From: Candidatus Omnitrophota bacterium
GTDB lineage: Bacteria > Omnitrophota > Omnitrophia > Omnitrophales > Aquincolibacteriaceae
Direction: 5' to 3'
NCBI GenBank assembly: GCA_903856085.1
Contig: CAIOAT010000012.1
Coordinates: forward strand, 1 to 39,019
Length of the DNA stretch: 39,019 nt
The position numbers were made by a program, and so were the translations under genes. Below the pieces are notes generated by a model. It saw nothing but the letters and a program-made list of their open reading frames with translations. It did no database searches and was not told the DNA's origin. This document shows, piece after piece, positions 1-39,019 of this stretch (the first letter of the stretch is position 1; the number at the start of each line of letters is the position of its first letter).

Positions 1-16
1 AAGGGGAATATTTTTT

Positions 17-904
17 ATGAGAAAAAAGAAATCCGTGTTCGAAGGTTCGATGGTCGCGCTCGTCACACCGTTCCGTAACGGGAAGGTGGATGAGAAGGCG
101 CTCAAAGGGTTGCTGGATTTTCATCTCAAGGAAGGGACCGATGTGATCGTTCCGTGCGGCACCACAGGCGAATCTGCCACGATGTCGCACCAGGAGCATC
201 GCGATACGATGACGTTTGTGGTGGAATATATCAACCACCGGATCCCGGTGATCTGCGGCTGCGGGTCGAACAACACCACGGAGGCGCTGGGCCTCGTACA
301 GCATGCCAAAAAGATCAAGGCGGACGGCGTTCTGGTCGTGACGCCTTATTACAACAAGCCGACGCAGGAAGGTCTTTTCCGTCACTATCAATATCTGGCC
401 AGTCGCGTCGATATTCCGATCGTGCTTTACAACGTCCCGGGACGCACGGGTGTTTCCATTGCCCCCGAGACCGTGGCGCGTCTTTCCAAGATCGATACGA
501 TCGTGGCCATCAAAGAAGCGAGCGGGAGCATGGATCAGGCCGATCAGATCATGCAACTTTGTGACATGCCGGTTCTCTCAGGAGAGGATTCTCTGAATTT
601 CCCCCTGATTGCGATCGGTGCGCGCGGCGTGATCTCGGTCGTTGCGAATATTGCACCGCGGCTTATGAAGAACATGGTGACCGCAGCTTTGAACGGGAAC
701 ATGGAAGAGGCGCGTTCAATCCACAAGAGACTTTACCCGATCTCCAAAACTGTTTTCATCGAGACGAACCCGATCCCCGTGAAAACGGCGTTGGGCATGA
801 TGGGCAGGATCAAGCCGGAGCTTCGGATGCCGCTTTGTGAGATGATGCCGGAGAATGAGAAGAAACTCGCGGAAGTCCTTAAAAAACTGGGGGTCGTGAA
901 ATGA
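17..904 (+). CDS. dapA: 4-hydroxy-tetrahydrodipicolinate synthase
   Basis: This cytosolic enzyme condenses pyruvate with aspartate semialdehyde, the first committed step of the diaminopimelate/lysine pathway. The 295-residue protein has the usual family length and a complete class I aldolase TIM barrel. Visible motifs are GTTGE at about 48-52, the YNVPGRT segment with the catalytic Tyr at 138, and the Schiff-base lysine in AIKEASG at 166. The ATG is preceded by AAGGGG at bases 1-6, a somewhat distant ribosome site, and no better start is visible. It overlaps dapB by 4 bases (ATGA), so the two are translationally coupled. Identification is firm. Confidence 0.97.
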   Translation: MRKKKSVFEGSMVALVTPFRNGKVDEKALKGLLDFHLKEGTDVIVPCGTTGESATMSHQEHRDTMTFVVEYINHRIPVICGCGSNNTTEALGLVQHAKKIKADGVLVVTPYYNKPTQEGLFRHYQYLASRVDIPIVLYNVPGRTGVSIAPETVARLSKIDTIVAIKEASGSMDQADQIMQLCDMPVLSGEDSLNFPLIAIGARGVISVVANIAPRLMKNMVTAALNGNMEEARSIHKRLYPISKTVFIETNPIPVKTALGMMGRIKPELRMPLCEMMPENEKKLAEVLKKLGVVK

Positions 905-1704
905 TCAAACTCGTAATGGCGGGCGCCTCGGGACGGATGGGGAAAACCATTCTTCAGTTGGCGAGCCAGGACAAAGCATTTAAGATCGTGGGCGGGCTGG
1001 AACAGCGTGGGCACGCTGCTTTGGGCCAGGATCTCGGTTCTATCATCGGCCGGGCTCTGATGGGTGTGAAAGTAACACAGGATGCGACCGCTGCGCTTAA
1101 AGAAGCGGATGTCTTGATCGATTTCAGCCACTTTTCAGCACTTCCGGAAAATCTCAAAGCCGCCGTCAAGACGCATACAGCGTATGTGATCGGGACCACG
1201 GGGATTCTAACGGCTACGCTCCAGCAGATCAAGAACGCTTCCCGCAAAATCCCGATCGTGCAATCTCCCAACATGAGCGTAGGCGTAAACCTCCTTTTTA
1301 AGATGGCTGCACTTGCGGGGAAAGTGCTGGATGAGAGCTATGACCTTGAAATCATGGAAATCCATCACCGGATGAAGAAAGACGCGCCGAGCGGTACTGC
1401 CATGAAGCTTCTGGAGATCTTGCTCGAGGCCCGGGGCCGTGATATCAAAAAGGATGTGGTCTACGGACGCGCAGGTGAGATCGGTGCCCGTGAAAAGGGC
1501 AAGATCGGAGTGCTTGCGCTTCGAGGGGGTGATGTTGTGGGGGACCACACGGTATCCTTTTTCGGAGACGGGGAACGGATCGAATTGGTTCACAAGGCTT
1601 CGTCACGGGAAGCTTTTGCTCGGGGGGCTCTTTTGGCGGCAAAATTCCTTGCGAAAAAGAAGTTGGGTCTTTATCATATGCAACAGGTGCTGGGCATGGC
1701 TTAG
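901..1704 (+). CDS. dapB: 4-hydroxy-tetrahydrodipicolinate reductase
   Basis: This enzyme reduces the DapA product with NAD(P)H, the next step toward diaminopimelate and lysine. The 267 residues match the normal family length. The N-terminal Rossmann motif GASGRMG lies at 8-14. The catalytic/substrate motif with His155-His156, Lys159-Lys160 and then DAPSGTA is intact, and the NMSVGVN strand before the tetramerisation domain is also present. The ATG overlaps the dapA stop codon, so expression follows dapA. Nothing is missing or unusual. Confidence 0.97.
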   Translation: MIKLVMAGASGRMGKTILQLASQDKAFKIVGGLEQRGHAALGQDLGSIIGRALMGVKVTQDATAALKEADVLIDFSHFSALPENLKAAVKTHTAYVIGTTGILTATLQQIKNASRKIPIVQSPNMSVGVNLLFKMAALAGKVLDESYDLEIMEIHHRMKKDAPSGTAMKLLEILLEARGRDIKKDVVYGRAGEIGAREKGKIGVLALRGGDVVGDHTVSFFGDGERIELVHKASSREAFARGALLAAKFLAKKKLGLYHMQQVLGMA

Positions 1705-1726
1705 CAGGTCCTTTCCCTAAGTTTTT
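1700..1726 (+). terminator. weak terminator-like hairpin after dapB
   Basis: CTTAG (1700-1704, covering the dapB stop) can pair with CTAAG (1717-1721), followed directly by five T. The stem is only 5 bp, so this is a weak candidate for ending the dapAB transcript. Confidence 0.3.
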
Positions 1727-1762
1727 CAATGAGTTACAACAAAAAGAAAAAACTTATCGGTG

Positions 1763-3826
1763 ATGAGAATTAAAAACTTTTTAATATTCTCCATCGCTGT
1801 TTTTCTGTCCGCAGCTGTTTCCTCTTTCGCGCAAGAAAGCACTTCGACCGGTAAAGTAAAACCGGCTGCTTCTGCAGTTGAAAATAAATCTAATGTTACT
1901 CCCGTCGTGGAAGCAAAACCCTTGGTAAGAGTTGCCCAAGAGGCGACCCCTGCGATCCAGCAAGCCGTCGAAATAGAGCCGGCGGCCGCTTCGACAACTG
2001 ACATCAAGTCTGCCGTTACTTCTGCCGTGGAAGCAAAGACCTCAGCGAGCGTTCCTCAAGCGGCGAAACCTGCGATTGAACAAGCCGTCGGAGTAAAACC
2101 GGCGGTCGTTTCTACAGCTGAGGTCAAATCTATTGTTACTCCGGTTGTGGAAGCAAAGCCCGCGGTGAGAGTTGCTCAAGAGGCTGTGCCCGCGATCCAG
2201 CAAGCCACCGGAATAAAGCCGGTAGCTTCAACAACTGAAATCAAGCCTGCCGTCACTTCTGTCGGGGAAGCCAAGATTGCGGTGAGTGTTCCTCAAGCGG
2301 CGAAACCTGCGATTCAACAAGTTGTTGGAGTAAAGCCGGCTTCCCAGCCAGTGGTTCAAGTTAAACCCGCCGCCAACCTTTTTGCCGAACAATTTTTTGC
2401 CCCCGCCCCACAAAAACTCAATCATAAAATGAGCGAGGTTCGCGGGTTCCCGGTCCTCAAGAGCCACTCCCGCGAGCAAGACGCCGAGTTTTCCATCGTG
2501 ACAAATTTTGGAGGTGGCGCCGTGAAGTCCCGCCATCTTTCCGGTCTTAAGGATATGAAGGCCATCGACGACTACATCAAAAAGAATCTTAAGACCGCCA
2601 ATTTTCAAGGCGTCGAGATACGTCAGCTTCCCATCCCCAACGCGAAGGGTCAGGTTACGGAACTTTATTGGGTCGGGGATAGGGCCTTCGCATCCTCGGA
2701 AGAGGCAATGACCGCGATCATTGCGAGCAAGACGAACGTGGAACTTCAGGGCGGTAATTTTGCGGAAGCCGTGCGCGCCGCGCCGGTCTATGTTCCCGAG
2801 GTGGAGAAGCCCATCGAGATCAAAACGCCCGCGCAGTTCAAAAAAGAGGAAGAGCTCATCCTCAGGTTCACCGACCAGCTGGGCATCGGCGAGAAAATGT
2901 ATGGAGTTCTTCAGGGAACGCCTTGCGGTACTCCGATCACTTGGCAGTCTTTTGGCGAGACCAGCTGGCGCAAGACCAATCTTGCGTCGACCCGTTTTGA
3001 TACGCAGGTGGGTTACTGGACCAATCGTTTGGTTTTTAGCGGGATCCGTTTCCCTCTGCATAACATCGATCCCTTTATCGAAGAAACGGTGGCCCTGCAA
3101 TCCGATTCCGCGGACTACGCGAGCAATTTACAGCTCTTCGCGGGTTTGGAATGGCGGCCTTTGGCGCGCAATCCCTGGCTTTTAAATTTTCAACCGTTCG
3201 GAGGGATTCCCATCCTGGAGTGGATGCGCAATTACCGTTTTTATATCAAGTATGGCGATCTTTACAATATCAAAGGCAATATCACCAACAGCAGGGATAA
3301 CGATCTTATCTGGGGCGTTCAGTGTTACTACGAATGGGGCACGGAGCTTCCTTCTCTGTCTGCGGGGAAGCCGGAGAAGTTTACTGATTATCTTCGCCAG
3401 TATGTCTGGGGCGAATATTTTGGTAATTACTATGTTTCAAAAACCGACTTTGGCTCCGAGAAAAGTTTTAATGCGTTTATCGCGAATTCCACGATCACCA
3501 TGGGCCTCAAACTGCCGGGCATCCCGATCCCGCATAATTACATCAACGATGAAATCATCCTTATGCCGTACCTGCGTTTCGAGCACGTCAATAACGCCTC
3601 TTTTTCATTCTGGTACCAGAATCAGTATTTCCTGGGCGCGGGGTTACGCTGGATGCCTTTTATGGCCTATCGGTGGAAAGAGAACGAGTGGCTTTCCAAG
3701 ACAGCGGTCTTTGTGGAGTATGACGGCGTCGGCGGAGCACAGCGTGTAAAGCAGAACGGGGAAGTACCGAATGTTCCCAATTACGACTTCCGTGTCGGCG
3801 TCAAGTTCTCGAGTCGGCGTTTTTAA
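1763..3826 (+). CDS. Ala/Val/Pro-repeat outer-membrane protein, function unknown
   Basis: I do not recognise a named family. The protein begins with a clear signal peptide (RIKNFLIF followed by a hydrophobic stretch, cleavage near SFA-QE). Next comes a low-complexity region of about 160 residues built from four 39-40-residue repeats, then a soluble region of about 150 residues. The C-terminal ~330 residues, rich in aromatic/polar alternation, look like a beta-barrel, and the chain ends in Phe (SSRRF), a typical barrel-insertion signal. Weak resemblance to the C-terminal region of NfrA-like outer-membrane proteins is only an impression. GTG at 1760 directly precedes the chosen ATG; either could be used and no strong ribosome site is seen. 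The next surface-protein gene starts 19 bases downstream, so the two probably form one transcript. Confidence 0.8.
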   Translation: MRIKNFLIFSIAVFLSAAVSSFAQESTSTGKVKPAASAVENKSNVTPVVEAKPLVRVAQEATPAIQQAVEIEPAAASTTDIKSAVTSAVEAKTSASVPQAAKPAIEQAVGVKPAVVSTAEVKSIVTPVVEAKPAVRVAQEAVPAIQQATGIKPVASTTEIKPAVTSVGEAKIAVSVPQAAKPAIQQVVGVKPASQPVVQVKPAANLFAEQFFAPAPQKLNHKMSEVRGFPVLKSHSREQDAEFSIVTNFGGGAVKSRHLSGLKDMKAIDDYIKKNLKTANFQGVEIRQLPIPNAKGQVTELYWVGDRAFASSEEAMTAIIASKTNVELQGGNFAEAVRAAPVYVPEVEKPIEIKTPAQFKKEEELILRFTDQLGIGEKMYGVLQGTPCGTPITWQSFGETSWRKTNLASTRFDTQVGYWTNRLVFSGIRFPLHNIDPFIEETVALQSDSADYASNLQLFAGLEWRPLARNPWLLNFQPFGGIPILEWMRNYRFYIKYGDLYNIKGNITNSRDNDLIWGVQCYYEWGTELPSLSAGKPEKFTDYLRQYVWGEYFGNYYVSKTDFGSEKSFNAFIANSTITMGLKLPGIPIPHNYINDEIILMPYLRFEHVNNASFSFWYQNQYFLGAGLRWMPFMAYRWKENEWLSKTAVFVEYDGVGGAQRVKQNGEVPNVPNYDFRVGVKFSSRRF
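1859..2332 (+). repeat. in-frame tandem repeat, about 120 bp units, A-B-A-B order
   Basis: Four consecutive in-frame units begin at 1859, 1976, 2096 and 2216 (117, 120, 120 and 117 bases), with a short fifth start at 2333. Units 1 and 3 share RVAQEA-PAIQQA. Units 2 and 4 share SVPQAAKPAI. The repeat therefore has a 240-bp higher-order period, which implies duplication of a two-unit block. The encoded segment lies just after the signal peptide and is probably an extended periplasmic linker or peptidoglycan-contacting stalk (inference). Confidence 0.9.
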
Positions 3827-3845
3827 TCAGGACCCTAGGAATCTT

Positions 3846-6800
3846 ATGAGCCTTCGATTTTTCAGAAAACAAAAAAGTGACGAAAGAAAAAAAGCCTTCT
3901 TTTCGCTCGTTTGTTTTCTCTTCTGCCTGGTGATTTTAGGCGTGCCGTTTGCGTTCGCTAATGTCCTCGGGAATCCAAACTTTTCAGAGCCCATCGGCAA
4001 TGGTACCGGCGGCAATTGGGACAGCACGAATAACGCTGTGCGCGTTCAAGAAGGGGTTAATTATCCAGGTGCATCGAAGTTACCCCCGCTTTTTCCGTCC
4101 TTTAACGCTCCCCCCAATGGAAACTCAGCATTGGAGCTTGGAAATGATAATCCGGCCAATATGTTCACTTTTCAGACCTACGACAACGTTAAGCCAGGAG
4201 ATTTTGTTGCGTTTAGCGGATGGGCAGAATCCGATTTTTTGTTTGGAGCCACCGCGCGGTTAAAGATCGAATTCAAGATCAAAAACAAGGATGGCTCGGA
4301 CCAGTTTATTTCCGCTGTTACCAGCGGTAATATTACCGCTGGTACTGCTCCGGCAGGAGGTGGATTCCGACAGTTTGTTGCGAGTGGAGTAGCCCCCGCA
4401 GGGACAGGAAGAGTTGTTTTTACCATTGAGCGGTCGGTACGACGTGCCCCTGGAGGCGTGGTTCCTTTTGGGATGTTGACTCTTTTTAATAATATGAATG
4501 GCGAAGTTAATCCCGCAAAACTCACCGTGACAGCTTCTAAAAAGAACGTCGCCCCGGGCGATGCGATCGGGATCAATGCCCGTTTTAATAACGCTTCAGG
4601 GAATACGCTCACTGGCGTTGAACTGAAAGCGACGATTCCGAACGGTTTTGACTATATCGCAAAGTCGATACGCGTGAACGGTAATCCGGCCACCTACCGG
4701 CAAGGGTCCTTGATCATTCCGATCGGGACCATGGCGCCGGGCTCGGAATTCACCACGAGTTTCGTGATGACTGTGACGAGCGGGGTCAAGCTTGGATCAG
4801 AATATTCCATGGAGTTCACCATCGTGGGCAGCAGCCATCTTTCAGAGACGGCAAGCCTGAAATTTCTGGTTCAAAGTGATCCTGTTTTCGAACAGGGGAC
4901 GATCATCGGCAAGGTCTTTAACGATTTGAACCAAAATACGGTTCAGGATAAAGGTGAACCCGGCATTCCGTGGGTTCGGCTTTACACGGAAGAGGGGATC
5001 GGGATCGTGACCGACGAAAATGGTCTCTATCATATTCCAGGGGTCAGTCCCGGCCGGCACGTGGTAAAGATCGATGGGCACAGTTTGCCCGAGGGAACGA
5101 AGTTTATTACCGAAGAAGCCTACCTCGTGAAGACCACGCAGGGCATTATGAATAAGGCGAACTTCGCGGTGCTTCTGCCGCCGTCCGGGATTCCGGAGAA
5201 TTTTCAAAAAGATCTGACGGTCATGGTCACGCAGGGCGTGGATGTCTCGCGGCCGACCCTGGATGTTCAGATATCCCCGGATGTTGTGAAGCTCGGGGTC
5301 GGGGTCCTTGAAAAAGAGCCGGCGTTCACGTTCGACAATAATTATGGGAAATTCATCAAAAAATGGACCGTGGAAGTCCGTGACGAAATGGGCCAGCCGG
5401 TGTGGACCGGCTACGGGGTCGGTGAGCCGCCCCCGGAAGTTACTTGGACCGGGATCACGGAGTCGGGCCTTTTGATCAAGCCGGGTATTTATTCTTATCA
5501 GCTAAAGGTCCGTGATTCAAAAAATCGTGAGGACTGGACCGCGCTCAAATTTTTTGAGGTCATGACCAAGACGGATCCGAAGGCAAGCGCGAACTATCAT
5601 CCTGAGATCCCGCCGATCGGCGATTTTAATCTCTTTAAGGACGGGAAACGAAGCATTCCTCTTGTGGCAAAGCCCGTCGTCCGTGTGCAGGGGAAAACGC
5701 AGCCTAAAAATAAGATCATGATCAATGAGACCCCGGTGGCCGTCGACGGGGAAAGCGGTATGTTCCAAAAAGAATTCTTCGTGGAGCCGGGGGAATATGA
5801 TGTGGCCATTTCGGCCATAACGCCGGAGGGTGAGACCACGAGTTTTAACAAGAAGATCAAGGTGAAAGACAGCACGTTTTTTATGGTGGCTTTGGGAGAA
5901 GAGCAGCTGGGCCAGAATTGGGCGAGCGGCGATGTGGAGGCGGCGGAACCAAACGCTTATCAGGACGGGTTCCGGGAAGACGGGCGCCTGTCGTTCTTTT
6001 TGAAGGGCAAGCTCAAAGGGAAATTTCTCGTAAAGGCGAAATATGACAGCGCCGACAAACGCTCCGCGCTTTTCACGAATCTTAATCCGGATAATTATTA
6101 TCCGATCTACGGAGACAATTCGACGCGCGATTATCAGGCGCAGGATACGGCTCAGCATCTTTTCGTGCTGGTCGAGATGGACCGTTCTTACGCTCAATGG
6201 GGAAGTTTCAAGACCGAGTTCACGGATACGGAGCTTGCCACATATAACCGCACACTTTCCGGGTTGAAGGTCAACTTTGACACGGTTTCGAGCACAGTCT
6301 ACGGTGATCCGAAACGCGGGTTCAAAGTTTTTAGTGCGGATTCCAAGCACCGGGCGGATCATAACGAACTTTACGCCACGGGGGGTTCTCTTTTCTATGC
6401 GCGTAACCGCAATATCATCGAAGGAAGCGAAAAGATCCGCGTTGAGATCCGCGACAATATTCAGAATATGACCGTCGCCAGTTATGATCTTCAGGAAGGT
6501 ACGGATTATGAGATCAATTACGGGGAAGGACGCATCCTGCTTTCCCGGCCTCTTTCTTCGGTGGCCGCAGCGGATACTCTCACGTCCACCGACGTCCTGG
6601 ATGGCGATCCGGTGTATTTGATCGTCGATTATGAATATGACCCTAGTTCTTCGGAGTCCTCGGTCCCGAATCAAGGTATCCGCGGTTATACCTGGATGGG
6701 CGATCACTTGAGGGTCGGCGCCACCGGGGTTCAGGAAAAACGTGTTGGTTCGGATTATGACATGGTGGGCGTGGATGGCATGCTGAAATTCGGGCGTAAT

Positions 6801-8546
6801 ACGAAGCTTACGGCGGAATATTCTCGAACAACCAACCAACAAATGGAAAATTCGATCTCGTATGACGGCGGGATTAGCTACGCGGATTTGAGTTCTTTGC
6901 ACGGGAGGCATACGCGGCCCCAGGAAAGTGCTTATCTCATTCGGGGTTCTTCCGAACCTTTGAAGGGTTTGGAAACGACCGGTTATGTCCAGGGCGTGAA
7001 TCCGGGTTTTTCGAATGGTTATATGCAGGACCAGGAAGGTTTTGAAAAATATGGCGTGGGTTCACGGTATAAGTTTACGGACAGTTTGGCTATCCGGTAT
7101 CGTTTCGATCACAACGCGGTCATGAGTCAGTTGATGCCGCTGGATGTTACGGATACCCAAGCGCCGTTCCAATCCCTTGAGACCCAAACGGCGCAGATCG
7201 TTTACGATGACGGGCAATATCTCGCGGAAATGGAGTATCAGCGCCGCAATCTGGATCAGGTCGAGGATGTCGGGAATCTGACGCCGGATCTCGCAAACCA
7301 GGTCCCCTTCAAGAACGGGGTGACGGGCAAAGTGGGTTATCACATTAATGAACGGTTGCTGCCTTATGTCAAGGTTCAGAGCGCGATCGGCGGAAAGAAC
7401 GACCAGCAGTTCGGCGGCGGGTTGCGTTATGAGATCATGAACAATCTTTTTGCTTATCTGGAAGAGATGGTAGGGCCTCTCGGAGATTCCACCTTTTTTG
7501 GGTTTGAGCGCCAGCATGGAAACGGTGCCCGCAGTTACGCGAATATCCGTTCCATCGATCGCGGGATCGGAGATAAAACGCTCGCCACGGCCATCGGGAA
7601 TTCGTTCGCGCTCACCGAAAAATCGCGCATGTATTCGGAGCGCGAGTATTCTTCGTATCAGGGCAACGACGGCTATGCGGATATTCTGGGTTATGAAGGG
7701 AAGGCGGGAGACCATTGGGATTACGGCGCCAAGTATGAGCGCCGTCATTTGCAGAATTCCAGCACGATCTTGATCGAGCAGGCGGCCCAGAATGCGCTCG
7801 CGCGGGCCAATACCTTCAATACGGTTGGCGGCAATCTCGCGTACGCGAGCGGCAAAAAATTCCGGGCGCGAACTTATTGGGAATTGCGTCGCGATCAGGA
7901 TGGACCGAAGATCGGGCAGATCGTCACGCGTAATTCGCTCAGTTACCAGCTCACGGAAGATCTGGGTTTTCTTTCCTATTTCAATTACGGAGATACCCGC
8001 CAGTACGATCCGAGCTATACCCCCGCGACCTTTGTGGAGTGCAGCACAGGGTTTGCCTACCGCCCGATCAAAAATGATAAACTGAATTTACTGGCGCGTT
8101 ACACTTACCTCAAGGATCTCGGTGCCGATCAGCAATACAGCAACACCGGGGGGTACCAGTTCGATCAATTGGCCCATATTCTTGCGACCGATGTGGCTTA
8201 TGACGTGAACCGCTATTTTGGTTTGGTTGAGAAATTGGCTTTCAAGTATTCTACGGTTAATACATCCGTAGGCGACACAGTGGATGTCAGTTCGTTCCTT
8301 ACTGTGAATCGCATCAATTTCCACGTGACACGCAAATGGGACCTGGCGCTGGAATACCGGATTCTGATGCAGTCGTATGCGTTAGATACCTTCAAGCAAG
8401 GTACGCTGGTCGAAGTGGACCGTGAATTTTATGAATACGTGCGGCTTGGAGTGGGGTATAATTTCACCGACTTTAGTGATGATCTGCGCAACACGAATAG
8501 TTTCAAGAGTCAGGGGCCGTTCGTGCGAATGACCGGAAAATTTTAA
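3846..8546 (+). CDS. giant modular surface protein with DUF11-like, SdrD-B-like and barrel domains
   Basis: This 1566-residue protein starts at ATG 3846, because the basic-then-hydrophobic signal peptide begins there (cleavage near AFA at 38). The frame is open upstream but overlaps the previous gene. Domains in order are: a jelly-roll, carbohydrate-binding-like sandwich (about 40-210); a DUF11-like repeat (about 222-330, with KATIPNGFDYI); and an SdrD-B/carboxypeptidase-regulatory-like domain (about 343-410, IIGKVFNDLNQN through VTDENGLYHIPGV). After these come FlgD-like Ig segments (about 480-680) and roughly 850 residues of Tyr/Asn-rich outer-membrane beta strands ending in TGKF. Known proteins of this style sit in the outer membrane and expose Ig-like modules. 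The exact substrate is unknown. It probably shares an operon with its two neighbours. Confidence 0.85.
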   Translation: MSLRFFRKQKSDERKKAFFSLVCFLFCLVILGVPFAFANVLGNPNFSEPIGNGTGGNWDSTNNAVRVQEGVNYPGASKLPPLFPSFNAPPNGNSALELGNDNPANMFTFQTYDNVKPGDFVAFSGWAESDFLFGATARLKIEFKIKNKDGSDQFISAVTSGNITAGTAPAGGGFRQFVASGVAPAGTGRVVFTIERSVRRAPGGVVPFGMLTLFNNMNGEVNPAKLTVTASKKNVAPGDAIGINARFNNASGNTLTGVELKATIPNGFDYIAKSIRVNGNPATYRQGSLIIPIGTMAPGSEFTTSFVMTVTSGVKLGSEYSMEFTIVGSSHLSETASLKFLVQSDPVFEQGTIIGKVFNDLNQNTVQDKGEPGIPWVRLYTEEGIGIVTDENGLYHIPGVSPGRHVVKIDGHSLPEGTKFITEEAYLVKTTQGIMNKANFAVLLPPSGIPENFQKDLTVMVTQGVDVSRPTLDVQISPDVVKLGVGVLEKEPAFTFDNNYGKFIKKWTVEVRDEMGQPVWTGYGVGEPPPEVTWTGITESGLLIKPGIYSYQLKVRDSKNREDWTALKFFEVMTKTDPKASANYHPEIPPIGDFNLFKDGKRSIPLVAKPVVRVQGKTQPKNKIMINETPVAVDGESGMFQKEFFVEPGEYDVAISAITPEGETTSFNKKIKVKDSTFFMVALGEEQLGQNWASGDVEAAEPNAYQDGFREDGRLSFFLKGKLKGKFLVKAKYDSADKRSALFTNLNPDNYYPIYGDNSTRDYQAQDTAQHLFVLVEMDRSYAQWGSFKTEFTDTELATYNRTLSGLKVNFDTVSSTVYGDPKRGFKVFSADSKHRADHNELYATGGSLFYARNRNIIEGSEKIRVEIRDNIQNMTVASYDLQEGTDYEINYGEGRILLSRPLSSVAAADTLTSTDVLDGDPVYLIVDYEYDPSSSESSVPNQGIRGYTWMGDHLRVGATGVQEKRVGSDYDMVGVDGMLKFGRNTKLTAEYSRTTNQQMENSISYDGGISYADLSSLHGRHTRPQESAYLIRGSSEPLKGLETTGYVQGVNPGFSNGYMQDQEGFEKYGVGSRYKFTDSLAIRYRFDHNAVMSQLMPLDVTDTQAPFQSLETQTAQIVYDDGQYLAEMEYQRRNLDQVEDVGNLTPDLANQVPFKNGVTGKVGYHINERLLPYVKVQSAIGGKNDQQFGGGLRYEIMNNLFAYLEEMVGPLGDSTFFGFERQHGNGARSYANIRSIDRGIGDKTLATAIGNSFALTEKSRMYSEREYSSYQGNDGYADILGYEGKAGDHWDYGAKYERRHLQNSSTILIEQAAQNALARANTFNTVGGNLAYASGKKFRARTYWELRRDQDGPKIGQIVTRNSLSYQLTEDLGFLSYFNYGDTRQYDPSYTPATFVECSTGFAYRPIKNDKLNLLARYTYLKDLGADQQYSNTGGYQFDQLAHILATDVAYDVNRYFGLVEKLAFKYSTVNTSVGDTVDVSSFLTVNRINFHVTRKWDLALEYRILMQSYALDTFKQGTLVEVDREFYEYVRLGVGYNFTDFSDDLRNTNSFKSQGPFVRMTGKF
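4319..4344. repeat. perfect 26-bp palindrome inside the surface-protein gene
   Basis: Bases 4319-4331 read TACCAGCGGTAAT and 4332-4344 are the exact reverse complement, with no spacer. It lies in frame within codons for the jelly-roll domain, encoding a Thr-Ser-Gly-Asn-Ile-Thr-Ala-Gly-Thr loop. It could fold as a hairpin or cruciform. Whether it has a function is unknown. Confidence 0.9.
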
Positions 8547-8557
8547 GGAGAGATGCC

Positions 8558-8950
8558 ATGAATTATTTTTCAAAGCTCGTTTTTATTCTGATCCTCGGTC
8601 TGAGTCTTGCCGGATGCAACACCGTCGGAAAAGTCCTTCCTCCCAATGATGAAGTGCTTGTCTATAAACTTCCGTATGATCTCACCTATCTGCGGACGAT
8701 GGAGGCTCTGAATTCCGTAGGGACCTGGGAGCTTGAGGAGACCGATAAGGAAAAGGGGACGCTCAGCGTGCGAGACACGAATTACAGCCGCTTGGATGAC
8801 TCCGACCTTCGGGTCATTACCTTCGTGGTCAAACGCGTGGACCGCGGGACCACGTCAGTTTCCATCGATCCCAAAAATCAAAAAGTCTTTGGTGGCAAAA
8901 AGCTTCTGGAAGCCATCGGCGAAGCTTTGGGTCACGAGATCAAGTCCTGA
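8558..8950 (+). CDS. small lipoprotein, unknown function
   Basis: The 130-residue product has a lipoprotein signal with lipobox LAGC (Cys at 20), so it should be acylated and exported to a membrane. The mature part (about 110 residues) looks like a single alpha/beta domain, with predicted strands around VLVYKLPYDLTYLRTMEAL and VITFVVKRVD and a C-terminal helix. I recognise no catalytic residues. GGAGAG follows the stop codon of the giant surface protein and serves as ribosome site, so it is very likely cotranscribed and may assist that protein's assembly (inference). Confidence 0.85.
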   Translation: MNYFSKLVFILILGLSLAGCNTVGKVLPPNDEVLVYKLPYDLTYLRTMEALNSVGTWELEETDKEKGTLSVRDTNYSRLDDSDLRVITFVVKRVDRGTTSVSIDPKNQKVFGGKKLLEAIGEALGHEIKS

Positions 8951-8957
8951 TTCGCCC

Positions 8958-11810
8958 TTGGATGCGATCCGGCTCCTCGGGGTTAAAACCCACAACCTAA
9001 AGAATTTTGATCTCGAACTTCCGCACCGGAAGCTCTATGTCATCACCGGCGTCTCCGGTTCCGGAAAATCCTCCCTTGCTTTCGACACCCTTTACGCCGA
9101 AGGCCAGCGTCGCTACATCGAATCCGTTTCCGCTTACGCGCGTCAGTTCCTCGAGCGAATGGCCAAGCCTGACATCGAGTCTGCCTCAGGCATTCCTCCG
9201 GCTCTGGCCATCCAAGCGAAGAATTCCATCACGAATGCCCGCTCGACCGTCGGAACCCAGACCGAGATCAACGATCATTTGCGAGTTTTGTTTGCGCGCG
9301 CGGGGCGCTTGCGGTGTCCGAAATGCCAAGTCTCCGTTGAAAAACATGACCCTGGAAAAGTAGCGGCTTATCTTATGGCGGAGTTCGCGGGCCAGGAAAC
9401 GCGTGTGGCGTTTCAGATGATGCTCGGGAAAAAGAGCCTCAAATATCTGCGTGAGAATCTGGAAGAACTCGAGCGGCAGGGTTTTAGCGGATTTTTCCAT
9501 GATGGCGCATGGCTTGAGGCGGAAGCTCTCGTCAAGAAAAAGGCCGTTCTAAGCGAGCTCTTGGTGAGCGTGGATCTTTTGAAGATCGGCCCCTTGAATA
9601 AGGAGCGGCTCACGGATTCCTTGGAGCAGGCGTTTCGTTTAGGACGTGGGGAGGCCCAGGCGTGGGTTTCTGGCAAGGTTCTGAAATTTTCAGAAAAATC
9701 CCGATGTTTTTCGTGTGGACGGTCTTTTCCGGAACCATCCCCAAATCTTTTTTCTTTCAACAGCCCGCTGGGCGCATGTCCATCCTGTCAGGGATTCGGG
9801 CGAGTCATTACGATCGATTGGGACCTCGTCGTGCCGGACGGCGCCAAGTCGATCCGCGATGGTGCCATCGAACCCTGGACCAAGGCCAGCACCCGTTGGG
9901 AGCAGGGGCAGTTCCTCGATTTTTGCCAGCGCAAGCGCATTCCGATCCGGGTGCCCTGGGCAAAACTCAAGCCCCGGTATCGCAAATGGATCCTCGAGGG
10001 TTATCCCGGTGATGATTTTGTAAGCGTCCGGGAGTTTTTTGAGTATATGAACAAAAGAACTTACAAGATGCACGTGCGGATCTTTCTTAATCGCTACCGG
10101 GGTTACGCGCCTTGTGAGACTTGCCACGTGACGCGTCTCAAAACGGAAGCGCTCGATTTTTTAATCGATGGAAAGAATATCGCCCAGGTCCAGGCCCTGA
10201 GCATCGAGGAGCTGCTTTCATTCCTCGAGACGCTCGAACTCACCCCTGAAGAAAATGAAAAAGTGGAGCCTGTTCGTTCTGAGCTTCTCAGTCGCGTGCG
10301 GTTCTTAAAAGACGTCGGTCTCGGATATCTGACGCTGGATCGTATGTCTCGCACTCTTTCGGGCGGGGAGGTGGAGCGTATCCATCTGGCAAGTTCGCTG
10401 GGGTCGGCTCTGGTGGACACGCTTTATGTGCTCGATGAACCCAGCATCGGACTCCATGAACGCGATAATCAGATGCTGATCGCGCTTCTCAGGAAACTTC
10501 GCGATCTTGGGAATACGGTCGTGGTCGTAGAACATGACAGGACCATGATTGGGGCTGCGGATTGCGTGATCGATCTTGGTCCCACGGGCGGAGCGAAAGG
10601 CGGGGAGATTATTTTTCAAGGGAGTGTCGAAGATCTTAAGAAGCATCCCGGCTCGATCACGGGCGAATATCTGGCCGGAAAACGCGAGATCGAGAGGAAG
10701 CCCCGTGCGACGGCCCCGGCGAAACACAAGATCGTGGTTCAAGGTGCAAAAGCGCATAATCTGAAAAATATCCAGGTTGAGATTCCGATCGGGAAATTCA
10801 CGGTCCTGACGGGTGTCTCCGGTTCCGGGAAAAGCACATTCCTTTACGAGATCCTCTACAACCATTTTCTAAAATGCAAAGGCCGCCCGGTATCCCAGGA
10901 GGAACTTGGGAGCGTTCAAAAGATCCGAGGGTTCGAACCTCTGACGGATATGGTGCTGATCGACCAGTCGCCTTTGGGTCGCTCGCCACGTTCTAATCCC
11001 GCGACTTACATGAAGGCATTTGAGGATATTCGCAAGATATTCGCGGCAACCCCCGAAGCTCGACGCGAAGGCTTCGACGCGGGTCATTTCTCTTTCAACG
11101 TTGAAAAAGGGCGCTGTCCTGTCTGCGAAGGCGATGGCGCTGTAAAAGTCGAGATGCATTTTCTCGCGGATATTTTCGTGCCATGTGAAGAGTGTCATGG
11201 AAAGCGTTTCAAACCCGAAGTTCTCGAGATCCGGTATCAGGGCAAGTCCCATTCTCCATCAGAAGAATTAAAGGTTAATGGGGCTAGTCCTGGCAACCTT
11301 TCAGAAAAAGAAAATGGAGGCCAGGGCAAGAATATCGACGAAGTGCTCAACATGACCGTGGATGAAGTTCTGGATTTTCTACCGGCCAGCAAAAGCCTTT
11401 TCGAGAAGCTGTCTGTTTTGAAGAGGATCGGCCTGGGATATGTGCGACTCGGACAGCCGACGCTGACGCTATCGGGCGGAGAGGCTCAGCGACTCAAACT
11501 TGCTTTCGAACTTTCCACAGGGAGCTCCGGTCCTTCACTTTATCTTCTGGATGAGCCGACGACCGGACTTCACGAAGATGATGTGCGTCATCTTATTCGC
11601 GCTTTCGAGGAGCTTCTGGATCGCGGTCATTCGCTGCTTGTGATCGAGCATCATTTAGGCGTGATCCGGCTTGCCGATCATGTGATCGATCTTGGACCCG
11701 AAGGAGGCGACAAAGGCGGGGAAGTGGTGTATCAGGGTGATATCCCGGGGTTGATGGCTTGTGAGAGGTCGTACACGGGGCGGTATTTGAAGCAATATCT
11801 TGGAAAGTAA
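8958..11810 (+). CDS. uvrA: excinuclease ABC subunit A
   Basis: UvrA is the DNA-damage recognition ATPase of nucleotide excision repair, working as a dimer with UvrB. The frame is open far upstream into the lipoprotein gene. TTG at 8958 gives [16 protein letters not shown], which lines up with the normal UvrA start, but it has no obvious ribosome site and lies 7 bases after the previous stop. With this start the protein is 950 residues. Walker A at 31-39 (GVSGSGKSS), the CX2C...CX2C zinc module (CFSCGR ... CPSCQG), both LSGGE signatures, the second Walker A (GVSGSGKST) and the second zinc module (CPVC ... CEEC) are all present. An extra 28 residues (about 764-791) interrupt the usual [10 protein letters not shown] segment after the second zinc module. 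Confidence 0.97.
11238..11330 (+). repeat. 84-bp in-frame insertion in uvrA with flanking 9-bp direct repeats
   Basis: CAGGGCAAG occurs at 11238-11246 and again at 11322-11330. Removing one copy plus the sequence between (11247-11330, 84 bases, 28 codons) restores the normal UvrA text [10 protein letters not shown] exactly. Inside lies an inverted repeat, AAAGGTT (11270-11276) with AACCTTT (11295-11301), and a small GGGGCTAGTCCT fold between the arms. The encoded peptide is polar (Ser, Glu, Asn, Gly). Confidence 0.8.
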
Positions 11811-11929
11811 GGAGTAAGACGTCGCGGTATTTAAATCTTTTCTCCATACTCCATACATAAATGTTCATCGTGCTGGCGCTAAGCAGCTGTAACGGTTCTA
11901 ATGAGATATTCTGAAAATGAGGTGATGGT

Positions 11930-13513
11930 TTGAAAGATTTCTTAAAAACACAGTTGCGGATTCGTCCCTGGGTTGCTACGGGAGTGTTTTTTTTGATTTT
12001 TCTAGGAATCGGGTTGGCGGCTTTTCAGGACTACGGCGTCCACTGGGACGAATACAACAATCAAAAGTTTGGGCGCCGATGGGCAGATTATTCTGCCACA
12101 GTTCTGCGCACAGGCTCTCTGGATACGCCTCTCCCCAAATATAAACGCCATGATCTAACCCACGGCCCGGCTTTCGAAGTTTTTTTGAGCGCGGTGGCGG
12201 ATCTGTTTAAGCTGAAAGATTCCAGGGACGTCATTTTGATGCGGCACTTATGCGTCTTTTTATTGTTTTATATCGGCGTTGGATTCTTCTATTTGCTTTG
12301 CCGGAAACATTTTCAAAGTTCGTGGCTGGCACTGCTGGGCTGTATATTTTTGGTTCTGAGCCCGCGGATATTCGCGGATGCTTTTTATAATAGTGTGGAC
12401 ATTCCCTTTTTGGTGTTCTTCATCATAGGGATATTTACTCTCCTGAATTTTCTGGATAAAAAGACTTTCCTGACGGCGGCAGCCCATGCTTTGGTCTGCG
12501 CGATCCTAATGAATATTCGTTTGATGGGTCTTTTCCTGTCGTTTCTCTCGATCATTTTTTTTGGCCTGGAAGTGACGCGTATGCCATCCGTTAGCGACAA
12601 AATGGCAGGTCTTAGGGCGTTTGTTGGATGGCTGCTTCTATTCGGAATCCTGGCCGTTCTTTTTAATCCATTTCTTTGGACGGATCCTTTTGGCCGACTT
12701 AGTGTTTTGGTTAGCAGCGCGGTAAATTTTAATAAAGGGCCTGGCGTTCATTATTTAGGAACTCATTTTACGTTCGGGAAGATGCCATGGCATTACGCGC
12801 TCGTATGGATCCCAGTCTCAACACCTATAATGTATGAGTTTCTTTTTTTAGGAGGAATGACTGCTACGGTGATGTCGTTTTTCGGGAGTAGCACGGTATC
12901 GTATGTTGCGAAAAGGAACAGTATTTTGTTTTTGAGCTGTTTTTTTCTCCCTTTGGTCGTGGCCGCAGGGAAGATTTATAATGGCTGGCGGCATATTTAT
13001 TTTATTTACCCTTTTCTTTTGGTTCTGGCCATTATAGGTCTCCAATACATGTGGGAGAAGAGCAGGTTGGTTGTTAGGGCGATGCTTATTATTGGCGTTG
13101 TTTTTGGTCTTCTGGACACAGCATTTTTTATGATCAGGAATCACCCCTATCAAAATTTGTATTTCAACCGGCTTGCAGGCGGAAATCCCCTTGAGATTAC
13201 GGAAAGGTTTGAGCTGGACTATTGGGGATTATCTTTTCGAAGGGCCGAGGAATATATCTTAAAGACCGATAAGGGTGCCTGGATACCTCTTTGTTTTTCA
13301 CAGGAGAGCCTCGGCCAGGACTATATGGCGATTCTTCCGTTGGAGGACAGGAAAAGGTTGTCCAGTCAGCCCGTGCGAAAAGCCAAGTACTTTTTAACAA
13401 ATGAAATGGCGAAATTGTCCCGCCCTTCCGGCAAAGAATATTATTCAATCACGGTGGATGGGATGAAGATCATGACCGTTTATAAGTTGGATCACGTACA
13501 GGACGAAAAATGA
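11930..13513 (+). CDS. GT39/ArnT-like membrane glycosyltransferase
   Basis: This polytopic membrane protein of 527 residues is probably a GT-C fold transferase that uses a polyprenyl-phosphate sugar donor to glycosylate protein or lipid on the outer face of the inner membrane. The first membrane helix (about 14-32) is followed by the acidic motif GVHWDEYNN (Asp40-Glu41), where GT39/ArnT enzymes keep their catalytic Asp/Glu. SPRIFADAFYNSVDIPF around 144-160 is also typical of the family. About ten further hydrophobic segments follow, then a C-terminal soluble tail. The start is TTG at 11930 with GAGGTG just upstream. The gene overlaps the following GT2 gene by 4 bases, suggesting a shared glycosylation role. 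The sugar and acceptor cannot be told. Confidence 0.8.
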   Translation: MKDFLKTQLRIRPWVATGVFFLIFLGIGLAAFQDYGVHWDEYNNQKFGRRWADYSATVLRTGSLDTPLPKYKRHDLTHGPAFEVFLSAVADLFKLKDSRDVILMRHLCVFLLFYIGVGFFYLLCRKHFQSSWLALLGCIFLVLSPRIFADAFYNSVDIPFLVFFIIGIFTLLNFLDKKTFLTAAAHALVCAILMNIRLMGLFLSFLSIIFFGLEVTRMPSVSDKMAGLRAFVGWLLLFGILAVLFNPFLWTDPFGRLSVLVSSAVNFNKGPGVHYLGTHFTFGKMPWHYALVWIPVSTPIMYEFLFLGGMTATVMSFFGSSTVSYVAKRNSILFLSCFFLPLVVAAGKIYNGWRHIYFIYPFLLVLAIIGLQYMWEKSRLVVRAMLIIGVVFGLLDTAFFMIRNHPYQNLYFNRLAGGNPLEITERFELDYWGLSFRRAEEYILKTDKGAWIPLCFSQESLGQDYMAILPLEDRKRLSSQPVRKAKYFLTNEMAKLSRPSGKEYYSITVDGMKIMTVYKLDHVQDEK

Positions 13514-13959
13514 ATGCGAAGTTTTTGGAAACGCTTCAGGGAGATGTCGCCAGCGCTCAAAAGAAAGCACCCTTCAGTTTTGGTGTGGTTGTTTTTGTGA
13601 AGAATGAGGCTGGGACAATAGGGCGGCTTATTGATCAGGTTCTGCAAACGATCAATCGACGGGATATTTTCGTCATGGACGGCCATTCGACGGATGATAC
13701 GGTTGCCATTATTCAACAAAAGAATGTGCGCTTGCTTTCGGATAACGGCAAAGGCAAAGGTGCGGCGATCAGATTCGCAATCAGCGAGATCGATCGGTAT
13801 GTGCTGGTTCTGATGGACAGCGATGGTTCGCAACAGCCAAAAGAGATCTTCTCCCTGTTGGCGCCGTTTGAATCCGATAAAGATGTGGCTATGGTGGTTG
13901 GGTCACCCTTCAAGGGAGGGAGTGAAGAGTGCTCAAGATCGTCACAGGAGGGTATGTGA
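13510..13959 (+). CDS. truncated family 2 glycosyltransferase
   Basis: The 149 residues contain the N-terminal half of a GT2 (GT-A fold) nucleotide-sugar transferase: VVVFVKNEAGTI, the DGHSTDDT donor loop, and the metal-binding DSDGSQQP (DXD-type). The sequence follows the family up to VVGSPFKGGSEE and then changes abruptly to about nine unrelated residues and a stop. Family members normally continue for another 80 or more residues with the acceptor part. The 3' end overlaps the start of a pilin-like gene, so the missing part looks replaced by it. It is probably inactive or domain-only. The start overlaps the stop of the upstream GT39-like gene. Confidence 0.7.
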   Translation: MNAKFLETLQGDVASAQKKAPFSFGVVVFVKNEAGTIGRLIDQVLQTINRRDIFVMDGHSTDDTVAIIQQKNVRLLSDNGKGKGAAIRFAISEIDRYVLVLMDSDGSQQPKEIFSLLAPFESDKDVAMVVGSPFKGGSEECSRSSQEGM

Positions 13960-14402
13960 ATAAAAAAAGAAGTGGAAACAGGGGGTTTACACTTATAGAA
14001 ATTTTAATCGTCGTGGTGGTTGTCGGCATTTTGGCTTCCTTGATCCTGCCACGCATGCTGGCTGCTCCGGAGAAAGCCATGATATTGGAGGCCAATCAGC
14101 TTATTGGTGCCATGATCCGCGCTCAGCAGGCAAACATCGATACGGGGGGTGGTTTTGTGCCCATTAATGACAATACCAACTCTTCTGCATGGGCCCGGTT
14201 AGGCATGCAGCCTCCCGGAGCTTCCGTCGCAAGTGGTGCTGGCGCGAAATTTAATTATGTATGCGTCGCAGTGTCTAGTGTCTGTCTAGCCTATCGATTT
14301 GGAAGTAGCGGTACGAAAAATGTACAGCGGGCCCTTGACGGCACTTGGGGTTGCGGTACAGATTATACGACTATGACCAATGGTGGATGTACGATTCCGT
14401 AG
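13956..14402 (+). CDS. type IV pilin-like protein
   Basis: This 148-residue protein has a classic prepilin leader: short basic NKKRSGNRG, cleavage before Phe, then FTLIE with Glu at +5 and a long hydrophobic helix. After processing by a prepilin peptidase it would join a type IV pilus or a type II secretion pseudopilus. The C-terminal region has Cys pairs (YVCVAVSSVC, and WGC ... GGC near the end) that could form disulfides. The start is GTG at 13956 with AGGAGG at 13946-13951; the frame is also open from GTG 13929. No pilus assembly genes lie nearby, so it is an isolated (orphan) pilin that overlaps the truncated GT2 gene. Confidence 0.85.
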   Translation: MNKKRSGNRGFTLIEILIVVVVVGILASLILPRMLAAPEKAMILEANQLIGAMIRAQQANIDTGGGFVPINDNTNSSAWARLGMQPPGASVASGAGAKFNYVCVAVSSVCLAYRFGSSGTKNVQRALDGTWGCGTDYTTMTNGGCTIP

Positions 14403-14545
14403 TAAAACGGTGACGGGTCTTTTGGGGACAGTTTGGTTATCGGTCCATTGAATCAACAATAGCAGGTTTCCTCCATCCCCATCCAGCGTTTTCTCTCTGA
14501 GTCTTTGGCCTAGCGAAAGCGCAATTTATCAGCTATTCTTTACCT

Positions 14546-15016
14546 ATGAACAAAAAAGTCATTTTTTTCATCTTTGTGAGTGTTTTTGCGGGTCTGAACC
14601 TGGGATCGATTCGGAGGGAGGAGGATCCTATTCGGGATACGCAGACCAATCCCATTCTTTATGAACAGAAAAAAGAAGAGGAAAAGGACGGCAAAAAAGG
14701 TCCCTTGATGTATCACGTCAAAAATAATCCTCGGGAGACTTTTTTCATCGATCCTCCGTTTGAGAAAGAAAAGAAGAAATCCTCTAAGGAAACCGTGACG
14801 GAGAAAACTCCCTCATCCGCGGATACCGCCGGCTGGTGGGAGGAACAATCCACAACTCCTCAAGCGGCTCCTGCTGCGGAAACGGCTTCAGAATCTTTGC
14901 CGAAACCTTTGCCCGAAGCGAAAGAAGTCCAGGATCATGAAGCTGTGGAACAGCCTGTTGCTCCTCCGGCGGCCGAGAACGCCCCTGCGGGTAAAGGGGA
15001 TGATTATTGGTGGTAA
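14546..15016 (+). CDS. small charged secreted or anchored protein ending in DDYWW
   Basis: I recognise no family. The 156-residue product begins with a signal-peptide or anchor segment (KKVIFFIFVSVFAGLNLG). It continues with a Lys/Glu-rich stretch (EQKKEEEKDGKKG, then KEKKKSSKE) and a Pro/Ala/Glu-rich linker. Tryptophan pairs occur twice: AGWWEE near the middle and DDYWW at the very end. It is probably an intrinsically disordered envelope protein. It has its own upstream gap of 143 bases, in which I saw no convincing promoter or terminator, and it precedes the FtsH-like gene. Confidence 0.65.
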   Translation: MNKKVIFFIFVSVFAGLNLGSIRREEDPIRDTQTNPILYEQKKEEEKDGKKGPLMYHVKNNPRETFFIDPPFEKEKKKSSKETVTEKTPSSADTAGWWEEQSTTPQAAPAAETASESLPKPLPEAKEVQDHEAVEQPVAPPAAENAPAGKGDDYWW

Positions 15017-15090
15017 TATCTCTGAAACCAGCTTAAGACTCTTCTCATAATGTCGAAATTCTAACCAGTGTATTTTGGCGATAAAACGGG

Positions 15091-15096
15091 TATAAT
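15091..15096 (+). promoter_or_regulatory. probable -10 box for the FtsH-like gene
   Basis: A perfect TATAAT lies 59 bases before the FtsH-like start, in a 138-base gap that holds no gene. No good -35 match is seen at the usual distance. Confidence 0.5.
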
Positions 15097-15154
15097 CCGT
15101 GCTGTTTTCCTGGGGTAACTCCCATTAACCTTTCCTCAAAAAAGGCGGTTTTTT

Positions 15155-16810
15155 ATGAATAAATGGCGTCGTTGGAAATTATTCCTGATGGATCATTGGG
15201 TGAAAGCGGCCATTATTTTTGCTGCGGTGCTTCTGGTTGGATTCTCTTGGTGGGGTATGGCTTCCCTTGAAAGCTATTACCGGAACATCACCCTGGCCCA
15301 ATTGCCGCTTCAGATCCTCATGGTCATCATCAATTCCGTGATCTTTGTTTACATGTATATGATGGTCTTTCAAAGCGGATTCTCGAAGATGGGCAATAAG
15401 AAGATCAAGTCCAACCAGGTCAATATCAAGTTCTCGGACGTGATCGGGATCGATGAAGCCAAGGACGAATGTTGGGAAGTGGTGCAGCTGATCAAGGATC
15501 ACGCACGTTTGAAAAAAATCGGTGGCAGGATCTTGCGCGGTATTCTGATGATGGGGCCTCCGGGATGCGGTAAGACGTATCTTGCCAAGGCCATTGCGAC
15601 CGAGGCCGGTCTTCCTTTCTTATCCATGGCGGCGAGCGAATTCAACGAGATCTTTGTCGGGGTGGGCGCCAGCCGTGTGCGCCAGCTTTTTAAGAAAGCC
15701 CAACGCCTTGCCTACGGTTTTGGCGGTTGTATCGTTTTTATCGACGAGTTGGATGCGATGGGGTCGCGCCGGACCTTCAGCCAATTTGGAAGCGGGGAAG
15801 GCAACACCACGCAGAACCAGTTGCTTGTGGCGATGGACGGTTTGAGCGATAAGGCGGAGAACATCATCGTCATCGGGGCGACGAACGCGTCTGAGGATAT
15901 TTTGGATCCCGCGCTTCTTCGTCCGGGTCGTTTTGATCGTAAGGTTTATATCAAAAAGCCGAGCCTGGAAGGTCGCGAATCGCTTTTCCGTTATTATTTG
16001 AGCAAGATCAAATACGAGGCCGGGATCGACTGCAAACGCCTGGCGCGTAAGGCGGTCGATAAATCGCCGGCGGATATCGAGAATATCGTCAAGGAATCCG
16101 CTCTTATCGCTACGCGTAACAAAAAGGAAGTTGTGGGATTACGCGATATCTCTGAGGCGATCGAAAGGATCGAGCTTGGTATGAAGCAAAAACTTACGAT
16201 CAACGCCCGGGAGAGAGAGATGACCGCGTATCACGAGACAGGGCATTTGATCACGACCTATCTGTCGCATCCCCGCGATGATGTGTTTAAGGCTTCGATC
16301 ATTCCGAGAAAATCTTCCTTGGGAGTCGTTCATCCGACCTCGATCGAAGAGTGGCATGGCCGGGACCGCGAAACTCTGTTTGCCGACATCAAGATTTGCC
16401 TGGCGGGTTATGTAGCCGAGAAGATCAAGTTCAACACCACGACGACCGGCGTAACTTCGGATTTCAAACAGGCAATGAACCTCGCCCATTTCATGGTATG
16501 GGTGCTTGGCATGGGGCCTTCCGGTATGATCGGGGATTATACGATCTACAAGGACGGCAATGCCCTTCTTCTTTCCGAAGATGTGAAGATGCGTCTCAAT
16601 CAGGATGTGGATAAGATCCTCAGGGAATGTATGGCCGAAGTCGAAACGCTTCTTCTGAAGGAAAAAGATCTCTTCGAGCGTTTTGCGCACGAGCTTCTGA
16701 CCAAAGAAGAACTCGACTACGATGAGATTGAGGCTGTTTTTGCGGAATTCGGCAAGGTCAATCCTCGGCGATCCCATTTGACGCAAGGCACGGAACCGCC
16801 GAAGGTTTAA
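15155..16810 (+). CDS. FtsH-type AAA+ metalloprotease lacking the periplasmic domain
   Basis: This membrane-anchored ATP-dependent protease has 551 residues, compared with 600-650 for usual FtsH. Two membrane helices (about 17-36 and 48-72) are joined by a loop of roughly a dozen residues, so the normal periplasmic FtsH domain is absent. The AAA module has Walker A GPPGCGKT (134-141), the pore loop IFVGVGASR (about 166), Walker B IVFIDELD (193-200) and the second region of homology LRPGRFDRK. The M41 protease domain has zinc motif HETGH (360-364) and the third ligand Asp436 in TTTGVTSDF, so it should be active. A TATAAT promoter precedes it and a strong terminator follows. It may be a specialised paralogue rather than the housekeeping FtsH. 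Confidence 0.85.
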   Translation: MNKWRRWKLFLMDHWVKAAIIFAAVLLVGFSWWGMASLESYYRNITLAQLPLQILMVIINSVIFVYMYMMVFQSGFSKMGNKKIKSNQVNIKFSDVIGIDEAKDECWEVVQLIKDHARLKKIGGRILRGILMMGPPGCGKTYLAKAIATEAGLPFLSMAASEFNEIFVGVGASRVRQLFKKAQRLAYGFGGCIVFIDELDAMGSRRTFSQFGSGEGNTTQNQLLVAMDGLSDKAENIIVIGATNASEDILDPALLRPGRFDRKVYIKKPSLEGRESLFRYYLSKIKYEAGIDCKRLARKAVDKSPADIENIVKESALIATRNKKEVVGLRDISEAIERIELGMKQKLTINAREREMTAYHETGHLITTYLSHPRDDVFKASIIPRKSSLGVVHPTSIEEWHGRDRETLFADIKICLAGYVAEKIKFNTTTTGVTSDFKQAMNLAHFMVWVLGMGPSGMIGDYTIYKDGNALLLSEDVKMRLNQDVDKILRECMAEVETLLLKEKDLFERFAHELLTKEELDYDEIEAVFAEFGKVNPRRSHLTQGTEPPKV

Positions 16811-16814
16811 GACT

Positions 16815-18239
16815 TTGGATCCGAAAGCTATTTTTTTGAAGAAACGGGACGGTCTCTCTGGAGTTTTGAAGGGGCTGTCCCGTTTTTTTATAATCCTACC
16901 CTGTATTTTTTTGCCGGCCGTTATTTCAGGCTGCGGGTCTGCGACCTATCCGGAAGCTCGTTGCAAAGAGGCCCTCCAGGAGATCGCCCTCAAGGAATAT
17001 AAGATCCCTCACATTGAAGTCGAATTCGTGGGAACAACTCTCGGGGTGTTCTTGCCACTCGATAAAATTTTTGCGGCTGATCTTAAAGAGGCCTTGATGA
17101 GCGGAAAAGTGACAGACATGGAAAGTCTTTTCCAGCCGACGGAAGAAGCTATCGATAAGGTCGAGAACATCCTTTTTTCCATGTCACGGATCATGCTCAG
17201 CACGGACAAAAAGATCGATTTTTATTACCTGCAGGCCACGGATGTCGAAAAAAGCGGCATGGATCTGACCTTCATCGGGCAGATCGATGATCTTAAGAGA
17301 GTGCGGTTTTGGGACATTCCGCGCAGTGAATACCGCAAACGCATCATTCATGATCTTCACATGAACCGGGCCGCGCTTTGGCACCGGCCTGTGCGGCATT
17401 TTTTCAAAGATCTGAATGAGGCCACGGTCAAGGATGTTCAAGACCGTTATTTCCCCAATACTTCTCAGGCGAAATGGGCGGGGGAATTCTTTTTCACGGA
17501 TGCCGGTGGCGTGGAGGTGTCCTACGGCCGCGCGAAATGGACGATCCTGGATTTGAAAAGTATTCCGATTCAGGATAATGACATCGTGGTCTATGCCAAG
17601 GTCGAGGTTGCCCCCAAAGATCCTAAAGATACGGGTCTTAAACCTAAGGTGATGGAGTATTTGTTCCAGGTCTCGACCGCGGGCGATACGGAAAAGATAC
17701 GCCGGATCATCCCGATGGCTTATCTGGATGACAAGGCCGCTACGCCTGATTTCACGTTCACTCGCGACATGGTCGCCAAGAGTCTTCCGAATTGGGAAAC
17801 GGAATTCAAGACACCGGACATTACGACCGGGGATTTTCTCTCACGCCAGTTCACGCGGCGGTTTCAGATGATGGCCGCTGAAGATGAACGGATCGCCAAT
17901 ACTTTTCCGACCATTAAGCTGGTGGTTCGCTTTGAACCTCCGCCCCAGCAGTGTTTTCTTTTCAACGCGGTGGCTCCGTTGCGGGACCCGAAAGAAGTGG
18001 CTTATACCCCTGGCCGGGGACTTCATGAGGACGTGCTTTATTTCTGGGATCATGTGGCCCGGGAATTCGTGGAAGTGCTGCGAAGTTATAGTTTTCAGGA
18101 TTATAAGTCTTTGAAATTCCAGTTGTCCCAGGGCGGAAAGTTGCTGACCTGGACCGCGACGCGGGAAGATCTCGAGCTTTTCCGTCGCCATAAGAAGACG
18201 CTTCAGGATATCCTCGTTTTGTCTGTAGAAAACGGCTAA
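16815..18239 (+). CDS. lipoprotein of unknown function
   Basis: The product has about 474 residues from TTG 16815. A signal peptide with lipobox VISGC ends near residue 40 of this frame, so the mature protein is a lipid-anchored envelope protein of about 435 residues. I recognise no domain; it has mixed alpha/beta composition. The start is uncertain: TTG 16815 is 4 bases after the FtsH-like stop, and TTG 16836 and TTG 16866 are alternatives. All lie in or before a strong terminator hairpin (16842-16889) that overlaps the signal-peptide codons. Position next to the FtsH-like protease suggests a linked envelope role (inference). A terminator follows its stop codon. Confidence 0.75.
   Translation: MDPKAIFLKKRDGLSGVLKGLSRFFIILPCIFLPAVISGCGSATYPEARCKEALQEIALKEYKIPHIEVEFVGTTLGVFLPLDKIFAADLKEALMSGKVTDMESLFQPTEEAIDKVENILFSMSRIMLSTDKKIDFYYLQATDVEKSGMDLTFIGQIDDLKRVRFWDIPRSEYRKRIIHDLHMNRAALWHRPVRHFFKDLNEATVKDVQDRYFPNTSQAKWAGEFFFTDAGGVEVSYGRAKWTILDLKSIPIQDNDIVVYAKVEVAPKDPKDTGLKPKVMEYLFQVSTAGDTEKIRRIIPMAYLDDKAATPDFTFTRDMVAKSLPNWETEFKTPDITTGDFLSRQFTRRFQMMAAEDERIANTFPTIKLVVRFEPPPQQCFLFNAVAPLRDPKEVAYTPGRGLHEDVLYFWDHVAREFVEVLRSYSFQDYKSLKFQLSQGGKLLTWTATREDLELFRRHKKTLQDILVLSVENG
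16842..16889 (+). terminator. strong intrinsic terminator overlapping a gene start
   Basis: AAACGGGAC (16842-16850) pairs exactly with GTCCCGTTT (16877-16885). With G-U pairs the stem extends to about 16 bp (16842-16857 with 16870-16885). The loop is 12 bases and the T tract runs through 16889. It would end the FtsH-like transcript but lies inside the first codons of the following lipoprotein frame. Confidence 0.8.
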
Positions 18240-18277
18240 GACTTTTCTATCGCCTTAGAACCGTTTTATTTGTTTTT
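18229..18277 (+). terminator. intrinsic terminator after the lipoprotein gene
   Basis: AAAACGGCTAAG (18229-18240, including the stop codon) pairs with CTTAGAACCGTTTT (18254-18267) with a two-base bulge. A T-rich tail runs to 18277. A separate perfect inverted repeat, ATGGGGC/GCCCCAT, follows at 18278-18294. Confidence 0.7.
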
Positions 18278-18358
18278 ATGGGGCACAGCCCCATCCTTTG
18301 AGTCTCTGGAATCCATAGTAACGCCGTTCTAGCTTTTGCTTTACCCCCCTGTGTGCAG

Positions 18359-18367
18359 TGGTATAAT
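18359..18367 (+). promoter_or_regulatory. extended -10 promoter for rubrerythrin
   Basis: TGGTATAAT is an extended -10 element about 75 bases before the rubrerythrin start. TTTACC 16 bases upstream of TATAAT could be a weak -35. It follows a terminator, so a new transcript is expected here. Confidence 0.6.
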
Positions 18368-18440
18368 AACGCCCTGTTCTGGAAGGAAGTCTCCCTCAAA
18401 TCTATCGTGACGGTATTTTTTTAAAAACCCGGAGGCATTT

Positions 18441-19028
18441 ATGGCGGAATTTAAAGGAAGTAAAACAGCGGAAAACCTCATGAAGGCGTTTGCCGGAGAA
18501 TCCCAGGCGAGGATGCGTTATACCTACTATGCGTCGGCGGCTTTTAAGGAAGGTTATCGCCAGATCTCCAATATCTTCCAGGAAACGGCGGATAACGAGA
18601 AAGAACATGCCAAGCTTTTTTACAAGCAACTTCTCAAAAACGGCTTGAACGGGAATCCCATCGAGATCCATGCGAGTTATCCCGTGGCTCTTGCGGATAC
18701 GCTCAGCAATCTTAAATCTGCAGCCATGGGCGAACACGAGGAATGGACGGACCTTTACCCTTCGTTTGCGGAGGCTGCGGACAAGGAAGGTTTTTCGGAT
18801 GTTGCCAAGACCTTTCGGCAGGTGTCGATGGTCGAAAAGCGGCATGAGGCACGTTATAACAAACTCCATGACGTTTTGGAGCAGCACAAGCTTTTCGTCA
18901 AAGACGGCAAGGTCTATTGGAAATGCCTCGAGTGCGGGTATATCGTCGAGGCCTCCAAAGCGCCGGAACGTTGCCCGGTCTGCGATCATCCTCAGGGGCA
19001 CTTTGAGATCTGGATCGAGAATTATTAA
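18441..19028 (+). CDS. rbr: rubrerythrin
   Basis: Rubrerythrin is a cytosolic peroxide reductase typical of anaerobes and microaerophiles. The 195 residues comprise a ferritin-like four-helix domain with a di-iron site (FAGESQARMRY with Glu20, and the EKEHAK helix near 53-58) and a C-terminal rubredoxin-like domain with Cys162, Cys165, Cys178 and Cys181 (KCLECG ... RCPVCD). All metal ligands appear intact. A good ribosome site (GGAGG) precedes the ATG. The gene lies 34 bases before the aldolase gene and is probably cotranscribed with it. Confidence 0.95.
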   Translation: MAEFKGSKTAENLMKAFAGESQARMRYTYYASAAFKEGYRQISNIFQETADNEKEHAKLFYKQLLKNGLNGNPIEIHASYPVALADTLSNLKSAAMGEHEEWTDLYPSFAEAADKEGFSDVAKTFRQVSMVEKRHEARYNKLHDVLEQHKLFVKDGKVYWKCLECGYIVEASKAPERCPVCDHPQGHFEIWIENY

Positions 19029-19062
19029 CAACAAACGTACAAACGAATAAGGAGCTAATCAA

Positions 19063-20070
19063 ATGATCTCGTATAAACAGCTTGGTTTTGTCAACACACG
19101 CGAAATGTTCCAGAAGGCTTTCAAGGGCGGTTATGCCGTCCCGGCCTATAATTTCAACAACATGGAACAGATCCAGGCGATCGTGGTGGCCTGCGTGGAA
19201 ACGCAGTCGCCCGTGATCCTTCAGGTCTCAAGCGGCGCCCGAAAATATGCCAATCAGATCCTGTTGCAGTATATGGGGCAAGGCGCCGTGGAGATGATGA
19301 AAGCGTATGCTAAAGAAAAGGGTCTCAAGCCGATTCCGATGGCATTGCACCTCGATCATGGCGATACGCTCGAGCTTGCGAAATCCTGCATCGAAACCGG
19401 ATTTTCGTCCGTCATGATCGATGGTTCCCACCATCCTTTTGAAAAAAATATCGAGTTGACCCGGCAAGTGGTGGAGTTCGCGCATAAGAACGATGTGACC
19501 GTGGAAGGAGAGCTCGGCGTGCTTGCGGGCATTGAAGATGACGTGCACGCGGAACATTCGACTTACACCGATCCCAAGGATGTCGTGAAATTCGTAAAAG
19601 AAACGAATGTGGACTCCCTTGCGATCTCGATCGGGACCTCACACGGCGCGAACAAATTCAAGCCGGCCCAGTGCACGCGAAATGCGGATGGAATATTAAT
19701 CCCGCCGCCACTTCGTTTCGATATTTTGGAAGAAATTGAACAAAAGATCCCCGGTTTTCCGATCGTGCTTCATGGTGCGTCGTCGGTTCCCGCGGAAGCC
19801 GTCAAGATCATCAATGAGAACGGCGGCGCTCTCAAGGATTCCGTCGGGATCCCGGAAGAACAGCTCCGTAAAGCGGCGAAATCGGCCGTATGCAAAGTCA
19901 ATATCGATTCCGATGGTCGCTTGTGGATGACGGCCGCGATCCGTAAAACTTTTAAAGAGAAGCCTGCGGAATTCGACCCTCGCAAGTATCTTGGACCCGC
20001 GCGCGATGCGCTGGTGGCCATGTACAAGCACAAGAACGAACAGGTGTTAGGTTCTGCCGGGAAAGCTTAA
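19063..20070 (+). CDS. fba: class II fructose-bisphosphate aldolase
   Basis: This zinc-dependent aldolase of glycolysis/gluconeogenesis cleaves fructose-1,6-bisphosphate to dihydroxyacetone phosphate and glyceraldehyde 3-phosphate. The 335-residue TIM barrel has the zinc-binding segment LHLDHGDTLE, the VEGELG strand, the phosphate-loop GTSHGANKF, and HGASSVP. AAGGAG precedes the ATG. A tagatose-bisphosphate aldolase cannot be fully excluded, because the families are close, but the sequence reads as the fructose type. Confidence 0.93.
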   Translation: MISYKQLGFVNTREMFQKAFKGGYAVPAYNFNNMEQIQAIVVACVETQSPVILQVSSGARKYANQILLQYMGQGAVEMMKAYAKEKGLKPIPMALHLDHGDTLELAKSCIETGFSSVMIDGSHHPFEKNIELTRQVVEFAHKNDVTVEGELGVLAGIEDDVHAEHSTYTDPKDVVKFVKETNVDSLAISIGTSHGANKFKPAQCTRNADGILIPPPLRFDILEEIEQKIPGFPIVLHGASSVPAEAVKIINENGGALKDSVGIPEEQLRKAAKSAVCKVNIDSDGRLWMTAAIRKTFKEKPAEFDPRKYLGPARDALVAMYKHKNEQVLGSAGKA

Positions 20071-20099
20071 AGGGCGAAATTCGCTCAAGGAGGAAGGTT

Positions 20100-20462
20100 G
20101 TGAAAAAGATCGCTTTGGCGGTAGTCGTGTTATCGTTTTTACTTTCGGTTTCGGCGTTTGCCAAGGAAACGAAAAAAGAAGAAATGCCCGGGATGTCCAT
20201 GGATCGATCTATGGGGATGCCCATGCCTGGCATGGGACCCATAATGGGGAAAACACAAATGGTCGCGACGGATGAAGGCGGTGTGATCGTGCTCGCGGGC
20301 AATAAACTTATGAAGTACGATGCGGAACTGAATCTCGTTAAAGAGGCTGAAGTGAAAATGCCGATGGGCCCCATGGACGGCAAACAGTGTCCCTTGATGG
20401 GGAAGATGATGGATCAAAGTGCTGCGCCAGCCGGTCCGGAGTCCACAGAGAAGACCTCTTAA
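20100..20462 (+). CDS. Met-rich secreted protein, possibly metal binding
   Basis: The 120-residue product has a signal peptide (KKIALAVVVLSFLLSVSAFA). Two Met-rich clusters, GMSMDRSMGMPMPGM and KMPMGPMDGKQCPLMGKMM, flank a short strand-rich core (VATDEGGVIVLAGNKLMKY) that resembles a single beta-propeller-blade motif. Met-rich periplasmic segments commonly bind Cu(I) or Ag(I); that role is inferred only from composition. GTG at 20100 follows a strong AAGGAGG site. It sits 29 bases after the aldolase gene. Confidence 0.7.
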   Translation: MKKIALAVVVLSFLLSVSAFAKETKKEEMPGMSMDRSMGMPMPGMGPIMGKTQMVATDEGGVIVLAGNKLMKYDAELNLVKEAEVKMPMGPMDGKQCPLMGKMMDQSAAPAGPESTEKTS

Positions 20463-20485
20463 GAAATTCAACCCAAAGGCTTATA

Positions 20486-21715
20486 ATGAAAAAAAAGATC
20501 AGTTTTCTGATAGCTCTATCCCTGGTCCTTTCCCAGGCGGTCTCTTTTGGAGCGGTGACTCTGCAGGACCTCCGGCTCCCGAAGGATTTTTATCCCGCCC
20601 AGTCTCCCTACGCTAAGATTCTGTCGGTTCAGGAAAACGGCAAGTTCCCTGGATTTTTGACGTTCTCGGTCAGCTCGCCTCATGGTAACTACCTGGTTCG
20701 GGGTCTGGTGAATCTTCACCAATCTCTCCATGAGATAGACGTGATCGAACAACTTAACGCAAGCGAAAGTGCCGGGGGAGGTGTGGCGGATGGCGCGGTC
20801 GATTCCATCAAGGACACCGGAACTGGACTTAAGAATCTGGCGGTTCATCCCGTGGATTCTGTGACGGGGATCGGGAAAGGGATTGGAAAGCTAGGCGGTA
20901 AGATCGGTGGGGCTTTCCGGAAAAAAGAAGAAGGAGAAAAGGGCGATAGTTTTTTTAGTTCTACGAAAAGACAGCTCGCGAAAAAGCTTGGCGTCGACGT
21001 TTATAGCCGGAACCCGGATCTTCAGGCGAAGCTTGATTCGATGGCCAAGGCGCGCATGGGCGGCCGGGGGATAGTAACGGTTGCAACTTTTTTTGTGCCC
21101 GTGGGCTTGATCGCTTCAGCGGTTATGACGGTAAGCAATATCAATAGTGCTGCCGACCAGCTGGTGAACGACAGTGATCGCGTGGACCTTTTTAAGTTGA
21201 ATAAAAAAGCGCTTTTGGATCTTGGTTTTTCGCCAGAGAAGGTAACCCGGTTTCTGAATCACCCCTATTACACGCCGCGTGAAATAACCTACTTTCGTTT
21301 CTACCTCGAAAAACTCAAGCGTGTTCAGGGTTTTGAGGTTCTCTTGGACCAGGCCAACCAAGCAGTTTCGGATATTCCGGCGGATAAGATCCTGCATGAA
21401 GTGCAGATCGCTGCGGATTCTATTGGGGATGCCCCACGAGCAATGAAGATCGTCGTGATCCCAGAAGGACTTATTCTGGCGAACGAGGACAAGGTCGCAC
21501 TGATTACGGCCTATGATTTTTTAGACAACTCCGTTCTCGGAAGTCGGGTGACTGAAAAAGCTATCAGCTTCCGTCAAACTTTGGCCAAAAGATCCGCCGA
21601 GATATGGAACGGAGGCGCTGTCACGTCGGGATTCGGCGGAGCCATTCTCATGAAAGGCATCAAGGTTCAGCGGATGTGCCTTTTTGAATCGACCGGCAAG
21701 CCAGCCGAAATTTGA
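20486..21715 (+). CDS. secreted protein of unknown function with Gly-rich loop and hydrophobic segment
   Basis: ATG 20486 is chosen because a signal peptide starts there (MKKKISFLIALSLVLSQAVS); the open frame extends upstream into the previous gene without support. The mature protein of about 390 residues has a Gly/Val-rich stretch with TGLKNLAVHPVDSVTGIGKG and a basic patch. A hydrophobic helix (VATFFVPVGLIASAVMTV) follows, then a helical C-terminal half. I do not recognise a family. The helix pattern suggests membrane association in the envelope. It is separated by 23 bases from the Met-rich gene and is followed closely by the epimerase gene. Confidence 0.75.
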   Translation: MKKKISFLIALSLVLSQAVSFGAVTLQDLRLPKDFYPAQSPYAKILSVQENGKFPGFLTFSVSSPHGNYLVRGLVNLHQSLHEIDVIEQLNASESAGGGVADGAVDSIKDTGTGLKNLAVHPVDSVTGIGKGIGKLGGKIGGAFRKKEEGEKGDSFFSSTKRQLAKKLGVDVYSRNPDLQAKLDSMAKARMGGRGIVTVATFFVPVGLIASAVMTVSNINSAADQLVNDSDRVDLFKLNKKALLDLGFSPEKVTRFLNHPYYTPREITYFRFYLEKLKRVQGFEVLLDQANQAVSDIPADKILHEVQIAADSIGDAPRAMKIVVIPEGLILANEDKVALITAYDFLDNSVLGSRVTEKAISFRQTLAKRSAEIWNGGAVTSGFGGAILMKGIKVQRMCLFESTGKPAEI

Positions 21716-21741
21716 TCGGAGCCTTGAAAGGTTCTCTCTCC

Positions 21742-22698
21742 ATGAAAAAAAAGCCACTTTGTCTTGTCACGGGAGGCGCTGGTTTTATCGGATCGAACCT
21801 CGTCGATGGGCTTCTTTCCAAAGGCTTCCGGGTCCGGGTCCTGGATAATCTTTCGACCGGTAAACGGGCGAACTTGGCGCATGTAGGATCCAAAATCGAA
21901 TTCCTCAAGGGCGATCTCCGCAGCGACATAGATGTAAGAAAAGCTGTTCGAGGGGTCCAGTATGTTTTTCATATGGGCGCCATTTCCAATGTGCCGCAAT
22001 CGGTGGATCAGCCGCTTGTGACCCACGAGGTCAATGTGACAGGGACATTCCGGCTTCTTCAGGCGAGCCTGGAAGCTGGGGTGAAACGTTTTATTTTCAC
22101 ATCCTCTTCTTCCGTCTACGGAGAAACAAGTAAGTTCCCTTCGTGTGAGGAGGATCTTCCGCGTCCTGAATCTCCTTATGCTGTTTCCAAGATCATGGGG
22201 GAATATTACTGCCGGAATTTTTCGACATTGTACGGGCTTGAGACCGTGATGCTTCGCTACTTCAATGTCTTTGGTCCGCGACAGAATCCGAAATCCCGCT
22301 ATGCGTGCGTGATCCCTATTTTTCTTAAATGTTTTTTAGAAGGAATTCCGCCCGAGGTTCACTGGGATGGGAAGCAGTCGCGTGACTTCGTCTATGTGGA
22401 CGACGTGGTTGCAGCCAATCTTCTCGCTATGAAAAAGACGGGCGTTCCCGGTGAGGCCTTCAATATCGGGAGTCACTCGGAAGTGCGGGTCATCGATTGT
22501 CTTACTGGGATACAAAAGTTTCTGGGTCTGAAAAAAGTGAAGATCGTTCACACGCCCAAACGGCAGGGCGATGTCCGGCGCACTTTCGCGGACATTAGTA
22601 AAGCCAAACGCCTTCTGGGGTTCCGGCCTTCTGTTCCCTTTGCGGCGGGGCTCCGCAAGACCGTTGTTTGGTTCCTGAAAAACCCCGACCGTTTATGA
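21742..22698 (+). CDS. NAD-dependent nucleotide-sugar epimerase, GalE/WbpP-like
   Basis: This extended short-chain dehydrogenase/reductase has 318 residues. The NAD motif TGGAGFIGSN is at 10-19, the catalytic Ser lies in SSSSVYGE (about 121-128), and YAVSK contains Tyr146 and Lys150. The sequence from FGPRQNP onward is typical of UDP-glucose or UDP-N-acetylglucosamine 4-epimerases. It probably supplies UDP-galactose-type sugars for surface polysaccharide; the substrate is not certain. ATG 21742 is preferred over TTG 21712, which overlaps the upstream stop codon, because the Rossmann fold begins directly after it. Confidence 0.9.
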   Translation: MKKKPLCLVTGGAGFIGSNLVDGLLSKGFRVRVLDNLSTGKRANLAHVGSKIEFLKGDLRSDIDVRKAVRGVQYVFHMGAISNVPQSVDQPLVTHEVNVTGTFRLLQASLEAGVKRFIFTSSSSVYGETSKFPSCEEDLPRPESPYAVSKIMGEYYCRNFSTLYGLETVMLRYFNVFGPRQNPKSRYACVIPIFLKCFLEGIPPEVHWDGKQSRDFVYVDDVVAANLLAMKKTGVPGEAFNIGSHSEVRVIDCLTGIQKFLGLKKVKIVHTPKRQGDVRRTFADISKAKRLLGFRPSVPFAAGLRKTVVWFLKNPDRL

Positions 22699-22746
22699 GT
22701 CCTCGCAGGTTTCTTCGGGAGATTTTCTAAGAAGTTCCAGAAACTG

Positions 22747-22755
22747 TGCTATAGT
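22747..22755 (+). promoter_or_regulatory. extended -10 promoter before the quinone reductase gene
   Basis: TGCTATAGT is an extended -10-like element 150 bases before the gene start. No clear -35 is seen. It would give a leader of about 140 bases. Confidence 0.45.
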
Positions 22756-22771
22756 AAAATCCATTCAGCAA

Positions 22772-22904
22772 GGGGATGCGCCCCGTTAGCGATTGGTGGC
22801 AATAGGTTTTGTCGAGATATCAGCTCATGGAAAAATTTCGCACTCTTTTTAAAATTAACAGAAGCGCTTTTGATAAGCGTTTCCTCTCTCCAACGGGGTA
22901 AACC
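22772..22904 (+). promoter_or_regulatory. possible structured 5' leader with alternative pairings and short upstream frame
   Basis: GGGG (22772-22775) can pair locally with CCCC (22781-22784). Alternatively CCCCGTT (22781-22787) can pair with AACGGGG (22892-22898), which lies just before the ATG where the ribosome would bind. A further hairpin CGCTT/AAGCG is at 22865-22879. A 24-codon frame (22827-22901) starts with ATG and ends 3 bases before the main start. It matches no riboswitch consensus I know. Confidence 0.35.
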
Positions 22905-23492
22905 ATGAAACATTTAATCGTTTATGCTCATCCGAACACCGCGAGCTTTAACCATGCCATCAAAGAAACCCTGGTTCGCGTTTTGAGGGAAAAAGGACAG
23001 GACGTTCGTGTGCGCGACCTTTACGCTCTGCATTTCGATCCAGTGCTCAAGGCGGACGATTTCCAGGCCTTTCTCGCGGGGAAAATCCCCGGCGATATCG
23101 CGATCGAACAGGACCATGTCCGCTGGGCCGATCAGCTTACGTTCCTTTATCCCATTTGGTGGGGCCGTATGCCTTCGGTGGCAGGGGGTTATATCGACCG
23201 TGTGTTCAGTAAAGGCTTCGCCTACGATTACACCGCGACGGGACCCATCGGGCTTATCCCGGGCAAGAAGGTCTTTATCCTCAATACCATGGGAGCACCG
23301 CTCGCATTTGCTGAATCTTCCGGCGGGATCAAAAGCATGGAGCAGATCATTGACAACGAAACATTCCGGTTCTGTGGCATGGAGATGGTCGGCCACAAAT
23401 ACTTTGGCTCCGTACCGACCGTGACCGATGAGGATCGCAAAAAAATGCTCGAAGAAGTCGCTGGGATCGCGGCGTCCTGGCCGGTCAAGTAG
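22905..23492 (+). CDS. flavodoxin-fold NAD(P)H:quinone oxidoreductase, MdaB/KefF-like
   Basis: This cytosolic FMN/FAD protein of 195 residues belongs to the flavodoxin-like NAD(P)H dehydrogenase (quinone) family. It would make two-electron reductions of quinones or similar acceptors for detoxification. Family marks are VYAHPNTASFNHAI at the phosphate-binding loop, FLYPIWWGRMPSV at the flavin ring contact, and YIDRVFSKGFAY. No membrane segment is present. It stands 9 bases before the HPr-kinase-like gene, so they may be cotranscribed. Confidence 0.88.
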   Translation: MKHLIVYAHPNTASFNHAIKETLVRVLREKGQDVRVRDLYALHFDPVLKADDFQAFLAGKIPGDIAIEQDHVRWADQLTFLYPIWWGRMPSVAGGYIDRVFSKGFAYDYTATGPIGLIPGKKVFILNTMGAPLAFAESSGGIKSMEQIIDNETFRFCGMEMVGHKYFGSVPTVTDEDRKKMLEEVAGIAASWPVK

Positions 23493-23501
23493 GGCGCTCA
23501 G

Positions 23502-25280
23502 GTGACTTCCGCTTCTTTCGTCGGCTCTTTCAAAATTACTGGAAAAAAGGTTTTCATCCGCCTCAAGAACCAGATCTGTGATTCCTCAGAAGAGCTCCTC
23601 CATAGCGAACTTTTTTACGAGATTATCAAACGCGCCGTCGCAGCGCTTGACCGCCGCAAGTCCGTTCTTCTGAAGGTTTTTGGTTCCAAAGAAGTGAACG
23701 ACGCGAATGTCCGGCTTCTGATCCAGACGCTTGAGTTTCTGGAAAAGATGTCCGTCGATCTTGTCGGTCGTGTGGTGGCGGGTTCTGAAGATTTTCTTCG
23801 CGACAAGCATGCCCTCAACGATTTTGTCGAGTATCTTTACAACTATTGGCGCAGCTTTGACCGGTTCATCATTTGTGATTCCGAAGGCGAGGAATTCGAC
23901 AAGCGGCCCTTCCGTACCTTCAACGATACGATCGAGGACTTGACTGACTTGGTTCGTCGTACCTACCGTGAGATCCAGGAGAACATCACGGGAACCCATC
24001 CGCGTATTTACCGCCAGGTGGCCGCGGGTGCCGAGATGGCGGCGATCGCCTGCTCCGTCCGGGTGCCGTATCCTTCGGATCTTTATGAAAAACTGAACGC
24101 GATCCCGGTCATTCGGCAGGTGCTCTTTTATCCGCCCTTGGTTTTGAACCAGCTCAATAACACACGCGAAGGAAAGTTCGAACGGATCCAGGAAAACCCC
24201 CTCGGTCGTTTCGATCTGAAGCGCGACGAATGGCTTTGTTATCCCGTGAAGGCGGGCGATCTGCTCATTCCGGTTTATTTCAAGGAGAAGTTTTTTGAAA
24301 TGGGTCTCTCTCTTTGCAATCTCTTTGAGTTGGCCACCGATGAAGATCTCAAGCGAAAACCCGATGCGGTTTTTGTCTACGGAGCTCCGGAAAGCTCTCT
24401 GGAGTGGCCGGGTGTTTTTCCAACCGTATTTTTCGATGATGAGAAAAACGGCATGTTGGTCGGTGCGATCCCGGAATCCGACCAGTTCGGGTATTTCGGA
24501 TACCTCAAAAAAATGATCCTGACGCTCCACAACATCAAACGCATCAAGACCGGCCGCATGCCGTTTCACGGTGCTTTTATGAAGATCTACCTGAAAGGTA
24601 AAAAGCCGGCCACACTTCTGTTGATCGGGGATACGGGTGCCGGGAAATCGGAAACGCTCGAGGCGATGCGCGGTTTCGGAGTCGAAGAGATCCAGGATGT
24701 GATGGTGATCGCCGATGACATGGGATCGCTCGAGCTTCAGGCGGACGGGAGCGTTGTTGGGTACGGGACGGAGACGGGCGCGTTCCTCCGGTTGGATGAT
24801 CTGAAGCCCGGTTATGCTCTTGGGCAAATTGATCGTGCGATTATCATGAGCCCGGCGAAGGTGAATTCCAGGATTGCGTTGCCGATCACCACCTACGCGA
24901 ATATCACCCAGCCGCACGGAGTGGATTTCGTGCTTTATGCGAATAATTACGAGGATATCGATGAAGACCATCCCATCATTGAACAGTTCACGACACCGGA
25001 GGAAGCTCTGAAAGTTTTCCGCGAAGGGACGGTGATGAGCAAGGGGACCACAAAGACTACGGGGCTTGTGCACACTTACTTTTCGAATGTCTTTGGTCCC
25101 ATTCAATACAAGGCCGAGCATGATGCTCTTGCCAAAAAGTTCTTTGAGGCTTTTTTCAAGAAAGCCCTTTTTGTCGGCCAGATGCGCACGCGCTTGGGCG
25201 TTTCAGGTTGGGAGCGCAAGGGGCCCGAAGCTTCTGCGTCGGAGCTTCTGAAACTCATCCGAAGTGATGCCCGTTACTGA
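23502..25280 (+). CDS. large HPr-kinase/PEPCK-like P-loop protein
   Basis: The protein has 592 residues and starts at GTG 23502. The Walker A motif GDTGAGKS (376-383) followed by ET, and then VIADD about 20 residues later, match the GKSE(T)...ADD pattern of HPr kinase/phosphorylase and the related ATP-type PEP carboxykinase fold. After it come conserved-looking blocks such as GYGTETGAFLRLDDL and SKGTTKTTGL. The N-terminal 370 residues are not a family I can name. The reaction is unknown: protein kinase/phosphatase and PEPCK-like activity are both possible. It lies between a quinone reductase and a glucan enzyme, which would fit a role in carbon-storage control (inference). Confidence 0.7.
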   Translation: MTSASFVGSFKITGKKVFIRLKNQICDSSEELLHSELFYEIIKRAVAALDRRKSVLLKVFGSKEVNDANVRLLIQTLEFLEKMSVDLVGRVVAGSEDFLRDKHALNDFVEYLYNYWRSFDRFIICDSEGEEFDKRPFRTFNDTIEDLTDLVRRTYREIQENITGTHPRIYRQVAAGAEMAAIACSVRVPYPSDLYEKLNAIPVIRQVLFYPPLVLNQLNNTREGKFERIQENPLGRFDLKRDEWLCYPVKAGDLLIPVYFKEKFFEMGLSLCNLFELATDEDLKRKPDAVFVYGAPESSLEWPGVFPTVFFDDEKNGMLVGAIPESDQFGYFGYLKKMILTLHNIKRIKTGRMPFHGAFMKIYLKGKKPATLLLIGDTGAGKSETLEAMRGFGVEEIQDVMVIADDMGSLELQADGSVVGYGTETGAFLRLDDLKPGYALGQIDRAIIMSPAKVNSRIALPITTYANITQPHGVDFVLYANNYEDIDEDHPIIEQFTTPEEALKVFREGTVMSKGTTKTTGLVHTYFSNVFGPIQYKAEHDALAKKFFEAFFKKALFVGQMRTRLGVSGWERKGPEASASELLKLIRSDARY

Positions 25281-25328
25281 TATTAGGGCATCTCAGGGAA
25301 TTGTTCGTTCGGCTCCATTCTGCACCTG

Positions 25329-25337
25329 TGTTATAAT
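25329..25337 (+). promoter_or_regulatory. extended -10 promoter, distal, before GH57 gene
   Basis: TGTTATAAT is a perfect extended -10 (TGnTATAAT), 132 bases before the GH57 gene. No -35 match at the usual distance. Confidence 0.5.
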
Positions 25338-25376
25338 CTCTCCATTAGAGTTTTGAGGCCTCTTTTAACTTTTAAC

Positions 25377-25410
25377 CCTGATTTTCATTTAAATGTTATT
25401 AGAAATCAGG
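25377..25410. promoter_or_regulatory. inverted repeat between two promoters
   Basis: CCTGATTT (25377-25384) and AAATCAGG (25403-25410) are perfect 8-bp arms. Inside is the palindrome CATTTAAATG (25386-25395). It may be an operator or an RNA hairpin in the leader of the distal transcript. Confidence 0.4.
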
Positions 25411-25430
25411 ATAACCCCGGCTGTCGATTG

Positions 25431-25439
25431 TGTTATAAA
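25431..25439 (+). promoter_or_regulatory. extended -10 promoter, proximal, before GH57 gene
   Basis: TGTTATAAA lies 30 bases before the GH57 start. It would give a short leader with ribosome site GGGGAAAGAGGA. Confidence 0.4.
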
Positions 25440-25468
25440 AAGTCAGGGGAAAGAGGATAATTTTTCTT

Positions 25469-27970
25469 ATGGCCAAAGAAATTTGCATTTGCCTTCACGG
25501 GCATTTTTACCAGCCCCCACGGGAAAATCCGTGGATCGAAGAGATTGAACAGCAGGATAGCGCCGCTCCTTTTCACGACTGGAACGAGCGCATCCATTAC
25601 GAATGCTATCATCCTAATTCCCGTGCCCGCGCGCTTGACGCCCGAGGGAAAATCGTCGAGATCGTCAATAATTTCGAGCGCACAAGCTTCAATTTCGGTC
25701 CTACGCTCCTTTCCTGGCTTGAGATCAAGCACCCCGATACCTACCGGAGCATTCTTCATGCCGATCGCGCAAGTTGTGAAGCGCATCGCGGTCACGGGAA
25801 TGCTATTGCCCAGGTCTACAATCACATGATCATGCCGTTGGCGAACCTGCGGGACAAGAAGACGCAGGTACGTTGGGGGATCGAGGATTTCCGCTCTCGG
25901 TTCAGCCGCTATCCTGAGAGCGTTTGGCTGCCTGAGACCGCCTGCAATGAGGAGACGCTCGAGGTGTTGGTCGCGGAACGGATCAAATTCATCATTCTTT
26001 CACCGCATCAGGCAAGGGCTGTTCGGCCGCTTGAGGGCGGGGCGTGGCAGGATGTGTTGGGTGGACGCATCGATCCCAAGGAGCCGTACCGCTATTTTCT
26101 CAAGAATAATCCCTCGCTCTATATTGATATTTTTTTCTACGACGGGCCCATTTCCAAAGCCGTGGGTTTCGACAATCTGCTTTTCGATGCGAAGCTCTTT
26201 ATGAAACGGCTCGAAAGCGCGGTCGTGCAGCATGAACGTTCTCAGCTCATCCATATTGCGACTGACGGCGAGACTTATGGTCATCACAAGGCCTATGGCG
26301 ATCGCGTGCTCGCGTATCTCACCTACATGGAGATTCCGCGGCATGGATATCGGCTGGTCAATTACGCGGAATTTCTTGAAGAAAATCCGCCGCGCCAGGA
26401 GGTGCGGCTGATCGAAGGGGAGAATAATGAAGGGACTTCCTGGAGTTGTGCGCATGGTGTCGCGAGGTGGAAAGACCATTGCGGCTGCCGGGGCGATGGG
26501 CCTGCCAGCTGGACCCAGCATTGGCGCAAGCCCCTTCGCTGGGCGCTCGATTGGCTGCGGGATGAGCTAGCGCAAGTCTATGAAAGGGAGGGTGCCAAAT
26601 ATCTGAAGGATGTTTGGGCCGCTCGTGACGATTATATTCATGTGGTCTTGAAGCGGACTCCCGAAACCCTTCACGAATTCTTTGACCGTCAGGCCTTACG
26701 AGAGCTTTCCAAAGAGGAGATTACGACGAGTCTCAAACTTCTGGAAATGCAGCGTAACCTCATGTTGATGTATACAAGTTGCGGCTGGTTCTTCTCAGAA
26801 CTTTCGGGGCTTGAAACTATCCAGATCCTTCAGTACGCATCGCGGGCCATTCATCTCGCGCGGGAGGTGAGCGGTGTGAATTTTGAGCGGGATTTTCTCG
26901 AGCATCTTGCTCTTGCGAAAAGTAACATTGAGTCCATCAAAGACGGACAAGGCGTTTATGAAAAATTCGTAAAACCAGCGCTGGCCACGCTTCACCATGT
27001 GGTGAGCTACTACGCCATCGGCTCCATTTTCGAGAATTTCTATGCGCCGGACTCCAAAACGGACATCGTCAAGATCTTCAATTTCGATCTGCATGTTCTG
27101 CATCAGCGTAAGGAATTCTTCGGTACGGTGACCATGAATTTCGGACGCGTGCGCATCGTTTCTCAGACCACGCTGGAAGAACAGGATCTTGTTTTCGTGG
27201 TGATCCAGATCGGCTTTTATGATTTCCGCTGCTCCGTGAAACCTTATGGAGGTGAAGAAGAGTTTGATAAGCTCGAAAGGGAGCTTTTCGAAGCGCTTTA
27301 TCAGTTGCCGATCCTTGATCTTTCCAAGAAGATCGACGTCTTTTTTGGCGAGACTTATTATGCCCTGAAAGACCTGCGGCTCGGCGACCGCGCGAAGATC
27401 ATCAGCATTCTGACGCATGAGACGATCGCGAAGGTCAGCAATTTTTATGAGCACATTTATGAAGAAAACCTGCGCATGAACGAGATCTATCGCTCGATCA
27501 ATGTGCCGATCCCGGTGGAGTTCCGTTACGCGGCCGAGCATACGCTGAGCAAGCGCATGATGGAGGCTGTGAAGGACTGGGGCGAGCGTGGTTTCCCGGC
27601 CAAGCGAACGCTTTCCATTTACCGGATCATGGATTCCGCGAAGGCGCTGGATGTCCACATTCACAAGGAACCGCTCGCACATTATCTGAGCGCAGAACTG
27701 TGCAAAGGCCTCCGGGAGTTCATCGCGGGGCTCGACCCCGAGGTTTTACAGAAGCTTCTTTCCATCCTTCGGCTTGCCAAAAAGATCGAAGTTTTCCTCG
27801 ATAAACGTGAGGCTCAGGATGATCTTTTCGCCCTTTTCCGTTCCTGGAAGGGAAGTCCTCAGGCCATTCCTCAGGTCATCCGGGACGAGGAGGTCCATCT
27901 CCATCAGTTGATGGACGAGCTCGATCTTTCCGGCGATAAGCTGAAAAAAATCCTTAGTTCAGGTGGCTAG
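25469..27970 (+). CDS. GH57 family glycoside hydrolase with DUF3536 domain
   Basis: The 833-residue protein starts with the GH57 hallmark LHGHFYQPPRENPW (His10, His12). It continues with WLPET (Glu156, where GH57 enzymes keep the catalytic nucleophile region) and IATDGETYGHH (Asp266, acid/base region). The long C-terminal half is the DUF3536 type that accompanies this GH57 subgroup. Known GH57 members are alpha-amylases, branching enzymes and glucanotransferases that act on glycogen-like glucans. No signal peptide is visible, so a cytosolic glycogen role is likely. The precise activity cannot be assigned. Confidence 0.88.
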   Translation: MAKEICICLHGHFYQPPRENPWIEEIEQQDSAAPFHDWNERIHYECYHPNSRARALDARGKIVEIVNNFERTSFNFGPTLLSWLEIKHPDTYRSILHADRASCEAHRGHGNAIAQVYNHMIMPLANLRDKKTQVRWGIEDFRSRFSRYPESVWLPETACNEETLEVLVAERIKFIILSPHQARAVRPLEGGAWQDVLGGRIDPKEPYRYFLKNNPSLYIDIFFYDGPISKAVGFDNLLFDAKLFMKRLESAVVQHERSQLIHIATDGETYGHHKAYGDRVLAYLTYMEIPRHGYRLVNYAEFLEENPPRQEVRLIEGENNEGTSWSCAHGVARWKDHCGCRGDGPASWTQHWRKPLRWALDWLRDELAQVYEREGAKYLKDVWAARDDYIHVVLKRTPETLHEFFDRQALRELSKEEITTSLKLLEMQRNLMLMYTSCGWFFSELSGLETIQILQYASRAIHLAREVSGVNFERDFLEHLALAKSNIESIKDGQGVYEKFVKPALATLHHVVSYYAIGSIFENFYAPDSKTDIVKIFNFDLHVLHQRKEFFGTVTMNFGRVRIVSQTTLEEQDLVFVVIQIGFYDFRCSVKPYGGEEEFDKLERELFEALYQLPILDLSKKIDVFFGETYYALKDLRLGDRAKIISILTHETIAKVSNFYEHIYEENLRMNEIYRSINVPIPVEFRYAAEHTLSKRMMEAVKDWGERGFPAKRTLSIYRIMDSAKALDVHIHKEPLAHYLSAELCKGLREFIAGLDPEVLQKLLSILRLAKKIEVFLDKREAQDDLFALFRSWKGSPQAIPQVIRDEEVHLHQLMDELDLSGDKLKKILSSGG

Positions 27971-28004
27971 TTTTTTTCTTGCCTCTCGGGCTTTTCATGA
28001 ATAG

Positions 28005-28010
28005 TATAAC
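28005..28010 (+). promoter_or_regulatory. possible -10 box upstream of acyl-CoA dehydrogenase
   Basis: TATAAC within AGTATAACG, 92 bases before the gene. TTGCCT lies 20 bases upstream, which is longer than ideal spacing. A second AT-rich candidate, TATAAT, begins at 28046. Confidence 0.3.
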
Positions 28011-28036
28011 GCATTCGCGCTCTAAGGAGAGCTCAA

Positions 28037-28066
28037 TATAGGTCCTATAATCCCTTCTCTGGGATT
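28037..28066. promoter_or_regulatory. operator-like palindrome and adjacent hairpin
   Basis: TATAGG-T-CCTATA (28037-28049) is a perfect 13-base palindrome with a one-base centre. AATCCC (28049-28054) and GGGATT (28061-28066) form an adjacent inverted repeat. The position near the -10 boxes suits a repressor site for the acyl-CoA dehydrogenase gene. Confidence 0.4.
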
Positions 28067-28101
28067 TGATCTCATAAAGAAACATCAATCGAAAGGAATC
28101 A

Positions 28102-30189
28102 ATGTCCATGAGTACTATCAATGCCGAGAAAAGAGCTTTAATGAGCACGCTTCCGGGGGATGATGTCCGTCAGATCATGTGGCGGTTTACGGACCGTTAT
28201 GATCTTCAGATGGTGGTTCAGTCGACTCGTTCCGTGGCACGCGGTGTGGTGGCGCGTATGGTGGCGGATAAACAGCGCGATACCCATGAGTGGACGCCTG
28301 AGAAGGCGGCTATGCTCAAGTCTTTTGATGAGGCCGGCATTACGGCCGCTTTTATGGAGCCGGAACAGGGTGGCTATATCTCCGGACCTAAGAACCTTGT
28401 GCTTGCGATGATCGCGTTCGAACTTTGCTGGGTGGATGCCGGTGCCGCGACGGCGAGTCTTGCCAACAATCTTGCTCTTGAGCCGATCCATGAGAAGGGC
28501 ACTCCTGAGCAGATCCAGAAATATATGGGGGGCTGCGTTCCTCCGAAACCGGGCGAGAACCGGAAAATAATCCGCGGATCTTTTGCGCTTACCGAACCCC
28601 TTCCTTATGTCGGCGTGGATGCCGGGATGCTTTCAGGCCGTATCCGTGTCGCGGAATGGAAAGAAGGTCAGGAGCCGATCCTTCAGGTCGAAAAGCGTGG
28701 TCGTTTTATTACCAATATGGGCTATGCAAATTTCGTGACGGCATCGGTTGATAGCGATGATCCGCGTATTAAATCAAGCTGCATGATCATTCTCGAGGAA
28801 AACGATCCCGGCCTCTATGATCGCGGTGCCCCGACCTTGAAGCTTGTGCATCAGCTTTCCAGTACGCATGATCCGATCTTCAACTTGAAAGTTCCCGCCA
28901 GCCGTATCATCGGTGGGTATACCATCAAGGATGGCGTGATCATCCCGAATTTTAATAACAGCGAAGTGATCGAAGCGGTGTTCCGCAGAACACGCGTAAC
29001 CGTGGGGATTATGACTACCGCGAAGCTTCTCTCGGCGATCGAGCCGGTAATTCGTTACCAGCGCACGCGTTTCCGTGGTGGGAGCTCGGTTTCTGCTGGA
29101 ACGCCTCGCTATGATCTGGGTATCCAGCAGAAAGAAGATCCTTGTCATCGGTTGGTCGATGTGTGGGCTACCGGCGAAGCGGGTGCCGCGCTCGGGTTCG
29201 AAGGCGCGCGTCTTTTCGATGCCTTCGACGTCATGGAGCACGAGAAGGACAAGCTTTTCACCGCGCAGGGGATCAAAGGCGCCCGCGCACAGATGAAAGC
29301 TTTCATGGAACCGCGCAAAAAGGCGCTGGAGTATATCGAACTCATGGCTCAGCCTGAAGCGAAACGCGACGCAAAACGCGTGACGGAACTTGAAGGTGAT
29401 CTGCTGGTCCAGTACCTCGTCAAGGAATCGCTGGCGGATGTGTATTGCCCTGCTGGGAAACTCTGGAATACGGGTTATGGCGCGACGATGATGCGCGAAG
29501 CCGTGAGTTTGATGGGCGGCTACGGGATCACGGAAGATTGCCCGGGATTCTTGACGCAGAAATGGTCGGATGCCCAACTTGAGGCGACTTACGAAGGGCC
29601 TGAATGTGTACAGCGTCTCCAGATGAGCCGCACAATGGAAAATGATATTTTCCTCGCTCAGTTCAAGAACTGGATCAAGGATCTGCGCGATCTCGCGAAG
29701 CGCAAGTCTGAAATGGGCGCTGAAGTTCTCGCCAACGCGATGGATCTTTGGCTCTGGTCGCTTGTTTTTCTCCAGGCAAACAAGGATGCGAATGGGAAGA
29801 CACTCTATGGCGGACAGCGCCAGGGCGTGATGTTTCCGATGGCAGACGCGCTCGCGTGGCTCTTGGGTGCTCGTCAGCTTATTCTTGATACGCTCGAGCT
29901 CGAGAAAAAAGGTCCCGAAAATCCGACGCTCGCCGAAGGTTTGCCGGGCGTCTTGAATTTCTACTCGGATCTTTGCGGCGTTCAGGCGGCTCGTGCTGCG
30001 GGTGAAGTCGGTAAAGTTTGTGCCGAGTTGGTTTATGGATATCAGTTGGCAGCGACGGCTCTCAAGCCTTTCGCGGAGTTGCGCGGGAAGACGGACGCTA
30101 GCCTCGTCGGCATTCGTTTTTCCAAGGATCGCGCCGCGGAAGCCGTCGCGCAAGTGATGATCCCGGAAGCTCTCGATTATCCACTCTAA
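28102..30189 (+). CDS. large acyl-CoA dehydrogenase-like flavoprotein
   Basis: FAD enzymes of this family oxidise acyl-CoA thioesters to enoyl-CoA and pass electrons to ETF. Family features seen are ITAAFMEPEQGGYISG in the N-terminal helical domain, FALTEPLPYVGVDAG in the middle beta domain, and the C-terminal MGGYGITEDCP. ATYEGPECVQRL carries Glu after Tyr, at the usual catalytic-base position. At 695 residues it is almost twice the size of ordinary acyl-CoA dehydrogenases and carries about 150-200 extra C-terminal residues, as in the large VLCAD/FadE-like types. AAAGGA lies upstream; ATG 28108 is an alternative start. The ETF and ETF-quinone oxidoreductase genes downstream support a respiratory role. 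The substrate is unknown. Confidence 0.88.
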   Translation: MSMSTINAEKRALMSTLPGDDVRQIMWRFTDRYDLQMVVQSTRSVARGVVARMVADKQRDTHEWTPEKAAMLKSFDEAGITAAFMEPEQGGYISGPKNLVLAMIAFELCWVDAGAATASLANNLALEPIHEKGTPEQIQKYMGGCVPPKPGENRKIIRGSFALTEPLPYVGVDAGMLSGRIRVAEWKEGQEPILQVEKRGRFITNMGYANFVTASVDSDDPRIKSSCMIILEENDPGLYDRGAPTLKLVHQLSSTHDPIFNLKVPASRIIGGYTIKDGVIIPNFNNSEVIEAVFRRTRVTVGIMTTAKLLSAIEPVIRYQRTRFRGGSSVSAGTPRYDLGIQQKEDPCHRLVDVWATGEAGAALGFEGARLFDAFDVMEHEKDKLFTAQGIKGARAQMKAFMEPRKKALEYIELMAQPEAKRDAKRVTELEGDLLVQYLVKESLADVYCPAGKLWNTGYGATMMREAVSLMGGYGITEDCPGFLTQKWSDAQLEATYEGPECVQRLQMSRTMENDIFLAQFKNWIKDLRDLAKRKSEMGAEVLANAMDLWLWSLVFLQANKDANGKTLYGGQRQGVMFPMADALAWLLGARQLILDTLELEKKGPENPTLAEGLPGVLNFYSDLCGVQAARAAGEVGKVCAELVYGYQLAATALKPFAELRGKTDASLVGIRFSKDRAAEAVAQVMIPEALDYPL

Positions 30190-30202
30190 AAACAGGCAAA
30201 CG

Positions 30203-30231
30203 TGGAACGGGGAACGTCGAACGCGCGCGTT
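30203..30231 (+). repeat. short degenerate GGAACG repeats and AACGCGCGCGTT palindrome
   Basis: In the 101-base gap between the acyl-CoA dehydrogenase and ETF-QO-like genes, GGAACG, GGAACG and GAACG follow one another at 7-8-base spacing. They end in the perfect palindrome AACGCGCGCGTT (30220-30231). A weak hairpin GAACT/AGTTC lies between there and the next gene. Confidence 0.5.
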
Positions 30232-30290
30232 TCTCGTTCATCGGTCCCCGAACTTTAAAAGAGTTCAAATTTTCTAAAGGAGCCTTTGCC

Positions 30291-32144
30291 ATGAGTACAG
30301 ACCGTCAGAAGATGGATGTCGATATTGTTTGCGTGGGATTCGGGCCTGCGACGGCGGGGTTTTTGACTACCCTCACGCGGGCAATCGAAAAAGAGCCCGC
30401 AGCCGAGCATTTACAAAGCAAAGCTATGCCAGGCATGCCGCTTCAGGTGATCTGCTACGAACGCTCGGATGATATCGGATTTGGTGTTTCGGGGATCGTG
30501 AGCGAAGCTAAGGGGATTAAGCAGGCGTTCACAGCTGAGGAGCTTTCCCAGATTCCGATGGCGCATCCGGTGAAGCACGAAGAAGTGTACTATCTTCTCG
30601 ATCCGGTGGGCGCGAGCCGCCGTTCGTGGGTCTTGAAATGCGTCGACTGGCTTTTCCGCACTTTTGGTTTCATCCTGCCTTGGTATAAAGACCAGGCGTT
30701 CCAGCTTCCTTTTATCCCGCCTTTTATGGCCAAGCACGGGGGTTGGGTGTTTTCAATGGGGCAGTTCACGCAGTGGCTTGGGTCGAATCTGATGGGTTCG
30801 GGACTGGTTCAAGTTTGGCCCGGTATGCCGGTGAAGGAACCGCTCTTTGATTCGAATCGTGTGGTCGGTGTCAGGCTTGTGGATCAGGGTGTCGAAAAGT
30901 CAGGAAAACCCACCGGAACTTTCATGCCAGGGATGGATATTCATGCAGCGCTTACGGTTGTGGGGGATGGGCCTTATGGTCCCGTGGGACAGAATCTGGA
31001 TGTGAAGTTCGGGTTTCCGGAGGGAAATCATCAACGCGAATGGGCGCTAGGCATGAAAGCAGTGGTCGAGCTTCCTGAGAACACGACGCTTGTGCCGGGA
31101 ACCGTGATCCACACGTTCGGTTATCCCGAACCGGAGATCTTTGGTTTTCTTTATGTGTATCCCAATCGCATGGCGTCGCTCGGAATTTTTGTTCCTTCCT
31201 GGCTGGATCATCCGATGCGTTCGGCCTATCGTTATTTCCAGCACTGGATGCAGCATCCCAAACTTTGGAAACATCTCCAGGGCGCGACCTTGAAGTCTTG
31301 GGGCGCGAAAAGTTTGCAGGAAGCCGGGATGCGCGGGGAGCCTTTTATCGTGGGCGATGGTTTTGCCAGGATCGGCGAAGGTTCTGGAAGTACGAACATG
31401 CTTAAAGGTTCCGGCGTGGATGAGGCCTGGACTACCGGTGTTCAGCTTGCGGAAGGCATGATCCAGCTTTTGAGAGAAAAGAAAAATTTCACCAAGGAAA
31501 ATCTCGAAGCTACGTATCTTGCGAAACGCCGCGCGAGTTGGGTCGAGAAGGACAATCGGATCGCGAAAAAAGCGCGAGACGGGTTCAGTCATAATTTCGT
31601 GCTTGGCATGATGGGCATGGGCATGGCGGGTTTTACGAACGGGCTTCTCAATGTTCCCGCAAAGTTGAAACCTGTTTATCAACGCATCCCTTCTCTTGAG
31701 ACCTATTACAAGGCCAAGGTTTCTTCTGATGTGATCGAGTCGGCGCGTAAGGAAGCAAACGCGACAAATACTTCGATGCATGACGCTTTGATGGACGCGA
31801 CGGGATGGCCGAAGGTTCAGTACGACGGCAAGCTTCTCATCTCTCATCAGGACGCGCTTCTCTTGGGTGGGAAGGTCCAGGCCGCGGAAGGTTACGCGGA
31901 TCATGTGATCTTTATGGATGCCGGCAAATGTCAGAAGTGCCGCGCCAAGGTTTGCATCGAGATGTGCTCGGGCCAGGCCATTACGGCGGGTTCGGACGGC
32001 GGTGTTCCGCTCTTTGACCGCGAAAAATGCATCCATTGTGCCGCCTGTCTTTGGAATTGCGCCTACGCGCGCGAAGAGGGTTGTGATCTCACCAACGTCG
32101 ATTTTCGTGCCGGCTCCGGCGGTCTCCACTCCAATATCAACTAG
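30291..32144 (+). CDS. ETF-quinone oxidoreductase-like (FixC-type) flavoprotein with FixX-like ferredoxin tail
   Basis: The 617-residue flavoprotein begins with an FAD Rossmann motif GFGPATAG (16-23) and has a second FAD segment VGDGFARIGEGSG. Its C-terminal tail holds Cys547, Cys550, Cys555, Cys559 (CQKCRAKVC, then C) and Cys580, Cys583, Cys586, Cys590 (CIHCAACLWNC). This differs from classical ETF-quinone oxidoreductase, which binds one 4Fe-4S cluster with four Cys. Here there are eight well-spaced Cys, as in a two-cluster ferredoxin or a FixX-like domain. It probably takes electrons from the divergent ETF to a membrane quinone. The ribosome site AAAGGAG precedes the ATG. Confidence 0.8.
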   Translation: MSTDRQKMDVDIVCVGFGPATAGFLTTLTRAIEKEPAAEHLQSKAMPGMPLQVICYERSDDIGFGVSGIVSEAKGIKQAFTAEELSQIPMAHPVKHEEVYYLLDPVGASRRSWVLKCVDWLFRTFGFILPWYKDQAFQLPFIPPFMAKHGGWVFSMGQFTQWLGSNLMGSGLVQVWPGMPVKEPLFDSNRVVGVRLVDQGVEKSGKPTGTFMPGMDIHAALTVVGDGPYGPVGQNLDVKFGFPEGNHQREWALGMKAVVELPENTTLVPGTVIHTFGYPEPEIFGFLYVYPNRMASLGIFVPSWLDHPMRSAYRYFQHWMQHPKLWKHLQGATLKSWGAKSLQEAGMRGEPFIVGDGFARIGEGSGSTNMLKGSGVDEAWTTGVQLAEGMIQLLREKKNFTKENLEATYLAKRRASWVEKDNRIAKKARDGFSHNFVLGMMGMGMAGFTNGLLNVPAKLKPVYQRIPSLETYYKAKVSSDVIESARKEANATNTSMHDALMDATGWPKVQYDGKLLISHQDALLLGGKVQAAEGYADHVIFMDAGKCQKCRAKVCIEMCSGQAITAGSDGGVPLFDREKCIHCAACLWNCAYAREEGCDLTNVDFRAGSGGLHSNIN

Positions 32145-32193
32145 CACTTCCTTTGCCGACAGACGCTTTTCACAGGATCAAAAGGAGATGACC

Positions 32194-32574
32194 ATGGACC
32201 TTCAAAAATATTTTGATGAGACGAAAGGCACTGGCGTGCTGGCAACGGCGGATAGCTACGGCAAGGTGGATGCGGCGCTTTACGCGCGGCCTCACGTCTT
32301 GGAGGACGGTACGATCGCCTTCATTATGGCGGACCGCCTGACGCTTCACAATCTCCAGTCCAATCCTCATGCGGCATACCTCTTCGTTGAAACCACGGGG
32401 ATGTATGAAGGTAAGAGACTTTTTTTGAAGAAGATCTCCGAAGAGAAGAATTCCGAACGCATCAAGACGATGCGTCGCAGCTGTCTTTGCAATGAAGAAA
32501 AAGGATCAGACGGCAAAGACCGCTATCTCGTCATCTTTCAACTCGAAAAAGAACTCCCCTTAATTGGTTCTTAA
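32194..32574 (+). CDS. PNPOx-like FMN split-barrel protein
   Basis: This 126-residue protein belongs to the pyridoxamine 5'-phosphate oxidase-like split-barrel superfamily, whose members bind FMN, heme or F420. Typical segments are GTGVLATADSYGKVDAALYA and HNLQSNPHAAYLF. ATG 32194 is the best start: AAGGAG ends 7 bases before it, whereas ATG 32188 is too close. The open frame continues far upstream inside the ETF-QO-like gene and is not real there. Its place in the electron-transfer cluster suggests a small flavin redox partner or sensor, but this is inference. Confidence 0.8.
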   Translation: MDLQKYFDETKGTGVLATADSYGKVDAALYARPHVLEDGTIAFIMADRLTLHNLQSNPHAAYLFVETTGMYEGKRLFLKKISEEKNSERIKTMRRSCLCNEEKGSDGKDRYLVIFQLEKELPLIGS

Positions 32575-32620
32575 TCCGTCCCCTGCGATCTTCATGCCAA
32601 CAGGAGCTGGTCTTTAAAGT

Positions 32621-33388
32621 ATGAAAAGAAACGCTCTCATTCTCGCTATCCTGTTTGTGACGGGTTGCGCCCACAGCCCGTGTCAAAAGGACGTTGTTTT
32701 TCAGAATGCGCCTATCAACGCCCTCCTGGCGGGATGCTACAGCGGGACGATGAGCGTTCACGATCTTAAAAAACACGGCGATTTTGGTTTCGGCACCCTT
32801 GACTCACTCGACGGAGAAATGGTTGCTCTCGACAATGCCTTCTATCAGATAAAACCGGACGGAAAGGCGCGTCTCTTGAAAGATGAGGAAGCGAGCCCGT
32901 TCGCGACCGTGATGTTTTTTCACGCTCGACAGGAATTGTTCCCGGAACGGGAGATGGGATACAAGGAACTAATGGGATTTCTAGATAAAGACATACCTTC
33001 CGAGAATCTGATCTATGCGATCAAAGTCGAAGGAAGATTTTCTTCGCTCAAGGTCCGTAGTGCGGCCCGCCAAAAGAAGCCTTTTTCGGTCCTGACCGAA
33101 GCGATCAAGGCACAGAAAGTTTTTGAATTAAAGGACCAGGAAGGAACACTGGTGGGGTTCAGGTTTCCGGCCTATGCGGAGGGGATCAATGTCTCGGGGT
33201 ATCATTTTCATTTCTTAAACAAAGATAAAACCTTGGGCGGACATGTGTTGGATCTGCGAGTGGAAGGGGCCCGAGTTCAGATCGATAAAAGTCATGCTTT
33301 CTCGATGGCGTTCCCGGAGAACGAAGAATTTCTGAAATATCGTTTTGAAACAGATTCCAAGGAAGCGATCCGGAAAATCGAAAAATAA
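32621..33388 (+). CDS. lipoprotein, unknown function
   Basis: The 255-residue product has signal peptide KRNALILAILFVTGC with the lipobox Cys at 16, so it is membrane-anchored in the envelope. The mature sequence begins AHSPCQKDVVFQNAPINALL. It closely resembles the start of bacterial alpha-acetolactate decarboxylases, and segments such as HGDFGFGTLDSLDGEMVALDN and the late GGHVLDLRV region fit that fold as well. An exported acetolactate decarboxylase-like protein would be unusual, so I give it as a candidate only. It sits between the PNPOx-like gene and the etfBA pair. Confidence 0.7.
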   Translation: MKRNALILAILFVTGCAHSPCQKDVVFQNAPINALLAGCYSGTMSVHDLKKHGDFGFGTLDSLDGEMVALDNAFYQIKPDGKARLLKDEEASPFATVMFFHARQELFPEREMGYKELMGFLDKDIPSENLIYAIKVEGRFSSLKVRSAARQKKPFSVLTEAIKAQKVFELKDQEGTLVGFRFPAYAEGINVSGYHFHFLNKDKTLGGHVLDLRVEGARVQIDKSHAFSMAFPENEEFLKYRFETDSKEAIRKIEK

Positions 33389-33452
33389 ATCTGGTCTGGG
33401 GAAGTCTTGGAGCGACCACGTTTTTGCACTAGCCGAAAGCAAGCACCCTCAT

Positions 33453-33458
33453 TATAAT
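33453..33458 (+). promoter_or_regulatory. -10 box upstream of etfB
   Basis: A perfect TATAAT 155 bases before etfB, in a 224-base gap. TTGCAC upstream is 23 bases away, too far for a normal -35. Confidence 0.45.
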
Positions 33459-33460
33459 GT

Positions 33461-33487
33461 CCGCCCATCGAGCGATGCAGAGGGCGG
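33461..33487 (+). promoter_or_regulatory. stem-loop at the start of the etfB leader
   Basis: CCGCC (33461-33465) pairs with GGCGG (33483-33487). Inside, CATCG (33466-33470) pairs with CGATG (33473-33477) across a two-base turn. It would sit at the very 5' end of a transcript from the TATAAT at 33453 and could stabilise or regulate the RNA. Confidence 0.45.
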
Positions 33488-33530
33488 TGGGGTGGTTCCC
33501 GTTGTAATCATTCAATAGGAGATGAAATTT

Positions 33531-33584
33531 ATGACGCCCAAGTCTTTGTTTTCTTTTAATGAACGGCGACTTGGGCAGCCATAA
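33531..33584 (+). promoter_or_regulatory. 17-codon leader frame with 9-bp hairpin upstream of etfB
   Basis: AGGAG (33517-33521) precedes ATG 33531, which opens a 17-codon frame ending at 33584 (MTPKSLFSFNERRLGQP). GCCCAAGTC (33536-33544) and GACTTGGGC (33568-33576) inside it are perfect 9-bp arms. No T tract follows, so it is not a normal terminator. A leader peptide controlling etfB translation is possible. Confidence 0.35.
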
Positions 33585-33612
33585 TTGTCAATTAACTTTT
33601 AGGAGGAGAATT

Positions 33613-34422
33613 ATGACGACAGCTTTTCATATCGTGGTGTGCGGGAGTTTGGTGCCAGACCCGCTCCAGACGCTGGAGCCGATCCAAGGACCGACAGGGC
33701 CCGCATTAAAAAATGAAATGATGCTGCCCTCCGTGCTTGATCCGTGGGCCGGTCACTCGCTTTTTGAAGCGGCGAATCTCGCGAAGCAACATCCCGGGAG
33801 TAAAGTGACGCTCATCAGCCTCGGGCCTAAAGCGAAACTCCAACAGCTTATGATGATTATCGCTCAAAAAGTTCCTTTCGAGCTTGTGTGTCTTGACGGT
33901 TCTGCGAGCGGTTTCATGGATTCCAGGGAAGTTGCCGTGGCTCTTGCCGGGGCGATCGAGAAGATCCCTGGACTTGATAAGACGAAGCTCCTCGTGTTCG
34001 GCGGCTGTTCCTCTGCTTCACGTGATGCGGGAACTACGATGCAAATGATCGCTGAACAGCTCGGAGTGAACGATGTGTTTCTTGCGGCCGACGAACTCAA
34101 GGTTCAACCGGGTGGTTCCTTCAGGATTCTGGAGCGTATCGAAGGCGGGCAGTATCAGGTTTCCACATGTGCCGGGGCCCCGGCCGTGATCGGATGGGCG
34201 ACGGGCAATCTTCCGGAACCGCCGAACAATCCTCAAGTGGGAATGACGAACATGCGCACCATCATGCCTGCTTTACAGAAAGCGCAGCCGGCCGCGCTCA
34301 AGACCGATGCCATCAAATTCGCAAGCGTGGAACTTCCCAAGCAACAGCGCCAGACCCGGATCGTCAAGGACACGCCTGTGGAAGAGATCGCTCAAGAAAT
34401 CGTCACATGGATTAAAGGATAG
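33613..34422 (+). CDS. etfB: electron transfer flavoprotein beta subunit, divergent
   Basis: EtfB is the AMP- or FAD-binding small subunit of the ETF heterodimer, which accepts electrons from acyl-CoA dehydrogenase-type enzymes. The 269 residues follow the family in FHIVVCGSLVPDP, LDPWAGHSLFEAANL and GGCSSASRDAGTTMQMIAEQL. The last holds the place of the usual D-x-DTGQ nucleotide loop but reads SRDAGTT. ATG 33613 follows a strong AGGAGGAG site. The frame is open further upstream but lacks support. It is 5 bases before etfA and surely cotranscribed with it. Confidence 0.88.
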   Translation: MTTAFHIVVCGSLVPDPLQTLEPIQGPTGPALKNEMMLPSVLDPWAGHSLFEAANLAKQHPGSKVTLISLGPKAKLQQLMMIIAQKVPFELVCLDGSASGFMDSREVAVALAGAIEKIPGLDKTKLLVFGGCSSASRDAGTTMQMIAEQLGVNDVFLAADELKVQPGGSFRILERIEGGQYQVSTCAGAPAVIGWATGNLPEPPNNPQVGMTNMRTIMPALQKAQPAALKTDAIKFASVELPKQQRQTRIVKDTPVEEIAQEIVTWIKG

Positions 34423-34427
34423 CCGCC

Positions 34428-35456
34428 ATGGAAAAAATACTCTTTTTAGCTCATACGGATACAAACGGCAATCTTCCGAAGATTGCGCTCGAAACGTTGA
34501 ATGCTGCGCTTCAGATTACCCAAGGCCTTGCGGGTTCCACGCTTACGGTGGGCCTTGTCGGAGAGAACGTGCAGGCTGCTGCCGATCAAATCGCTGCTTG
34601 CGGTGCTACGAAGATCCTCGGCGTAAGCGGCGCTGATTTCGGCATGTCGCGCTATGCGACGGATGTCAAAGCTGCGGAAGCGATCGGGATTGCCGCGGGT
34701 GCGACTCTCATCATTGTTCCGGGGACTTCCCGTTTTTCCAGGGCGATCCCTGGTGCCGCTTTTCGTTTGAAAGCCACCATCGATACGCACGTGAGCGGTA
34801 TTCAGTTTACGGAGGGTGTTTTGCAGGTCCAGCGTTGGTATTACCGTCAACGCATGATGGCAACGTTGACGCGCGCGGCTCGGCCGTGGATTCTCGTCGT
34901 GGATTCCGGTGTGTTTCAACCGTGGCAGGGAGCGAAAGGTTCAGCAAAGGTCGAAGTCGTTGCCGCCACTATTACTGATAAAGAAAAACGCACAAAAGTG
35001 ACAGGCGTTGAAGCGCCTTCCGCGGATGCGCAGACGATCCGTCCGGATGCTCCGATACTGCTTGTTGCGGGTGCCGGATGGACCAAGAAGCAGGCGGACG
35101 GCCAGATCCATGCCAAGAAAGCTGAGACACTCATCCTCGGATTCCTGAAGAACGCCAAAGCATCGCTCGGAAGTAGCAAATCGCTTGTGGATCAGGGTTC
35201 GGAAGGGGAGCAAGTGCTGACCTGTATGAGCCATTTGAACCAAGTCGGGCAGACCGGCTCCACGCCACGTCATCCGAAAGGACTTTCTACTTGCTGTCAC
35301 GGGGAAGAACCGCACGTGGTCGGTTGGCGTTTCATCAATGAGCGTCGAGCGATCAATACGGATGCTAATTGCGGTTGGGCCCAGGGTAAGGCGGACGTGC
35401 TGTATGTGGCCGACGCTTTTGCCGTTATGGCTAAGGTGAATGAGCTTCTCGCTTAA
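34428..35456 (+). CDS. etfA: electron transfer flavoprotein alpha subunit with altered FAD motif
   Basis: EtfA carries the electron-transferring FAD of the ETF dimer. The 342 residues show family traits in the N-terminal domain (ETLNAALQITQGLAG) and the C-terminal domain: SLGSSKSLVDQG in place of the common VGASRAAVDAG, and HLNQVGQTGS for the QVGQTGK loop. Beyond that, the usual LYIAVGISGAIQH segment is replaced by STCCHGEEPHVVGWRF. INTDANCG stands where AINKDPEAPIF is expected, which adds Cys residues near the flavin. FAD binding is therefore likely but the local environment is changed. It is coupled to etfB. Confidence 0.85.
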   Translation: MEKILFLAHTDTNGNLPKIALETLNAALQITQGLAGSTLTVGLVGENVQAAADQIAACGATKILGVSGADFGMSRYATDVKAAEAIGIAAGATLIIVPGTSRFSRAIPGAAFRLKATIDTHVSGIQFTEGVLQVQRWYYRQRMMATLTRAARPWILVVDSGVFQPWQGAKGSAKVEVVAATITDKEKRTKVTGVEAPSADAQTIRPDAPILLVAGAGWTKKQADGQIHAKKAETLILGFLKNAKASLGSSKSLVDQGSEGEQVLTCMSHLNQVGQTGSTPRHPKGLSTCCHGEEPHVVGWRFINERRAINTDANCGWAQGKADVLYVADAFAVMAKVNELLA

Positions 35457-35467
35457 GGTTGAAATCG

Positions 35468-35502
35468 GGACCCTTTTCAAAGCCCTGCCTTGAGAAAGGT
35501 CC
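35468..35502. other. long inverted repeat after etfA
   Basis: GGACCCTTTTCAA (35468-35480) pairs with TTGAGAAAGGTCC (35490-35502) with one mismatch and one G-U pair, leaving a 9-base loop. No T tract follows directly. It may end or protect the etfBA transcript. A second hairpin, CCCC/GGGG with a GG/CC extension, is at 35602-35618 in the same 207-base gap, which otherwise holds no gene. Confidence 0.5.
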
Positions 35503-35663
35503 TGAAAACCAGCTCTGATCGTGGCGTTTTTTTGATTTACGGAAGCGGAAGAACACGGTACTATCCTCCCCGAGTTCGTTCATGACAGCAATCCTCTACC
35601 GGGCCCCAGCAGGGGACCTGAAAATTCATCGAAAAATATTTTAGCACATAAAAGGAGAGCGCT

Positions 35664-36296
35664 ATGGTCTTTGGATTCCTTCTTCCGAAAGAAACAAGTT
35701 TCTTTGATCTTTTCGACAAACAGGCGGATTATGCCGTTCAAGCAGCCACCCATTTCGTGAAGATGGTCGCTGATTACAAGGTCGATGAAACGGAAGTCGG
35801 AATTATGAAAGAGATCGAGCATCTCGGCGATGAAGTATCGCGTCAGATCAAGGACCAGTTGAATAATACCTTTATCACTCCTTTTGATCGTGAAGATATT
35901 CACGATCTGGCGAAGGAACTGGACGATATCGTCGACATGCTTTACACCATCACGAAGCGTCTTCGCGTTTACAAGATTCTGAGCATGGAAAGAAATCTCA
36001 CGGAATTTGCCCGCGTGATCGAAATGTCGGTTAAGGGCGTTTCTCAGGCTGTCAAAGGTCTCCGCGATATGAAGCGCAGCAAGGAAATCCTGAAAGCCTG
36101 CATTGAAGTGAACAATCTCGAGAATCTTGGCGATAGGATGCGTGACGATATGCTTGGCGAGCTTTTTGAAAAATACGCCAAAGATCCGGTTGCGGTCATT
36201 AAATGGAAAGACATCTATCAGGACGCGGAAACGGTCCTGGATGTATGCGAGGACGTAGTCCACGTGGTCGAATCCATTCTCGTCAAACACGCCTGA
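35664..36296 (+). CDS. DUF47 family PhoU-like protein, Pit accessory
   Basis: This all-helical cytosolic protein of 210 residues belongs to the DUF47/PhoU-like family. Acidic metal-binding pairs of the family are present (VGIMKEIEHLGDEVSR and TPFDREDIHDLAKELDDIVD). Such proteins are commonly encoded with PiT permeases and are thought to regulate phosphate uptake. AAAAGGAG precedes the ATG. The PiT gene lies 96 bases downstream. Confidence 0.92.
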   Translation: MVFGFLLPKETSFFDLFDKQADYAVQAATHFVKMVADYKVDETEVGIMKEIEHLGDEVSRQIKDQLNNTFITPFDREDIHDLAKELDDIVDMLYTITKRLRVYKILSMERNLTEFARVIEMSVKGVSQAVKGLRDMKRSKEILKACIEVNNLENLGDRMRDDMLGELFEKYAKDPVAVIKWKDIYQDAETVLDVCEDVVHVVESILVKHA

Positions 36297-36392
36297 GCTT
36301 AAACCGGATATGACGCCCTCCTTATCAATGGGTATCTTAAAAGTGGAAATGAAGACAGTCATGATTTTCCGTTTATTTTTTCAAGAGGAATC

Positions 36393-37385
36393 ATGACGCT
36401 CTGGATCCTTTTTCTTATCTTGCTGGCGCTTGCCTTCGATTTCCTGAACGGGTTTCACGACTCTGCGAACTCCATCGCGACTGTGGTTTCCACCCGTGTC
36501 CTTTCCCCGCAGCATGCCGTCATTTGGGCCGCATTCTTCAACTTTATCGCATTCCTCTTTTTTGGACTCCACGTCGCGAATACGATCGGAAAGGGGATCA
36601 TCGATATTCATATCGTAGACAGTCAGATCGTCTTCGGGGCTCTGATGGGTGCTTGTGCCTGGAATATTATTACCTGGTATTTTGGATTACCGACAAGTTC
36701 TTCCCACGCCTTGATCGGTGGGTTGGTTGGGTCGGCACTTGTGAAGGCCGGTGCGGGATCCTTGGTATGGGGCGGGATCATTAAAACTGTGGTCTTTATT
36801 TTGATTTCACCTGTGGTCGGGCTTTTACTGGGTGTTGTTTATGGGGTCATTGTCCATTGGCTTGCGCGCAAAAGTTCGCCCGCGCAGGTCGATCATCTTT
36901 TTAGAAAAGGCCAACTGGTCTCCGCCGCGCTTTACAGTTTGGGGCACGGCGGCAATGACGCGCAAAAGACCATGGGTATCATTGCAAGCCTTCTTTTTAG
37001 CGCCGGGCTTTTAGGGAAAGAGTTCCATATTCCTTTTTGGGTCGTGATCTCGTGTCAGGCGGCCATTGCCTTCGGGACGATGTTCGGTGGATGGAGGATC
37101 GTGAAGACGATGGGGCAAAAGGTTGCGAAATTGCGGCCGGTGGATGGCTTTTGCGCGGAATCAGGGGCTGCTACAAGCCTGTTCATAGCCTCGGCGTTCG
37201 GTATCCCGGTTAGCACGACGCATACGATCACAGGCGCGATTATGGGGGTAGGTTCCTTGAAGCGCATGAGCGCCGTGCGTTGGGGTGTCGCGGGGAATAT
37301 CGTGTGGGCGTGGATTATCACGATGCCGTGTTCCGCGGCGATCTCAGCTGTTTCTTATATTATTGCGAAATGGATTGCTCCGTAA
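36393..37385 (+). CDS. pit: PiT family inorganic phosphate transporter
   Basis: This inner-membrane symporter for phosphate (often as a metal-phosphate complex) has 330 residues. The two family signatures are clear: FDFLNGFHDSANSIATVVS in the N-terminal half and GHGGNDAQKTMGIIA in the second half, with TSSSHALIGG and STTHTITGAIMG as paired repeats. It has about nine to ten hydrophobic helices. The length is that of the compact PiT type rather than the longer PitA. AGAGGA precedes the ATG. It forms a functional pair with the DUF47 gene. Confidence 0.95.
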   Translation: MTLWILFLILLALAFDFLNGFHDSANSIATVVSTRVLSPQHAVIWAAFFNFIAFLFFGLHVANTIGKGIIDIHIVDSQIVFGALMGACAWNIITWYFGLPTSSSHALIGGLVGSALVKAGAGSLVWGGIIKTVVFILISPVVGLLLGVVYGVIVHWLARKSSPAQVDHLFRKGQLVSAALYSLGHGGNDAQKTMGIIASLLFSAGLLGKEFHIPFWVVISCQAAIAFGTMFGGWRIVKTMGQKVAKLRPVDGFCAESGAATSLFIASAFGIPVSTTHTITGAIMGVGSLKRMSAVRWGVAGNIVWAWIITMPCSAAISAVSYIIAKWIAP

Positions 37386-37461
37386 TGATTTCGTGGCCGG
37401 GTAACAAATGATCAGGCGAAAGTTTTTTTACCTGGGTAACAGCCAGAAACAAAGGACCCGT

Positions 37462-38190
37462 ATGATTCCTTACCCGAAAAATTTTCGGAAAATCGTTTCT
37501 ACCACTTGCTTTTTTGTGAGCGCCTTCCTTCTGGCCCAGTGGATTCTTGCCCCCCTGTTGCTCGCGTCGCCTCCCAAAGACGGGGATTTTGGAATCTGGA
37601 ATATCTATGATGTAGAAAAAAAGCTGAATAGCCAATGGAAAATGAAGGTCGGCGAGGAGCTGCGATTCCGGGATCATGCCGGGCTTTATTATGCTGAAAC
37701 CCATCTTGGAGTGGATTATAAGCCGTTCAAATATCTCGCCATGGGTGCCGAGTATCAAGAAATCCGTAATACGCGGACTAAAACTGCGCGGAACAAACAG
37801 AAACAAGACAAGTGGTATTGGGACGAAGTGCCGCGGATCTATCTGACGCCGCAATGCTCCTACAAGGGGTTTCAGCTCGAGGACCGTAATATGCTGGAAT
37901 TCCGGATCCGGCAGGATGCGCGGTTTACGTTGCGGTACCGGAACATGGTCACCTTGACGGCCCCCTGGAAATGGACGCCGCTTCAATTCCAGCCGTATAC
38001 CTCTAACGAGACCTTTTTCGAGACGCAGCGCAACGGGCTTATCGAGGACCGGTTCTTTTCCGGTTTCAAGGTTCATTGGTGGGGGCCGGTTTACGGGTCG
38101 ATCTTTTATCTGCGTCAATCCACCAAGAATGCCATCGCGAAATGGACGTCGCTTAATATTCTGGGAACTAGTCTCAAGATTTGTTTTTAA
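37462..38190 (+). CDS. DUF2490 family outer-membrane protein
   Basis: The 242-residue exported protein has a signal sequence (FRKIVSTTCFFVSAFLLAQW ..., cleavage near LLLAS). It continues with the DUF2490 pattern: DFGIWNIYDVEKKLNSQWK, ELRFRDHAGLYYAETHLG, and a string of amphipathic strands ending with Phe (LKICF), as expected for a small beta-barrel. ATG 37462 is preferred because AAAGGA lies 5 bases before it; ATG 37408 lacks a ribosome site. The function of DUF2490 proteins is not known. It follows the PiT gene by 76 bases. Confidence 0.8.
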   Translation: MIPYPKNFRKIVSTTCFFVSAFLLAQWILAPLLLASPPKDGDFGIWNIYDVEKKLNSQWKMKVGEELRFRDHAGLYYAETHLGVDYKPFKYLAMGAEYQEIRNTRTKTARNKQKQDKWYWDEVPRIYLTPQCSYKGFQLEDRNMLEFRIRQDARFTLRYRNMVTLTAPWKWTPLQFQPYTSNETFFETQRNGLIEDRFFSGFKVHWWGPVYGSIFYLRQSTKNAIAKWTSLNILGTSLKICF

Positions 38191-38247
38191 CCGTTTGTGA
38201 ATTAGCCGTGCAAGTTAGCAGTTTTCTCTCTCCTTCGGAAAAGTTTG

Positions 38248-38256
38248 TGCTAGAAT
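38248..38256 (+). promoter_or_regulatory. extended -10 promoter before the second ETF-quinone oxidoreductase
   Basis: TGCTAGAAT is an extended -10-like element 124 bases before the main ATG, in a 189-base gap with no other gene. Confidence 0.45.
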
Positions 38257-38318
38257 ATCGCCTCGATTTTTGAATTTCCTCTCAGGCATCGTTCTCATTT
38301 TGATTTTAGGAGTTAACG

Positions 38319-38378
38319 GTGCTTGTACTGCGAATCCTGAAAATCAATAGTAATGCGGCACAAGAGATCTCTTTTTAA
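38319..38378 (+). promoter_or_regulatory. 19-codon leader frame directly before ETF-quinone oxidoreductase
   Basis: AGGAG (38308-38312) precedes GTG 38319, which opens a 19-codon frame (MLVLRILKINSNAAQEISF) ending 1 base before ATG 38380. The main gene has no comparable ribosome site, so translation may be coupled through this frame. Confidence 0.4.
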
Positions 38379-38379
38379 T

Positions 38380-39019
38380 ATGTCAAAACTCGAAATCGTT
38401 GAAATAGACATTCTGATCGTGGGCGGCGGTGTCGCGGGCCTCGCGACCGCCATTCATCTTGCCGATCTCACGGCGGGTGCCGACAAGAAGCCTAGAATCC
38501 TGGTTCTTGAAAAAGGAAATTCGATCGGGAGCCACACGCTTTCCGGTGCCGTGATCGATCCTTCGACCTTGAAAGAACTTCTTCCAGGCGTCGAACCTAA
38601 AGATTTTCCCTTCGAATCTCCCGTCAAAAAAGAGGGTGTTTATTTTTTCACCCCGAAGCTAGCCTTGCGGGCTCCTTTTACGCCGCCTTTTATGGGCAAT
38701 CGCGGGAATTTCGTGGTTTCTCTTGGAAAAATGACACGCTGGCTGGCCGAGATCGCCGAGAAAAAAGGCGTACAGGTCTATCCGGGGTTCAGCGTTTCCG
38801 AAATGGTTTATGAGAACGCTCGCGTCATCGGGGCGAGGACAATCGATACCGGCGTGGATAAGCACGGGCAGCCGATGGAAAACTATCAGCCCGGCAACGA
38901 GATCCGCGCCAAGATCACGATCCTGGCCGAAGGGCCTCGTGGTAGTCTGACCAAGGCCCTTTGTCGTAAATTGAATCTCGAGGAACAGAGCAACCCCCAG
39001 GTTTACTCCACAGGCGTCA
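38380..39019 (+). CDS. ETF-quinone oxidoreductase, N-terminal part (cut by window end)
   Basis: The frame runs off the window after 213 codons. The FAD motif GGGVAG (15-20) within DILIVGGGVAGLATAIHL is followed by the hallmarks of ETF:quinone oxidoreductase: GSHTLSGAVIDPSTLKELLPG, FTPPFMGNRGNFVVSLGKMTRWLAE and AEGPRGSLTKALC. This is a much more canonical member than the FixC-like protein at 30291-32144. It would pass electrons from ETF to the membrane quinone pool. ATG 38380 is used here; ATG 38353 is in frame upstream but lacks a ribosome site. Confidence 0.93.
   Translation, partial: MSKLEIVEIDILIVGGGVAGLATAIHLADLTAGADKKPRILVLEKGNSIGSHTLSGAVIDPSTLKELLPGVEPKDFPFESPVKKEGVYFFTPKLALRAPFTPPFMGNRGNFVVSLGKMTRWLAEIAEKKGVQVYPGFSVSEMVYENARVIGARTIDTGVDKHGQPMENYQPGNEIRAKITILAEGPRGSLTKALCRKLNLEEQSNPQVYSTGV

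Follow-up and report, generated by a model that had tools for sequence, protein, structure and literature searches.

Phosphoenolpyruvate carboxykinases (PEPCKs) lead from TCA-cycle acids to sugar synthesis and are presented as ATP-, GTP-, or PPi-dependent enzymes in the account given by PMC8100219, while the loops of the fold are named in PMC12529880 as the R-loop, the P-loop, and the Omega-loop lid. The described systems closest to the gene examined here include: (i) ATP-PEPCK (PF01293, EC 4.1.1.49), represented by E. coli Pck; (ii) GTP-PEPCK (PF00821, EC 4.1.1.32); and (iii) HPr kinase/phosphorylase (PF07475, TIGR00679). The window analyzed, a 39,019-nucleotide stretch of an Omnitrophota genome, encodes a 592-residue protein, here called Q, which by model and alignment has in common with ATP-PEPCK the two-lobed fold, the P-loop, the DD pair, and the mobile lid, as well as the R-loop Arg, the Y/K/K set, the His, and a TENTR-type Arg. 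Q differs from ATP-PEPCK in carrying an extra 181-residue N-terminal domain, in a chain that ends near E. coli residue 469, in having YFGYLKK rather than YGGEMKK and GKS rather than GKT, and in forming a separate deep clade. GTP-PEPCK has the fold predicted for Q (Z about 19 by VIA-align against the Q model), whereas the profile comparison with Q was not significant (E 0.011, probability 3.9%) and a separate GTP-PEPCK is encoded in the genome of the window. HPr kinase/phosphorylase has the GxxGxGKSE P-loop and ADD in common with Q; however, Q is below every cut-off for that family, is twice its length, and has a full PEPCK N-lobe.

The open reading frame of Q, listed with its parts in Table 1, was found to be real, as the preliminary description had proposed, and the GDTGAGKSET and ADD motifs pointed out there lie at residues 376-385 and 404-406. 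The end of the upstream gene is 10 bp from the start of Q, and the GTG start is plausible because the homologues begin at the same place. A 511-codon antisense ORF opposite Q (window 23586-25121, minus strand) is probably a shadow of codon use.

Table 1. Features of Q and of associated genes; positions are those of the window unless a locus record is named.
Feature	Position	Strand	Basis or remark
Q, PEPCK-superfamily protein as modelled, 592 aa, GTG start	23502..25280	+	
N-terminal extension, residues 1-181	23502..24044	+	mostly helical, without significant fold match
Complete two-lobed PEPCK fold (predicted), residues 182-592	24045..25277	+	model and profile comparison
R222 (E. coli Pck R65), substrate-binding R-loop	24165..24167	+	alignment; invariant 41/41
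YFGYLKK, residues 331-337; Y331, K336, K337 (E. coli Y207, K212, K213)	24492..24512	+	
H356 (E. coli H232)	24567..24569	+	alignment
P-loop GDTGAGKSET, residues 376-385; K382, S383 (E. coli K254, T255)	24627..24656	+	
ADD, residues 404-406; D405, D406 (E. coli D268, D269)	24711..24719	+	
R457 (E. coli R333)	24870..24872	+	alignment
MSKGTTKTTGLVHTYF, residues 512-527, aligned to PEPCK mobile lid	25035..25082	+	
GH57-DUF3536 gene, next downstream of Q	25469..27970	+	
Class II fructose-bisphosphate aldolase, upstream of Q	19063..20070	+	
CxxCxxCC (PF03692) protein upstream of Q in other loci	L081 9568-10203; L082 9084-9725; L083 7884-8540; L025 7387-7983		

The AlphaFold model of Q, computed with a 36-row alignment, reached a pLDDT of 86.8 and a pTM of 0.88. 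Among the 50 Foldseek matches listed for this model all were PEPCKs (best E 2.1e-14), and the best VIA-align match was to the Thermus ATP-PEPCK (Z 21.1, 356 aligned residues, rmsd 3.5), over model residues 186-592. Residues 182 to about 350 are predicted to form the N-lobe of the PEPCK fold; thus the "unknown N-terminal half" of the preliminary description narrows to residues 1-181. Since residues 182-592 cover both PEPCK lobes, the resemblance goes beyond the kinase core common to HPr kinase. A match to a characterized family was found at the level of fold for residues 182-592, and did not extend to an assigned reaction. Profile comparison by hhalign of residues 182-592 with an alignment of 18 ATP-PEPCKs from E. 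coli and Omnitrophota gave a probability of 93% (E 3.6e-7), which rose to 98% (E 1.7e-13) when divergent members were added on both sides. Against a real score of 107.3, none of the 40 column shuffles exceeded 24.7 and reversing the profile gave 21.2; after masking of residues 370-412, which include the P-loop and ADD, the score was 71.5 (probability 95.6%). These profile alignments argue for a PEPCK relationship by sequence that is independent of the fold.

Neither Pfam nor NCBIfam profiles matched Q above cut-off, PF01293 gave no row for Q itself at E <= 1, PF00821 was absent from its Pfam rows, and a PDB sequence search (phmmer with Q, hmmsearch with profile A1) returned no PEPCK, most of the rows being chance matches to the P-loop. 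PF01293 did match the two most divergent relatives of Q (E 2.1e-5 and 8.5e-5) and, at E <= 0.001, five of the 29 members found in Omnitrophota, the best score among relatives being 23.9 bits against a Pfam cut-off of 26.5. As modelled, Q is a member of the PEPCK superfamily with both lobes present.

When predicted alone, residues 1-181 formed a mostly helical domain (pLDDT 81.6), for which comparison with the PDB gave results that we read as no match by Foldseek (best E 0.61) or by VIA-align (best Z 4.8, to globins). The extension is taken to be under constraint because 13 of the 81 positions in residues 101-181 are invariant (16%); the density elsewhere is 12% in residues 182-330 and 26% in residues 331-592. 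A Limosilactobacillus fermentum relative shares the second half of the extension, the BLAST alignment beginning at Q residue 98. The domain probably serves oligomerisation or regulation, and the extension may act in site shaping, effector binding, or oligomer formation.

Residues of Q were mapped to E. coli Pck in a joint MAFFT alignment, and conservation was scored in 41 family members. Besides the ten pairs of Table 1, the alignment placed E. coli S250 at Q T378; we take these eleven E. coli positions to belong to the active site, with H232 presumably a metal ligand. PDB mutant-structure titles among the Foldseek matches name R65, Y207, K212, K213, S250, K254, and D269. Ten of the eleven positions were found to be invariant in all 41 members, nine of them with the E. 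coli residue and that of T255 as Ser; at the S250 position, Thr occurs in 36 members and Ser in 5. Counterparts of the R-loop, the P-loop, and the mobile lid were all matched in Q, the lid from the alignment and from low pLDDT: residues 518-527, inside the lid-aligned segment, have the lowest model confidence (pLDDT under 50), which agrees with a mobile loop because a flexible lid is expected to behave in this way. Two other positions depart from E. coli Pck. Where that enzyme has the glutamate of YGGE, 41/41 members have Tyr, and R449, which we assume to be an adenine-side residue of ATP-PEPCK, has no aligned partner in Q, in a region where the alignment is unsure. Because of these two differences, the phosphate donor may not be that of ATP-PEPCK.

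Relatives of Q with 38-91% identity, which speak against a chance reading frame, were detected in 42 genome records, a set obtained by scanning contigs with short peptide patterns of the query, such that distant members are under-counted; it overlaps with a second set of 29 carriers among 193 Omnitrophota genomes, most records in both are MAGs, and one (L036) has masked stretches (X). By record titles the family spans about ten phyla, with the majority in Omnitrophota and other carriers in KSB1, Delongbacteria, Neomarinimicrobiota, Anaerolineae/Chloroflexi, Deltaproteobacteria, Actinomycetota, Bacteroidales, and Propionigenium maris. Identities across phyla are about 53-63% (38% for P. maris), which implies strong constraint on Q. 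A plasmid of L. fermentum encodes a relative (AYP99509.1, 569 aa, 37.6% identity over 82% of Q) that falls inside the Q clade and has the same active-site residues, though its N-terminus is shorter and its name is an annotation only. In a tree of 33 rows the Q family came out as a single clade (100/100), whose stem, at 3.85 changes per column, is similar in length to the GTP-PEPCK stem (4.64), and fell outside ATP-PEPCK; its exact place is unsure, as long branches may attract, and since long branches meet in this tree only the separateness of the clade is claimed. Most likely the Q family represents a third, deeply separated branch among the nucleotide-dependent PEPCKs, one that carries an additional domain at its N-terminus. 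In the open literature searched, which leaves most subscription journals outside, no paper was found on this family, nor any on DUF4914 by name; the latter (PF16260) matched two relatives of Q weakly at the P-loop, with E values of 0.003 and 0.016. P. maris (G232) also encodes a 555-residue, very divergent ATP-PEPCK-like protein (L092 361-2025; PF01293, 64.6 bits), which by BLAST is nearer to Q (E 2.6e-8) than to E. coli Pck (E 1.9e-4).

Most carriers were found to encode a canonical PEPCK in addition to Q. The window's own genome has a GTP-PEPCK and an HPr gene, with no ATP-PEPCK or HPr kinase found, and the idea that Q is the missing PEPCK of this genome is thereby ruled out. Canonical enzymes occur in 24 of the 29 Omnitrophota carriers (ATP-PEPCK in 10, GTP-PEPCK in 14) and in 35 of the 42 records (PF01293 above cut-off in 21, GTP-PEPCK in 14); none was detected in G032, G087, G103, G143, and G158 of the former set or in L010, L012, L025, L027, L032, L037, and L038 of the latter. 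Q is therefore better seen as an extra enzyme than simply as a missing PEPCK, and because it usually coexists with the canonical one, the two are likely to differ in direction, donor, or substrate and so to share the work. In G113 and G154, which belong to one genus, the genes for ATP-PEPCK, a CxxCxxCC protein (PF03692), and Q lie in a tight run, spaced or overlapping by a few bases, that looks like one operon. The gene for the CxxCxxCC protein, of about 200 residues, comes immediately before Q in four loci (Table 1): in two it sits between ATP-PEPCK and Q, and it also precedes Q in G087 (L083) and L025, both with no canonical PEPCK detected.

A conserved operon was ruled out, as the neighbours of Q vary widely outside the window's own family; part of the neighbours were scanned with Pfam, and at some loci their ORFs are greedy longest-ORF guesses. 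An aldolase cluster (class II fructose-bisphosphate aldolase) was found near Q in 6 of the 43 loci examined. Other neighbours include an alpha-acetolactate decarboxylase gene (PF03306), a few genes downstream of Q in the window (32621-33388) and immediately before Q in L035 (6988-7755), a record that bears the name Deltaproteobacteria, and rubrerythrin-type proteins of one cluster, near Q in the window (18441-19028) and directly after it in L042 (9795-10367). A 442-residue protein (window 20387-21715), which falls in no NCBIfam family and has no Pfam row with E below 0.5, is conserved upstream of Q in eight loci of near relatives, and a CAP12/Pycsar-effector TIR-domain protein is encoded one gene away from Q in L084 (8498-9151, minus strand).

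The GH57-DUF3536 gene that had been reported beside Q is indeed present, and such genes occur in 71 of the 193 Omnitrophota genomes: in 28 of the 29 Q carriers vs 43 of the 164 genomes without Q. The lone carrier without it is G084, in which the Q match covers positions 1-391 only. This co-occurrence (Fisher p 2.4e-13, 193 genomes) is confounded by kinship, and it lacks significance when only the window's own family is considered (p 0.27). By coordinates GH57-DUF3536 is the next gene after Q in 10/29 carriers, all in that family. Outside Omnitrophota, DUF3536 was detected in just 5 of 16 carriers (L019, L029, L032, L035, and L037, with partial matches in L029 and L032 and a weaker one in L019, titled only "Bacterium"; L023, titled Aceula, was placed with Omnitrophota on the ground that the places found in its genome coincide with those of G176), which rules out an obligate partnership. 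The suggestion that Q serves carbon storage thus gains some support from co-occurrence, but the two genes are adjacent only inside the window's own family. For a DUF3536 GH57 protein of Pontibacter, located in a glycogen locus, PMC11206854 suggests a 4-alpha-glucanotransferase.

Q is most likely, in our judgment by a modest measure, a carboxykinase of this third PEPCK branch that acts on oxaloacetate/PEP or a close keto acid. From the computed fold, collinearity, and residue identities we infer the reaction, substrate, donor, and direction as follows. Mn2+ and the R-loop side (R222, Y331, and K337) would hold a beta-keto acid, most likely oxaloacetate; metal-assisted decarboxylation would yield an enolate; and the enolate would be phosphorylated by a donor bound on the P-loop side (K382, S383, D405/D406, and R457) beneath the mobile lid. 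The reverse direction, PEP carboxylation, would be equally possible. Q probably functions in gluconeogenesis towards glycogen or, alongside the canonical PEPCK, as an anaplerotic isozyme. The carboxykinase assignment is favoured by the naming of the L. fermentum relative as a phosphoenolpyruvate carboxykinase and by the gene run with ATP-PEPCK in G113 and G154. Against it, no activity is known for any member examined, PF01293 gives no row for Q and scores even its best relatives below cut-off, the same reaction would be redundant in the 24/29 and 35/42 carriers with a canonical enzyme, R449 is unpartnered and the YGGE glutamate replaced, canonical PEPCK has nothing that corresponds to the conserved extension, and a common fold with common residues is no proof of substrate. 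More tentatively, the family may amount to a third carboxykinase class, separated from ATP-PEPCK by roughly the distance that separates GTP-PEPCK from it. Such a class would have an N-terminal domain of its own, might use another donor or keto acid, and would operate alongside the canonical enzyme in anaerobes from many phyla. If an additional branch this widespread has an intact active site, metabolic models of uncultivated bacteria would gain a node enzyme, and Q could fill a gap in the 7/42 carriers in which no canonical PEPCK was detected; the cultured P. maris and L. fermentum carry members that could be assayed.

The separate clade with its long stem, the coexistence with canonical PEPCK, the invariant positions of residues 101-181, and the invariant Tyr in place of the YGGE glutamate would also suit a PEPCK-fold kinase or carboxykinase whose substrate is another small molecule and whose N-terminal domain alters which substrate is chosen. 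We regard this as unlikely though worth serious weight, given that every PEPCK substrate-side residue checked is invariant and a substrate unlike oxaloacetate/PEP is thus hard to explain. PEPCK chemistry with PPi or another unusual donor, a sub-case that overlaps with the carboxykinase assignment, is suggested by the unpartnered R449 and by a proton-pumping pyrophosphatase encoded right downstream of Q in L015; we hold it to be quite improbable, since that neighbour was found at only one of the loci scanned and the unaligned R449 end may be an alignment fault. A role for Q in regulating or modulating canonical PEPCK or glucan metabolism, as a partner that binds the same ligands, would fit the tight run with ATP-PEPCK in one genus and the adjoining GH57-DUF3536 gene in 10/29 Omnitrophota carriers, but appears quite improbable when all mapped catalytic residues are kept, canonical PEPCK went undetected in 5/29 and 7/42 carriers, and the neighbours differ elsewhere.

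The preliminary description had also proposed an HPr-kinase/PEPCK-like protein, of which the evidence favours the PEPCK part and not the HPr kinase part. Its remarks that Q is nearly twice the length of HPr kinase (592 aa vs 300 positions in TIGR00679) and lacks other marks of that family (Hpr_kinase_C 11.4 bits against a cut-off of 33.3) proved correct; Hpr_kinase_N was absent among the Pfam rows of Q at E <= 1, a search whose HMMER filters let few weak rows through. An HPr kinase/phosphorylase-like protein kinase has next to no likelihood, since the P-loop with ADD, the weak Hpr_kinase_C/TIGR00679 rows (E 0.24 for Q; 0.014 and 0.015 for its relative L034), and the HPr gene in the same genome are set against rows far below cut-off, a whole PEPCK N-lobe including R222, Y331, K336, and K337, and a similarity to PEPCK that persists with the P-loop masked. 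HPr kinase identity is ruled out by the profile scores and the N-lobe, and the suggested regulatory protein kinase is not supported in view of the failing HPr kinase profiles, the retained PEPCK-type substrate residues, and a genome search that found HPr and no HPr kinase. As to that HPr gene, the 710- and 1000-residue pieces flanking its repeats had no Pfam match; the repeats are three PTS-HPr domains (PF00381; G000:C49:13957-14886, minus strand, L096) within one 7,884-codon frame, a giant gene with HPr repeats.
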